This document shows positions 1-54,801 of a DNA stretch of 54,801 bases, in pieces; the stretch's first letter is position 1; the number at the start of each line of letters is the position of its first letter. The notes beneath the pieces are model-generated. The model saw only the letters and a list, made by a program, of their open reading frames with translations. It was not told where the DNA came from and ran no database searches. The position numbers and the translations under genes are program-made. Source of the DNA: Poseidonibacter lekithochrous (lineage in GTDB: Bacteria; Campylobacterota; Campylobacteria; Campylobacterales; Arcobacteraceae). The DNA is taken from assembly GCF_018861145.1 (NCBI RefSeq), contig NZ_JAHKQT010000031.1:1-54801 (forward strand). Direction: 5' to 3'.

Positions 1-330
1 TGGTTATATGTACTAGATCACTGTAAGGGAATAGATTTAGTTTATCATACAGGATTAGAAGCTAATGTATATAATATTGGCGGAAGAAATGAAAGAACAA
101 ATCTTCAAATAGTAGATACTATTTGTTCTATTCTTGATACTAAATCTCCATCAAGAACTTTAAACTCTTACAGAGACTTAATTACATTTGTAGAAGATAG
201 AGCAGGACATGATAGAAGATATGCTATTGATGCTACAAAACTTGAAACAGAGCTTGGTTGGAAAGCTGACGAGAACTTTGATAGTGGAATTGTTTTAACT
301 GTACAGTGGTATTTAGATAAATATAAATAA
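1..330 (+). CDS. rmlB: dTDP-glucose 4,6-dehydratase, C-terminal part
   Basis: The reading frame is open from the window edge to a TAA at 328-330, giving the last 109 residues of a protein that is usually about 340-350 residues long. The segments NIGGRNERTN and EDRAGHDRRYAID are characteristic of the C-terminal half of RmlB/RfbB, the short-chain dehydrogenase-type enzyme that converts dTDP-glucose to dTDP-4-keto-6-deoxyglucose in dTDP-L-rhamnose synthesis. The catalytic Tyr-x3-Lys and the NAD-binding Rossmann motif lie before the window. Its stop overlaps the next start (TAATG), so it is translationally coupled to a glycosyltransferase that may use a rhamnose donor. The identification is firm; only the N-terminus is unseen. 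Confidence 0.9.
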   Translation, partial: WLYVLDHCKGIDLVYHTGLEANVYNIGGRNERTNLQIVDTICSILDTKSPSRTLNSYRDLITFVEDRAGHDRRYAIDATKLETELGWKADENFDSGIVLTVQWYLDKYK

Positions 331-1157
331 TGAGAGAAGAGTTAGCAGCTATAATAATACTTTATAAACCCAATTATAAAGAGGTTTATGAAAATATTTT
401 AACATATGCAAAGGATTTAGAAACCTTGTATATAGTTGGTAACTCTTTGATAAGAGATGACTTTTTATTAAAGTTACAAAAACTAACTACTATAAGATTA
501 CTTCACAATGGAAAAAATATAGGTATATCTAAAGCTATAAATTTAGCTTTAGATCAAGCTAATAGTGATAACTTTAAGTGGATTATGACTATGGACCAAG
601 ATAGTTCTTTTATAGAAAATGATTTTACTAAACTACTAGCTTATTTTTCAAAGATACCTAATAAATCAAAACTAATGATTTATTCACCAATTCACAACAA
701 AAAATTTATCAAAGATTATTATCAAGAAGAGTCATTTGTCATGACATCTGCAAATATTTTAAATATACAAAATGCTTTGTCTATAAATGGATTTGAAGAG
801 AAACTATTTATAGATGAAGTAGACCATGACTTTTGTTTTAAAACAATCAAAAATGAATATACAATATTACAAGATTATAGAATTGCTATAAATCATCAAT
901 TAGGAACTAAAAACAAAAGAAATATTACTATATATGAACCTTTTAGACTATATTATATGATAAGAAATTATTTATATTTAAGAGAAAAATACAAAGATGA
1001 GCAAAAAGAATTTTTCCTAAAAAGAGATAAATATATGCAAAAATTCTTTCTTAAACATATTTTATTTTCAAAAGAAAAGATTAAGTCAATTCATATGATT
1101 TTTATAGGAATAAGAGATTTTAGAAATAAAAAGTTTGGAAAGCTTATTTATGAATAA
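330..1157 (+). CDS. GT2 glycosyltransferase, rhamnosyltransferase-like
   Basis: This 275-residue GT-A-fold family 2 glycosyltransferase starts within the rmlB stop. Visible features are the N-terminal AAIIILYKPN strand, the HNGKNIGISKAIN segment (about 68-82) that marks RfbF-type rhamnosyltransferases, and the metal/nucleotide motif TMDQDSS near residue 93. A second conserved patch, FIDEVDHDFCFK, lies around 162-173. No membrane segment is obvious, so it probably acts on the cytoplasmic face on a lipid-linked glycan. Coupling to rmlB suggests a dTDP-rhamnose donor, but the sugar and linkage cannot be read from sequence. The following gene overlaps its end by 8 bases. Confidence 0.8.
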   Translation: MREELAAIIILYKPNYKEVYENILTYAKDLETLYIVGNSLIRDDFLLKLQKLTTIRLLHNGKNIGISKAINLALDQANSDNFKWIMTMDQDSSFIENDFTKLLAYFSKIPNKSKLMIYSPIHNKKFIKDYYQEESFVMTSANILNIQNALSINGFEEKLFIDEVDHDFCFKTIKNEYTILQDYRIAINHQLGTKNKRNITIYEPFRLYYMIRNYLYLREKYKDEQKEFFLKRDKYMQKFFLKHILFSKEKIKSIHMIFIGIRDFRNKKFGKLIYE

Positions 1158-3036
1158 CAATCCTTTAATCTCAATAGCAATGACCACATATAATGGTGAA
1201 TTCTTTTTGGAAAAACAATTAGATTCGATTATTAATCAAAGTTATAAAAATATAGAAATCATAATTTGTGATGATAAGTCAAGTGATAAAACCTTAGAAA
1301 TATTACAAGCATATGTAAATAAATATAGTTTTATAAAACTTTATAAAAATAGTTCAAATCTAGGCTATGTAAAAAACTTTGAAAAAGCAATAAAACTTTG
1401 TACGGCCGATTATATTGCACTAAGTGATCAAGATGATATCTGGGAAAATAATAAATTAGAAAAACAATTAAAAATAATGATAGAAGAAGAAAAACACTCT
1501 TTAGATATACCAATTTTAATACATTCTGATTTATCAATAATTGATAAAGATGATAGAATCATAAATAATTCATATTTAAATTTTAGAAAATATAAATTAA
1601 AAAAAGATAAGGACTTAGGTCATATTATAGGACCATGTGGAGTTATGGGTAATACTATATTATTTAATAAAATACTTAAAAAGAATATTTTACCCTTTCC
1701 TATTTATGTTGAGAATCATGACTATTGGATTTCATTGATAAATGAAATTCTTGGAAAAAGAATTACACTAAATAACAAATTAGTAAAATACAGAATACAT
1801 CCTACAAATACAAGTAATACAGAAGCTAAACTAAGCTCGAAAAAAACTTTATTCACTTTATTTAAAGAATTATTTACAAATAATAATTACCCAGCTTACA
1901 TAAAAAGCCATAGATTTTTACTTATTTCCTACATACTCAAGAATTTCAAAATTTCTAAAGATGACAAACAAATATTAATAAAATTTCAAGAGTACTTATC
2001 TTCTGAAACAACTACATTTACAAAAATCCAGAATGCATTTAAATATTCTTTTTATAAAAGAGATTTTAAGTATAAAGTTTATGCTTTATCTACTTTAATA
2101 AGAAAAAAAGATATTTCAAAGAAAAACTTTTATACTTATAATATTTTTGAAATATTTTCATCAAAAGTATTTCAAGGTTGGGGAAGAAAAAAAACAGGAA
2201 AATTTGCACTTTGGTGTCATAAAAACTTTGGTGGAACTTTAACTTTACAAGAAGATGGATTCATTAGATCTCTTGGATTAGGAGTTGATAATTCTCCCTC
2301 TTTTTCAATTGTTGAAGATGATACTGGCATATATTATGATGCTAAAACTGCTAGTAAATTAGAAAATATTTTAAATACTTATAACTTTTCTTCAGATAAA
2401 AAGCTTATGAATAAAGCAAAAGAAGCAATATCTTTAATAAAAAAATATCATATCTCAAAATACAACAACTCAAAAGATATAGCTGAAAACTATTTCTTAA
2501 AAGATGAAAAAAGAGTTCTTATTATAGCTCAAACAGCAGGGGATAGTAGTCTAGAATATGGAAATGGAAATACTTTTTCTACTGAAGAAATAATATCTAA
2601 AGCATGTGAAGAAAATCCAGATTCAAAGATATATCTAAAAATACATCCTGATGTATTAAGTGGCAAAAAAACTTCTGATATAAATATAACAAATATAGAT
2701 AAAAAAATAGTTCTCATAAGTGAAAATATAAATCCTATATCTCTTCTAAAAAACTTTCATACAGTATATACTAAAACTTCACAAATGGGATTTGAAGCAA
2801 TTCTAGTAGGTTGTAAATGTGTGTGTTTTGGTATGCCTTTTTATGCAGGTTGGGGAATTACTGATGATAAAATAAAAGAAGCTAGAAGGGTAAAGGTACG
2901 TACAATAGAAGAAGTATTTGCAGCTTCTTATATACTTTATAGTAAATATACAAATCCATATTTAAAAAAAGAAATTGATATAATAGAAACAATAAATACA
3001 ATAGCTAAGATGAAAGCGTCAAATGAAAAAAAATAA
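1150..3036 (+). CDS. kpsC: GT2 fused to KpsC N-module-like Kdo transferase
   Basis: A 628-residue two-domain protein. Residues 3-225 are a GT2 glycosyltransferase (ISIAMTTYNG, then ALSDQDDIWE near 90-100). After a linker, about 335-625 match one module of KpsC, the retaining beta-Kdo transferase that builds the poly-Kdo linker of group 2-type capsules: EDGFIRSLGLG, IIAQTAGDSS, YLKIHPDVLSGKK, TKTSQMGFEA and PFYAGWGITDD. From memory, the QTAGD variant is typical of the N-terminal KpsC module. An in-frame TTG exists at 1135, but ATG 1150 follows GGAAAG at a better distance and matches the usual GT2 N-terminus. The next gene carries the second module, so KpsC appears split here. Confidence 0.8.
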   Translation: MNNNPLISIAMTTYNGEFFLEKQLDSIINQSYKNIEIIICDDKSSDKTLEILQAYVNKYSFIKLYKNSSNLGYVKNFEKAIKLCTADYIALSDQDDIWENNKLEKQLKIMIEEEKHSLDIPILIHSDLSIIDKDDRIINNSYLNFRKYKLKKDKDLGHIIGPCGVMGNTILFNKILKKNILPFPIYVENHDYWISLINEILGKRITLNNKLVKYRIHPTNTSNTEAKLSSKKTLFTLFKELFTNNNYPAYIKSHRFLLISYILKNFKISKDDKQILIKFQEYLSSETTTFTKIQNAFKYSFYKRDFKYKVYALSTLIRKKDISKKNFYTYNIFEIFSSKVFQGWGRKKTGKFALWCHKNFGGTLTLQEDGFIRSLGLGVDNSPSFSIVEDDTGIYYDAKTASKLENILNTYNFSSDKKLMNKAKEAISLIKKYHISKYNNSKDIAENYFLKDEKRVLIIAQTAGDSSLEYGNGNTFSTEEIISKACEENPDSKIYLKIHPDVLSGKKTSDINITNIDKKIVLISENINPISLLKNFHTVYTKTSQMGFEAILVGCKCVCFGMPFYAGWGITDDKIKEARRVKVRTIEEVFAASYILYSKYTNPYLKKEIDIIETINTIAKMKASNEKK

Positions 3037-4120
3037 ACTTTATCTCTTTGGTTTTTCATGGTATAAAAGATTTTATTTTAAATACTTTATTAAAGAATAT
3101 CCTATAAAAAATATCATATATATAAATCCTATTTTTAAATCTCATTTTGATTTAGCTTTAAAAAAAGGTTTAAATAAAAATAGTGATATATTTATTTGGG
3201 GTAAAAAAGAGTTTAAAGAAATAGAATACTTTGCAAAAATAAATAATATAAATATCACAAGAATAGAAGATGGTTTTATAAGATCAGTTGGTTTAGGTTC
3301 GGACCTTACTTGGCCCTATTCACTTGTAATTGATAAGGAAGGTATATATTTTGATCCTTCAAAATCTAGTACTTTAGAAACTATACTTAAAACTTATGAT
3401 TTTCAATCAAATCAAGAGTTATTAAAAGAAGCCAAAGATTTAAGAGAAAAAATACTAAAAACTAAGATATCAAAATATAACACTTCAAATCACAAAAAGC
3501 TATCTTTCCCAAAAGATAAAGTTAAAATATTAGTTTCAGGTCAAGTAGAAGATGATGCTTCTATAAAGTATGGGGCTATGGGAATGACAAATTTACAGCT
3601 TTTAAAGGAAGTAAAACAAGATAATCCAAAGTCTTATATAGTTTTCAAACCACATCCAGATGTGTTAAGCGGAAATAGAATAGGAAATATAGAAGAAAAA
3701 ACTGCCTTAAAATATTGTAATGAAATATTAATAGATATTAGTATGTCTTCAGTTTTAGATGCCATTGATGAAGTTCACACAATGACTTCACTTACAGGAT
3801 TTGAGGGACTATTATATAGTAAGAAAGTTGTGACTTATGGTTTGCCTTTTTATTCTGGATGGGGATTAACACTTGATAAAAAAACTTGTGAGAGAAGAAA
3901 TAGAAACTTAACTCTTGATGAACTAGTTTGTGGTGTTTATATACTATATCCAAGATATATAAATCCAAAAACTTTAGAATATTGTACTCCTAATATATTG
4001 ATTGATGAGTTAGAAAAAGAAAGAAAGAAGATAAATAATAATATAATATATAAATATAAAAGTAAAGTATATTCTTACTTAAGTAGATTAACTCAAAAAA
4101 TAATAAGTATGGTAAAGTAG
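3023..4120 (+). CDS. kpsC: KpsC C-module-like beta-Kdo transferase
   Basis: 365 residues, about half the length of a bifunctional KpsC, consisting of a single Kdo-transferase module. Key motifs are EDGFIRSVGLGSDL, SGQVEDDASI, FKPHPDVLSGNR, MTSLTGFEGLL and PFYSGWGL. The GQVEDDASI signature is, from memory, that of the C-terminal KpsC module. The gene overlaps the preceding one by 14 bases and touches kpsS directly, so the three are probably co-translated and work together on the conserved Kdo-phosphatidylglycerol capsule anchor at the inner membrane. Family assignment is strong. Which of the two Kdo linkages (beta-2,4 or beta-2,7) it makes is inferred only from module similarity. Confidence 0.82.
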   Translation: MKKNKLYLFGFSWYKRFYFKYFIKEYPIKNIIYINPIFKSHFDLALKKGLNKNSDIFIWGKKEFKEIEYFAKINNINITRIEDGFIRSVGLGSDLTWPYSLVIDKEGIYFDPSKSSTLETILKTYDFQSNQELLKEAKDLREKILKTKISKYNTSNHKKLSFPKDKVKILVSGQVEDDASIKYGAMGMTNLQLLKEVKQDNPKSYIVFKPHPDVLSGNRIGNIEEKTALKYCNEILIDISMSSVLDAIDEVHTMTSLTGFEGLLYSKKVVTYGLPFYSGWGLTLDKKTCERRNRNLTLDELVCGVYILYPRYINPKTLEYCTPNILIDELEKERKKINNNIIYKYKSKVYSYLSRLTQKIISMVK

Positions 4121-5311
4121 ATGAAAATAAAAAAAATAGTTGGTGAAGTAAAAAATAATAATATATTACTATTACAAGGTCCAATGGGAAGCTTTTTCAA
4201 TACTTTAGATGAAAAGTTCAAAAAGGATGAAGCAAATACTTTTCGTATAGGTTTTAACGCAGCAGATGAGTATTTTGCAAAAAGTAATCAATATACAGGA
4301 TATAAAGATATTCCTAAAAACTGGCCTAATTTTATTTCAAACTATTATAAAACATATAAAATTGATAAATTGTTTGTATTTGGTGATTGTAGATTTTATC
4401 AAAAATATGCAATAAAAATTGCAAAAGAAAATAATATTGAAGTATATGTTTTTGAAGAAGGTTATTTAAGACCAAATTTTATTACACTTGAAAAATATGG
4501 AGTAAATAATCATAGTACAATTCCTAGAAATAGAGATTTTTATGACAATCTAAATTTAGATGATGATGTGATTTTAGAAATTGAACACTTAGAAAACTTT
4601 GGATCAACTTATAATAAAATGGCTTGGGAAGCTACTGTATACTATTTTTTAGGTAATTTATTTTACTATAAATATCCAAACTATAAACATCACAGATGTT
4701 TCTCATTTCTTAAAGAAGGTTGGATAGGAATAGTAAATTTTACAAGAAAAAATATAAATAGAATAAAAGAAAGAAATCTTAATAATTATTTTGAAAAAGA
4801 ATTAAGTAATAAATACTATTTTGTACCACTTCAAACATATAATGACTTTCAAATAATAACACATAGTAAATATAACTCTATAGAAGAATTTATAAAAGAG
4901 GTTTTAATATCATTTTCAAAACATGCTCCAAAAGATAAATATCTGGTATTTAAACACCACCCAATGGATAGAGGAAAGAAAAACTACAAAAAATATATAG
5001 ATTTTTATTCAAATTATTATGGAATAAAACATAGAGTAATAATAACTTGGGATGTCCACCTACCAACACTTCTTAAACATTCTATTGGAAGTATTATGAT
5101 TAATAGTACAGTAGGAATACAATCACTATATCACAAAGCACCAACTATATGTTTAGGTAAAGCTATCTATGATATAGAAGGTTTAACTTCAAAAGGTTTA
5201 TCTTTAGATGAGTTTTGGGAAAATTATAAAGAAGTAGATCAAGAGTTATTTAGAAAATATCGAACCTACCTTATACAAACAACTCAGGTAAATAGTAACT
5301 TTTACTTATAA
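4121..5311 (+). CDS. kpsS: KpsS capsule anchor Kdo transferase
   Basis: 396 residues, normal for KpsS, which adds the first Kdo to phosphatidylglycerol to start the capsule anchor. Recognisable segments are LLLQGPMGSFF at the N-terminus, VFGDCRFYQK, EEGYLRPNFIT, FKHHPMDRG and the C-terminal NSTVGIQSL with GKAIYDIEGLT. The start codon immediately follows the stop of the KpsC-module gene. Its last 6 bases overlap the 3' end of the opposing small gene, so two transcription units collide here with no room for a terminator between the stop codons. The identification is secure at family level. Confidence 0.88.
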   Translation: MKIKKIVGEVKNNNILLLQGPMGSFFNTLDEKFKKDEANTFRIGFNAADEYFAKSNQYTGYKDIPKNWPNFISNYYKTYKIDKLFVFGDCRFYQKYAIKIAKENNIEVYVFEEGYLRPNFITLEKYGVNNHSTIPRNRDFYDNLNLDDDVILEIEHLENFGSTYNKMAWEATVYYFLGNLFYYKYPNYKHHRCFSFLKEGWIGIVNFTRKNINRIKERNLNNYFEKELSNKYYFVPLQTYNDFQIITHSKYNSIEEFIKEVLISFSKHAPKDKYLVFKHHPMDRGKKNYKKYIDFYSNYYGIKHRVIITWDVHLPTLLKHSIGSIMINSTVGIQSLYHKAPTICLGKAIYDIEGLTSKGLSLDEFWENYKEVDQELFRKYRTYLIQTTQVNSNFYL

Positions 5312-5659
5312 TTGTTTTCCAACTGTTTGTTGGTGTAGTTTTTTCTTTAAAACTAAATCAACGATAGGCTGTTCTCTTTTGTTTGCTCTCTTACAGTGAT
5401 CTTTTTGAAACTTGTCTGTTAGTTTGATTACAATTTTTGCCCATTTTTTATCTTTTTCTCTCCAGGCATGAGAAGATAATGATTCCCATGCGTAGCCATT
5501 GAAAAGTGTGGCATTTACAAAGTGATCCAAAGCTCGAACGCCTTGTCTAACTCGAGCTACATTTCCAAAAGTACCAACAATAACTATAAAAAGGTAACTT
5601 ATCACTGCAAGTGGAACTATGGCACACATCAAAAGTGTTCCTGCTAGTTTTTCTTTCAT
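5306..5659 (-). CDS. Small membrane protein resembling phage/proteobacterial unknowns
   Basis: 117 residues with one hydrophobic segment (about 7-31) followed by a basic soluble tail. The conserved-looking core LDHFVNATL, ESLSSHAWRE and FQKDHCKRA resembles small proteins of unknown function that I recall from phage lysis regions and proteobacterial genomes. The start overlaps the P450 stop (TAATG), so it is the last gene of the P450 operon. In C. jejuni the gene following the capsule-linked P450 (Cj1410c, as I recall) is also a small membrane protein, which may be the counterpart. No surrounding phage genes are present. Function is unknown; a membrane or redox partner for the P450 is only a guess from position. 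Confidence 0.65.
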   Translation of the reverse strand: MKEKLAGTLLMCAIVPLAVISYLFIVIVGTFGNVARVRQGVRALDHFVNATLFNGYAWESLSSHAWREKDKKWAKIVIKLTDKFQKDHCKRANKREQPIVDLVLKKKLHQQTVGKQL

Positions 5660-7041
5660 TATTTTTGTTTTTCTCTTTTTGTTAAAATTATATTCATTCC
5701 ATTTGCAGAACGTACTGTTAGACGACCTACTACATCTGGAACAAAGCCCTCTTCTAGTTCTATCTTATAGTTTTTAAGTATTGAAGAAAGTATTAGTATT
5801 GATTCTTGCATTGCAAAACCTTGACCTATACAAACTCTCTCACCCATACCAAAAGGAAGATAAGTGTCTTTTTTGATTTCTTTGTTTTTTTCATATCTAG
5901 TAGGATCAAAACCATTTGGATTCTCCCAAAAGTCTTTATGTCTATGTATTAACCAAGGAGCTACAACCATAGCTGCACCTTTTTTGATATCTTTTCCTCT
6001 CATAGTAGTGTCATCTTTTGATTCTCTTGCAAAAAAACCTACTGGAGGATAAAGTCGTAAAGCTTCTTTAAATACATTTGTAAGGTATTTCATTTTTCTA
6101 ATATGATGGATTGTTACTTCTTCTTCACCTTGTACTTCTAAAACTTCAACATAAGCTTTTTCCTGCTCTTCTTGGAACATACTTAATAAATATAGCGTCC
6201 AAGTCAAAGAACTAGCAGTTGTCTCATGACCTGCTAAAAATAGCATAGCAACTTGATCTAAAATCTCTTCAAAAGAAAATCTCTCATTTGTATCACAATC
6301 TACTACTTGTAAAAGAGACGATAAAATATCTTCATTTTCTATTTCTTCCTTGTTTGTAACAGCATCATATCTTGGTTTTATTATATTTGCCAAAACTGTT
6401 CTAATTTCTTCACCAGCTTTTAGTCTTCTTTTTTCACCTAAAAAATAAGATATCCATCTTGGAAAACAAAACATCTTTCTCATTGCAGCTCTTGCTGTTT
6501 CTTCTTGGAAAGTTACAAAAGCTTCTAATACTTTTTTACCTTCTTCCCTATCTAAGCGTTCAGACATAATAGTTCTAAAAATAACATCTGCAGTTACATA
6601 TGTCATTTCTTCATCCATTTCTACAACGTTTCCACTTTTATTTTTGTCTAAATGCTTTATCAAATCATTTGCAGCATTTTTCATATGTTCAAAAACTCTT
6701 GATATTCTTGTCATTTCAAAAGATGGTTTGATTAAATCTCTTTGCTTTTCCCATACTTTATCATTTGTAGTAAAAATACTATCTCCTAATAAGGGATTTA
6801 GTAATTCATGAAGAAGCTCACTTTTAGGAAATTCTCGAACCTCATCTACCATTATTCTTCGTACTTCTTTTGGATCATTTACTACATGCAAATCCAGTCC
6901 TGGCATTTTAACTCTGCCCATTTTCATGCCATAGCTTTTTTCATATAATCCATCGAGCCATGAACGTCTTTTCAAAAATAGTGTCGTAAAAAGTGATGCT
7001 TTATTTTTATGTGGTTTTGGGTGAAAGGGGCATTGTGCCAT
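5659..7041 (-). CDS. Cytochrome P450 (CYP172-like)
   Basis: 460 residues with complete P450 hallmarks: I-helix AGHETT (270-275), the K-helix ExxR as EALR (326-329) and the heme loop FGMGERVCIGQG with thiolate ligand Cys404. There is no N-terminal membrane anchor, so it is a soluble bacterial-type monooxygenase. Campylobacter jejuni carries a P450 (Cj1411c, CYP172 as I recall) next to kpsS/kpsC, and this is probably its orthologue. It sits one base after the hydrolase-like gene and overlaps the small membrane protein by one base, so the three form one operon. No ferredoxin or reductase gene is in the window, and the substrate is unknown. A lipid or fatty-acid substrate is suggested only by the neighbours. 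Confidence 0.93.
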   Translation of the reverse strand: MAQCPFHPKPHKNKASLFTTLFLKRRSWLDGLYEKSYGMKMGRVKMPGLDLHVVNDPKEVRRIMVDEVREFPKSELLHELLNPLLGDSIFTTNDKVWEKQRDLIKPSFEMTRISRVFEHMKNAANDLIKHLDKNKSGNVVEMDEEMTYVTADVIFRTIMSERLDREEGKKVLEAFVTFQEETARAAMRKMFCFPRWISYFLGEKRRLKAGEEIRTVLANIIKPRYDAVTNKEEIENEDILSSLLQVVDCDTNERFSFEEILDQVAMLFLAGHETTASSLTWTLYLLSMFQEEQEKAYVEVLEVQGEEEVTIHHIRKMKYLTNVFKEALRLYPPVGFFARESKDDTTMRGKDIKKGAAMVVAPWLIHRHKDFWENPNGFDPTRYEKNKEIKKDTYLPFGMGERVCIGQGFAMQESILILSSILKNYKIELEEGFVPDVVGRLTVRSANGMNIILTKREKQK

Positions 7042-7042
7042 C

Positions 7043-8203
7043 TTATTTTTCCTTCATATAGTTTTTGATTCGATATTCTAATACTTTATTTCCTGCTGTT
7101 ATATCGAAATAATCATAATTCCCTGCTAGGTCAGTTGCTGTAAGATATAAAAAATGTGCTTTATATTTTTCTTTCTTTATTCTTTTATAGTTCACTTTAG
7201 TAAAAAGCTTAAAAAATCTTGGAGACATTAGTACAGGACCACAATCTTTTTCTCTGTTTATTCCAGAAGAAACAATAGGATCAACACAAAAACAAGCACC
7301 ATCAATAGTTGCAGTGTAATCAATCCAAATAAAATTCTTTGTTTTACCTAAATCTTCTAATACTTCTTTATGTTTTTTAGAATTTCTTTGATAACTAACA
7401 AGTGGGATACAGTGTCCTAAGGTCAATAATTTAAAACTAGAATAATCTATGTTTTCATCTAAACATTTTTTGATAACCTTATTTGCAATATTAATAGCAA
7501 GAATCGTGCCAACACTATGTGCAGATAATATAAACTCTTTATTTTTATCAGTAGTTTCTTTTATTTGTTCAAAGATATATTCAGAAAAGTACTCAACTCT
7601 ATCATCTACTTTTAAAATCTTTTCTTCTCCCCATCTTGCACAAAAAGCATAAATTCTCGATAACCAAAAAACTGCTATTTTATTTGCAATAATATAAATA
7701 AGTTTAATTCCTAAAATAAAAACAATTATACTTACTACTATTGCTAAATAAATATTTAGATAATTAAACAAAAATGAATAACATTGATAAGAGACATAAA
7801 AAACAAGAGATAGCGTACTTATTAGATATATAAGAGGATACAGTCCAGCTATTAGTTGGTTTCTTGATTCTTTTGTAAAACGTACAAAAATACCTGAAAA
7901 CAAATACATTTTTATAAAATAAAGTGTATCTAATAAGTTTTTTACAAAGCCTTCTGCCCAAGTTTGTTTTACTATATCATTCCATGAAAAGAAATTATAA
8001 GTTGTCTTTGTATCTTTATCACTTGTTATTTCACAGGAATGTATATTTTCATTTATTTTCTTTGTTTTTGATATTTTTAAATTAAGATTATTAATTTTAT
8101 TTTGTTTTTTTGCATTCTTCTTGTATATAGAATAATAATATCTATAACCTCTTGGATCATATCCTGCAATATAAAAGACTTCTCTATTTTTAATACTTTC
8201 CAT
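7043..8203 (-). CDS. Two-TM alpha/beta-hydrolase-like protein
   Basis: 386 residues. Two adjacent membrane segments (roughly 115-170) form a hairpin. The C-terminal half carries FILSAHSVGT, where AHSVG fits the GxSxG nucleophile-elbow pattern of serine hydrolases and lipases; a possible acid/His pair could come from later segments such as DYFDI. It is the first gene of the P450 operon and probably corresponds to the integral membrane protein Cj1412c between kpsS and the P450 in C. jejuni. A GTG at 8212 would add three residues, but ATG 8203 is preferred because it leaves an AGTGAG-like ribosome site. Hydrolase activity is an inference from the elbow motif. Confidence 0.72.
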   Translation of the reverse strand: MESIKNREVFYIAGYDPRGYRYYYSIYKKNAKKQNKINNLNLKISKTKKINENIHSCEITSDKDTKTTYNFFSWNDIVKQTWAEGFVKNLLDTLYFIKMYLFSGIFVRFTKESRNQLIAGLYPLIYLISTLSLVFYVSYQCYSFLFNYLNIYLAIVVSIIVFILGIKLIYIIANKIAVFWLSRIYAFCARWGEEKILKVDDRVEYFSEYIFEQIKETTDKNKEFILSAHSVGTILAINIANKVIKKCLDENIDYSSFKLLTLGHCIPLVSYQRNSKKHKEVLEDLGKTKNFIWIDYTATIDGACFCVDPIVSSGINREKDCGPVLMSPRFFKLFTKVNYKRIKKEKYKAHFLYLTATDLAGNYDYFDITAGNKVLEYRIKNYMKEK

Positions 8204-8230
8204 CAAGCTCACTTTTTAATATTATCATGT

Positions 8231-8236
8231 ATTATA
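8231..8236 (-). promoter_or_regulatory. -10 box of the P450 operon
   Basis: The minus strand reads TATAAT about 28 bases before ATG 8203, a perfect sigma-70 -10 hexamer. No clear -35 box is seen, which is usual for Campylobacterota. It is divergent from the box at 8283. Confidence 0.6.
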
Positions 8237-8282
8237 GTCAAAACTAGCATAGGATATTATTTAAAATTTTACTATTATAAGA

Positions 8283-8288
8283 TATAAT
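8283..8288 (+). promoter_or_regulatory. -10 box of the small-gene pair
   Basis: TATAAT in the context GATATAATC lies 23 bases before the TTG start at 8312, with the ribosome site AAGGAAG (8301-8307) between. Predicted transcription start is near 8295. Confidence 0.6.
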
Positions 8289-8311
8289 CACAAAAATAAA
8301 AAGGAAGAGCT

Positions 8312-8557
8312 TTGAGTAAAATAGTTTTAGATGTTGATGATAAAAACATTGATACAGTATTAATAATTTTAAATAATTTAAAAGTTGGTTTGATTAAAAA
8401 TATATCAGCGCCAACAAACAATATAAACTCTAGAATACAAGAAAAAAAACTTGCAAAACAGCAGCATATTTTAGAAGATGAATTTATAACTAGCACTCCA
8501 AGTACTGGGAAGTATCTTTCAAGAAATGCTTATAAAAATAAATTAAGAAAAGGATAA
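8312..8557 (+). CDS. Hypothetical 81-residue protein
   Basis: A short, charged, cytoplasmic protein with no recognised domain. Residues 1-35 look like a folded beta-alpha unit (SKIVLDVDDKN then VLIILNNLKVGLI). The C-terminal half is Lys/Gln-rich and probably helical or disordered (SRIQEKKLAKQ). The start is TTG, supported by a strong AAGGAAG ribosome site 4-6 bases upstream and a -10 box just before it. The next gene begins 2 bases after its stop and is probably co-transcribed. I do not recognise the family. The N-terminus loosely recalls small antitoxin-type proteins, but its partner is a membrane protein, not a toxin I know. Confidence 0.65.
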   Translation: MSKIVLDVDDKNIDTVLIILNNLKVGLIKNISAPTNNINSRIQEKKLAKQQHILEDEFITSTPSTGKYLSRNAYKNKLRKG

Positions 8558-8559
8558 AA

Positions 8560-8958
8560 ATGCAAATATTAATATTTTCACTAGTAATTTTAGCAATATT
8601 AACATATTTAATCTACAAGATTAAAAAGTCAATTACACAAAAAGATATCATTATTTTCTTTGTAGCAGTAGGTCTAATAATAGCATTTATTGTTTATAAT
8701 AGTAAGGTTCAAGAAGAGAAACTACCAAATGTATTTAAAGAAAACTATTTACAAGAGAAAAATATAGAGATTTTAAAACTATCTTCAACACAGGTAAATT
8801 TTGAAGTTTTAAGTAGTACAAGATCTATTTACGATTTTATTTATATAATCAAAAAAGGCAATCAAGAGTATGTATGTGAAGCTAAAAACGTAGAAGTTTT
8901 ACTAATAGAAGATGAATACGTAATCAAAGAGTATAAAGAAGAGTGTAAATTAAAATAG
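8560..8958 (+). CDS. Hypothetical two-TM protein
   Basis: 132 residues with two hydrophobic segments (about 3-20 and 29-47) and a soluble C-terminal domain of about 80 residues containing two cysteines (EYVCEAKN and YKEECKLK). It follows the 81-residue gene by 2 bases and has a good AAAGGA ribosome site. If the topology is N-in, the tail would be cytoplasmic. The family is not recognised. Its stop codon is at the foot of a strong hairpin shared with nth. Confidence 0.65.
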   Translation: MQILIFSLVILAILTYLIYKIKKSITQKDIIIFFVAVGLIIAFIVYNSKVQEEKLPNVFKENYLQEKNIEILKLSSTQVNFEVLSSTRSIYDFIYIIKKGNQEYVCEAKNVEVLLIEDEYVIKEYKEECKLK

Positions 8959-8988
8959 AGTTTTAAAACCTAAGCAGGTTTAAAACTC
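8958..8988. terminator. Bidirectional terminator hairpin
   Basis: GAGTTTTAAAACCT pairs with AGGTTTAAAACTC (one bulged A) around a 4-base loop, between the convergent small-gene pair and nth. The nth stop lies inside the stem. T-rich sequence follows on the plus strand. Confidence 0.75.
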
Positions 8989-9617
8989 TTCTTTGTTTTA
9001 CAAACATGAGGAAAAAGGCAGTTATCACAATCTGGTTTAACTGCTTTACAAATATATCTACCAAATAAAACCATAGCTTGATGAAAGATATGTAAATCAT
9101 GACCTTTTAGTTTTTTAACTAAATCAGCCTCAGTAATCTCTACTGTCTTCCCATCGCTAAGTCCTAATCTATGAGAAACTCTAAATACATGCGTATCTAC
9201 AGCCATTAAATTTGCACCCTCAAACTCAATCATAAAAACATTTGCTGTTTTATTACCAACCCCTGCTAGTTTCATAAGCTCTTTTTGAATATGTGGAATC
9301 TCTCCATCATAGTTTTCAATGACACTTTGTGCCATTTTTATAATATTTTTTGATTTATTATTAAAAAATGAACAAGATTTTAGTAAATCTTTTACATCAT
9401 CAAGTGAAGCATCAGCCAACTCATAAACACTTGGATACTTTTCAAATAAAGCAGGTGTTATAATATTCACTCTTTTATCTGTACATTGTGCTGATAAAAT
9501 AATAGCTATTAATAACTCATAGTCATTTTTGTAATCAAGCTCAGTAACTGCATCTGCATATTTTTCTATAAAGGCTTCTTTTAATATTTCTATTTCTTTT
9601 TTTGTTGCTTTTTTCAT
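8970..9617 (-). CDS. nth: Endonuclease III
   Basis: 215 residues, the standard length. This is a base-excision-repair DNA glycosylase/AP lyase for oxidised pyrimidines. The helix-hairpin-helix LAGVGNKTA contains the catalytic Lys123, and the GPD aspartate is Asp141 in AVDTHVFRV. A C-terminal [4Fe-4S] loop is complete, with Cys190, 197, 200 and 206 in C-x6-C-x2-C-x5-C. The gene lies 11 bases downstream of uvrB on the same strand, so two DNA-repair genes probably share a transcript. All key residues are present. Confidence 0.95.
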   Translation of the reverse strand: MKKATKKEIEILKEAFIEKYADAVTELDYKNDYELLIAIILSAQCTDKRVNIITPALFEKYPSVYELADASLDDVKDLLKSCSFFNNKSKNIIKMAQSVIENYDGEIPHIQKELMKLAGVGNKTANVFMIEFEGANLMAVDTHVFRVSHRLGLSDGKTVEITEADLVKKLKGHDLHIFHQAMVLFGRYICKAVKPDCDNCLFPHVCKTKKSFKPA

Positions 9618-9628
9618 ATTTTATCTTT

Positions 9629-11602
9629 TTATATCTTCTTAATTTTTTCTATTTCATCTCTTATTCTAATTGCTTCTTCAAAGTTTAAATCATGTGAGGC
9701 TTTTTTCATTTGTTTATTTAATTCTATTAATATTTTCTTTCTTTCAGCTGCTGGCATTTTTTCAATTTTTTCTTTTTTCCAAGCAAGTTCATCATACTCT
9801 TCTAGTTTTAAACTTCCATCTAGTTTTCTTTTTGTTGATTTTGGTGTTATTCCAAATTCTTTATTATGTGCTTCTTGAATCTTTCTTCTTCTATTTGTTT
9901 CATCAATTGCAAACTGCATCGAATCTGTTATTCTTTTTGCAAAAAGGATTACTCTTCCATTTTCATTACGTGCACCCCTACCCATTGTTTGAATAAGCGC
10001 TGTACGTGATCTTAAAAATCCTTCTTTATCTGCATCTAAAATAGCTATTAAAGAAGCTTCAGGGATATCTAAACCTTCTCTAAGCAAGTTAATTCCAATA
10101 AGCACATCAAACTCACCTAGTCTTAGTTGTCGAATTATATGGTTTCTTTGAATTGCATCAATATCACTATGCATATATTTAACTTTGATACCTAAATCAC
10201 TATAATAAGATGCTAACTCTTCTGCCATTTTTTTAGTTAAAACAGTTACTAGTACTCTTTCATCTTTTGCTATTACTCTTTTAATTTCATCATGTAATTT
10301 TTCAACTTGGTATTCTGAATCCATAATATCAATTTTGGGTTCAATTAAACCAGTTGGTCGTATAACTTGCTCTGCTACAACTGAAGATAAATTTACTTCC
10401 AATTCATTTGGTGTTGCACTTACAAAAAGAAAGCTTGGAGCTTTTTTTATAAATTCATCAAATTTTAAAGGTCTATTGTCAAGTGCACTAGGAAGTCTAA
10501 ATCCATAATCAACTAATACTTCTTTTCTAGACCTATCAGCGGCATGCATTCCTCTAAATTGTGGAAGCGATACATGTGATTCATCAACTATTAAAAGAAA
10601 ATCTTTCCCTATTTGTTCAAAATAGTTCATTAAAGAGTATGGAGTTTCGCCTGGTTTCTGACCTGTTAAATGTCGTGCATAATTTTCAATACCTTTACAC
10701 ATTCCAGTACCTTCAATCATTTCTAAATCAAACTCTACTCTTTGTTTTAGTCTTTGATACTCAACTAACTTATCATTTTCTTTTAAATTTTTAAGTCTCT
10801 CATCCAACTCTTCTTCTATTTGTTTTACTGCAACTGAAAGTTTATCATTTGACACAACAAAAGGATTAACTGAATAAATAATCACTTCTTTTAACTCTTG
10901 AGTTTTATTATTTGTTAAATACTCATGTTTTGTAATAGATTCAACTTCATCTGCAAAAAATTCAATTCTAATAAACTCATCTTCATAATAAGCAGGATAT
11001 ATATCAATTACATCACCATTTACTCTAAAATCAGATCTATCAAAGAACTTATCATTTCTTTTATATCCCATTTCTACAAGTTTTAATAAAAGTTCTCTTT
11101 GAGAATATTCAAAACCTACTTCAAGTCTTTGAACCATTGCTTGGTACTCTTCAGGATTTCCTAAACCGTAGTTTGCAGATACAGATGCAATTACAATAAC
11201 GTCATCAAAAGAAAGTAATGATGCTGTAGTACTAAGTCTTAATCTTTCAAGTTCTTCATTTATAGATGAATCTTTTTCAATAAATAAATCAGACCTAGGA
11301 ATATAAGCTTCTGGTTGATAATAATCATAGTAAGAGATAAAGTATTCAACATGGTTATTTGGGAAAAACTGTTTGAATTCACTATATAATTGAGCTGCTA
11401 AAGTTTTATTATGAGTCATTATTAGCGTTGGTTTTTGAGTCTTTTCAATTACCTTTGCCATAGTATAAGTCTTACCTGAACCAGTAACACCTAAAAGAGT
11501 ATTATATTGATTTCCCGCATTAATTGAATCACTTAAGGCTTTTATGGCATTAGGTTGATCACCTGCTGGACTATAGTCACTTATAACTTCAAACTTTGCG
11601 AT
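9629..11602 (-). CDS. uvrB: UvrB, excinuclease subunit B, with apparent ATC start
   Basis: 657 residues if it starts at ATC 11602, the normal UvrB length. The N-terminus reads [16 protein letters not shown] followed by the Walker A loop GVTGSGKT, both conserved in UvrB. The beta-hairpin region, DESHVSLPQ, the SATPNE motif, [20 protein letters not shown], the helicase motif QTMGRGARN and the C-terminal UVR domain ([19 protein letters not shown]) follow. The first ATG in frame (11461) lies after Walker A and would give an inactive protein. Between the upstream in-frame TAA (11623-11621) and 11461 there is no ATG, GTG or TTG. ATC 11602 has AAGGAT seven bases upstream. Function: damage verification in nucleotide excision repair. 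Confidence 0.93.
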
Positions 11603-11614
11603 TTTATTATCCTT
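11600..11614 (-). promoter_or_regulatory. Ribosome site and ATC start codon of uvrB
   Basis: Minus-strand AAGGAT (11614-11609), then AATAAA and ATC (11602-11600). The spacing is right for initiation, and the residue after ATC begins the conserved UvrB N-terminus. The start is an inference; a substitution of ATG in this strain or a base error would look the same. Confidence 0.6.
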
Positions 11615-11687
11615 GTGATTTTAATATTTTTGTTATTGTATCTAAGATTTTATTATGAGTTGGTTTAGGTCTAAAAATAGTTCTTTT

Positions 11688-13502
11688 TTATAAAACTATA
11701 ACTAATTCTGCTCCAGAATATTCTTCATCTTCATATTTATAGATTGCATTTTTAGCTTCAATCTCTCCATTCATTCCATCAACAATTAAATTATATGCCA
11801 TATGAAGTCCTAGGCCTGTTCCTTGAGATTTATATTTTGTAGTGAAATATGGTTCAAAAATGTGAGGTATAATATTATTTGGTATTCCATATGCATTATC
11901 TTTAACTTTAATAATTATTCTTTCTTTTTCTTTATATGTTGAAATAAAAATGAGTTTATTTTCAATATTTTTCTCTTTTAGTGCATCTTTTGCATTATTG
12001 AATATATTAATAAGGCATTGAACTAACTCATTTTCATAACCATTTATTTCAATATCTTCTTGTAAATCAAGTATTATATTTATATGGTTATCTTTAATAG
12101 TAGAATTTACTAAGTGTAAGAAACTTTCAATAGTTCTTTTTAACTTAAATACTTTTCTAGATCTATCACCTTTGATGAAATTTTTAAAATCATCTATAGT
12201 TCTTGATAAATATTGGGCATTATCATTTATAATTGTACAGGTTTCAATAAGTTTATTTTCATCTAATATGTCATATTTTTTCTGAAGTATTATTCCAGTT
12301 GCTGCAGTAGTAATTACAGATAGTGGCTGTCTCCATTGATGTGCAATATTTCCAATCATTTCACCCATTGCCACCATCTTTGATTGATTACCTAATATTT
12401 TATCTTTTTGTTTATTCTCTACTATTTGATGTTTTAAAGATTCTTCATTTTTAATAATTGATTCTTGCATAAAATTAAAGTTTTTTATCAACATTGTAAA
12501 TATATTATAATCACTCCTAACATTTTCATCCATTTTAAAAGTATGATCTATAGCAAATTTATTAATATGTGAAGTTAACTGCTCGAGAGGACTAACTATA
12601 CTACTTGCAATTTTTTTAGCACTCATTATTGAAATAAATGCTATAAGTAAAATAATTAATAAAAGAACAAAAGAGATATTAAATATATATTTATTAACTT
12701 CATCATTGTTCTCTTTGACAATTATCATCCAAGATAGATTATTGAATTTTTTATATGAAATATAATTATTCTTATCACTATCTTCATTATAATATTTGAT
12801 AAGTGTATTCTCTTTATTTTTAGATATTTTTTCTTTATATAAACTTGTTGTAAAAAATGAATTTCTATTTGTTACATTAAATTCATTTGAAGTGTCTAAA
12901 ATATATGAACCATTTTTATCTATAATTGAGATGTCAATATCACTAATTCTTGATGAATTTAGATTTGAAACTAACTTGTTTATAAACTCTAAATTTAATT
13001 CTATTATATAAATTTGATTATGAAATTCAAAAACATAAGATATTAAAGGAGTTTCAACTAGATTAGAAAAATAGACATTACTTAAAAAGTCTTTCTTTAA
13101 ATTCATATATTCTCTAAACATTGGCTTGTTTGAGTAATCAAATCCAGGGAAAACTCTTATATCTTTCTTTGAAGAAACTTCTATAATTTTTCCAAATTCA
13201 TCTAAAATCATAATAGTATCAGTTGATTTTTTATATTTTAAAATTTCTAATAATAATTCTTTTCTTTTATCATCATTCACACCCTTTAGTAATTTAGGAA
13301 TATCTTTAATATCTTGATTGAATATATTAATATTATATTGTATGTTTTTTACTATATTAGTATGTTGTGATAAAATCAAATCATATTTTTCTTTAATTAT
13401 TAAAAAAATAAAAATAAGACTTAACAATACTATAGGAACAATAGAAAACAATAAGAATTTCCTATAAAGATCTTTTTTAAATATTTTGCCTTGAGTTTTC
13501 AT
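11688..13502 (-). CDS. dCache sensor histidine kinase without adjacent regulator
   Basis: 604 residues. TM1 is about 16-36, then a periplasmic double-Cache sensor (37-270, with FDYSNKPMFREY and ISIIDKNGSYILDT), TM2 about 273-296, a HAMP-like linker, and the HisKA box MGEMIGNIAHQWRQP with phospho-acceptor His388. The HATPase domain shows NIFNNAKDAL, DNAYGIPN and GTGLGLHMA. No response regulator is adjacent. Instead the gene follows a periplasmic binding lipoprotein gene after 4 bases, suggesting the binding protein presents a ligand to the Cache domain. Signal and output are unknown. Confidence 0.88.
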   Translation of the reverse strand: MKTQGKIFKKDLYRKFLLFSIVPIVLLSLIFIFLIIKEKYDLILSQHTNIVKNIQYNINIFNQDIKDIPKLLKGVNDDKRKELLLEILKYKKSTDTIMILDEFGKIIEVSSKKDIRVFPGFDYSNKPMFREYMNLKKDFLSNVYFSNLVETPLISYVFEFHNQIYIIELNLEFINKLVSNLNSSRISDIDISIIDKNGSYILDTSNEFNVTNRNSFFTTSLYKEKISKNKENTLIKYYNEDSDKNNYISYKKFNNLSWMIIVKENNDEVNKYIFNISFVLLLIILLIAFISIMSAKKIASSIVSPLEQLTSHINKFAIDHTFKMDENVRSDYNIFTMLIKNFNFMQESIIKNEESLKHQIVENKQKDKILGNQSKMVAMGEMIGNIAHQWRQPLSVITTAATGIILQKKYDILDENKLIETCTIINDNAQYLSRTIDDFKNFIKGDRSRKVFKLKRTIESFLHLVNSTIKDNHINIILDLQEDIEINGYENELVQCLINIFNNAKDALKEKNIENKLIFISTYKEKERIIIKVKDNAYGIPNNIIPHIFEPYFTTKYKSQGTGLGLHMAYNLIVDGMNGEIEAKNAIYKYEDEEYSGAELVIVL

Positions 13503-13506
13503 CGAC

Positions 13507-14592
13507 TTACTTTATTTTCTTAAACTTACTATCTATTACTTCAAAAATATAATATGGTGTTTTAATATCTCCAAATTTATTAAATGATATTTTATCCCCA
13601 GATATATTGAAAGTCTCTTTTTCAATAATATATTTTTTAATATCATTAACATTTTTATTGCCATGTTGTAATGCTTCAATTAGAACTTTAGCAGTTTGAT
13701 ATCCTTGCATATTTGATCTATTTGCTTCATATCTATATACTTTAGAAAAATATTTCTCAAATTTACGATATTCCTCATCTTCATAATTAATATAATCTGA
13801 TGAAATAAAATAAATACCTTCTGACCATTTACCAGAATTTTCAATAAACTCTTTATTCATTGCCCATCCCGATGAGATTATAGGGGTATGATTGTTATTG
13901 ATTCTTAAATATTGGATTAAACTTGCTGAATCTCTACTATTTTGAACTTGTACTATAAAATCAGCAGGTTTAATTTTTTCTAGAATTTCTTCATAAGGTA
14001 AACTTGCATCAATTATTTCTTCAAATTTCATATTTTTATTATCATTGAAAATATGCATGTAGTCATATAGATATGATTTATTTTTTTTATCACCAATTAA
14101 AAAAATCTTTTTTGCATTATTCTTCTGTAATAACTTGATTAAATTAATAAAATGTTTCGAAGAGTTTGCTGTTTGAAGTCTAAAAAAATTATCATCAATA
14201 TTAGAAAATTTACTACTACTAGCAGATGGAGAGATTTGAAAGATGTCATTATATTTTGAAGTAATATCAAGTGTAACTTCAGTCATAGAACTTGTAGCAT
14301 TTCCAATAATATATTTAACATCAGACTCAATAAGTTCTTTTACTGCTTTTTCGTTAACTTCTTTATCTTGCTTATCATCTTTAAAGATTAATTCAACTTT
14401 CTTATTATTTATCTGATAATTAATTTTATCAAAAGCTAAAACAATCCCATTTTTTTCATATAAGCCTAAATCAGAATATTTACCTGTAAGTCCTAATATA
14501 ACACCTATTTTTATACTATCATCTTTATTTTTATCAATACATGCGTTAAATGATATAAATATAAAAATTATTAATAAAATATTTCTAATCAT
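13507..14592 (-). CDS. Periplasmic branched-chain-type binding lipoprotein
   Basis: 361 residues, type I periplasmic binding fold (Peripla_BP_6 / LivJ-like): KIGVILGLTGKYSDLG at the N-lobe, QISPSASSS, then LIGDKKNKSYLYD. A hydrophobic signal ending FISFNAC suggests a lipoprotein with Cys18, although the lipobox is not canonical. An upstream ATG at 14643 is in frame, but ATG 14592 has AAGGAAAATT directly before it and starts the signal peptide. No ABC permease or ATPase genes are nearby. The gene leads into a dCache histidine kinase, so I infer a ligand-presenting role in signalling rather than uptake. Confidence 0.8.
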   Translation of the reverse strand: MIRNILLIIFIFISFNACIDKNKDDSIKIGVILGLTGKYSDLGLYEKNGIVLAFDKINYQINNKKVELIFKDDKQDKEVNEKAVKELIESDVKYIIGNATSSMTEVTLDITSKYNDIFQISPSASSSKFSNIDDNFFRLQTANSSKHFINLIKLLQKNNAKKIFLIGDKKNKSYLYDYMHIFNDNKNMKFEEIIDASLPYEEILEKIKPADFIVQVQNSRDSASLIQYLRINNNHTPIISSGWAMNKEFIENSGKWSEGIYFISSDYINYEDEEYRKFEKYFSKVYRYEANRSNMQGYQTAKVLIEALQHGNKNVNDIKKYIIEKETFNISGDKISFNKFGDIKTPYYIFEVIDSKFKKIK

Positions 14593-14666
14593 AATTTTCC
14601 TTAACTGAATAGTTATAATCTGATTTAATAATACAAACATCATATCATCTTTTCATTAATAATAAA

Positions 14667-14684
14667 ATAAAATAATTATTTTAT
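14667..14684. repeat. 18-bp perfect AT palindrome
   Basis: ATAAAATAATTATTTTAT lies between the 179-residue unknown gene and the binding-lipoprotein gene, about 75 bases before the latter's ATG. It could be an operator or part of a weak terminator. It is pure AT in an AT-rich genome, so chance is possible. Confidence 0.35.
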
Positions 14685-14696
14685 GAAATTATATTT

Positions 14697-15236
14697 CTAA
14701 TATTTAGACATGTAATAAAAAAGTATGGATACTTCCCTGCTTGACCAAATAATATCTTGAGACAATTCATCTCTACTTTTATTAAGATTAATATGATTAT
14801 TATATTTATCAATAATTTTTTGAGTAGATTGAACTATTAAATTTTTATTACTATTTAGAATTAAATCATGAAATAAAGAATCGTCATTTGACACAAATAA
14901 AAATTTATTTTGTTTAAACATAGCCATCAATAGTGAAACTTGCCATGTATGCCATTCAATCTTATCAAGTTTCGAAGGAGATTTACTTGCATAATCTAAT
15001 GCTTTAAAAGACTCAAATACTTGTTTTGCAGCTTTTGTTAGTGAATAGTCATCCATTTGAGATATTTTTTTTGGTAACATTATATTTTCAACGACTAAGT
15101 TTTTTGGAGCACTAATATTAGTATTAGAACTTTTATTAGAACTTTTATTTTGACTACTTATATTAATTAAAATCAAAAGTAATAAAATAGCTATAACTAT
15201 TATTACAGTTATAATTCCAATTAAAAATGCACTCAT
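14697..15236 (-). CDS. Hypothetical single-TM protein
   Basis: 179 residues with an N-terminal membrane anchor (about 4-27), a Ser/Asn-rich linker (28-45) and a soluble C-terminal domain of about 130 residues. This domain has a Trp-containing central helix region (IEWHTWQVSLLMAMF) and the terminal SREVSILFYYMSKY. The family is not recognised. Its start overlaps the stop of the metallophosphoesterase gene by 4 bases, so it is the last gene of a greA-argC-phosphoesterase transcript. Confidence 0.65.
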   Translation of the reverse strand: MSAFLIGIITVIIVIAILLLLILINISSQNKSSNKSSNTNISAPKNLVVENIMLPKKISQMDDYSLTKAAKQVFESFKALDYASKSPSKLDKIEWHTWQVSLLMAMFKQNKFLFVSNDDSLFHDLILNSNKNLIVQSTQKIIDKYNNHINLNKSRDELSQDIIWSSREVSILFYYMSKY

Positions 15237-15931
15237 ATTTTTTCTCCTACAAACTCATAGTTATTTAATCTTATATATTTTTTATCACAACAAAGAGAAG
15301 GAATATTTATATATTTTTTGCTCTCAAATTCAAAAGTAGAACCTTGATGATAGTGACCTTCTATAATTATATCAGTTTTATAATTATTTATTCTTTTAGC
15401 TACTAATTTTTCATAAGTTTGCATTTTATGACAAATGTTTTTTTCTAAAAGTGATGAATCTATTTTTTTTGAAATAAAATTGCCAAAATCAATCATATTC
15501 AAAAATTTTAATAAGATTGAATTTCTAATAATTGAACAATATAAATCATATTGCCAATTTATAAAATTATCTCCATGAGATAACGCAATTGTTTTATCTT
15601 TATATTTACCAAGTAAAGGCTGTTTTTCTCTTTTATAAACTTTTATATTGGGAAATAGTTTTTGCAAGTTATAATCATGGTTTCCCTCTAAGTAAACTAT
15701 TTCTATGCTTAAGGATAATTTATTTAAAAGATCAATCAAGATTTTATTTTGTTTTATAAAGTATTTACTTTCACCTGATAGAAAGTCAAAATTATCACCC
15801 ATAAGAATGAGTTGATGTGTATCAATCTTTTTAGAGTCTAATTCCTCTAAAAAGACTAAAAATTCTCTATTTTTTGAATTAAAATGAGAATCCGCTACAA
15901 AAATTGCGTTATCTTCTAGATTAAGGAACAT
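15233..15931 (-). CDS. LpxH-like metallophosphoesterase
   Basis: 232 residues, calcineurin-like fold with all five metal motifs: DSH (Asp14, His16), GDNFD (Asp46), GNHD (Asn84, His85), SHGD (His119) and GHYH (His193, His195). The length and the LEGNHDYN and SHGDNF contexts resemble UDP-2,3-diacylglucosamine diphosphatase (LpxH) and its relatives, which hydrolyse a lipid A precursor. Other small phosphoesterases share this pattern, so the substrate is unproven. It overlaps argC by 11 bases and the following gene by 4. Confidence 0.75.
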   Translation of the reverse strand: MFLNLEDNAIFVADSHFNSKNREFLVFLEELDSKKIDTHQLILMGDNFDFLSGESKYFIKQNKILIDLLNKLSLSIEIVYLEGNHDYNLQKLFPNIKVYKREKQPLLGKYKDKTIALSHGDNFINWQYDLYCSIIRNSILLKFLNMIDFGNFISKKIDSSLLEKNICHKMQTYEKLVAKRINNYKTDIIIEGHYHQGSTFEFESKKYINIPSLCCDKKYIRLNNYEFVGEKI

Positions 15932-16925
15932 AGGCTATTTTTGGAATTCCTTCATTATCTTCAAAGCCACACATAATATTTGCATTTACTACAGCTTGTG
16001 ATGAAGCTCCTCTTAATAGATTGTCAATTGAAGAATTTATAAATAATGCTTTCTTATTTCTAGCTACAAAAACATCACAAAAGTTTGTTCCAGCTGTTGA
16101 TTTAATATCAACTGCACTTTTTCTAACTCTTACAAATTCACTATTTTTATATCTTTCTTCTAAAATTTCTTCAACATTTACTTCTTCTTTTAATGTTGCA
16201 TAAACTGAAATCAACATACCTCTTGTAACAGGAATTAATTGAGGAACAAAATTAATTTGAAACTCTTTATTTTTTACTAATTTAATTTTTTCTTCAATTT
16301 CAGGCATATGTCTATGTTTAAAAGGATTATAAGCCATCATATTTTCATTTAAATTAGCAAAATGAGCTAATTCTGTTAATTTTTTACCAGCTCCACTTAT
16401 TCCAGATTTTGCATCAATAAAAATTTGACTTCCTTCTTCAATATAATCTATAAAAGGTAATAATCCTAATAATGAAGCTGTTGGATAACATCCAGGGTTT
16501 GCAACTAAATTAGTATTTTTTATTTCATTTCTATAATACTCAGGTAATCCATAAACAGAATTAGGAATATTTTCTTTATCTTCATGAGCACAATAATGTT
16601 CTTCATAAGTATCAAGCTCAAGTCTATAATCAGCTGATAAATCTACAACTTTTACATCTAAGGATAATAACTCTTTTGCAAAAGACATAGATGCTTTATG
16701 AGGAAGTGCTAAAAAAGCTAAATCAGCCTTGGCAGCAACATCACTAGCACTTGCTTTTTCTACTTTAATATCTAATACACCTTTTAAACAAGGATGTAAA
16801 TCTTCTACATTAATATCACCTGTTGTATTTGCAATATAAGTAATATTAAATTTTGGGTGATTTAATAATATTTTAATTAATTCTAAACCAGTATAACCAC
16901 TAGCCCCTATAATTGCTACATTCAT
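15921..16925 (-). CDS. argC: N-acetyl-gamma-glutamyl-phosphate reductase
   Basis: 334 residues. NADPH-dependent reduction of N-acetylglutamyl phosphate, the third step of arginine synthesis. The Rossmann motif IIGASGYTGLEL is at 5-16. The catalytic cysteine is in VANPGCYPTA, and the substrate-binding FKHRHMPEIEE follows. The start overlaps the greA stop (TAATG), so translation is coupled. argH lies about 2 kb away in its own unit. Identification is secure. Confidence 0.96.
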   Translation of the reverse strand: MNVAIIGASGYTGLELIKILLNHPKFNITYIANTTGDINVEDLHPCLKGVLDIKVEKASASDVAAKADLAFLALPHKASMSFAKELLSLDVKVVDLSADYRLELDTYEEHYCAHEDKENIPNSVYGLPEYYRNEIKNTNLVANPGCYPTASLLGLLPFIDYIEEGSQIFIDAKSGISGAGKKLTELAHFANLNENMMAYNPFKHRHMPEIEEKIKLVKNKEFQINFVPQLIPVTRGMLISVYATLKEEVNVEEILEERYKNSEFVRVRKSAVDIKSTAGTNFCDVFVARNKKALFINSSIDNLLRGASSQAVVNANIMCGFEDNEGIPKIAYVP

Positions 16926-17410
16926 TATATTTTCAACTCCTCGTATCCAACACTTAGAACTTCAAAAGTTTTAACTCCACCAGGAAGCATTGCTTTGATT
17001 TCATCACCCTCTTCTTTTCCTAAAAGCTGTTTTGCTAAAGGTGAATTAAAAGATATTAATCCATTATCCGCATTTGATTCAACACCACCTACAATTGCAT
17101 ATTTAAATTCTTCATCTGTATTTACATCAACAAGTTCAACTGTTGAACCAAAACTTACTTTAGTATGTGGAAGAGTTTTAGGATCTATAATTACAGCTTT
17201 AGAAATCACGGCACCAATTTCTGCCATTTGGATATCTATTAATGCTAATTTCTCTTTTGCTGAATGATACTCTGCATTCTCTTTTAAATCACCTAGTTGT
17301 CTAGCTTCTTCTAATGCAATTACAGTTTCAGGTCTCTCTTTCTTTTTTAGAAACTCCAATTCACCTGTAATTTTTTCGTATCCGATATTTGTCATGGGTT
17401 CTTTATCCAT
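16925..17410 (-). CDS. greA: Transcription elongation factor GreA
   Basis: 161 residues. An N-terminal coiled coil with LGDLKENAEYHSAKEK carries the acidic tip residues that stimulate RNA polymerase transcript cleavage, and a C-terminal FKBP-like domain contains NSPLAKQLLGKEEGDE. In-frame TTG 17422 and ATG 17416 lie upstream, but ATG 17410 sits 6 bases after GGAG and yields MDKEPM, the N-terminus I recall for Campylobacter GreA. It is the first gene of the greA-argC-phosphoesterase operon and is divergent from tcdA. Confidence 0.95.
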   Translation of the reverse strand: MDKEPMTNIGYEKITGELEFLKKKERPETVIALEEARQLGDLKENAEYHSAKEKLALIDIQMAEIGAVISKAVIIDPKTLPHTKVSFGSTVELVDVNTDEEFKYAIVGGVESNADNGLISFNSPLAKQLLGKEEGDEIKAMLPGGVKTFEVLSVGYEELKI

Positions 17411-17433
17411 CAACATCTCCAATCATTAATTTA

Positions 17434-17442
17434 TGATATAAT
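17434..17442 (+). promoter_or_regulatory. Extended -10 promoter of tcdA
   Basis: TGATATAAT, an extended -10 box, lies 29 bases before ATG 17471. The same AT-rich stretch could serve a greA promoter on the other strand. Confidence 0.6.
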
Positions 17443-17470
17443 AGCGAAAATTTTTAAAAGAGTAGTTTAG

Positions 17471-18121
17471 ATGAAATATGATAGAACAAAAAAGCTATTT
17501 GGTGATGAAACTTTTAATAAATTCCAAGATACAAAACTAATTTTATTTGGTGTTGGTGGAGTTGGTAGTTTTGCATTAGATGCACTTTATAACACAGGAA
17601 TTACTAATATTACAATTGTAGATTTTGATACTTATGAAGAGTCAAATATGAATAGACAATTAGGAAGTGTTGGTAATATTGGAAGAATTAAAGTTGATGT
17701 AATGAAAGAGAGATATCCAGAAGTAATTGCAATTAATGAAAAAATCACACCTCAATGGATTGATGATTTTGATTTTTCATCTTATGATTATATTTTAGAT
17801 GCAATTGATGATGTTAAACCAAAAGTTCATTTAATTCAAAGACATTATAAAAAAGTTATTACAACAAGTGGTGGAGCTAAAAGAATTGATCCTAGTAAAA
17901 TCGAATATATTTCAATTTGGGATACGTATAATGATCCCTTCATTAGAAAAATCAGAACTGAATTAAAACAAAAAGGTTTTAAGAAAAAATTTAAAGTAAT
18001 TTTTTCATCTGAAAATCCAATGTGTATTGAAAAAGGAAGTTTTGAAGGAGTTACTGCATCTTTTGGTTTGATGATGGCTTCTGTTACAATACAAAAAGTT
18101 ATTGCTAAAATGAAAAAATAA
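17471..18121 (+). CDS. tcdA: tRNA threonylcarbamoyladenosine dehydratase
   Basis: 216 residues of the E1-like ThiF/MoeB superfamily, somewhat short. The nucleotide-binding loop FGVGGVGSFA is at about 26-35, followed by DFDTYEESNMNRQ, which marks the TcdA (CsdL) branch. DAIDDVKPK and the C-terminal EGVTASFGLMMAS also fit. TcdA uses ATP to cyclise t6A37 of tRNA to ct6A. No CsdE/CsdA partners are adjacent. Other ThiF-family roles are less likely given the TcdA-specific motifs. Confidence 0.88.
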   Translation: MKYDRTKKLFGDETFNKFQDTKLILFGVGGVGSFALDALYNTGITNITIVDFDTYEESNMNRQLGSVGNIGRIKVDVMKERYPEVIAINEKITPQWIDDFDFSSYDYILDAIDDVKPKVHLIQRHYKKVITTSGGAKRIDPSKIEYISIWDTYNDPFIRKIRTELKQKGFKKKFKVIFSSENPMCIEKGSFEGVTASFGLMMASVTIQKVIAKMKK

Positions 18122-18149
18122 CTTAAAGTTACTTAAAGAATAAAAGATA

Positions 18150-18155
18150 TATAAT
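18150..18155 (+). promoter_or_regulatory. -10 box of cheV
   Basis: TATAAT in TATATAATAAA, 29 bases before ATG 18184, followed by the ribosome site AAAAGGAT. Confidence 0.55.
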
Positions 18156-18183
18156 AAATCAATTAAGAGATAAAAGGATTAAT

Positions 18184-19089
18184 ATGAGCGGAATTAGTGG
18201 TAGTGTTGAGCAAATGACACAAGCTCACTTGAGAAATGTCCAGCAATTAGCAGTATTTTACACTGGTCACGATAATATTTACGCAATTAATATAGCAAAA
18301 GTAAAAGCTTTTATAATTACAGAAGAAGTAGCAATAAACGATACTCCAACTGATTCTGATGTAATCGCAGGAATTGCTACAATTAGAGGTGAACCAGTTA
18401 CATTAATCAATTTAGATGCATGGTTAGGTGGTAAAGCATTAGAAGTAAAAGAATACAAATTAGTGATATTTTGTGAATTTAATCATAAAAAAATTGGATT
18501 TTTAGTAAAAGATATGCTTGATATTGTAGAAAAAACAACTGATGAACTAAGACATACAGAAGAAACAAATTCCAAGATAACATACACAACTTATGTTAAA
18601 GTTCATAATAAAGATGAACTATGTACAGTCTTTAATGCAGAACAATTATTAAGAGATATTGGTTGGACTGATGATGGAGAAAATGATGTTCAAAAATATG
18701 TTGAAAATAAATTACAATCTGAAAAAATAATCTTAGCAGCGGAAGATTCAGGAGTTGCTAGAGAAGTTTTAAATTCTTTCTTTAAAAAAACAGGTGTTAG
18801 ATTTGAAATATATACAAATGGAACTCTATTAATAAAAAGAATCGAAGAGCTTGATCCACAATCAATTGGTATGATAATTACTGATATTGAAATGCCTGGA
18901 ACTGATGGATATCAAGTTGCATCATTTGTTAAATCAAATTCAAAATATGAACATATTCCAGTTATTGTAAACTCATCTATGACAACAGATGCAGTAAGAG
19001 GGAAAATGGATCAAATTGGAGTTGATGGTTTTGTAGGAAAAACAGATATTCCTACATTATTTGAATTAACTAAAAAATTCTTAACTTAA
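18184..19089 (+). CDS. cheV: Chemotaxis coupling protein CheV
   Basis: 301 residues: an N-terminal CheW-like coupling domain (about 20-160, with IATIRGEPVTLINLDAWL) and a C-terminal receiver domain (182-300). The phosphorylatable aspartate is Asp234 in IITDIEMPGTDGYQ; Ser/Thr and Lys positions appear at VNSSMTT and GFVGKTD. CheV links chemoreceptors to the CheA kinase and is common in Campylobacterota. It stands alone here with its own promoter, not in a che operon. Confidence 0.95.
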   Translation: MSGISGSVEQMTQAHLRNVQQLAVFYTGHDNIYAINIAKVKAFIITEEVAINDTPTDSDVIAGIATIRGEPVTLINLDAWLGGKALEVKEYKLVIFCEFNHKKIGFLVKDMLDIVEKTTDELRHTEETNSKITYTTYVKVHNKDELCTVFNAEQLLRDIGWTDDGENDVQKYVENKLQSEKIILAAEDSGVAREVLNSFFKKTGVRFEIYTNGTLLIKRIEELDPQSIGMIITDIEMPGTDGYQVASFVKSNSKYEHIPVIVNSSMTTDAVRGKMDQIGVDGFVGKTDIPTLFELTKKFLT

Positions 19090-19111
19090 TATTATAATAT
19101 TTAAATAACTT

Positions 19112-19135
19112 AAACTAGAAGTTTTCTTCTAGTTT
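19112..19135. terminator. Terminator between cheV and argH
   Basis: AAACTAGAAG and CTTCTAGTTT form a perfect 10-bp stem with a TTTT loop between the convergent cheV and argH, followed on the plus strand by ACTTTTCTTATTT. Confidence 0.85.
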
Positions 19136-19142
19136 ACTTTTC

Positions 19143-20537
19143 TTATTTAATTTCTTCTAACCATCTTTTTAAATCTTCTATTTGTTTTATTGTTTGTGTC
19201 GTTGATGTTCCACCAAGTGAAGTTCTTGCATTCATTGAATTTCTTAAATCTAAATACATAACAATTTCTTCATCAATATCTTTGATTTCATCATTTGATT
19301 CCCTGATTTCTTCAACTGTTAATTCACTAATATCTTTATTTAAACTATTAGCTTTTTCTACTACATCTTTTGTAATGTAATATGCTGTTCTAAAAGGCAT
19401 ATTTTGTTTTTGTACTAAAAAGTCTGCTAAATCAGTAGCACTTAAATGTCCTATTTTACAAGCACTTTCCATTTTATCTACATTTACAATCATAGTTTTT
19501 ATAACTTCATTTAAAATTTTTAATGAAATTTCAATAGTTTTTACAGAATCAAAAACACCTTCTTTATCTTCTTGAGTATCTTTATTATAAGCTAATGGTA
19601 AACCTTTCATTACTGTAAATAATGAAATTAAGTTCCCGTATACACGTCCTGTTTTTCCACGAAGTAATTCAGGAACATCAGGGTTTTTCTTTTGTGGCAT
19701 AATAGAAGAAGTTGTTGCATACTCATCACTCATTCTTACAAATTGGAATTCATAAGATGACCAAGTTACTAACTCTTCAGAAATTCTACTAATGTGCATC
19801 ATTGAAGTTGAAATATTAAATAAAATCTCTAAAGCAAAATCTCTATCTGAAACTGTATCCATAGCATGTGCAGTAGGTGCATAAAATCCTAACTTATCAG
19901 ATGTACTCTGTCTATTTATATTATGTGGAGTTCCAGCTAAGGCTGCTGAGCCTAGAGGCGAGTAATTATTTCTTTCATATGAACTTTCAAATCTTTGTAA
20001 ATCTCTTTTAAACATATTTGCATAAGCTAGTAAGTGATATCCAAAGTTAAGTGGTTGTGCATGTTGCAAGTGAGTCATTCCTGGAATTAAAGTTTCAGTA
20101 TGATTTGCTGCTACATTTACAAAAGTTTCAACTAATTGTTTTAATAACTCTTTAATACTTAATGATTTTTCTTGTACATATAATCTAAAATCAGTTGCAA
20201 CTTGGTCATTTCTACTTCTAGCTGTATGAAGTCTTTTTCCAGGTTCACCTATGATTTCAGTAAGTCTATTTTCAACTGCCATATGAATATCTTCATATGC
20301 AAGTGAAAATTCAAAAGCACCAGTTTCAATCTCTTCTTTTACTTGTAATAAGCCATTTTCAATTGCCTTTTGCTCTTCAAAAGTTAAAACACCTTGTTCA
20401 CATAACATTTGAGAATGAGCAATAGAACCTTTTATATCTTGTGAATAAAGTTCTTTATCGAACATAATTGAAGCATTAAATTCATCTAGAATTTGTGCAT
20501 TTGTATTTTTTAATATTTGATTATTTTGATTTGACAT
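19143..20537 (-). CDS. argH: Argininosuccinate lyase
   Basis: 464 residues, the usual length. Splits argininosuccinate into arginine and fumarate, the last step of arginine synthesis. The fumarase/aspartase superfamily signature [11 protein letters not shown] is intact and carries the catalytic serine loop. [14 protein letters not shown] (substrate binding) and [10 protein letters not shown] are also present. It has its own promoter upstream and a shared terminator with cheV downstream. Confidence 0.97.
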
Positions 20538-20576
20538 ATTTATATCCCTATGTTGTAATAAGCTTAAATTTCGCGT

Positions 20577-20585
20577 ATTATAACA
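20577..20585 (-). promoter_or_regulatory. Extended -10 promoter of argH
   Basis: The minus strand reads TGTTATAAT about 40 bases before the argH ATG, an extended -10 element (TGnTATAAT). No convincing ARG box was seen. Confidence 0.6.
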
Positions 20586-20594
20586 TAAGTGATA

Positions 20595-21863
20595 TTATTT
20601 AAAAGCAGTCATATCCGCAGGATCAGTTTTTGCTATTTTTGAGTATTTTTTCACTCCAATTAAACAGTTAATAAAAAACATACTATTTGAAATAATGAAA
20701 AGTATTGAGGCTAGATAAATGAAAGTGTTAATAAAATAGCTTAAAACAAAAAATACTACAGAAGCTAAGTGAAAAAAGAAATGATATTTTATATTTTTTT
20801 CTTCAATAAACTCTCTAATTGTTGGAATTGAAAAATAACCTTTTGAACTTAAATGAAACCAGGATAAGAAAGGAATAATTTTATAAACCATTCCTTGTAA
20901 TAATGAATAAAGAAAACCAAAAGCAAATACAATAGCTAAAATAAAGTTTGATTCAAAAACATCAAATAACCATAAAATCATTGATAGTATAAACATAATA
21001 AGAGAAAGTTTCCAATACCATAAAGTGATATCAAAAACTGGCCGTTTTCTATTATTTAGTGACTTTAATCCAAAATATGAGTATGAAATAAAAATACATA
21101 CAAAAAGTAATTTTAAAATAAAAAAATTTATTTCAAATAATAAAAAGAAAAAACTTATAAATAAAAGTGCAAATAAAACTAATGGCACTTTATTTTGTAT
21201 AACTTTAGGAAAATCTTGGGATACATAAAACATAGGAATTACTTGAAAAGAAACGCCCATTATAATTAAGCTTGCAAAACCAAAAAGAGCGAATAAAATA
21301 TGAGAGTTTACAAAAACTGAATAGTTTTCTCCCATACTTCCACTTATATGAGAAATAGCAAGAAATAATCCTAAGAAAAAAGTAATTAATCCTGAAATAG
21401 AAAATAATCTCATTGCTTTAACTGTTGATGTTAAGAATTCAACTTTAAAAAGTAGTTTTATTGTGATTATAAAAAAGAGCAAAAAAGCAATTGATAAAAA
21501 CAATACCCCAATATGTAAAAACATTTTTATATCAAAGATAAAAGAAGAGCTTAATCCTAAAGTACCCAAAACTAAACTAGTATGAACAACATTTCCAAAT
21601 AAAAGTGGTTTTTTTATTACGCAGCCTGCAAGTACTGGCATCATTTGTTGCATTGCACCAAAAATAATCATACTTAGAATACCTAGTGTAAATAAATGCA
21701 CAGCAGCAATTGCTATATATGAATATTGATTTGAGATTTCTAAAAAAGGAGAAAAAAGAAAAAGAAGACCTAAAAGTACTCCAAAAATAGGAGCACTTAA
21801 GAAAAACTTAATAGGTACACTAATAGGTGGTGCTTGATCTAGACTTAAACCTTGATTGAACAT
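20595..21863 (-). CDS. Polytopic membrane protein next to hemerythrin
   Basis: 422 residues with roughly 11-12 membrane segments. Histidines recur in or near the helices (AAVHLFTLG, VVHTSLVLG, VNSHILFALFG, WFHLSSKG, FFFHLAS), and AMQQMMPVLAGC follows the first histidine helix. This recalls heme-copper-oxidase-like and NnrS-like proteins, but no family signature is decisive. It follows the hemerythrin gene by 6 bases, so the two share a transcript controlled by an FNR-type box. A role in oxygen or nitric-oxide handling is inferred from that context only. Confidence 0.65.
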   Translation of the reverse strand: MFNQGLSLDQAPPISVPIKFFLSAPIFGVLLGLLFLFSPFLEISNQYSYIAIAAVHLFTLGILSMIIFGAMQQMMPVLAGCVIKKPLLFGNVVHTSLVLGTLGLSSSFIFDIKMFLHIGVLFLSIAFLLFFIITIKLLFKVEFLTSTVKAMRLFSISGLITFFLGLFLAISHISGSMGENYSVFVNSHILFALFGFASLIIMGVSFQVIPMFYVSQDFPKVIQNKVPLVLFALLFISFFFLLFEINFFILKLLFVCIFISYSYFGLKSLNNRKRPVFDITLWYWKLSLIMFILSMILWLFDVFESNFILAIVFAFGFLYSLLQGMVYKIIPFLSWFHLSSKGYFSIPTIREFIEEKNIKYHFFFHLASVVFFVLSYFINTFIYLASILFIISNSMFFINCLIGVKKYSKIAKTDPADMTAFK

Positions 21864-21869
21864 AAGCTT

Positions 21870-22304
21870 TTAAATTGCTTTCATATTTTCTACAACATCA
21901 CTTACAACATCACCTAAATGACTATCTGCCATTGCATATAACATTTGTTCTTCTTTCATATTGTGTTGTTGCATTAGCATCATTAAACTTTCACTAACAC
22001 CAAAGAAGTGATCTTTATTTGTTGCATTTACATCAGCTTTTAAATCTTCTAAAAGACCTCTCATTTGGTCATGTTCCATTCTCATCATTGCTGTTGGTCC
22101 TTGAGTTATGCCAGTCTTATTTTCAAATGCAGGAAACATTACTTTTTCCTCCATATCAAAATGATGCAATAAATCTGTAGAGAATTTAACTAATTTAGAA
22201 TTAGCATCTATCCAATCTCCTGAAGCAACTGAATTTTCCATATTTGCGAATTCTTCGTCACAAGCTCTATGATCTTGCGTTAAAAATGATGATATTGTTT
22301 CCAT
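21870..22304 (-). CDS. Hemerythrin-like O2/NO-binding protein
   Basis: 144 residues, a four-helix hemerythrin (HHE) domain with a diiron site. Candidate ligands are the His in TQDHRACDEEF, HHFDMEEKVMFPAFE, MRMEHDQMRGLL and QQHNMKEEQMLY, in the order expected for H-HxxxE-H-HxxxE/D. It is short and has no signal peptide, so it is cytoplasmic. Known roles of such proteins are binding of oxygen or nitric oxide and repair of Fe-S centres. It starts an operon with the polytopic membrane gene and has an AAGG ribosome site and an FNR-type activator box. Confidence 0.88.
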   Translation of the reverse strand: METISSFLTQDHRACDEEFANMENSVASGDWIDANSKLVKFSTDLLHHFDMEEKVMFPAFENKTGITQGPTAMMRMEHDQMRGLLEDLKADVNATNKDHFFGVSESLMMLMQQHNMKEEQMLYAMADSHLGDVVSDVVENMKAI

Positions 22305-22330
22305 GATAATGCCTTGTTTTAATTTAGGAC

Positions 22331-22336
22331 ATTATA
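22331..22336 (-). promoter_or_regulatory. -10 box of the hemerythrin operon
   Basis: The minus strand reads TATAAT (context CCAATATAATG), 27 bases before the ATG at 22304. The predicted transcription start is near 22324. Confidence 0.65.
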
Positions 22337-22358
22337 TTGGAAATTTAAATTAGTTAAA

Positions 22359-22372
22359 TTGATAACAATCAA
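22359..22372. promoter_or_regulatory. FNR/CRP-family box, perfect
   Basis: TTGATAACAATCAA is a perfect TTGAT-N4-ATCAA palindrome, the consensus of FNR and of several NO-sensing CRP/FNR-family regulators. Its centre (22365.5) is 41.5 bases upstream of the start predicted from the -10 box, the class II activator position. Confidence 0.75.
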
Positions 22373-22377
22373 TATGA

Positions 22378-22995
22378 TTAAAAATTGTCTTTATTATTAA
22401 AAACCTTATTTTGGATATTATATTTTCTACAAATAAACATAAATGAAAAGAAAATGGAAGTATGAAAAACAACTAATAAAAATATAGCTAAAATAGGAAC
22501 ACCAAGTATTTGATATGGCCAAGTATAATTCCAAACTCCTAAATAGATAGTTATAATTTCACCAAAAGTTGGTAATATTGCAGATAAAAGAACAAGCATA
22601 AGTAATTTATTTTTAAATCTATTTATATTTATTACCTTTAATATATCTTCTTCAATACGATAAAAAAACATAAAAGTTAAGCCCCAAGCAAGTGGTAACC
22701 AATAAGGGAACTGCCTATTATTACTTAAATCAAAATATAACCAGTATCCATTTTTAATTCCCCATAATTCAGCAGAAACTCCTAAAACTGCACTTATAAA
22801 AGTCCCAGCTAATAAAATATAAGCTTTATTTTTCTCGTAATTAGTATTTATATCTTTATAAAATCTGTAGATAAATACACATAATAATAATAGAAAGACT
22901 AAAAAATCATACTTATGAAAATAACCTATAAGAGAACCTATAATAAGTAAAGAAATAAAGGGTCTAAATAAAATAACTGAAAGTTTTTTTAACAT
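22378..22995 (-). CDS. Hypothetical polytopic membrane protein
   Basis: 205 residues with about six to seven hydrophobic segments and almost no soluble domain. Noticeable patches are LGVSAELWGIKNGYWLYF and PYWLPLAWGLTFMFFYR (about 74-118), with acidic and aromatic residues inside otherwise apolar helices. I do not recognise the family with confidence. It follows the TauE/SafE gene by 21 bases on the same strand and is probably co-transcribed. The FNR-type box of the hemerythrin operon lies immediately after its stop codon. Confidence 0.65.
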   Translation of the reverse strand: MLKKLSVILFRPFISLLIIGSLIGYFHKYDFLVFLLLLCVFIYRFYKDINTNYEKNKAYILLAGTFISAVLGVSAELWGIKNGYWLYFDLSNNRQFPYWLPLAWGLTFMFFYRIEEDILKVININRFKNKLLMLVLLSAILPTFGEIITIYLGVWNYTWPYQILGVPILAIFLLVVFHTSIFFSFMFICRKYNIQNKVFNNKDNF

Positions 22996-23016
22996 GTGAT
23001 AATCTAATCTAAAAAA

Positions 23017-23784
23017 CTATGAAATAATAATCTTAATAAGATTTGCAAGAAGCATAAAAACTAAAACTATAATTAATACTTTTTTAATAAACTTTTCACC
23101 ACCTTTAATAGCATAGTGACTTCCAGTCCAAGACCCTGCCATATTTGCTAATGCCATAGGAAGTGCAATCATCCATAAAACTTTTCCGGCAGCTACAAAA
23201 GCAATTGCTGAACCTAAGTTTGTTGCTAAATTTAAAGGTTTAGTTGATGCAGTTGAAATAATATAATCTAAATGTAAGAACTTTTTCATTGAAATTGTCA
23301 TATAAGTTCCAGTTCCAGGACCTAATAATCCATCATAAAATCCAATAGGAGCAGTTGCTAATACTATATTTTTTTTCGTTAATTCAGTATTTTCTTCTTT
23401 TATATCTCTACTTTTCTTCATTAAGAAAAGAAGTGCAATAGGAATTGATATTAAAATAGCCCATTGTATAATTTCATCTGACAAAAACATTACTAATTCA
23501 CTTCCTACATAAGAAGCTATTAAACATGGGATAATTGCAATACTTACAACTTTAAAAGAAATCTTTTTACTAAGATAGTATTTAAGTGTTGCCATTGAAA
23601 CGCCAAATAAACTTGCCATTTTATTTGTTGCTAGTACAAAAACAGGAGGAATCCCACTTAGGAGTAAAACTGGCACTTGAACCATTCCTCCACCCCCAGC
23701 AATTGAATCTATATATCCTGCTATAAAACCTGTAATAATAAAAATAACAATCCAGGTACTTGTTATATCTTGTAAAAATTCCAT
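23017..23784 (-). CDS. TauE/SafE-family anion exporter
   Basis: 255 residues with about eight membrane segments. The two TauE/SafE repeats begin with the glycine-rich AGYIDSIAGGGGMVQVP (about 22-38) and GFYDGLLGPGTGTYM (about 148-162), typical of the family. Members export or import small organic or inorganic sulfur anions such as sulfite and sulfoacetate. The substrate cannot be told from sequence, and no sulfur-metabolism genes adjoin. Confidence 0.88.
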   Translation of the reverse strand: MEFLQDITSTWIVIFIITGFIAGYIDSIAGGGGMVQVPVLLLSGIPPVFVLATNKMASLFGVSMATLKYYLSKKISFKVVSIAIIPCLIASYVGSELVMFLSDEIIQWAILISIPIALLFLMKKSRDIKEENTELTKKNIVLATAPIGFYDGLLGPGTGTYMTISMKKFLHLDYIISTASTKPLNLATNLGSAIAFVAAGKVLWMIALPMALANMAGSWTGSHYAIKGGEKFIKKVLIIVLVFMLLANLIKIIIS

Positions 23785-23836
23785 ATATTCTCTTTTTCTT
23801 TTTTGGGAGTATATCTAAAAATTACAAAATGCTAGG

Positions 23837-24358
23837 CTAAGCTTGAGTAAGTGATTCTTTCATTTTCATATATAAGTCTTTATATTCATCTTTCTTTAAA
23901 ACCTTTTTATGAGTCATTAATAAAAGTTTTAATTCTTTTTCACCTTTTCTAAATGGCACTTGATAATGTTCATGTTCATTTAATTGAAACTCGAATTTTT
24001 TATAAAACTTTAATCTTTTTTCACTTATTTCATCACTAATCTCTTCTATTTCCAAAACAATATTTTTATTATCTTTTATAAATTCTTCTAAGATTTTAGA
24101 ACCATAAGACATACCTCTTAAATTACTGTTTACTGCAAAATGTTCTAAGTAAGTATATGAAGATATTTTCCAATAAAAAACAATAGAAAGTAAAATATCA
24201 TTTTCAATATAACAAAGCATTTTATAATCTTTTTCATCTAGTAATTTTATTTGTTCATCTAAAGTTCTCCTTTCTTCTAAAGGAAAAGATTCTATATATA
24301 ATTCCCATGCAGAATTAAAGAAAAGATCATTTTTATTTTTTAGATAAATTATTCTCAT
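23837..24358 (-). CDS. GNAT-family acetyltransferase
   Basis: 173 residues. The GNAT acetyl-CoA loop appears as NSNLRGMSYGSKILEEF (an R/Q-x-x-G-x-G/A variant), preceded by the beta-strand YLEHFAV and followed by LKFYKKFEFQLNEHEHY, the typical motif B region. A GTG at 24385 would add nine hydrophobic residues, but its ribosome site would abut the codon. ATG 24358 gives a normal GNAT N-terminus, although its own ribosome site is weak. The substrate is unknown. Confidence 0.78.
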   Translation of the reverse strand: MRIIYLKNKNDLFFNSAWELYIESFPLEERRTLDEQIKLLDEKDYKMLCYIENDILLSIVFYWKISSYTYLEHFAVNSNLRGMSYGSKILEEFIKDNKNIVLEIEEISDEISEKRLKFYKKFEFQLNEHEHYQVPFRKGEKELKLLLMTHKKVLKKDEYKDLYMKMKESLTQA

Positions 24359-24411
24359 AATTAAAATAGCTAAAAGCTGTATCACCTTTCCATATTATTT
24401 TCTTTTATTTC

Positions 24412-25641
24412 TTAACTATATTCTTCGTCTTGTCTTGGGTCTAACTCTGGCAATTCGGCTCCTGAAGTAATAGGAATATTTACAAAGACACTTAAATCTT
24501 TATCTTTTACTCTTTCTTGTGTTAAAGCATAGATACTTAAAACTAAACATAAAACAAAAAAACATATAAATAAAAAGTTAGGAGTTAAACTCAAACCTAA
24601 TCCTATAATTAAAGGAGAAAGAAATGAGCCTATTCCATAAGTAAAAAGTAAAGTCCTACTAATTTCAACTATATCTTTATTTTCATCAACAATATCATTT
24701 GCACGTGCAACAGCTAAAGGATATAATGTGAATATTGTCAACCCTAAAGAGAAACCAAGTATAAGTAAATATAACTCTTCATTTGCATATACAACAAAAA
24801 GCAGTGAAGTAATAGCACTTATAAAAGATACAATAGATATAAGTTTTCTTCTACCAAATTTATCAGAAAGCATTCCTACTGGCCACTGAGAAATCAATCC
24901 TCCAATAATTGAAATTAACATGAATTTTGATACTAATTCAACTGAATCACTTTGCATTAAGATATAAACAGGAAGCATCGTAAAAAAACCACCTATTAAA
25001 AATCCACTAATAAAACTAGTAACCGTGGCAAGAGGAACTATTGAAAATATCTTTGGAAAACTAAACTTATCAAAAGGTGTTAAAACAGGTTCTTTAATTT
25101 TTGTTAATGATATAAAAATTACAGAAAATAAAACAAGAGCCGAACCAATTGTAAAAATAAATTGCTTGAAGTGTTCATCAATATTTAAAAAAAGTTGTCC
25201 AATTGCAGTTGCTAGATAAAAAATAATTGTATATATTGCTAATATTTTTCCTCTACTATCTTCAGAACTTTTTTCGTTTAACCAACTTTCTAATATGATT
25301 AAAAGAGCATAAAAAGAAAAACCAGAAAGAAGTCTTAAAATTGCCCATAATACTTCATTAAAAAAAACTGCATGCAATAAAAAAGTGATTACCATTAATG
25401 CTGCAAATGCTGCAAAACTTCTGATATGTCCAACACTAGAAATGATTTTTTGACTAAAAATCGAAGATAATACTGCACCTAAAAAAAACGAGGCATTAAT
25501 TATACCAATTACAGAATTACTAACTTCTAACTCTTTTAAATAAATTCCAATAAATGTCAGAATCATTCCATAGCCAATTGCTAAAAAACCAATTGCAAAG
25601 AATAAAGAAGATATAGGAAAGATAATTTTTTTTACACTCAT
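24412..25641 (-). CDS. MFS transporter, YcaD-like
   Basis: 409 residues with 12 predicted membrane segments and a short acidic C-terminal tail. The major facilitator loop 2-3 motif is degenerate, but GMLSDKFGRRKLISIV between helices 8 and 9 is clear. The segment IILESWLNEKSSEDSRGK resembles the YcaD subgroup. The ribosome site is AAGG, 7 bases before ATG. The substrate is unknown; it could be an efflux carrier. It ends 53 bases before the GNAT gene and is possibly co-transcribed with it. Confidence 0.85.
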   Translation of the reverse strand: MSVKKIIFPISSLFFAIGFLAIGYGMILTFIGIYLKELEVSNSVIGIINASFFLGAVLSSIFSQKIISSVGHIRSFAAFAALMVITFLLHAVFFNEVLWAILRLLSGFSFYALLIILESWLNEKSSEDSRGKILAIYTIIFYLATAIGQLFLNIDEHFKQFIFTIGSALVLFSVIFISLTKIKEPVLTPFDKFSFPKIFSIVPLATVTSFISGFLIGGFFTMLPVYILMQSDSVELVSKFMLISIIGGLISQWPVGMLSDKFGRRKLISIVSFISAITSLLFVVYANEELYLLILGFSLGLTIFTLYPLAVARANDIVDENKDIVEISRTLLFTYGIGSFLSPLIIGLGLSLTPNFLFICFFVLCLVLSIYALTQERVKDKDLSVFVNIPITSGAELPELDPRQDEEYS

Positions 25642-25724
25642 GAATAGCCTTATTTAAATATATATATTAATAAGCGATATCCTAACTAAAAATAGCTATA
25701 TTTTAATACTATTTTTCAAATAAA

Positions 25725-25752
25725 AAAGGCTCATTCAGAAGAATGAACCTTT
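25725..25752 (-). terminator. Terminator after nifU
   Basis: AAAGG-C-TCATTC and GAATGA-A-CCTTT pair around an AGAA loop with one mismatch. On the minus strand the stem is followed by TTTTTTATTTG, the expected U-tract. Confidence 0.85.
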
Positions 25753-25778
25753 AAAATATTTATATTTGTATCGATTTA

Positions 25779-26759
25779 TTAAATTGGTAAAACTCTTATG
25801 TTTTCATCAATTTTTTGTTGTAATACAGATTCGATTGCATATAAAGTTCCAGTAGACCCAGACGAACATCCTGAACATGAACCTAAATATCTGATATATA
25901 AATCATAATGAGGAATATTATCTTTAATATCAATAATTTCCATATTTCCACCATCCATTACTAACATTGGTCTGATATCTTCATCTAATACTGAATCAAT
26001 AGTTTTAATTCTTTGAACTAAAGTCATTTTATCAAAAGTTAATTCTCCAGATTCACTAGCATCTGCTGCATTTTTCATTTTTTCTTCCTCCATTTGAGCT
26101 CTTGTATCAGCCAAGATATCAACTAAATAGTAATCCATTTCTTCGTGGCCACCTGGCTTAACACATGATTTACAAAAAGCACCTGCTTTTGTATAATCAG
26201 TAATTTGCTCAACTGTTTTTAAGTCATTAATTTTAATAACTTCTTGAATTGTTCCTAAACTTACTCTTGCACATTCACATACAATAATTTCAGTTTCAAA
26301 AGATTCCATATCAACACCTTTATACTCAGATGCTGCTTTTTTAATTACATCATAAGCCATAACTGAACAGTGCATTTTTTGTGGTGGAACAGCTGGAGTA
26401 TCTGGATTATCTCTTAATGCTTTTTCAACATCAATATTTGTAATCTTAACAGCTTCATCAACAGTTTTACCAACACATAATTCAGCCATAACATCAGAAG
26501 ATGCAATTGCCGTACCACAACCAAAAGATTTGAATTTAGATTCAACAATCTCATCAGTTTTTTCATTTACTGCCCAGTATAATCTTACTGCGTCACCACA
26601 TGATTCAGCACCAAAATCAGCAACAATTAATTTTGTTCCTAATTCTTTTGCTCGCTCTTCAGTAATTTCACCTTGATGTTGTGGGTTATTCATTCTATTT
26701 ACAACTTGATTTGAATACTCGTCCCAAATTGATCCACTAATTAAATCATTTTTTGCCAT
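25779..26759 (-). CDS. nifU: NifU-type Fe-S scaffold protein
   Basis: 326 residues with three modules. An IscU-like domain has cluster cysteines at 54, 81 and 131 (AESCGDA, FGCGTA, MHCSV). A central Fer2-BFD domain has Cys161, 163, 196 and 199 (CEC, CKSC). A C-terminal NifU domain has CSGC at 295-298. This is the full-length scaffold that receives sulfur from NifS and passes clusters to apoproteins. It lies 30 bases after nifS, with a strong AAGGAA ribosome site and a terminator downstream. No nitrogenase genes are seen, so it is a general Fe-S system as in Helicobacter. Confidence 0.95.
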   Translation of the reverse strand: MAKNDLISGSIWDEYSNQVVNRMNNPQHQGEITEERAKELGTKLIVADFGAESCGDAVRLYWAVNEKTDEIVESKFKSFGCGTAIASSDVMAELCVGKTVDEAVKITNIDVEKALRDNPDTPAVPPQKMHCSVMAYDVIKKAASEYKGVDMESFETEIIVCECARVSLGTIQEVIKINDLKTVEQITDYTKAGAFCKSCVKPGGHEEMDYYLVDILADTRAQMEEEKMKNAADASESGELTFDKMTLVQRIKTIDSVLDEDIRPMLVMDGGNMEIIDIKDNIPHYDLYIRYLGSCSGCSSGSTGTLYAIESVLQQKIDENIRVLPI

Positions 26760-26789
26760 ATCATTTTCCTTTTTATTATTCTTTTATTT

Positions 26790-27992
<1,203 letters not shown>

Positions 27993-28070
27993 CTATATTC
28001 CTATTAGTTTAATATTTTCTATTTTTTACTTTTAAATACTTTTTCTTAATTGATTTTCGTATTTTAGTGC

Positions 28071-28095
28071 AAATAGGATAAAAATTGTCTTAATT
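28071..28095. promoter_or_regulatory. Fe-S operator, nifS copy
   Basis: AAATAGGATA-AAAAT-TGTCTTAATT has the same 25-bp, 10-5-10 layout as the two sites before sufB. On the minus strand it lies just upstream of a TAAAAT (28061-28066) that could be the nifS -10 box, a position suited to repression. Confidence 0.65.
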
Positions 28096-28236
28096 AAGAT
28101 TTCAGAATCTTAATTATTAAATTTATCACAAATTTTCGGAATATTATAGTGGAATTTTTATAAATAAATAGACCATTAATAAAGTAATGTTAAGTTTAGT
28201 ATGGAATAATATTATAAAATTAACAAAAGGTACATA

Positions 28237-29031
28237 ATGAAAAAAATATTATTCACATTAATGTTTACATTAATATCTCTTACTTTAGCAGTTGCAGATA
28301 CTAAAGAAGACAAAAAAGTTTTAACAGTTGGTATGGAATTAGCATATCCACCATTTGAAATGAGTGATAAAGATGGTGTTCCTCAAGGTGTTTCAGTTGA
28401 TTTTGCAAAAGCACTTGGTGAATATTTAGGACGAGAAGTTGTTATTGAAAACACAGCATGGAGTGGTTTAATTCCATCTTTAAAAACAGGAAGAATTGAT
28501 TTAATTATTTCGTCTATGACAATTACAAAAGAAAGACAAAGATCTATTAATTTCTCAATTCCTTATGCGCAATCTTCACTTGCAATTTTAGCTAATAAAA
28601 ATTCTGGAGTTTCAAGTATTGATGATTTAGATAAAAAAGGGAAAAAAGTTGCAGTTAAAAAAGGTTCTACGGGACATGTTTACGTAAGCAAAAACTTTAA
28701 AAATGCAGATATCTTAGTATTTGATAAAGAAAATGCTTGTGTTCTTGAAGTAGTTCAAGGAAAAGTAGATGGTTTTTTATATGACCAATTAACAATTTAT
28801 AAAAATTATGTTCAACATAAAGATACAACTGTTGCTCTTTTAAAGTCTTTTCAAAAAGATTTTGAATACTGGGGTGTTGCATTAAACAAAAAAGATGTTG
28901 AGTTAAAAGAAAAAGTTGATGAATTTATCAAAAAAGCAAAAGCTGATGGTACCTTTGCTAAATTTGCAAAAAAACATTTATCTGAAGCAAAAGCTACTTT
29001 TGATGAATTAAATATACCTTTCTTTTTCTAG
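28237..29031 (+). CDS. Amino-acid ABC transporter binding protein
   Basis: 264 residues, family 3 solute-binding protein. A cleavable signal peptide (about 1-20, ending AVA-DT) is followed by LTVGMELAYPPFEM, GVSVDFAKALGEYLG and DLIISSMTITKERQ, the usual ligand-pocket segments for polar amino acids. Its TAG stop is in the same frame as the permease that follows, and the AGGGA ribosome site of that gene overlaps the stop. No ATPase gene is nearby, so a distant or shared subunit must energise transport. Confidence 0.92.
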   Translation: MKKILFTLMFTLISLTLAVADTKEDKKVLTVGMELAYPPFEMSDKDGVPQGVSVDFAKALGEYLGREVVIENTAWSGLIPSLKTGRIDLIISSMTITKERQRSINFSIPYAQSSLAILANKNSGVSSIDDLDKKGKKVAVKKGSTGHVYVSKNFKNADILVFDKENACVLEVVQGKVDGFLYDQLTIYKNYVQHKDTTVALLKSFQKDFEYWGVALNKKDVELKEKVDEFIKKAKADGTFAKFAKKHLSEAKATFDELNIPFFF

Positions 29032-29043
29032 GGAATTACTATC
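29030..29043 (+). promoter_or_regulatory. Ribosome site and ATC start of the permease
   Basis: AGGGA (29030-29034) overlaps the binding-protein stop, followed by ATTACT and ATC (29041-29043). Spacing is ideal, and no ATG, GTG or TTG occurs in frame until 29167, which has no ribosome site. Confidence 0.55.
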
Positions 29044-29832
29044 TTTAAAATAAAAAAATTATTTATAAATGAATTAACTTATAAAGAAAACAACTCCCTT
29101 TCATGGGGAGTTTATTTTTTCAATTTTATCTTTTTAAGTATAATCATAGTTACACCTGTTTATTTTATGTTTGCAAATATTTCTTATGACTTTAATTGGG
29201 AACATGTTTACGAATATAAACAAAAATTTATCAATGGTTTTTTAATGACCATTACTATTTCTTTTTTTGCTCTAATTTTAAGTTTTATAATAGGTCTATT
29301 TTTTACTTATGCTCAGAACTCTAGACTTATTATTTTAAGATTTTTTGCAAGATTTTATATTGAAATTATTAGAGGAACACCTTTGCTTGTTCAAATTCTA
29401 ATATTTTTCTATGTTTTTGCAAATAATTTAGGTTTTGAAAACCGATATATAGTAGGAACCTTTATCCTTGCAATATTTTCAGGAGCTTATGTATCTGAAA
29501 TAATAAGAGCAGCTTTACAATCAATTGATAAAGAACAGTATGAAACAAGTATAAGTTTAGGAATGTCAAACTACCAAACATATAGATATATAATCTTTCC
29601 TCAAGCTTTTAAAAGAATGCTTCCATCACTAACTGGACAGTTTGCTTCTATTATTAAGGATTCATCTTTATTATCAATTATTGCAATTTCTGAATTTACT
29701 ATGAATGCACAAGAAGTTGATGCAATTACCTACTCAACACTAGAGAGTTATATACCTCTTGCAATTGGATATTTATTATTAACCTATCCTATTTCTTACT
29801 ATACAAATAGATTAGAAAAAGATATTAAATAA
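29041..29832 (+). CDS. Amino-acid ABC transporter permease, apparent ATC start
   Basis: 263 residues from ATC 29041. HisM/GlnP-type permease with the EAA loop YETSISLGMSNYQTYRYII and FPQAFKRMLPS. Reading from ATC adds a basic N-terminus (FKIKKLFINEL) and a full first membrane segment (LSWGVYFFNFIFLSIIIV), as in the larger Campylobacterota permeases I recall. The ATG at 29167 would remove both and lacks a ribosome site. It is co-transcribed with the binding-protein gene; only a TAG separates the two in the same frame. The substrate is probably a polar amino acid. Confidence 0.85.
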   Translation: MFKIKKLFINELTYKENNSLSWGVYFFNFIFLSIIIVTPVYFMFANISYDFNWEHVYEYKQKFINGFLMTITISFFALILSFIIGLFFTYAQNSRLIILRFFARFYIEIIRGTPLLVQILIFFYVFANNLGFENRYIVGTFILAIFSGAYVSEIIRAALQSIDKEQYETSISLGMSNYQTYRYIIFPQAFKRMLPSLTGQFASIIKDSSLLSIIAISEFTMNAQEVDAITYSTLESYIPLAIGYLLLTYPISYYTNRLEKDIK

Positions 29833-29855
29833 CCTTTTTTATACACTTAACTTAT

Positions 29856-29880
29856 AAATAGGATATATATTGTCCTATTT
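29856..29880. promoter_or_regulatory. Fe-S operator, distal suf copy
   Basis: AAATAGGATA-TATAT-TGTCCTATTT. The outer 8 bases of each arm form a perfect inverted repeat. Centred at 29868, about 50 bases before the predicted suf transcription start and 58 bases from the proximal copy. Confidence 0.7.
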
Positions 29881-29902
29881 AAGTTTCGTTTAATTTAATT
29901 AC

Positions 29903-29911
29903 TGTTATATT
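29903..29911 (+). promoter_or_regulatory. Extended -10 promoter of sufB
   Basis: TGTTATATT, an extended -10 match, lies between the two operators. Predicted start is near 29918, inside the proximal operator. Confidence 0.5.
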
Positions 29912-29913
29912 TC

Positions 29914-29938
29914 AAATAGGACAATTAATGTCTTATTT
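29914..29938. promoter_or_regulatory. Fe-S operator, proximal suf copy
   Basis: AAATAGGACA-ATTAA-TGTCTTATTT with 9 of 10 arm positions complementary. It covers the predicted transcription start, as expected for a repressor site. Its GAC-N7-GTC core and 25-bp length match the layout of E. coli IscR type-1 sites. Confidence 0.72.
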
Positions 29939-29966
29939 AAAAAATTGAATAATTATGGAGTCAATT

Positions 29967-31412
29967 ATGAGTGAGAATAAACACATTCATGACGTTATTA
30001 ATAGTGAATATAAATTAGGATTTGAGACTTTAGTACAAAGTGATACTTTTCCTAAAGGACTAAATGAAAATGTTATAAAAGCAATATCTGCCAAAAAAGA
30101 AGAACCTTCTTGGCTATTAGATTTTAGGCTTAAAGCTTATGATAAATGGTTAAAAATGGAAGAGCCTTCTTGGGCAAACTTAAAATATCCAAAAATAGAT
30201 TATCAAGATATTGCATACTATTCAGCACCTAAAAAAGCTTTGGACTCTTTAGATGAAGTAGATCCAGAAATATTAAAAACTTATGAAAAACTAGGAATAC
30301 CCCTAGAAGAACAAAAACAACTAGCGGGTGTTAAAACTGTAGCTGTTGATGCCGTATTTGATTCTGTTTCAGTTAAGACAACTTATCAAGCAGAATTAGA
30401 AGAATTAGGAATTATCTTTTGTTCAGTTAGTGAAGCAGCAAATAGATTTCCAGATTTATTAAAAAAATATCTAGCATCTGTTGTACCTGTTACTGATAAT
30501 TATTTTGCATGTTTAAACTCGGCTGTATTTACAGATGGTTCATTTGTTTATGTTCCACCTAATACTATATGTCCAATGGAGTTATCTACGTACTTTAGAA
30601 TTAATGCTTTAGATACTGGACAATTTGAGAGAACAATTATTATATGTGATGAGAATTCATATGTTTCATACAATGAAGGATGTTCTGCACCAACTAGAGA
30701 TGAAAGACAACTTCACGCAGCAGTTGTTGAACTAGTAACACTTGATAATGCACAAATAAAATATTCTACTATTCAAAACTGGTATCCAGGTGATAAAGAT
30801 GGAAAAGGTGGAATTTTAAACTTTGTAACAAAAAGAGGACTATGTCTTGGTGATAGCTCAAAAATATCTTGGACACAAGTTGAAACAGGTTCTTCTTTAA
30901 CATGGAAATATCCATCATGTATATTAAAAGGTGATAACAGTGTTGGTGAATTTTATTCAGTAGCTATTTCATCAAAATCGCAACAAGCGGATACTGGAAC
31001 AAAAATGGTTCACTTAGGTAAAAATACTAAATCAACAATTATTTCAAAAGGTATTTCAGCAATGCATGGAGTAAATGCATATAGAGGATTAGTTCGTGTT
31101 GGGAAAAATGCAAGTGGTGCACGTAATATTTCAGAATGTGATTCACTTCTAATTGGAAACACATCAAATGCGCATACTTATCCATATCATGAAGTGAGAA
31201 ATATGGATGCAATTATTGAACATGAAGCTACAACTTCAAAGATTTCAGATGAACAACTTTTTTATATCTCACAAAGAGGTATTAGTGAAGAAAATGCCAT
31301 TTCAATGATTGTAAATGGTTTCTGTAAAGAAGTATTAAAAGAGTTACCAATGGAATTTGCTGCTGAAGCAAAAGAATTATTAAATATATCATTAGAAGGG
31401 AGCGTTGGTTAA
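29967..31412 (+). CDS. sufB: SufB, Fe-S scaffold subunit
   Basis: 481 residues. Component of the SufBCD scaffold that assembles [4Fe-4S] clusters. Typical segments are [39 protein letters not shown], the C-terminal [20 protein letters not shown] and [11 protein letters not shown] with a conserved Cys. An ATG at 29955 is in frame, but its following bases GGAG serve as the ribosome site 6 bases before ATG 29967. It is the first gene of sufBCDSET and is preceded by two copies of the operator also found before nifS. Confidence 0.96.
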
Positions 31413-31420
31413 TTTAACCA
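31406..31420. repeat. 15-bp palindrome at sufB stop
   Basis: TGGTTAA-T-TTAACCA spans the sufB stop codon, 14 bases before sufC. It could form an mRNA hairpin or tune sufB/sufC expression. No T-tract follows, so it is not a strong terminator. Confidence 0.4.
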
Positions 31421-31433
31421 GCAAACAAAAATT

Positions 31434-32189
31434 ATGTTAGAAATAAAAGATTTAAAAGTAAATATAAATGATAAAGAGATTTTAAAAGGCTTAAACTTAA
31501 ATATTAAAGAAGGTGAAGTTCATGCTTTAATGGGAATTAATGGAGCGGGGAAATCAACTTTAGTTAAAACATTAAGTGCTCATTATGACTGTACTGTAAC
31601 AGAAGGTTCAATTACATATAAAAAGAAAAACTTATTAGATTTAGATGTTTCAGAACGTGCTAATGAAGGTATTTTTATGAGTTTCCAAAACCCTATTGAA
31701 GTTCCAGGAGTTAACAATAGCTATTTTCTAAAAACTGCAATAAATGAGAAAAGAAAATATGCAGGACAAGATGAAATTGATACTATGGATTTTTTAAAAA
31801 TCATTAAAGAGCAAACATCTAAATATAACCTTGATAAAAAACTTTTACAAAGAGATTTAAATGAAGGTTTTTCAGGTGGTGAAAAAAAGAGAAATGAATT
31901 AATTCAATTACTACTTCTTGATCCAGATTTAATTATGTTAGATGAAATAGATTCAGGTCTTGATGTAGATGCTATTAAAACAGTTGCAAATGTAGTAAAT
32001 GCAATGCTAGATGGTAAAAAGTCTGTACTTATGATTACGCATTATGATAGATTATTAGAATTAATTAAACCTGATTTTGTTCATATTTTAAATGACGGAC
32101 AAATTGTAAAAACAGGAGATTACTCTCTTGCTTTAGAGCTAGATGAAAAAGGCTATGAAGGAATAGGAATTAAAGATGAGACTAAATGA
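31434..32189 (+). CDS. sufC: SufC ATPase
   Basis: 251 residues, the ABC-type ATPase of the SufBCD complex. Walker A is GINGAGKST, the signature loop NEGFSGGEKKR, Walker B LIMLDEIDSGLD, and the switch histidine is in VLMITHYDR. It drives conformational change in SufB-SufD during cluster assembly in the cytoplasm. Its 3' end overlaps sufD by 14 bases. Confidence 0.97.
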   Translation: MLEIKDLKVNINDKEILKGLNLNIKEGEVHALMGINGAGKSTLVKTLSAHYDCTVTEGSITYKKKNLLDLDVSERANEGIFMSFQNPIEVPGVNNSYFLKTAINEKRKYAGQDEIDTMDFLKIIKEQTSKYNLDKKLLQRDLNEGFSGGEKKRNELIQLLLLDPDLIMLDEIDSGLDVDAIKTVANVVNAMLDGKKSVLMITHYDRLLELIKPDFVHILNDGQIVKTGDYSLALELDEKGYEGIGIKDETK

Positions 32190-33210
32190 TATTGAAGGGT
32201 TAGTTCTACCTGCTAAAAAAGATGAAGAATTTATAAAAGTAAATTTTGCAGAACTATTTTCATATGATTTTAAAAAAACTCAAAACTATGACTTAGATAT
32301 TATAGGACTGAAAGTAAAAAAAGATACAAAAGAATATGCAAATTCATTATTTGAGATAACAAAAAATATAGATAATAAACAAGTGATTTTAACAATAAAC
32401 GCTAATACTCCAGAACCAATTTGTTTAATTCATAAAATAAATGAAGATGAAACATTTTTTACAAACTCTTTAAAAGTTGAAGTTAAAGAGAATGTAAAAG
32501 CATCTGTGATTGAAGTTTTTACAAATACTTCAACAAATAGTGCATATTGCGTAAATAGATCTTTTGAAGTAAATGAAAATGCAAACTTAGAGTATGCAAA
32601 AATTCAAGATATAAATGATGCAAACTATTTGCTTTTTAATTTAGATATAGATCAAAAAGATAATTCAAAGTGTAAAATTACAAACTTTGAATATGGGAAT
32701 GGAATAATTATCAATAATATTATAAATATATTAGATAATAAAAATTGTGATTATGAGTTAAATTCATTAGTTAAATCTAATGACTCAGCAAATACAGCAA
32801 ATGTAATAAAAACAGTACATAATGGGGAGAGTTCAATAAGTAATATAAACTTTAAACATTCATTAAAAGATCATTCTCGTACAGTTTTCAAGGCTTTATC
32901 AAGAGTAAATAAAAATGCACTTTATACTAAAGCATTTCAAAATTCAAATACTATTTTACTTTCAAATGATGCAACTATTTATGCACAGCCACATTTAGAA
33001 ATTTTAATAGATGAACTTGAAGCTAGTCATGGTGCAACAACAGGAACTTTAGATAAAGATCAATTATTATATTTACAATCACGTGGAATAAATAAAAACT
33101 TAGCATATGAAATACTTTTAAAAGCTTTTGAAAGTAAAATATATGATAATATTGATGATAAATTAATTAAAGAATTTATGGATTCATATAAAAGGAAAAA
33201 CTATGTTTAA
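32176..33210 (+). CDS. sufD: SufD, SufB partner subunit
   Basis: 344 residues, shorter and more divergent than typical SufD. It has the SufB/SufD beta-helix C-terminus: HSLKDHSRTVFKALSRV, NALYTKAFQNSN and ILIDELEASHGATTGTLDKDQLLYLQSRG, which is the conserved SufD tail with the complex-forming histidine. The start overlaps sufC by 14 bases and the end overlaps sufS by 8, so translation is tightly coupled. Confidence 0.92.
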   Translation: MRLNDIEGLVLPAKKDEEFIKVNFAELFSYDFKKTQNYDLDIIGLKVKKDTKEYANSLFEITKNIDNKQVILTINANTPEPICLIHKINEDETFFTNSLKVEVKENVKASVIEVFTNTSTNSAYCVNRSFEVNENANLEYAKIQDINDANYLLFNLDIDQKDNSKCKITNFEYGNGIIINNIINILDNKNCDYELNSLVKSNDSANTANVIKTVHNGESSISNINFKHSLKDHSRTVFKALSRVNKNALYTKAFQNSNTILLSNDATIYAQPHLEILIDELEASHGATTGTLDKDQLLYLQSRGINKNLAYEILLKAFESKIYDNIDDKLIKEFMDSYKRKNYV

Positions 33211-34387
33211 AAAAGATTTCACATATTTTGAAAACTCAGACATAGTCTATTTAGATAATGCAGCAACTACTCAAAAACCAAAAGCAGTAGTTGCCTCGCA
33301 AGTTGAGTATTATGAAAAATATTGTGCAAATACACATAGAAGTAATTTTGGTGATGCAAACAAAGCAACACTTAAATTTGAAAATGCAAGAAAAACATTA
33401 AAAGAGTTTATAAATGCAAAAAATAAAGAAGAGATAATATTCACAAAAGGTGTAACTGAATCTATTAATTTTATTGCAAGCTCTTATGCAAAAGATTTTA
33501 AGACAATAATAATATCTTCGCTTGAACATCATTCAAATATCGTGCCTTGGCATATACAAGGAAGAAGTTTAGGAAAGGGACTTGAAGTTGTAAAGTACAA
33601 TAAAAACCTTGATTTTGATATGGAACATTTTGAAGATTTATTAAAAGAAAATCCAAAATCTTTTGTGAGTATTACACATATATCAAATGCCTTTGGAAAA
33701 ATACATGATATTAAACAAATTATTTCAATTGCTCATAAATATGATGCAGTAGTTATGATAGATGGAGCTCAAAGTTTGGCTCATATGAAAGTTGATATGC
33801 AAGAACTAAATGTAGATTTTTTTGCAATTTCAGGACATAAAACATTTGCACCAACAGGAGTTGGAGCTATTTATATAAAAGAGAAATATTTAAAAGATGT
33901 AAAAGCTTATCAAACAGGAGGAGCAACTATAGATCAAGTTGATTTTAATTCATCAACCCTATTGGACGCACCTTTTAAATTTGAAGCAGGAACACAAAAT
34001 ATAGCTGGAATAATAGGATTTGGAGAAGCTTTAAAGTATCTAAACCATATTGGTTATGAAAATATAGAAGCTATAGAGAAAGATGTTTTTAACTACTTAA
34101 ATAAAGAGTTAGAAAAACTTCCAAATATTATATTTTATAATGACATAAGTGATTCAATTGGAAGTAGAAGCTTTAACTTTAAAGGTCTTATTCATGATGA
34201 TGTTGGTATTTTAGTTGACAAAATGAAAATAGCATTAAGAGTTGGTCATCATTGTGCACAACCTATTATGAAAGACCTTAATATTAAAGGTACAATACGA
34301 GTATCAATTAGTTTTTATAATGATTATAGTGATGTTGATAAACTAATTGTCTCACTAAAAAGAGCTTTACAAATGTTAGAGAATTAA
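33203..34387 (+). CDS. sufS: SufS cysteine desulfurase
   Basis: 394 residues of the group II (SufS/CsdA) type. The PLP lysine is Lys213 in FAISGHKTFAPTG. The catalytic cysteine is Cys351 in RVGHHCAQPIM, in the short conserved loop typical of SufS. It passes persulfide sulfur to SufE, encoded next. The ribosome site AAAAGGAAAAA precedes ATG. A second desulfurase (nifS) lies 5 kb away, so the cell has both systems. Confidence 0.96.
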   Translation: MFKKDFTYFENSDIVYLDNAATTQKPKAVVASQVEYYEKYCANTHRSNFGDANKATLKFENARKTLKEFINAKNKEEIIFTKGVTESINFIASSYAKDFKTIIISSLEHHSNIVPWHIQGRSLGKGLEVVKYNKNLDFDMEHFEDLLKENPKSFVSITHISNAFGKIHDIKQIISIAHKYDAVVMIDGAQSLAHMKVDMQELNVDFFAISGHKTFAPTGVGAIYIKEKYLKDVKAYQTGGATIDQVDFNSSTLLDAPFKFEAGTQNIAGIIGFGEALKYLNHIGYENIEAIEKDVFNYLNKELEKLPNIIFYNDISDSIGSRSFNFKGLIHDDVGILVDKMKIALRVGHHCAQPIMKDLNIKGTIRVSISFYNDYSDVDKLIVSLKRALQMLEN

Positions 34388-34400
34388 AATAGGATTAAAA

Positions 34401-34808
34401 ATGAGTATTGAAAAAAGAGTAACAGATATAAAAGAAGATTTAGAATTTTTTGAAGATGAATTACAAAAATATGAATATATTATTGACTTAGGAAAAAAAC
34501 TAGACCCTTTAGATGAAAAATATCAAATACCTGCAAATTTAGTACATGGTTGTACTTCACAAGTTTGGTTAATATGTGAACAAGTTGATAATAAACTTAT
34601 CTTTAAAGGAACATCTGATGCAATAATCGTAAAAGGTTTAGTTTATATGATTTTACAAATATTTTCAGATTCTACAATTGAAGAATTACAAGAAATAGAT
34701 ATGGATATTGTTCATGAACTAAATTTAAGTGAAATAATAACACCAAATAGACAAAGTGGAGTTATTGGAATGATTAAAAAAATTAAAGAATATGCACTAA
34801 AAGCTTAA
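34401..34808 (+). CDS. sufE: SufE sulfur-transfer protein
   Basis: 135 residues, the usual size. The acceptor cysteine is Cys51 in NLVHGCTSQVWL. Accepts persulfide from SufS and stimulates it. It has an AGGA ribosome site and lies 13 bases after sufS. Confidence 0.95.
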   Translation: MSIEKRVTDIKEDLEFFEDELQKYEYIIDLGKKLDPLDEKYQIPANLVHGCTSQVWLICEQVDNKLIFKGTSDAIIVKGLVYMILQIFSDSTIEELQEIDMDIVHELNLSEIITPNRQSGVIGMIKKIKEYALKA

Positions 34809-34817
34809 AGGATTAAA

Positions 34818-35162
34818 ATGTCAAGTAATTACAATTTTGAGGAAATAAGAGAAAAGATAATAGAAAATCTAAAAAATGTATTTGATCCTGAAATTCCTGT
34901 AAATGTTTATGATTTAGGATTAATATATGAAATAAATTTTGAAGAAAAAGAAGAAGGCTTATACTGTGTTATAATGATGACTTTAACAAGCCCTGCATGT
35001 CCTGTTGCTGGAACAATAATGGAGCAAGTAAGACTTGTAACACAAGCTGTTGAAGAAGTAAATGAAGCAAAAGTTCATATAACATTTAAGCCAAGATGGA
35101 CAAATGATATGGTTAGTGAAGAAGGAAAAGAAATTATGGCAGCTTCAGGAGCAGTTATATAA
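34818..35162 (+). CDS. sufT: SufT-like DUF59/MIP18 protein
   Basis: 114 residues of the MIP18/DUF59 family: FDPEIPVNVYDLGLIYEI, then TLTSPACPVAGTIMEQV with the conserved cysteine. SufT proteins assist Fe-S cluster maturation or delivery to targets. It sits at the end of the suf gene set, 9 bases after sufE with an AAAGGAT ribosome site, which supports the name over other DUF59 members such as PaaD. Confidence 0.9.
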   Translation: MSSNYNFEEIREKIIENLKNVFDPEIPVNVYDLGLIYEINFEEKEEGLYCVIMMTLTSPACPVAGTIMEQVRLVTQAVEEVNEAKVHITFKPRWTNDMVSEEGKEIMAASGAVI

Positions 35163-35163
35163 A

Positions 35164-35214
35164 ATGGATAATAATACAAAATCACATCATAATTATGTAA
35201 GAATCGGCAAATGA
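35164..35214 (+). CDS. Possible 16-residue leader ORF
   Basis: ATG to TGA reading MDNNTKSHHNYVRIGK. Its TGA overlaps the ATG of the next gene (ATGA), which has no good ribosome site of its own, so translational coupling is possible. This ORF also lacks a clear ribosome site (it starts one base after the sufT stop) and may be re-initiation from sufT. Weakly supported. Confidence 0.3.
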   Translation: MDNNTKSHHNYVRIGK

Positions 35215-35456
35215 AATCAATCAATCGATCTGCAAAACCTAAAAAAAGTAATTTAGGTAAAATACTTTTTTTTATAATATTAATTATGATTGCAATATTT
35301 AGCTACTTATTAACAAAAAAAACTCCTAGTAAAAAGCAATCTAATGCCTTTAGTGCTTTATATTCAGGGGAAAGTAAAACTAACAACACAAGTCTACCTG
35401 AAAAACTAAAATGGTCAGATTCATTCAAAGGAGTTAACAATATGGGAAATAAATAA
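35211..35456 (+). CDS. Hypothetical small single-TM protein
   Basis: 81 residues: a basic N-terminus (KSINRSAKPKKSNLGK), one membrane helix (about 18-35) and a Ser/Lys-rich soluble tail (45-81), probably periplasmic. The family is not recognised. It follows the suf genes by 48 bases and may share their transcript. Its stop lies in a palindrome shared with the opposing EamA gene. Confidence 0.55.
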   Translation: MKSINRSAKPKKSNLGKILFFIILIMIAIFSYLLTKKTPSKKQSNAFSALYSGESKTNNTSLPEKLKWSDSFKGVNNMGNK

Positions 35457-35468
35457 ATTTATTTATTT
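35447..35468. terminator. 22-bp palindrome over two convergent stops
   Basis: AAATAAATAAA then TTTATTTATTT, perfectly complementary with no loop, covers the stop codons of the small protein (+) and the EamA gene (-). It is all AT, so termination strength is doubtful, but its position suits a bidirectional stop. Confidence 0.5.
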
Positions 35469-36326
35469 TCTAGAAAATATTGATAGTAAAATTCCAATAG
35501 ATATAATAACTGTTGAAAGTGCTAAATCAAAAGTAAATAACTCATTTAAGAAAATTACACTAAATACAATCGAGATTATAGGTACAAATAGCTGAATTAC
35601 TGAAGCTGTAATAATCTGCATTTGAGGTAGTACTTTATACCAAACCACATAACCAATAGCTGATGTTAAACTTCCAGAAAGCAAGGCTAATAAAACTCCA
35701 TTTAAAGAAGAATGTAAAGTATTTATATTAAATAAAAAATAAAAAACTATTCCTATAAAAGTAGCTTTTAAAAAGTTATCCATAGTATTTGATATTGCAT
35801 CTGTAGATTTTTTACCTAGTATTGAATAAAAAGCCCAGGCTATACCTGATAAAACCATCCAAAAAACATGTATATAGGATAAGTCAAAACTTTCTTTAGG
35901 ATAAAGTAAATATACTAAACCAAAAAAAGCGACGATCATTCCAAAGATTTTTTGTAAGCTTATTTTTTCTTTTAAAAATAAAGAAGATAATAACATAGTA
36001 ATTTGAACAACCCCAAATAAAAGTAAGGTCCCAAGTCCTGCATCTAGATTCATGAATGAATATGAAAAACAAATAGCATATATAAAAAGCATAAAAGATG
36101 TAGTCCAATTTGTTTTTAAGGATAAGTTAATTTTTTTATTTTTGTAATAATAAAGTGATAGTAAAGTAAGTGCTCCAAAAAAGAGTCTAAGAAAAGTAAA
36201 AGAATAAGCATCAATATAGTTATTTACAAGTGCAGCCTTACAAAGAATAGAATTTAAAGCTAAAAATAGCAATGATAAGATTGTAAAACTTAATAGTTTC
36301 GTAGTTTCTTTATTTATTGTAATCAT
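35463..36326 (-). CDS. EamA/DMT-family transporter
   Basis: 287 residues with ten membrane segments in two EamA repeats of about 140 residues: ALNSILCKAALVN, FMNLDAGLGTLLLFGVVQ and GIAWAFYSILGKK, then GSLTSAIGYVVWYKVL and QLFVPIISIVFSVIFLNE. It is a drug/metabolite superfamily carrier of unknown substrate. A TTG at 36332 would add two residues, but ATG 36326 is more plausible. It is divergent from the sensor kinase gene. Confidence 0.87.
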   Translation of the reverse strand: MITINKETTKLLSFTILSLLFLALNSILCKAALVNNYIDAYSFTFLRLFFGALTLLSLYYYKNKKINLSLKTNWTTSFMLFIYAICFSYSFMNLDAGLGTLLLFGVVQITMLLSSLFLKEKISLQKIFGMIVAFFGLVYLLYPKESFDLSYIHVFWMVLSGIAWAFYSILGKKSTDAISNTMDNFLKATFIGIVFYFLFNINTLHSSLNGVLLALLSGSLTSAIGYVVWYKVLPQMQIITASVIQLFVPIISIVFSVIFLNELFTFDLALSTVIISIGILLSIFSRK

Positions 36327-36399
36327 TCTCAATAATATATTAACTTTTCTTTTTTTTAGCTCAAAGTAGTTATAAAAATACCAAAATAAAAATATTAAA

Positions 36400-38145
36400 A
36401 TGAAAAAATCAAAAGGAAGCTTATTGAAGATATTAATAGTTTTAATTATACTTAATAGTATTTTATTCTCAAAGATTGCTATTTTAAATGAAAAAGAGAA
36501 AGAATGGCTAAATAAAGATTATAAAGTAAAAGTAAGAGTTGCAAACTGGCCTCCTTTTCAAATGTATAAAAATGGTAAAGCTTCAGGGATTTCAGTAGAT
36601 TATATTATCAAAATATTTAATAAATATAATATTAAATATGAGTTTATCTCTACAGATAAATATGCATTTTCACAGGTATTAAATGAAATTAAAGATAAAA
36701 GAAATATAGATTTACTTCTTACTTTAAATCCAACAGAAGAAAGAAAAAAAGATATGCTTTTTACTCTTCCTTATTTATCTCATCCTAGAGTTATATTTAC
36801 AAGAAAAGACTACACTTTTGTTGCTGGAATTAAGGATTTAAGTGAAAAAATAGTCTCAGTACAAGATAAATTTGAAATATATAAAATCTTAGAAAAAAAA
36901 TATCCAAAAATTAAACTTTATCCAATAAATTCTAATCAGGCGACAAAAGATTCACTAGAGGCAGTAGCAGTAGGAAAAACTGACGCTTTTATTGGTAATT
37001 TAACTGTAGGAAGTTTTATTATCCAAGAAAATGATTTTAATAATTTAAAAGTAGCAGCACCAACTGAATTACCAAATCATAAAAATGCAATGGCCGTTAG
37101 AAATGATTGGGGTGAACTTGTATCTATTATTGATAAAGAACTCAAAACATGGACAACTTTTGAAAAATCTAAAATAAGAGATAAATACTTAACCATGTAT
37201 GACCCTAGTAAAATAGACCTAAATAAGGTACTTTTAATAATAACTATTTTAATTTTTCTATTTTGTTTTATTATAATTGTTTTTTATTTCTCTAATAAAA
37301 GATTAAGTAAAGAGATTAAAAAAAGAAAAGATATTGAAAAAAATTTACAAGATGCAAAAGCTGAGCTAAAAAAAGTAAATACTAACTTAGAAGATAAGAT
37401 TAAATATGAAATAGATAAAAATAAGAAACAGCAACTTATAATGATGGAGCAAAGTAAACTAGCACAAATGGGCGAAATGATTGCAAATATAGCTCATCAA
37501 TGGAGACAACCACTCGCTCAAGTAAATTCATCTATTTTAATTATAGATACAGTACTTGAAAGTAAAAAATTTCAAAATGAAATAATTGAAGCTAAAATGT
37601 TAGAAATAGAAGATTTAACTCAATATATGTCTAATACTATAGATAATTTTCAGAACTTTTTTAATCAAGATAAAATAAAAATAGATTTTTTTTTAAGAGA
37701 GATTATTGACAACTCAATATCTATTATAAAAGGGACTCTTTGTTCTAATTTTACCCAAGTAGAAATTAATGTAGATAAAGACTTAAAGGCTATAGGATAT
37801 CCTATGGAATTACAACAAGTATTAGTAATAATCCTTAGTAATGCAAATGATGCTTTAATGATAAGAAAAATACCAGATCCAAAAATATTAATAGATATTA
37901 AAGATGAAAACAATACTTATATTATATCAATATCAGATAATGCAGGTGGAATTAATATAGAAAGACTTGAACGAGTATTCGAACCTTATTACACAACAAA
38001 ACATAAATCGCAAGGAAGAGGAGTAGGTTTATATATGGCAAAAATGATTATAGAAGATGGAATGAAAGGTAAACTTACACTTAAAAATAATGAAAAGGGA
38101 GTATGCTTTAGTATACAAATTTTAAAAGAGATAAATAATGAATAA
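36400..38145 (+). CDS. SBP-fused sensor histidine kinase
   Basis: 581 residues. N-terminal signal/anchor, then a family 3 solute-binding sensor domain (about 40-265, with VRVANWPPFQMY and DLLLTLNPTEERKK), a membrane helix (276-298), a coiled coil (300-350), the HisKA box MGEMIANIAHQWRQP with His366, and a HATPase domain (LSNANDALM, DNAGGIN, GRGVGLYMA). It probably senses an amino acid or small polar solute in the periplasm. The 8-base overlap with the response regulator makes a true two-component pair. Confidence 0.92.
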   Translation: MKKSKGSLLKILIVLIILNSILFSKIAILNEKEKEWLNKDYKVKVRVANWPPFQMYKNGKASGISVDYIIKIFNKYNIKYEFISTDKYAFSQVLNEIKDKRNIDLLLTLNPTEERKKDMLFTLPYLSHPRVIFTRKDYTFVAGIKDLSEKIVSVQDKFEIYKILEKKYPKIKLYPINSNQATKDSLEAVAVGKTDAFIGNLTVGSFIIQENDFNNLKVAAPTELPNHKNAMAVRNDWGELVSIIDKELKTWTTFEKSKIRDKYLTMYDPSKIDLNKVLLIITILIFLFCFIIIVFYFSNKRLSKEIKKRKDIEKNLQDAKAELKKVNTNLEDKIKYEIDKNKKQQLIMMEQSKLAQMGEMIANIAHQWRQPLAQVNSSILIIDTVLESKKFQNEIIEAKMLEIEDLTQYMSNTIDNFQNFFNQDKIKIDFFLREIIDNSISIIKGTLCSNFTQVEINVDKDLKAIGYPMELQQVLVIILSNANDALMIRKIPDPKILIDIKDENNTYIISISDNAGGINIERLERVFEPYYTTKHKSQGRGVGLYMAKMIIEDGMKGKLTLKNNEKGVCFSIQILKEINNE

Positions 38146-38827
38146 TACTAAATATGACTATAGTATTTTACTTATAGAAGATGAAAATATACTCCGAAAA
38201 AATTATATAATATATCTAAAGACTATGTTTGAATTTGTATATGAAGCTACAGATGGAGTAGAAGCGTATAATATATATAAAGAAAAAAGACCAAATATAT
38301 TAATCATAGATATAAATATCCCAAAAATAAATGGACTTGATTTACTTCAAATGATACGACAACACGATCATACAACAAAAGCTATTGTATTGACAGCACA
38401 CAAAGATAAAGATTTTTTATTACAAGCAACTAAATTGAAATTAACAGATTATTTAGTAAAACCCATTTCAAGAAGAGCATTAAAATTATCACTTGAAAAA
38501 GTTATAGATGAATTAACAAACTTCAAAATAACTGCTCTAAAAAATAAAATATTAAAAGATGGTTATATATGGAACTACGATTCTGAAGAACTTACATGTA
38601 ATGGAAAAGTAATTCATCTAACTAATAAGGAAAAGTTAATTTTTACTTTATTTATGAATAACTTAAACTCAGTTTTATCAATAGATAAAATTATATATAG
38701 TGTGTGGGATGAGTATTTAAAAAGTCATGAAGATTCACTTAAAACAATACTTAAAAAATTGAGAAGAAAATTACCTAATGGAATAATAATAAATATTCAT
38801 AGTATTGGATATAAAATAAATGTTTAG
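38138..38827 (+). CDS. OmpR-type response regulator
   Basis: 229 residues: receiver domain with phospho-acceptor Asp58 (LIIDINIPKINGL), Thr86 and Lys108 (YLVKPIS), and a C-terminal winged-helix DNA-binding domain (LTNKEKLIFTLF, SLKTILKKLRRKL, IHSIGYKI). Its start overlaps the kinase gene. Targets are unknown. The divergent EamA gene is a candidate only by position. Confidence 0.93.
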   Translation: MNNTKYDYSILLIEDENILRKNYIIYLKTMFEFVYEATDGVEAYNIYKEKRPNILIIDINIPKINGLDLLQMIRQHDHTTKAIVLTAHKDKDFLLQATKLKLTDYLVKPISRRALKLSLEKVIDELTNFKITALKNKILKDGYIWNYDSEELTCNGKVIHLTNKEKLIFTLFMNNLNSVLSIDKIIYSVWDEYLKSHEDSLKTILKKLRRKLPNGIIINIHSIGYKINV

Positions 38828-38835
38828 AAATAAAC

Positions 38836-38875
38836 TATCATTTTTATCTTAGGAAAACCTAAAATAAAAATGATA
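38836..38875. terminator. Bidirectional terminator after the two-component pair
   Basis: TATCATTTTTATCTTAGG pairs with CCTAAAATAAAAATGATA (one mismatch) around AAAA. It separates the convergent response regulator and carbonic anhydrase genes and carries T-rich arms in both directions. Confidence 0.8.
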
Positions 38876-38880
38876 AGAAA

Positions 38881-39747
38881 TTATTTAATATTTGAAAGTA
38901 AAGCAGGATTAATTACAAGATTTCTCACACCATGTGCATGATCTTCTTTAAATGTATTACCTTTACACCACTGACCAACTGTATTAATATTTACTTTTGC
39001 AACTTTTGGTCTAACACTCCAAGATACTTGTAAAGGAGAAGCTTTTTCATTATATCCAGGACCTGTAGTAGAACCAGCATATTGTACTGGAGTACCTGTA
39101 TTTGTTGGAATATTTAAAGCTTGATTTAAACCATTTTTAACACCATATTTAGTTAATTCATTAAAATCAAGTGCATTTTTATCATTTACTAATACATATA
39201 CCTGTGTTTCAACTCTTAATTGAGGATTCATAATAGAATCACTTAAACAAGAACCTAACGTTGGTCCAGGATTTACTTTTGCAGTAGAATGAACATAATG
39301 AACTTCAATAGTATCACCTGAATTTAAAGATCCATGTTTACTTGGACAAATTTCATTTTTAGGTGCAAGTAATTCTGCTGTAGTTAAAGAACCATTAAAT
39401 TTATATCCACTTTGATATCCATGACCATCTCCATTTCCTGCAAAGGTAGTAAACTCTCCACCTTTATGTTCTGCATTTTTATGGAAATGAATATTACAAA
39501 GATTCATTTCTGAATATTCTGGTGCAATATTAAAAGCTCTAGTATTTTTACCAAGTACAGAATCGATATCTCGTGGAGCTTGAGGACCAAATCCTTTACC
39601 ATCTGTATTTTTTGCTAACATTGCTCTTTGTTCTTTAATCATACCATCTGTAGCCATATGCATTGCATGATGCTCAGTATTTACACAACCTGTAAAAATC
39701 GATATTGCAGTAAGTGTTGCTAGTGTTCCAATAATTTCTTTTCTCAT
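38881..39747 (-). CDS. Delta-class-like carbonic anhydrase lipoprotein
   Basis: 288 residues. An N-terminal signal ends in IFTGC, giving a lipobox with Cys21, so the enzyme is probably periplasmic and lipid-anchored. The region NLCNIHFHKNAEHKGGEF contains His87, His89 and His94, and VHYVHS holds His150 and His153. H-x-H plus a later His is the metal-site pattern of carbonic anhydrases. The sequence fits bacterial proteins I recall being annotated as delta-class carbonic anhydrase. The expected reaction is CO2 hydration in the periplasm. Assignment rests on memory of these motifs; the exact zinc ligands are inferred. Confidence 0.72.
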   Translation of the reverse strand: MRKEIIGTLATLTAISIFTGCVNTEHHAMHMATDGMIKEQRAMLAKNTDGKGFGPQAPRDIDSVLGKNTRAFNIAPEYSEMNLCNIHFHKNAEHKGGEFTTFAGNGDGHGYQSGYKFNGSLTTAELLAPKNEICPSKHGSLNSGDTIEVHYVHSTAKVNPGPTLGSCLSDSIMNPQLRVETQVYVLVNDKNALDFNELTKYGVKNGLNQALNIPTNTGTPVQYAGSTTGPGYNEKASPLQVSWSVRPKVAKVNINTVGQWCKGNTFKEDHAHGVRNLVINPALLSNIK

Positions 39748-39872
39748 TTATACTCTCCTGAAGTGTTTTTAACTACTTTTAATACATAACAAAAGTTCGC
39801 TATTTGCCTAGGATTAAACATTAATTAATAGAATATTATAAAAGAAGAAAGTAATTAAATAGTGACTTTTTA

Positions 39873-39898
39873 AGAAACAGAAGAAAACTTCTATTTCT
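39873..39898 (-). terminator. Hairpin at the end of the efflux operon
   Basis: AGAAA-C-AGAAG and CTTCT-A-TTTCT pair around AAAA with one mismatch, overlapping the stop of the outer-membrane channel gene. The T-tract is modest. Confidence 0.6.
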
Positions 39899-41132
39899 CA
39901 AATATTCTATCAAGGGTAGAGACTGCTAAAAATTTATCAAAATAGGCTCTATTTAAACCTTGTTTTGACTGAGTTAATAAGTAGTTTGCATCTGTTAAAT
40001 CAGTACTAGTAGAGATACCTTCATCAAACCTATTTTTAACTATTTGATAATTCTCTTCTGCTTGTTCTTGCGATAAACTTGCTGTATTAAAGTTTTCTAT
40101 TGCAACTTCTAGATTTGAAATTGCATTTTCATATTGAAGTTTAATATCAAGTTTTGTTTTATCTAATTGAGTTTTTGCTTTTAGATATCTAGTTCTATAA
40201 ATATTTCCTTTAGTATTATCGAATCCACCATTGTATAAGTTCCATGAAGCACTTAAACTTGCAATATTTTGATTTTTGTAATCACTTATATCTTCATAAT
40301 ATTCATTATGAGATATTGAAGCATCAACTTTTGGATAAAAAGAACTTTTTATTGATTTCTTTTGTTGTTTTATCGCTTCTAAATTCATATTTAAAGCTTG
40401 AATTTCACTTCTATTATCTAAAAGTTTCATATCATAATCAGATGTTTTTAGCGTTGTATTACTTAACTTTTCTATACTTTCAGAAGATAAGTCCATACCA
40501 CCTAAAATATTTGATAATGTATTTTTTGCTGTTTTTAAATCGCCCTTTGCTTTTGCAACATTTTGTTTTGCAGAAGACATATTTACTTGAACTTGAAGTA
40601 AATCATTTTTAGCAATTAAACCTTGTTCATATCTATTCTTTGAATCAATATATTGTTCTTGAAAAAGGTTATAAGCACTTTTAAAAGTTTCAAGTGCATT
40701 TTCTTTATCAAGATAATTTATATAAGCTATTTTAGTATTTAAAATAATATCTTGTTTTAAGGCATTTAATGAATACTGTGAACTTTGAGATAAAAACTTT
40801 GAAGAGTTTCTATCTGAAATATTTTTAAAACCATTGAATAAGTTATAAGAGACCTCAGCAGAAAAAGTAGCATCTGTATCTACTTGAGTAGGATAAGCTA
40901 TTTCATCTCTATTATTATATACAAAACCTAATCCTACTTTTGGTAAGAAATCTGCATCATTTAACTTTACATTTTCTAGTGATTCTAGATAATCAAAGTT
41001 TTTTGCTTGTACCTCATGATTATTTTCTAGGGCAATATCAACAGCTTCTGGTAATGTTAAAGCATTTATATTAACAGTTAAAATCGAAGCTGCTAACATA
41101 CTTAGTATTAGTTTTCTTTTTATATTTTTCAT
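39891..41132 (-). CDS. TolC-family outer-membrane efflux channel
   Basis: 413 residues with a signal peptide (about 1-24) and two TolC repeats. Typical helical hairpins are seen, for example ALTLPEAVDIALENNHEVQ near the N-terminus and ENYQIVKNRFDEGISTSTDLTDANYLL near the C-terminus. It forms the outer-membrane duct of the tripartite pump encoded just upstream. It starts 9 bases after the RND gene and ends in a hairpin. Confidence 0.92.
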   Translation of the reverse strand: MKNIKRKLILSMLAASILTVNINALTLPEAVDIALENNHEVQAKNFDYLESLENVKLNDADFLPKVGLGFVYNNRDEIAYPTQVDTDATFSAEVSYNLFNGFKNISDRNSSKFLSQSSQYSLNALKQDIILNTKIAYINYLDKENALETFKSAYNLFQEQYIDSKNRYEQGLIAKNDLLQVQVNMSSAKQNVAKAKGDLKTAKNTLSNILGGMDLSSESIEKLSNTTLKTSDYDMKLLDNRSEIQALNMNLEAIKQQKKSIKSSFYPKVDASISHNEYYEDISDYKNQNIASLSASWNLYNGGFDNTKGNIYRTRYLKAKTQLDKTKLDIKLQYENAISNLEVAIENFNTASLSQEQAEENYQIVKNRFDEGISTSTDLTDANYLLTQSKQGLNRAYFDKFLAVSTLDRIFEK

Positions 41133-41141
41133 TTATTTCTC

Positions 41142-44100
41142 CTATGCTTTACTAACATCAACTGGTTCTTTTGTTTTTCCACCAATTCTTTGTTCTAATT
41201 TTATAAAGAACATTAAAAGAGCTGGTGTTACAAAAATTGTAAATACAGTAGAAAGCGCAAGACCACCTGTAATTACAGAACCTAAACCTCTATAAAATTC
41301 ACTTCCAGGCCCTGGAAGTAAAACAAGAGGCAACATACCAAAAATAGAAGTTAACGAAGACATATAAATAGGTCTAATTCTTGTTCTTGTAGCTTCTACA
41401 ACTGCTTTTTTATGATCATAGCCTTCATTTTTAATTAGATTCTGACTTTGGTGCACTATTAAAATTGCATTATTTACAACAATACCAACTAGAATAATAA
41501 AGCCTAGCATTGTTAAGACATCTAAAGGTTGCGGTGCTATAAATGTATTTGTTAAAGCAAGTCCAATAAACCCACCAGCAGTTGCTAATGGCACAGTAAA
41601 CATAATAACAATAGGATACAAGAAGTTACCAAATAATGCAGACATTAGTAAGTAAATAATTATAAGTGCTAGTATAAAGTTTAACTCAAGCATTGAAATT
41701 GTTTGTGTTAATTTATCAGCTGTTCCAGAAATTCCAATTTCAACACTGTTTGAAATTTTTCCTGAATCTTTCATTTGATTAATCATACCCTCTAATGTAA
41801 GCATTGTTTCTTGTATTGTCATAGTAGCAGGTGGTGTTACTTGTAATGTAATCGTTCTTTTTCCTGCTAGGTGTCTAATTTCTGAAATACCTGTAATACT
41901 TTCAGAAGTAGCTAATGATGATATTGGTAATAATGAAGAATTTGGCAATGCTATTTGAGTAGCCATAATATCTTCAGGTGTTTGAATTTGCTCTTCATTT
42001 GCTTTTAATACTAAATCCATTTTCTTTTTACCATCTTGTTCAAAATCAGATATTTTTCTTCCGCTCATTAGAACATCAATAGTATTTCCTAAATCTAAAG
42101 AACTCATACCTAAAGCTTTTAAAGCATCTTGATTAGGTTTAATTCTAAACTCTGGATAAAGTAACTCAATAGATGGTACAGGTCTAACTTGTCCACCTTT
42201 TATAACTCCTCTAGAAGCCATAAATAATTGAGTTCCAACTCCTGCAATATCTTCTATCCTCTCACCAGAAATATCTACATTAACAGTTTTACCCTCACCT
42301 ATTCCATTTTCAAAAACACCTGATTGTAAAGATACACCAAAAATTGATGGCATAGAGTTTACTATTGGTCTAAAAAATGGTATTAGCTCTTTTGCTCTAC
42401 TTTCATGCATAGATGTTCCACCAAAAAGGTTAAAGTCTCCAAAAGAAACATAAAAGGCACGACTTAATCCAGGAACTCCATCTACATCTTTATTAATATT
42501 CGGCTCTATTTTTTTCATTAAATACTCACCCATATCATATCTTTCTTGATATGATAAACCAGGTGGTGTAATTAAGATATTAAAAATTAAGTTTTTATTA
42601 CCTTGAGGTAAATAGTCTAATTTTGGGAATAATAAATAAATTGTTGAAGCAGATAATATTCCTAAAGTTAAAATAGTAGCTACTTTTGTTAGCACAGATT
42701 TTAATGACCAGTTAACAAAAGACATAAAGAAATCAACTATTTTATTTCCAAGTTTTGTTAAAGCTGTCTCTTTTTTAATCTCTTTTCCTGACATACTTGC
42801 AAACTTTTTCCATAACATTGGAATAACCGCAATTGATACAAATAAAGAAAAAGATACAGATGATACAACAGCAATTGCAATATCTTTGAATAATTGTCCA
42901 GCTTCATCTTCTAAGAAAATGATTGGTAAAAATACTGCCATAGTTGTAGAAGCTGATGCAATTAATGCACCCCAAACTTCACTCGTACCTTTATATGCAG
43001 CATCAGGAATACTCATTCCCTCTTTTCTATGTCTATCAATATTTTCTAAAACAACAATAGCACTATCAACTAACATACCAACAGCAAAGGAAATACCAGC
43101 AAGTGAAATAGTATTTAAACTTCTATCAAGTGCTGATAAAATAATAAATGTACCAATTACAGAAATTGGAATTGCAATAGAAACAACAGCTGTTGGTGAA
43201 ATAGCTCGTAAGAATAAAATTAGCATAAAGATGGCTAATACACCACCAATCATAATATTTTGTTGTACTAAATCAACAGAACCTACAATATATCCACGTT
43301 GATCATAAATCCAAATCATTTTTAGTTTTTCTTTTTCTAAAATTGTTGCATTTAAATCATTTACTACTTTTTCAACTTCATTTGTAAGTTGAACTGCATT
43401 TGCGTTTGCAGTTGGTTGAACTCCTAAGAAAATACCATCTTTTCCTAAGAACATAGCAACAGATTTTGCTGTTTCATATCCAAAATTAACCTCAGCTACA
43501 TCACCTAATGTTACTCTTTGTTCTCTATTTGAAATAAGAATAATATCTTTTATATCTTGTGCATTTGAAAACTTATGAACTGTTCTAATTCTATACGAAC
43601 GCCTTCCTATATTCTGCACACCTGCTGATACATTTATATTTTCATTTTGTAATATTCTTGTAACATCAGCAATTGTAAGATTATATGATGCAAGACTATT
43701 TAAATCTAAACTAATTTGCATCTGCTCTTTTCTTCCACCAGCTGTCATAGTTCCAGAAACTCCAGAAACTCTTTTGATAGAAGGAACAATTTCATCATCG
43801 AAAAAAGTTTTGTACTCATCAATATGTCTTGGATTATTCTCTTGTGTTTGAAGCATCATCCAAATAATTGGACTTGCACTTGCAGTTTCAATTATAGGTT
43901 CTTCGGCATCTGCTGGATAAGAGCTTACTTCATTTAATTTATTTGAAACATCTTGAAGTGCAGCTCTTATATCAGTACCTAATGTAAAAGTAAGAGTAAT
44001 CTCACCCATATTATCTTGTGAAGATGATTCATACTCTATTAAGTTGTTTAAACTCTTTAAGGCATCTTCTTGATCTTCTATAATCTCCCGTTCTATCTCA

Positions 44101-44270
44101 TAAGGAGTAGCACCTGGCCATACAGTTGTAATTTTAATTTCTGGCTTACTAACACTTGGTGTTAGTTGATATGGTAATTTATCTAAAGAGATAAACCCAA
44201 ATAAAACCACAATCAAAACTGAAACTATTATAGTTACAGGATTTTTAATTGAAAATTTAATTAAATCCAT
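41142..44270 (-). CDS. RND efflux pump, inner-membrane transporter
   Basis: 1042 residues, the full AcrB-family length, with 12 membrane helices and two large periplasmic loops. The proton-relay helix is seen as FAVGMLVDSAIVVLENIDRH (TM4). The C-terminal half repeats the pattern with LGFIILVGIVVNNAILIV. Periplasmic porter segments include VWPGATPYEIEREI. It exports drugs, bile-type compounds or metabolites by proton antiport. Substrate range is unknown. It lies between the channel and adaptor genes in one operon under a TetR repressor. Confidence 0.95.
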   Translation of the reverse strand: MDLIKFSIKNPVTIIVSVLIVVLFGFISLDKLPYQLTPSVSKPEIKITTVWPGATPYEIEREIIEDQEDALKSLNNLIEYESSSQDNMGEITLTFTLGTDIRAALQDVSNKLNEVSSYPADAEEPIIETASASPIIWMMLQTQENNPRHIDEYKTFFDDEIVPSIKRVSGVSGTMTAGGRKEQMQISLDLNSLASYNLTIADVTRILQNENINVSAGVQNIGRRSYRIRTVHKFSNAQDIKDIILISNREQRVTLGDVAEVNFGYETAKSVAMFLGKDGIFLGVQPTANANAVQLTNEVEKVVNDLNATILEKEKLKMIWIYDQRGYIVGSVDLVQQNIMIGGVLAIFMLILFLRAISPTAVVSIAIPISVIGTFIILSALDRSLNTISLAGISFAVGMLVDSAIVVLENIDRHRKEGMSIPDAAYKGTSEVWGALIASASTTMAVFLPIIFLEDEAGQLFKDIAIAVVSSVSFSLFVSIAVIPMLWKKFASMSGKEIKKETALTKLGNKIVDFFMSFVNWSLKSVLTKVATILTLGILSASTIYLLFPKLDYLPQGNKNLIFNILITPPGLSYQERYDMGEYLMKKIEPNINKDVDGVPGLSRAFYVSFGDFNLFGGTSMHESRAKELIPFFRPIVNSMPSIFGVSLQSGVFENGIGEGKTVNVDISGERIEDIAGVGTQLFMASRGVIKGGQVRPVPSIELLYPEFRIKPNQDALKALGMSSLDLGNTIDVLMSGRKISDFEQDGKKKMDLVLKANEEQIQTPEDIMATQIALPNSSLLPISSLATSESITGISEIRHLAGKRTITLQVTPPATMTIQETMLTLEGMINQMKDSGKISNSVEIGISGTADKLTQTISMLELNFILALIIIYLLMSALFGNFLYPIVIMFTVPLATAGGFIGLALTNTFIAPQPLDVLTMLGFIILVGIVVNNAILIVHQSQNLIKNEGYDHKKAVVEATRTRIRPIYMSSLTSIFGMLPLVLLPGPGSEFYRGLGSVITGGLALSTVFTIFVTPALLMFFIKLEQRIGGKTKEPVDVSKA

Positions 44271-44278
44271 TATTTACC

Positions 44279-45346
44279 CTATTTCACTTTTTCTTTATTA
44301 TCTTGTTTATTTAAAATCTTTACATCCATTTTAGGGAAAACTCTCTCATTTCCTTTAACAACAATATCCATTCCTTCAACTAAACCTTTTCCCGCAATCG
44401 CAGCATTTGTTCCTTGGAAACCTACAATTTGAACAGGAATCATTACAGCTTTATTATCAACTACTGCAAATACAACATCCATATTAAATCTATTAATTAC
44501 GGCATCTCTATTTATTAGTAAAGCTTGTGTTTTAGCATTTTTAGCAAAGCTAACTTTTGCTTGTGCTCCATCGTAAATAAACATATCTCCAACATTTGCT
44601 TTAAATCTAACAGGGAAAGTTCTAGTTAGTGTATCTCCACTTGGAATTGCCGCATATAATTTAGCTTTTACAATTTTTTCAGAAATATTTACATCATAAA
44701 CATCACCTGTTTTTAGACCATTTATAAAACTAAGTGGTAAATTAAATATAATTTGAACTTCTTGTGTATTCACAATAGTTGCTACTTTGGAACCTATATT
44801 TAACCATTCTTTTATATTTACATTCTTTTCTACTATTACACCATTAAATGGAGCTTTTATAACTTTTTTAGATTTTTGAATTTTTAATTCATTTAATCTA
44901 GATTCTGAAGAGATTAAACTTTCATTGGCTACATCATAGGCTAATTTTGAATCATCAAAAACTTTCTGAGCAATAGATTTTTTTGCAAATAAAGCTTTAT
45001 ATCGTAAGTAGTTTTTCTTTGTATTTTTAAGTTGCACTCTATACATATTAACTGAAGATTCAGCTGCTTTAATTTGTGCATTTAAAATATCTGAATCAAT
45101 AGATACAAGAATATCACCTTTTTTTACTTTTTTTCCTACTTCAAAATTTATCTTTTGTGCAATTCCTGAACTTTGACTTGCTACTTTTGATTTCTTATCA
45201 AAAGATACAGTTCCTACAAATTCTTGCAAAGGATTTACCTCTGAAAGTTTTATAACATCTGTATTAACTAAGGCCGTTCCCTCAGCATTTATATTTGTAA
45301 GTGTTACTAAAAATAAAGCAACACTTATTATTAATTTCTTATACAT
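44279..45346 (-). CDS. RND periplasmic adaptor (membrane fusion protein)
   Basis: 355 residues: signal peptide (about 1-21), a biotinyl/lipoyl-like half (SSGIAQKINFEVGKKVKKGDILVSID), a helical hairpin (about 90-155), the second lipoyl half (KVIKAPFNGVIVEKNV) and a beta-barrel domain. It bridges the RND pump and the outer-membrane channel. The start overlaps the TetR gene by 8 bases. Confidence 0.92.
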   Translation of the reverse strand: MYKKLIISVALFLVTLTNINAEGTALVNTDVIKLSEVNPLQEFVGTVSFDKKSKVASQSSGIAQKINFEVGKKVKKGDILVSIDSDILNAQIKAAESSVNMYRVQLKNTKKNYLRYKALFAKKSIAQKVFDDSKLAYDVANESLISSESRLNELKIQKSKKVIKAPFNGVIVEKNVNIKEWLNIGSKVATIVNTQEVQIIFNLPLSFINGLKTGDVYDVNISEKIVKAKLYAAIPSGDTLTRTFPVRFKANVGDMFIYDGAQAKVSFAKNAKTQALLINRDAVINRFNMDVVFAVVDNKAVMIPVQIVGFQGTNAAIAGKGLVEGMDIVVKGNERVFPKMDVKILNKQDNKEKVK

Positions 45347-45953
45347 TCTTTTTTCCTTTTTTTATTTCTATTAAATCAAATAAATTATTTATAAAATTAA
45401 GACATATCTCTTCTGGATTAAAATCAACTTCCGTCATTTTCTTTAAAACAAGACCTTTTTCAAAAACGATTAAAGATTCACAAAAATCAATAGATTTTGG
45501 CATTAAATCACCTTCATCTATACCTTCTTGAATTACTTTTTTTAATTGATTATGAAAAAAAACATTACATGTATCATTAAAATCAATCATCTTTTCATCA
45601 TTATCAGATAAAACAATAGATAAATACTCTTTATAACCATTAAAATGTTTTAAATTTTCTTCACTATTATCAATTACAAAATTAAAGAAATGAAAAACTT
45701 TTTCTCTTGTTGACTTTAAATCTTTTATAGATTTTAAAAAATTATTATGATATTTCTCTATATGTATATTTATAATTTCAAAAATTATATCTTCTTTATT
45801 TTCAAAATATCCATAAACAGTACCTTTGCCAATTCCAGCAGTTTTTGCAACCTGAGCAACTGTTATTTTTTTAATACCAAGGTCATGAATTAAATCACTA
45901 CATGCCAGTGCAATATCTTTTCTTTTCTGTTCTTTATCAACAATTTTTGGCAA
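45339..45953 (-). CDS. TetR-family repressor of the efflux operon
   Basis: 204 residues. The helix-turn-helix is ITVAQVAKTAGIGKGTVYGYFENKEDI (about 36-62, written in two parts: ITVAQVAKTAG then IGKGTVYGYF). The C-terminal ligand-binding domain is variable. It is the first gene of the TetR-adaptor-pump-channel operon, and two palindromic operators lie just upstream, so autorepression relieved by pump substrates is likely. Confidence 0.92.
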   Translation of the reverse strand: MPKIVDKEQKRKDIALACSDLIHDLGIKKITVAQVAKTAGIGKGTVYGYFENKEDIIFEIINIHIEKYHNNFLKSIKDLKSTREKVFHFFNFVIDNSEENLKHFNGYKEYLSIVLSDNDEKMIDFNDTCNVFFHNQLKKVIQEGIDEGDLMPKSIDFCESLIVFEKGLVLKKMTEVDFNPEEICLNFINNLFDLIEIKKGKKNV

Positions 45954-45973
45954 AAAGTTTCCTTTTATTTATT

Positions 45974-45996
45974 TTGACTGACTATTGGTCAGTTAA
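45974..45996. promoter_or_regulatory. TetR operator, proximal
   Basis: CTGAC-TATTG-GTCAG with near-symmetric TTGA and TTAA flanks, 21 bases before the TetR start. It overlaps the expected transcription start. Confidence 0.75.
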
Positions 45997-46030
45997 AAGT
46001 TTAGCTTAAAACTCTTAATTAAATTTAAAA

Positions 46031-46045
46031 TTGACCAATAGTCAG
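46031..46045. promoter_or_regulatory. TetR operator, distal (inverted copy)
   Basis: TTGAC-CAATA-GTCAG, the same core as the proximal site in opposite orientation. Centres are 53 bases apart, five helical turns, so both face the same side of the DNA. It may also act on the divergent YceI gene. Confidence 0.72.
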
Positions 46046-46138
46046 TTAAAATTACAAATCTTTTTTTTAATTCAAATAAAACTAAGTGGTTATTAAATAA
46101 TATTCATGTACATTTTAGTAAACAAGAAAGGATTTACA

Positions 46139-46687
46139 ATGAAAAAAATATTATTAAGTTCAATTTTAGCATTAGGATTAAGTATTAATTTAAGTGCTTA
46201 TGAGATTGATGGTGATTTAGGTGTACAATGGACTGGATATAAAACTGCAAAAAAAGTTGCTGTTTCTGGTACTTTTAAAGATATAAAAATAAATATTAAT
46301 AAAAGTGAAAATTTATCAGAGTTTTTAAAAAGTGCAAAAGTAGCTATAACAACGGCATCATTTGATTCTAAAAATCCAGGAAGAGATAAAAGTATTACTA
46401 GTACTTTATTTTCTTTAGCAAGTTCAGAAACTATCTATGGAAATATAAAAAGTGTTGATGAAGAAAATAAAAAATTAATTTTAAATATGACTATGAATGA
46501 AGTTACAAAAGAAGTTTTAATGTCATATGATATGAAAGATTCAAAAATTGTAGCAAAGGGAACTATTGATATTTTGGATTTTTCTATGAAAAGTTCTTTT
46601 TTAGCATTTGCAAAAAAATGTGAAGTTTTTCATGAAAACAAGTCATATTCTGAAGTAGGAATAGCATTTACACTTCCATATAAATAA
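46139..46687 (+). CDS. YceI-family periplasmic protein
   Basis: 182 residues starting at ATG 46139, directly after AAAGGATTTACA. A signal peptide (about 1-21, LSINLSA-YEI) leads into a YceI-like lipocalin-type beta-barrel: GVQWTGYKTAKKVAVSGTF, then DSKNPGRDKSITSTLF and the C-terminal VGIAFTLPY. Family members bind isoprenoid-type lipids in the periplasm. The ATG at 46106 adds 11 residues that do not fit a signal peptide. It is divergent from the TetR operon and shares its operator region. Confidence 0.85.
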   Translation: MKKILLSSILALGLSINLSAYEIDGDLGVQWTGYKTAKKVAVSGTFKDIKININKSENLSEFLKSAKVAITTASFDSKNPGRDKSITSTLFSLASSETIYGNIKSVDEENKKLILNMTMNEVTKEVLMSYDMKDSKIVAKGTIDILDFSMKSSFLAFAKKCEVFHENKSYSEVGIAFTLPYK

Positions 46688-46703
46688 ACCTAAACAATAA
46701 AAA

Positions 46704-46728
46704 TTAATAGCTCTTTTGGGGCTATTAA
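46704..46728 (+). terminator. Terminator between YceI and selO
   Basis: TTAATAGC and GCTATTAA form an 8-bp stem extended by T-G and C-G pairs, followed on the plus strand by CTTTTTATTATT. This is a classic intrinsic terminator for the YceI gene; it also lies at the selO 3' end. Confidence 0.85.
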
Positions 46729-46739
46729 CTTTTTATTAT

Positions 46740-48194
46740 TTAAGAAGAACAAGAAAGTTTAATATTTGCAAACTTCATGGGTGTTGGATTTGAATATCTT
46801 TCATATTTAGAATGCTCTTCATATGGATTTTGTGCAATTTCTAATAAATCATTTACCAGTGAATAATCTCCTGTATGTGCTAACTCAATTGCTTCTTGAA
46901 GCATATAATTTTTTATTATATATTTTGGATTTACTTTCTTCATTATTTCATTTCTTTTTGAAAAACTATTCTCTTGTATCTCACAAACTTTTTTATATGA
47001 ATCAAACCACTTTTCTATTGGATCTCTAAATACACATAAATCTGTAATATATGATAAGTCATCAAAAGATTTAATAGAATTTAATCTATGAAAAAATACA
47101 TTATAATCCATTTTAGATGTTTCTAATGCTCCTAAAAGTTCTAATATTAAATCTAAATTGCTATCTCCACTTTTACTTGCAATTAAACCTAATCTTTCAT
47201 TCATCAGTTTTAAATATACATTTTCATGTTGAGGAAGAAATGTTTTCATGTATTCAAGAAGTTTACTTTCATCACATATCTCTTTTAAGGCATTAGCTAA
47301 CACTATTAAATTCCATCTTGCGACATAGGGTTGATTATTATAAGAATATCGTCCTTCCCCATCAGTATGATTACAAATACAATTTTTATCAAAGTAATCC
47401 ATAAATGCAAAAGGACCATAATCAATAGTAACGCCAGCCATTGAAAAATTATCAGTATTCATAACTCCATGCATAAATCCATATACTTGCCAACGTGCTA
47501 ACATAGAAGCTGTTTTGTCAACTAGAGAATAAAACATTTTTTCATATTTTCCCTCTACTTCTTTTAAATGTGGATAATTTTGCTCTATTACATAATCTGC
47601 AAGTTTTGTTACATTTTCTTTTGAATTTTCTGTATTTGCAAAAAATTCAAAAGTACCTATTCTTATCCAAGATGATGACATTCTTAAAACAATAGAACAA
47701 GATTCTTTTTCCCATTCTCTATGCGCATATGTATCCGAATCAATAATAGCTAAGGCTCTTGTAGTTGGAATATCTAAAGCATACATTGCTTCACTAATAA
47801 TATATTCTCTAATTGAAGAGCGTAAAACTGCTCTACCATCTCCTCGTCTTGAATATTTTGTAGGCCCTGAACCTTTTGTTTGTAAGTGCCAAGAATTTAT
47901 ATTTCCTAAATTTATAGCCCTACCATCTCCTAATTGTGGTACAAAATATCCAAACTGATGACCTGCATATACCATAGCATAAGGTTGTGAGTTTTCTAAA
48001 GTTTTTGTACCATTTAAAAAATCTAAAAACTCTTGTGTTTCACACTCTTTATAATCTAAGTTTATTAAATCACAGGCTTTTTTATTAAAGGATACTAGCT
48101 TTGGATTTTTTAAAGGTGTTGGTTTTAGTTTTTGATATAATTTTTCATCTATTTTAAAATAATCCATATCAACTTTTAATTTACTTAATTTCAT
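46740..48194 (-). CDS. selO: SelO protein AMPylase (YdiU family)
   Basis: 484 residues, typical of YdiU/UPF0061. The pseudokinase fold shows YAGHQFGYFVPQLGDGRA, GSGPTKYSRRGDGRAVLRSS (ATP site) and GVMNTDNFSMAGVTIDYGPF with the metal-binding Asn/Asp. The enzyme transfers AMP to proteins in redox stress. The C-terminus ends LSCSS: the cysteine sits where eukaryotic SelO has selenocysteine. The gene faces the periplasmic thioredoxin gene across a 159-base divergent region. Confidence 0.95.
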   Translation of the reverse strand: MKLSKLKVDMDYFKIDEKLYQKLKPTPLKNPKLVSFNKKACDLINLDYKECETQEFLDFLNGTKTLENSQPYAMVYAGHQFGYFVPQLGDGRAINLGNINSWHLQTKGSGPTKYSRRGDGRAVLRSSIREYIISEAMYALDIPTTRALAIIDSDTYAHREWEKESCSIVLRMSSSWIRIGTFEFFANTENSKENVTKLADYVIEQNYPHLKEVEGKYEKMFYSLVDKTASMLARWQVYGFMHGVMNTDNFSMAGVTIDYGPFAFMDYFDKNCICNHTDGEGRYSYNNQPYVARWNLIVLANALKEICDESKLLEYMKTFLPQHENVYLKLMNERLGLIASKSGDSNLDLILELLGALETSKMDYNVFFHRLNSIKSFDDLSYITDLCVFRDPIEKWFDSYKKVCEIQENSFSKRNEIMKKVNPKYIIKNYMLQEAIELAHTGDYSLVNDLLEIAQNPYEEHSKYERYSNPTPMKFANIKLSCSS

Positions 48195-48293
48195 AATTCT
48201 TCTCTTTTAATAAAATATATAATTGTAAGAAATAAGATATCAAAACTATTTAGAGAATAAGATAAAATTTGTCTTCTTTTAATTTACAGTGCT

Positions 48294-48307
48294 GTCTTTA
48301 CAAAGAC
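48294..48307. promoter_or_regulatory. Palindrome between selO and thioredoxin
   Basis: GTCTTT-AC-AAAGAC, perfect 6-bp arms, is centred about 34 bases before the predicted start of the thioredoxin gene and could act on both divergent genes. The regulator is unknown. Confidence 0.45.
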
Positions 48308-48322
48308 TACACATATAAAAAC

Positions 48323-48328
48323 TATACT
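48323..48328 (+). promoter_or_regulatory. -10 box of the thioredoxin gene
   Basis: TATACT lies 26 bases before ATG 48354, with AAAGGAT (ribosome site) in between. Confidence 0.5.
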
Positions 48329-48353
48329 TTGTCAAATAAAAAGGATTGATAAA

Positions 48354-48731
48354 ATGAAGAAATTATTTCTACTTTTATCTCTTAGTTTTTCATCATTATT
48401 TGCATTTGAGCATTTAACTCTTGAAAACATTGAAGATAAATTAAAGAACAAAAATGTAATTATCGATTTTTATGCTACTTGGTGTCCATCTTGTAAGGTT
48501 TTAGGTAAAAACTTGACAAAATATAATACAAGCAAACAAAGTGATATAGAAATTTATAAACTAGATATAGAAAAACAAAAACTTCTTACAGCACAATTTG
48601 AAATTAAAGCTATTCCTACTTTAATATATTTAGAAAATGGAAAAATTGTTGCTAAAGAAATTGGAGTTCGAAGTATTGAGCAACTAAAAGATTATGAAAA
48701 AGAGTATTTTACAAGCTCTTCTAATAAATAG
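48354..48731 (+). CDS. Periplasmic thioredoxin-fold protein
   Basis: 125 residues. A signal peptide (about 1-18, SSLFA-FEH) precedes a thioredoxin domain with the active site ATWCPSCKVLG and the cis-proline loop AIPTLIYLENGK. The domain resembles the C-terminal domain of DsbD more than cytoplasmic TrxA (WCPSC rather than WCGPC). It probably reduces or exchanges periplasmic disulfides. It stands alone and is divergent from selO. Confidence 0.85.
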   Translation: MKKLFLLLSLSFSSLFAFEHLTLENIEDKLKNKNVIIDFYATWCPSCKVLGKNLTKYNTSKQSDIEIYKLDIEKQKLLTAQFEIKAIPTLIYLENGKIVAKEIGVRSIEQLKDYEKEYFTSSSNK

Positions 48732-48756
48732 AAACCTAAGCTCTTAGGTTTCTATT
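48727..48756. terminator. Perfect 14-bp hairpin over convergent gene ends
   Basis: AATAGAAACCTAAG and CTTAGGTTTCTATT are fully complementary around CT. The stem contains the thioredoxin stop and the last codons of truD. No long T-tract follows, but the stem is strong. Confidence 0.8.
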
Positions 48757-49737
48757 AGCAATATTCTCAATTAAAACTGTAGCATATGAGCCTTTTGGCA
48801 AAGTAAACTTCAACTTACATTTTTTAGTATTTTTATCATAGTTTACATTTATATTTGTAGGATAAACAATCGCATCCCTTCTGTAGCCTTTTTCTTGAAT
48901 ATAAGTATCATCATATTTTTCTTCAATTTCTCTTGCATCTTTAATACTTCTAAAAGCTTTATTTCCTGGTAATAAACCTGTCGGAACAATTTTCTTATTA
49001 TTAAAATCATTTAGCATTTGTGGTGTTAAGTTTTTTGGTGTGAAAAACTCATCACTTCTATATTCTCTAAATACATCACCATCCATTGGAACAAATGTAT
49101 CTTCACATAAACTCAATCTTTCAACTAACCATTTATTAAAAAAATCACTTTGATAAGCAGACACTAACATCTTAGATATTTTTCTATCTTTTATTTGATA
49201 ATCTTCATAAATATATCTTCTAGCTTTTTCTAAGTTATCTTTACCATCTCGTCCAAATCTTTGGTAACCAAAATAGTTTGGCATACCAACATTTGAAATC
49301 TCTTTTAAAAGTTTTTCTATTTTTCCTACATCTTGGGCTTTAACTTCATGAAGATTTATTTCAAAAGAATTTCCTATTAAATCTCCAATATTTAGTTTTG
49401 TTCCATGAAGTGTAGTTTCTAAGATTTTGATTTTATTGTGTCTAAATTGTTTTAAATCTTTTGAATACTTTTTGGGAATTGATATATATTGTGTTGTTGT
49501 TGCATTTTTATCTTTAAGTCCAGCATAGCCTAATTCATTTTCATAAATTCGAAGGCCTTTTGATAAACTTTCTAATAAATCCCAAGTTCCTAATCTAGTT
49601 TTTTTAATCTTTGCAATTATAAAATTACCTCGACCTTTAAAAGGGATTGGAACTTCTTCAACAATAAAATCATCAACATTTTGATAGAATTTAAAATCTA
49701 ATTTTTCGTGCTTTTGTAGAAACTCTCTTTTAATCAT
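48736..49737 (-). CDS. truD: tRNA pseudouridine(13) synthase TruD
   Basis: 333 residues. The catalytic aspartate is Asp76 in GYAGLKDKNATTTQ, and the TruD-specific segments NYFGYQRFGRDG and VSAYQSDFFNKWL are present. It converts U13 of tRNA to pseudouridine. TruD is standard in Campylobacterota. The last codons lie within a strong hairpin shared with the thioredoxin gene. Confidence 0.96.
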   Translation of the reverse strand: MIKREFLQKHEKLDFKFYQNVDDFIVEEVPIPFKGRGNFIIAKIKKTRLGTWDLLESLSKGLRIYENELGYAGLKDKNATTTQYISIPKKYSKDLKQFRHNKIKILETTLHGTKLNIGDLIGNSFEINLHEVKAQDVGKIEKLLKEISNVGMPNYFGYQRFGRDGKDNLEKARRYIYEDYQIKDRKISKMLVSAYQSDFFNKWLVERLSLCEDTFVPMDGDVFREYRSDEFFTPKNLTPQMLNDFNNKKIVPTGLLPGNKAFRSIKDAREIEEKYDDTYIQEKGYRRDAIVYPTNINVNYDKNTKKCKLKFTLPKGSYATVLIENIANRNLRA

Positions 49738-49893
49738 AAGTTATATCTTTGTATTTATTTTTTGCAATTATAGTCTAAGTTTTATTTACTTTTCATTGCC
49801 CAAAATACTTAAGCTGAAATCTAAAAATTTATCCCAATCTTAAAATAAGCCCTTATACAATAAAATGACCCATAATATAAAGGGAATAAATAC

Positions 49894-50979
49894 ATGAATA
49901 ACAATATACAATCAATCAAAGCAGATAGACCAGAGATTATAACAACAGAAGTAGAAGCAATAAGTTTCTACCGTAAAATGGACACTAGTGCAACTGTTCT
50001 TGATATGATTGCAGGTAAGTACGTAATCGTCGAAGAATACTATAGTAATGGATTAGAAGTCTTAGCCGAGCTTAAAAAAGTTCTTTTAAAAACATTTACA
50101 GATAAAAGTTTTAAAGGTCAAAGAGAATATCGTTCTGCATTTAGAGAAGCTTCGCATAGATTACTAATAAAAGTAATAGATAATAAACTACCTTTAAAAA
50201 AAGCTCCAAATATTGGATGGTTAGAAATTTTATATCCTGAAGTAAAAGATTTTTATATCTCATATCCAGATATTCAAGGAATGAATAGTTCATGGCAATG
50301 GTATAAAAAAGGAATAGAGATTAAAACATTAGACTTAAATATTTATCCCTATTATGGAACATATTTTCCTACGAGATTTGATCATCTAAAACTATTTGAT
50401 AAATGGCTAAAAAAATATGATGGTTCAAAAGAAAAAGCAATTGAGATTGGAGTTGGCAGTGGTGTTTTATCTTTTCAGTTAATTCAAAATGGATTTAATA
50501 ATATTACAGCAACAGACACAAATAAAAATGCAATTATTGGAGTAGCAAAAGAGTCTCAAAGATTAGGTTTTGAAGATAAGATAAGTTTAAATCATGGGGA
50601 TTTATTTGAAAATTGCGAAGAAAAAGCAGATGTAATAGTTTTCAATCCTCCTTGGTTAAAAGCTAAGCATAAATTAGAAGAGGGAATTGATAAAGCTATG
50701 TATTATGAAGATGAACTTTTTCCAAGATTCTTTGAACAAGCTAAACAACACTTAGAACCTGAGGGGAAAATAGTATTAATATTTTCAAACTTTTCAGAAG
50801 TAGTTGATAAAGAAACTCCACATCCAATAATAGAAGAGTTAAGAAATAATAATCGATTTAGAAAAGACTTGCACTTACGAAGAGATGTTAGAGCGTCATC
50901 TAAGCGAACAAAAAGAACAGATAATAGAGAAAATGAAAAAGTAGAGTTATGGGTATTAGCTCATAAAAAAGAGAAATAA
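49894..50979 (+). CDS. Class I SAM-dependent methyltransferase
   Basis: 361 residues. An N-terminal domain of about 180 residues precedes a Rossmann methyltransferase domain: motif I EIGVGSGVLSF (about 186-196), the acidic strand TATDTNKNA, and the catalytic NPPW (motif IV) in VIVFNPPWLKAK. NPPW/NPPY is typical of enzymes that methylate exocyclic or amide nitrogens, as in PrmC or RlmG. The C-terminus is basic (RASSKRTKRTDNRE), fitting an RNA or protein substrate. The target is unknown. The ribosome site AAGGGAA precedes ATG. Confidence 0.82.
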   Translation: MNNNIQSIKADRPEIITTEVEAISFYRKMDTSATVLDMIAGKYVIVEEYYSNGLEVLAELKKVLLKTFTDKSFKGQREYRSAFREASHRLLIKVIDNKLPLKKAPNIGWLEILYPEVKDFYISYPDIQGMNSSWQWYKKGIEIKTLDLNIYPYYGTYFPTRFDHLKLFDKWLKKYDGSKEKAIEIGVGSGVLSFQLIQNGFNNITATDTNKNAIIGVAKESQRLGFEDKISLNHGDLFENCEEKADVIVFNPPWLKAKHKLEEGIDKAMYYEDELFPRFFEQAKQHLEPEGKIVLIFSNFSEVVDKETPHPIIEELRNNNRFRKDLHLRRDVRASSKRTKRTDNRENEKVELWVLAHKKEK

Positions 50980-51001
50980 CACTATTTGATAAAGGATTAC
51001 C

Positions 51002-51349
51002 ATGGATATGCAAAATATAGAAAAAATCATAAAAGATTTTTCAAAACAAAGAGATTGGGATAAGTTTCATAATCCAAAAAATATTTCGATGGCACTAAAT
51101 GTTGAAGCTTCAGAGCTTTTAGAAATATTTCAGTGGTTAGACTTTGATCAATCAGCAAACTTAGATAAACAAAAACATCAACATGCAAAAGAAGAAATAG
51201 CTGATATTGCAGTATACTTAATAAGAATGTGCATGACTTTAAATATAAATTTAGAAGATGCAATAAAAGAAAAAATGAAACTAAATGAACTAAACTACCC
51301 TTTAGTAGATGAAAATGGTGAAAAAATTATTTACGGAAAGAAAAAGTAA
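51002..51349 (+). CDS. MazG-like nucleotide pyrophosphohydrolase
   Basis: 115 residues, an all-alpha NTP pyrophosphohydrolase of the MazG/RS21-C6 type. Metal motifs are EASELLEIFQW (ExxE) and KEEIADIAVYL (ExxD). The small single-domain proteins of this type often act on dCTP or modified dNTPs as house-cleaning enzymes. It follows the methyltransferase gene by 22 bases and probably shares its transcript. Confidence 0.88.
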   Translation: MDMQNIEKIIKDFSKQRDWDKFHNPKNISMALNVEASELLEIFQWLDFDQSANLDKQKHQHAKEEIADIAVYLIRMCMTLNINLEDAIKEKMKLNELNYPLVDENGEKIIYGKKK

Positions 51350-51363
51350 CAAAAGTTTCGTAT

Positions 51364-52968
51364 TTAATCATTGCCTGATGCTTTTTCAACTAATAAATCG
51401 GCAACTTCATGTTGAGCTAAGACAAAAGACTTAATAGGTAAATCTCTTAAGCTCTTTTTTTCTTCAACAGTATCTACATTTAGAATAATATTCATATCTT
51501 CTTTAAATGATAAAAGTGCTTCACAAATAAGCCGCTTGTTGCTTAGGTTATGTACTGTAATAATTATGCTTGATGCTTCATCTACTTTTAGAGATTCTAA
51601 AACAGGAGATTTATTTAAGTGTCCAAAATAGGCTTGATATCCTCTTTTTTGTGCAAGTAATACATGTCTTAAATCATCAGATATGATAACAAACTCTTCT
51701 TTTTTCTCTTCTAGTTGTTTTGCTACTATTCTTCCAAGAGTAGAATATCCACAAAGTATGATATGATTTTTAGAATTAATAGGTGTAATTTTATCTGATT
51801 CAAAGAACTCTACTACAAAAAATGAAGCAAGTTTATATATATTATTTACAATAAAAGGTGTAATAATCATGGAAAGTACAGTAACTAAAATAAGAAATTC
51901 ACTTAATTCATCTGTTAGAAGAGTATTGCTTGAAGCCAATGCAAATACTGCAAAAGAAAATTCACCAACTTGAGATAATGCAAATGCAGCTTTAAGTGAA
52001 TCACTTTTATTAGCTTTTCTTTTTATAACAAAATATATTACCAATGCTTTTATAATCATTACTGATAACAATACTATAAAAATATAATGAAGATTATAAA
52101 TAAAATATGTAATATCAATCTTTGTTCCAACTGAAAAAAAGAAAGCACCTAAAAGCAGATCCTTATAAGATGAAATATCTGATTCAACTTTTACATGATA
52201 ATTTGTTTCAGCAATAATCATTCCTGCGATAAAAGCACCCAAAGAGTAAGTAAATCCAATTTCATGTGCTAATAAAGATGTACCTATAACAATAGAGAAA
52301 ACCGAACCTAAAAAAAGTTCTTCTAACTTAGCTTTAGTAGCAAAATATAAAAACCAATTTAAAAGTTTTTTACCTATTGTAAACATAAATAATATAATTC
52401 CAGCTGCAGATACAGATGTTTGAAGTAAAACTTCAGAAATAGAAAGTGTGGAATTAGATAAGAAACCAATAAGTAGTAATATTGGGATTACTGCTAAATC
52501 TTGAAAAATCAAAATAGCAGTTGATTTTTCTCCATAAGGTGTATAGATATCTTTTGACTGTTTTAAATAAGTTAAAACTACAGCTGTAGAAGAGAGTGAA
52601 AAAGCAAGTGAAATAATAATAGATGAAGTAATATCAATTGAAAATACATAGTATGAAATCATAAAAATAATAAGAGTACTAATCCCTACTTGTAAAAAGC
52701 CATTTAAAAATAAAATCTCTTTCATTTTTTTTAACTTAGATACAGACATTTCAAGACCAATAGTAAACATTAGAAAAACTATTCCAAACTCAGCAATTAA
52801 TTCAAGTGCTTGTAGGTTATTTTGATTATTAAAGTGAAAGATATTATTTATAATAGTACCTGTTATTATATAACCTATGATATGAGAGATACCCCATTTT
52901 TTTAAAAAGATATTTAAAATTGTTGCTAGGGCTAAGGATATAAAGATAATAACTAAAATTGATTCCAT
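51364..52968 (-). CDS. CPA2 cation:proton antiporter with TrkA-N domain
   Basis: 534 residues: about 12 membrane helices (1-385) of the Na+/H+ exchanger fold (GIVFLMFTIGLEMS, FQDLAVIPILLL, SLGAFIAGMIIAE), then a TrkA-N Rossmann domain (about 395-520) with the nucleotide loop CGYSTLGRIVA. It resembles KefB/KefC-type potassium efflux systems or monovalent cation antiporters, but no KefF/KefG ancillary gene is adjacent, so glutathione gating is not implied. Ion specificity is unknown. Confidence 0.88.
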   Translation of the reverse strand: MESILVIIFISLALATILNIFLKKWGISHIIGYIITGTIINNIFHFNNQNNLQALELIAEFGIVFLMFTIGLEMSVSKLKKMKEILFLNGFLQVGISTLIIFMISYYVFSIDITSSIIISLAFSLSSTAVVLTYLKQSKDIYTPYGEKSTAILIFQDLAVIPILLLIGFLSNSTLSISEVLLQTSVSAAGIILFMFTIGKKLLNWFLYFATKAKLEELFLGSVFSIVIGTSLLAHEIGFTYSLGAFIAGMIIAETNYHVKVESDISSYKDLLLGAFFFSVGTKIDITYFIYNLHYIFIVLLSVMIIKALVIYFVIKRKANKSDSLKAAFALSQVGEFSFAVFALASSNTLLTDELSEFLILVTVLSMIITPFIVNNIYKLASFFVVEFFESDKITPINSKNHIILCGYSTLGRIVAKQLEEKKEEFVIISDDLRHVLLAQKRGYQAYFGHLNKSPVLESLKVDEASSIIITVHNLSNKRLICEALLSFKEDMNIILNVDTVEEKKSLRDLPIKSFVLAQHEVADLLVEKASGND

Positions 52969-53087
52969 TTTGATATTTTAGCTAAAAATGAGGGATTAGT
53001 TCAATTATTAAGTATATTAGCTAAACAAATAGATTTAAATGTAAACCAAAAAATAAATATTAATTGATTTACATCTTTTTTTAAAAA

Positions 53088-54539
53088 TTATTGTTGTTTA
53101 TTCATATCATATTGAAGATATACAACTTTTGTTTGTAAAAACTCTTCTAAACCATGTTTACCATCAGCTCCACCAATACCAGATTTTCGCCATCCTGCAT
53201 GGAAACCTTGCATAGCTTCAAAGTTTTCTCTATTTATATATGTTTCACCAAATTTAATCTCCTTACAAGCTCTCATAGCTAAATCTATATTTTGTGTATA
53301 AATTGAAGATGTCAACCCAAACTCACTATCATTTGCCATTTCTATTGCTTCATCAAATGTTTCAAATGTAACTACAGGAAGAACTGGCCCAAAAATTTCT
53401 TCTTTAATAATTCTCATATCTTGTTTTACATTTGTAATTACTGTTGGCTCATAATAAAAGCCATCAACTCTTGATGAAGGCTCTCCACCTAAAGCAATCG
53501 TGGCTCCCGCTTCTTTTGCACTATCAACTAATGATTGAACATGAGATATTGCAGCTTGATTAATAAGTGGTCCCATAGCTACTTCTTCTTTTAATGGATC
53601 CCCATAAGTTACTTCTTTCATAGATTCTATCAATTTTTGAGTAAACTCTTTTTCTATACTCTTATGAACATATACTCTTTCTGCACAATTACAAACCTGA
53701 CCATTATTTATAACTCTAGAGTTTTTAATAGCTTCAACTGCTAAATCAATATTAGCATCCGCCATAACAATTGCAGGAGCTTTTCCTCCAAGTTCTAAAG
53801 AAACTTTTGTTACATTTTTAGCTGCAGTTTCCATAATCTTAACACCAACAGGAACACTTCCTGTAAAACTAATAATACCAACTTTTTCATTTCCAGCTAA
53901 AGTATTTCCTACTTCAGAACCTGTCCCTGAAACTAGATTAAAAACACCCTTTGGCAAATCAATCTCATCAACAAGTTTTGCAAACTCAAAAGCATTATTT
54001 GGTGTTTCACTACTTGGTTTTATAACTATTGTATTACCTGTAACTAATGCAGGTGCTAATTTTCTAGCGATTAAAAAGAAAGGGAAATTCCAAGGTAAAA
54101 TACCAGCAGCAACACCAATTGGAAGTTTAAATAAAAATATATTTTCATTAGGTCTATCACTTTGGATGATTTCACCTTCATATCTTCTAGCCCATTCAGC
54201 CATATAATCAAGATAATCTGCTGTGAAATTTACTTCAACAAGAGCTAAATCTAAAAGTTTCCCTTGTTCTTCAGTAATAGTATTTGCTAACATATCAGCA
54301 TTATCTCTTATCTTTTGAGCAATCTTCTTAAGATATGAAGCTCTTTGAATCGCAGGAAGTTTTTCCCAAGATTTTTGAGCTTCAAAAGCAGCATTTACAG
54401 CTATATTCACATCTTCTTCTGTTCCTTTAGGAATATAAGATATTATCTTTTTATCAGCAGGATTTATTACAGGTATTGTTTCATTTTTTGAAATAAACTC
54501 ACCATTAATATACATTTCATAGACTCTATTCTTTGACAT
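53088..54539 (-). CDS. aldA: Lactaldehyde-type aldehyde dehydrogenase AldA
   Basis: 483 residues, full ALDH length. Catalytic Cys283 is in NNGQVCNCAERV, general base Glu249 in SLELGGKAP, and the NAD site is ILPWNFP and FTGSVPVG. The C-terminal block INRENFEAMQGFHAGWRKSG matches E. coli AldA closely as I remember it. Oxidises lactaldehyde or glycolaldehyde to lactate or glycolate; other aldehydes are possible. An excellent ribosome site (AAAGGAG) precedes ATG. It stands alone. Confidence 0.92.
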   Translation of the reverse strand: MSKNRVYEMYINGEFISKNETIPVINPADKKIISYIPKGTEEDVNIAVNAAFEAQKSWEKLPAIQRASYLKKIAQKIRDNADMLANTITEEQGKLLDLALVEVNFTADYLDYMAEWARRYEGEIIQSDRPNENIFLFKLPIGVAAGILPWNFPFFLIARKLAPALVTGNTIVIKPSSETPNNAFEFAKLVDEIDLPKGVFNLVSGTGSEVGNTLAGNEKVGIISFTGSVPVGVKIMETAAKNVTKVSLELGGKAPAIVMADANIDLAVEAIKNSRVINNGQVCNCAERVYVHKSIEKEFTQKLIESMKEVTYGDPLKEEVAMGPLINQAAISHVQSLVDSAKEAGATIALGGEPSSRVDGFYYEPTVITNVKQDMRIIKEEIFGPVLPVVTFETFDEAIEMANDSEFGLTSSIYTQNIDLAMRACKEIKFGETYINRENFEAMQGFHAGWRKSGIGGADGKHGLEEFLQTKVVYLQYDMNKQQ

Positions 54540-54572
54540 AAGAAACTCCTTTGAGTTAATATTTTTTATATA

Positions 54573-54644
54573 TTAAGAAATTACTACTTTGTTATTTCCA
54601 CTCTCTCTTGCTTCATATAAAGCTAAATAAGCTTTGAAAAAAAC
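54573..54644 (-). pseudogene. GGDEF (diguanylate cyclase) C-terminal remnant
   Basis: The minus strand encodes VFFKAYLALYEARESGNNK then VVIS and a stop. ALYEAKESGRNxV is the closing helix of GGDEF domains (ADxALYxAKxxGRNxV). An in-frame TGA lies directly upstream and the rest of the domain is absent. Only about 23 residues survive, in the promoter region of aldA, so it is a decayed fragment. Confidence 0.7.
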
Positions 54645-54754
54645 TCATCACTTTAACGATAATAATATAACACTAATTATTTAAGTTTAATCTTAAATAA
54701 ATCACAAGTAAAATACTATACATTTCTTCATTTAAATTCAAAGATAAACTTAGA

Positions 54755-54760
54755 TATAAT
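54755..54760 (+). promoter_or_regulatory. -10 box of the gene leaving the window
   Basis: TATAAT in TAGATATAATCAC, 32 bases before ATG 54792. A second TATAAT is at 54771-54776, but it is probably too close to the ribosome site. Confidence 0.45.
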
Positions 54761-54791
54761 CACGTCAAATTATAATACAGATAGGACTTTC

Positions 54792-54801
54792 ATGAAAAAA
54801 C
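54792..54801 (+). CDS. Start of a gene cut by the window edge
   Basis: ATG-AAA-AAA-C follows AGGA at 54783-54786, five bases upstream. The MKK beginning is common in exported proteins, but nothing more can be said. Confidence 0.5.

Follow-up and report, generated by a model that had tools for sequence, protein, structure and literature searches.

A palindrome shared by the nif and suf loci of Poseidonibacter lekithochrous and a candidate Rrf2-family regulator

Two iron-sulfur (Fe-S) assembly systems, NIF and SUF, are encoded within a 54,801-nucleotide stretch of the Poseidonibacter lekithochrous genome (contig NZ_JAHKQT010000031.1, positions 1 to 54,801, forward strand; hereafter the window), and similar palindromes precede nifS and sufB. 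This raises the question of whether one regulator acts on both systems, and which protein that would be. We consider it highly probable that these three palindromes serve a single Rrf2-family factor, whose gene lies outside the window, as operators. The sequence shows the sites themselves, their conservation, their placement at promoters, the wider set of targets, and the co-occurrence of the site with a candidate Rrf2 protein.

Palindromes and promoters in the window

A preliminary description of this DNA had reported three palindromes of 25 bp each, and both their positions and their length are confirmed in the sequence (Table 1). It had assigned them a single consensus, AAATAGGAYA-N5-TGTCYTATTT, which both suf copies fit exactly and from which the nif copy (AAATAGGATAAAAATTGTCTTAATT) departs by one mismatch. 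Its statement that the window contains no other full copy needs amending: a weaker one, GAATAAGATAAAATTTGTCTTCTTT, lies between selO (ydiU), which it precedes, and a thioredoxin-like gene in divergent orientation. When up to three mismatches are allowed, the window contains seven matches over both strands, at four places; 100 dinucleotide shuffles gave a mean of 0.18 matches and a maximum of 3. Sites were scored with a symmetric weight matrix built from seven sites of the window's genome that were picked by eye; the matrix was applied to individual sites and windows, and the wider genome was searched with patterns. The best score across 30 first-order Markov windows was 18.4, compared with 28.7–31.3 for the three main sites. 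Three other places (C33:66691, C41:60657, and C43:140681), scoring 7.9–13.7, were put aside as likely chance matches. An Rfam scan of the window returned no match, and thus no known RNA element at the nif or suf promoters.

Table 1. Positions of the predicted operators, promoter elements, and Fe-S assembly genes in the window
Feature	Position	Strand	Remarks
nifU scaffold protein, downstream of nifS	25779..26759	-	best match TIGR02000, 226 bits (below cut-off 273)
nifS cysteine desulfurase	26790..27989	-	TIGR03403 nifS_epsilon, 650 bits (cut-off 588)
Predicted nifS -10 element, TAAAAT	28061..28066	-	just downstream of operator; family alignment
nif operator (predicted)	28071..28095	-	AATTAAGACAATTTTTATCCTATTT in nifS reading direction; score 28.7
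Distal suf operator (predicted)	29856..29880	+	25 bp; matrix score 31.3
Predicted extended -10 of sufB, TGtTATATT	29906..29911	+	conserved in family alignment
Proximal suf operator (predicted)	29914..29938	+	over predicted transcription start; score 29.7
sufB	29955..31412	+	PRK11814, 847 bits (cut-off 717)
sufC	31434..32189	+	TIGR01978, above cut-off
sufD	32176..33210	+	best match TIGR01981, below cut-off
sufS	33203..34387	+	best match TIGR01979, below cut-off
sufE	34401..34808	+	best match PRK09296, below cut-off
sufT-like (SUF-associated DUF59)	34818..35162	+	best match TIGR02945, below cut-off
Fourth, weaker operator (predicted) before selO (ydiU)	48255..48279	-	score 19.5

The positions of the palindromes relative to the promoters were examined in family alignments. 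When nifS promoters are aligned on the site, a -10-like TANAAT element conserved across the family follows the operator within a few bp, which would place the operator over the spacer and -35 region of the predicted promoter. Promoters of sufB carry a conserved TGTTATATT-like or TTACAAT element just upstream of the proximal operator, and because of this -10-like element the operator would overlie the transcription start. The alignments thereby support the earlier proposal that a suf copy covers the predicted start and that the nif copy overlaps its promoter. A consensus promoter scan of this AT-rich stretch of the window performed no better than it did on shuffles, and the promoter placement therefore rests on the family alignment. 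For sufB itself, the ATG at 29967, which follows GGAG, is a more likely start than the longest-ORF start at 29955.

Between nif and suf, at 28237-29832, lie genes for a substrate-binding protein and a permease of a cystine-type amino-acid ABC transporter; no ATPase gene stands beside them, and a terminator-like hairpin (29092-29112) separates the two ORFs. That the nif site exists to control the substrate-binding gene diverging at 28237 was considered and appears unlikely, since the site stays before nifS in relatives where the nifS-sufB gap excludes transporter genes.

Conservation of the site and its wider targets

The palindrome is conserved before both operons in relatives. The closest named loci to the window's nifS are those of Aliarcobacter and of other Arcobacteraceae and Campylobacteraceae metagenome-assembled genomes (MAGs). 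Within Arcobacteraceae, the nifS site is present in 25 of 26 loci, and the proximal sufB site scores above 15 in all 23 loci aligned. Among 23 Arcobacteraceae nifS sites, neither the left half AATTAAGACA nor the right-half TATCC varies, whereas the centre does. In 11 of the 23 family loci, a pair of copies lies no more than 130 bp from the sufB match; the window's suf copies are 58 bp apart, a spacing of 57–58 bp recurs in the ten two-copy loci that most resemble the window, and two suf copies at this spacing characterize the window's genus. Sites before nifS extend to MAGs of Sulfurospirillaceae, Sulfurovum, Sulfurimonas, and Campylobacter, with a weak one in Sulfuricurvum; they are absent in all seven named Helicobacter examined and at the nifS loci examined outside the phylum.

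The fourth copy, before selO, is probably real too, because every family genome in which selO was found, nine with the window's own, has a site there (scores 19.5–28.2). In the eight relatives the scores are 21.1–28.2, and the distance from the gene match is 81–86 bp.

The motif is also far from random genome-wide: a stricter pattern hit 67 places in eight relatives, versus 6 for a reversed control pattern. Counted over nine genomes, namely these eight relatives and the window's own, the site lies upstream of the Fe-S carrier gene mrp/apbC in eight, thiol peroxidase (tpx) in seven, a desulfoferrodoxin-family superoxide reductase in six, fdhA (a formate dehydrogenase-type molybdopterin oxidoreductase with an Fe4S4 domain) in five, and a HAD phosphatase in four. 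The site precedes flavodoxin, ccoN, and cytochrome c peroxidase in two genomes apiece. A single genome has it before each of nifH, a globin, a Fur-type/rubrerythrin pair, and rrf2 itself, and such single-genome targets may include chance matches. As judged from these genes, the target set reads as Fe-S assembly together with the defence of Fe-S proteins. One relative has a strong copy upstream of nitrogenase nifH (G022, C1 49123-49147), and the regulator may also touch nitrogen fixation. In another, an operator-like site separates a small gene of unknown function from a thiC-like gene, whose product is an Fe-S enzyme (G002, C1 2846267).

The candidate regulator and competing explanations

The preliminary description had predicted a single Rrf2/IscR-like regulator encoded outside the window. 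The genome contains two Rrf2 genes, neither of them in the window, and the likelier of the two lies outside the curated IscR group, which refines that prediction. The candidate (L020) is a protein of 133 amino acids encoded after rpsO on contig C2 (60056-60454), with no isc, nif, or suf gene within 1.5 kb on either side. It matches the Rrf2 family models PF02082 (101.7 bits, cut-off 30) and TIGR00738 (112.9, cut-off 73.3) and scores below the curated cut-offs of every more specific model considered: the IscR equivalogs TIGR02010 and PRK10857 (77.4 of 207.55 and 50.5 of 275), NsrR in its E. coli-type model PRK11014 (37.7 bits of 182), CymR (35.5 of 195), RirA (55.6 of 193), and suf_reg_Xantho (64.6 of 110.65). 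On these model scores we accordingly assign it to Rrf2 and keep it apart from IscR.

Three cysteines in the candidate's C-terminal loop, a trait of Rrf2 Fe-S sensors, are Cys91, Cys98, and Cys106; they are nearly invariant in 48 orthologues (Cys91 and Cys106 in all, Cys98 in 47), with a spacing that is mostly C-x6-C-x7-C. Position 8 is Glu in 45 of the 48, and of the three exceptions (G047, G050, and G129) the two that could be examined both lack a site at the desulfurase gene; a Cys3-Glu8 cluster is a reasonable guess. Where IscR has Glu43, the candidate's position 41 is Ala in 47 orthologues and Ser in one, which leaves no Glu43-type helix, and every orthologue has Lys at position 42. In the window's genome no site was seen close to the candidate's gene, a point against its ownership of the palindrome. 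A site precedes rrf2 itself in one relative (G010, C1 1633847-1633871), with weaker ones in two others (G029 and G035), which suggests that the gene regulates itself in some lineages, though not in the genus of the window.

The palindrome is very probably the candidate's site, because site and protein appear and disappear together. Among the first 60 relatives, the orthologue is missing from five (G032, G037, G038, G043, and G048), and these have no nifS site or, for G043, no sufB site. In an independent sample of the order, comprising 60 new nifS upstream regions with a site defined as a score of at least 15, the nifS site is present in 35 of 44 genomes with the orthologue versus 1 of 16 without it (Fisher p = 3e-7, a value that overstates significance, being uncorrected for the tree when relatives are not independent). 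Losses of the orthologue fall mainly in two families (f13 and f23), plus about four single lineages. Exceptions occur in both directions. A nifS site with no orthologue found is seen in G195, G065, G091, and, weakly, G078, which are MAGs or fragmented assemblies from which the gene may be lacking; an orthologue with no clear nifS site is seen in G013, G015, G049, G050, G129, G186, and G210, in four named MAGs, and in part of family f14.

Four other explanations were weighed. The one that survives best, although we judge it unlikely, is that the Rrf2 protein binds but activates at some sites, or acts as the apo protein, in the manner of E. coli apo-IscR at suf. The distal suf site does lie upstream of the promoter, and 47 of 48 orthologues have Ala at the place of IscR Glu43; an E43A substitution lets apo-IscR bind type 1 sites (PMC5411485, PMC3899308). 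The family-wide positions of the suf site over the predicted start and of the nif site over the -35 region and spacer, however, both fit repression.

It is quite improbable that an unrelated regulator (Fur, PerR, or an HP1021- or CosR-like protein) binds the palindrome and that the Rrf2 protein merely co-occurs with it. Factors of these types control oxidative-stress genes in Campylobacterota, and such genes are among the targets; the few genomes with a site and no detected Rrf2 orthologue would also fit. Yet Helicobacter, which retains Fur and HP1021, has neither the site nor the candidate Rrf2. The palindrome also has the GAC-N7-GTC core found in Rrf2 sites (PMC9973013, PMC3899308).

The second Rrf2 protein of the genome (L019, contig C14) is CymR-like (112.5 of 195), has no ligand cysteines, and is encoded in the order metY-rrf2-cysK; it is probably a cysteine regulator. 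If it owned the site, the operator would report cysteine supply and not Fe-S status. In favour of this are its presence in the genome as an Rrf2 protein, its Glu-Gln recognition helix, which is that of IscR, and the cystine-type transporter between nif and suf. The pattern of co-occurrence nonetheless makes this ownership very improbable, and we rejected it: in six genomes (G013, G014, G028, G031, G039, and G054) the sites are present and the candidate is the only Rrf2, which is evidence against the CymR-like paralogue; G037 has the CymR-like type and lacks the site; and in four relatives (G004, G022, G024, and G026) a nifS-sufB gap of at most ~400 bp leaves no room for the transporter while the sites are kept.

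A chance origin, or a promoter element common to both operons and bound by no regulator of its own, has a negligible probability: the genome is AT-rich and the nif copy overlaps promoter elements, but palindrome counts and scores far exceed those of shuffles and controls, the nif site precedes its -10 element whereas the proximal suf site follows its own, and conservation before nifS and sufB already contradicts chance.

Proposed mechanism and relation to known Rrf2 systems

Returning to the candidate Rrf2 protein as owner of the palindrome, we infer its binding, its cluster, and the sign of its regulation as follows. The protein would carry an Fe-S cluster held by the three cysteines and perhaps Glu8, and the cluster-loaded form would bind the palindrome. 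Bound protein would cover the -35 and spacer region at nifS and the transcription start at sufB, and in both places would block RNA polymerase while Fe-S supply is sufficient. Under iron, sulfur, or O2 stress, the protein would lose its cluster and be released from DNA, leading to joint induction of NIF, SUF, the Mrp carrier, thiol peroxidase, and superoxide reductase. The two suf sites in the window's genus may, as a guess, provide tighter or delayed control of SUF.

A broader proposal, to which we give somewhat less than even credence, is that the candidate represents an undescribed Rrf2 subfamily with a Cys3-Glu8 sensor (C-x6-C-x7-C) that acts as the chief regulator of Fe-S homeostasis in the order of Arcobacter, Sulfurimonas, Sulfurovum, and Campylobacter, that uses one operator to tie NIF, SUF, and Mrp assembly to the defence against superoxide and peroxide, and that was lost together with its operator in Helicobacter. 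A search of the open-access literature brought up no study of Fe-S assembly under Rrf2 control in this group of bacteria; the rrf2 of one paper (PMC12567157) is a gene listed with rrf1 and rrf3, not a member of the Rrf2 regulator family, and is irrelevant here. If the candidate is indeed the owner of the palindrome, a regulator, an operator, and a target list become available for the whole order, shared control of two assembly machineries becomes testable through one gene deletion, and it becomes easier to understand how microaerobes of this kind keep their Fe-S supply in balance with O2.

Taken on the sequence evidence, the observation and main interpretation of the preliminary description stand, with a conserved site and a well-supported regulon. 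They are refined in three respects: the regulon is wider, the likely regulator is a Cys3 protein outside the curated IscR group with an NsrR-like helix, and the core of the site is also that of RisR.

The preliminary description had compared the palindromes with IscR type 1 sites, and the 25-bp length and GAC-N7-GTC core do agree with those of E. coli and Pseudomonas IscR (ATASYYGACTRWWWYAGTCRRSTAT; PMC3899308), although the flanks are AAATAG here and ATASYY there. IscR also exerts feedback control on Fe-S assembly, and the candidate's best PDB sequence matches are IscR. The two proteins differ in that IscR has Glu43-Gln44 where the candidate has Ala-Lys, in cysteine spacing, and in gene location, which is the isc operon for IscR and beside rpsO for the candidate; in E. 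coli, moreover, apo-IscR activates suf via another (type 2) site. Streptomyces coelicolor NsrR has Ala44 and Lys45 in its recognition helix and Asp8 as the fourth cluster ligand (PMC5411485). The candidate likewise has Ala-Lys at the specificity positions of that helix and an acidic residue at position 8, Glu in place of Asp, but its predicted targets are Fe-S assembly and oxygen defence, with a globin target in one genome only. RirA and suf_reg_Xantho are Rrf2 Fe-S regulators of iron or suf genes, as the candidate is proposed to be, and their models match it in part.

By mechanism and experiment, the closest precedent is RisR of Myxococcus xanthus, whose holo form represses isc and suf via T(t/g)GAC-N7-GTCC(t/a) (PMC9973013). 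The RisR gene lies inside the suf operon, whereas the candidate's gene is unlinked, and RisR targets ISC and SUF where the targets here are NIF and SUF. In both systems, one palindrome lies over promoter elements before two Fe-S assembly operons, under a single Rrf2 Fe-S protein in RisR (PMC9973013) and, as we propose, in the candidate. The GAC-N7-GTC core is common to both, extended to GGAC-N7-GTCC in the best copies here, and the three ligand cysteines of RisR, at positions 92, 102, and 108, have their counterparts at 91, 98, and 106 of the candidate.
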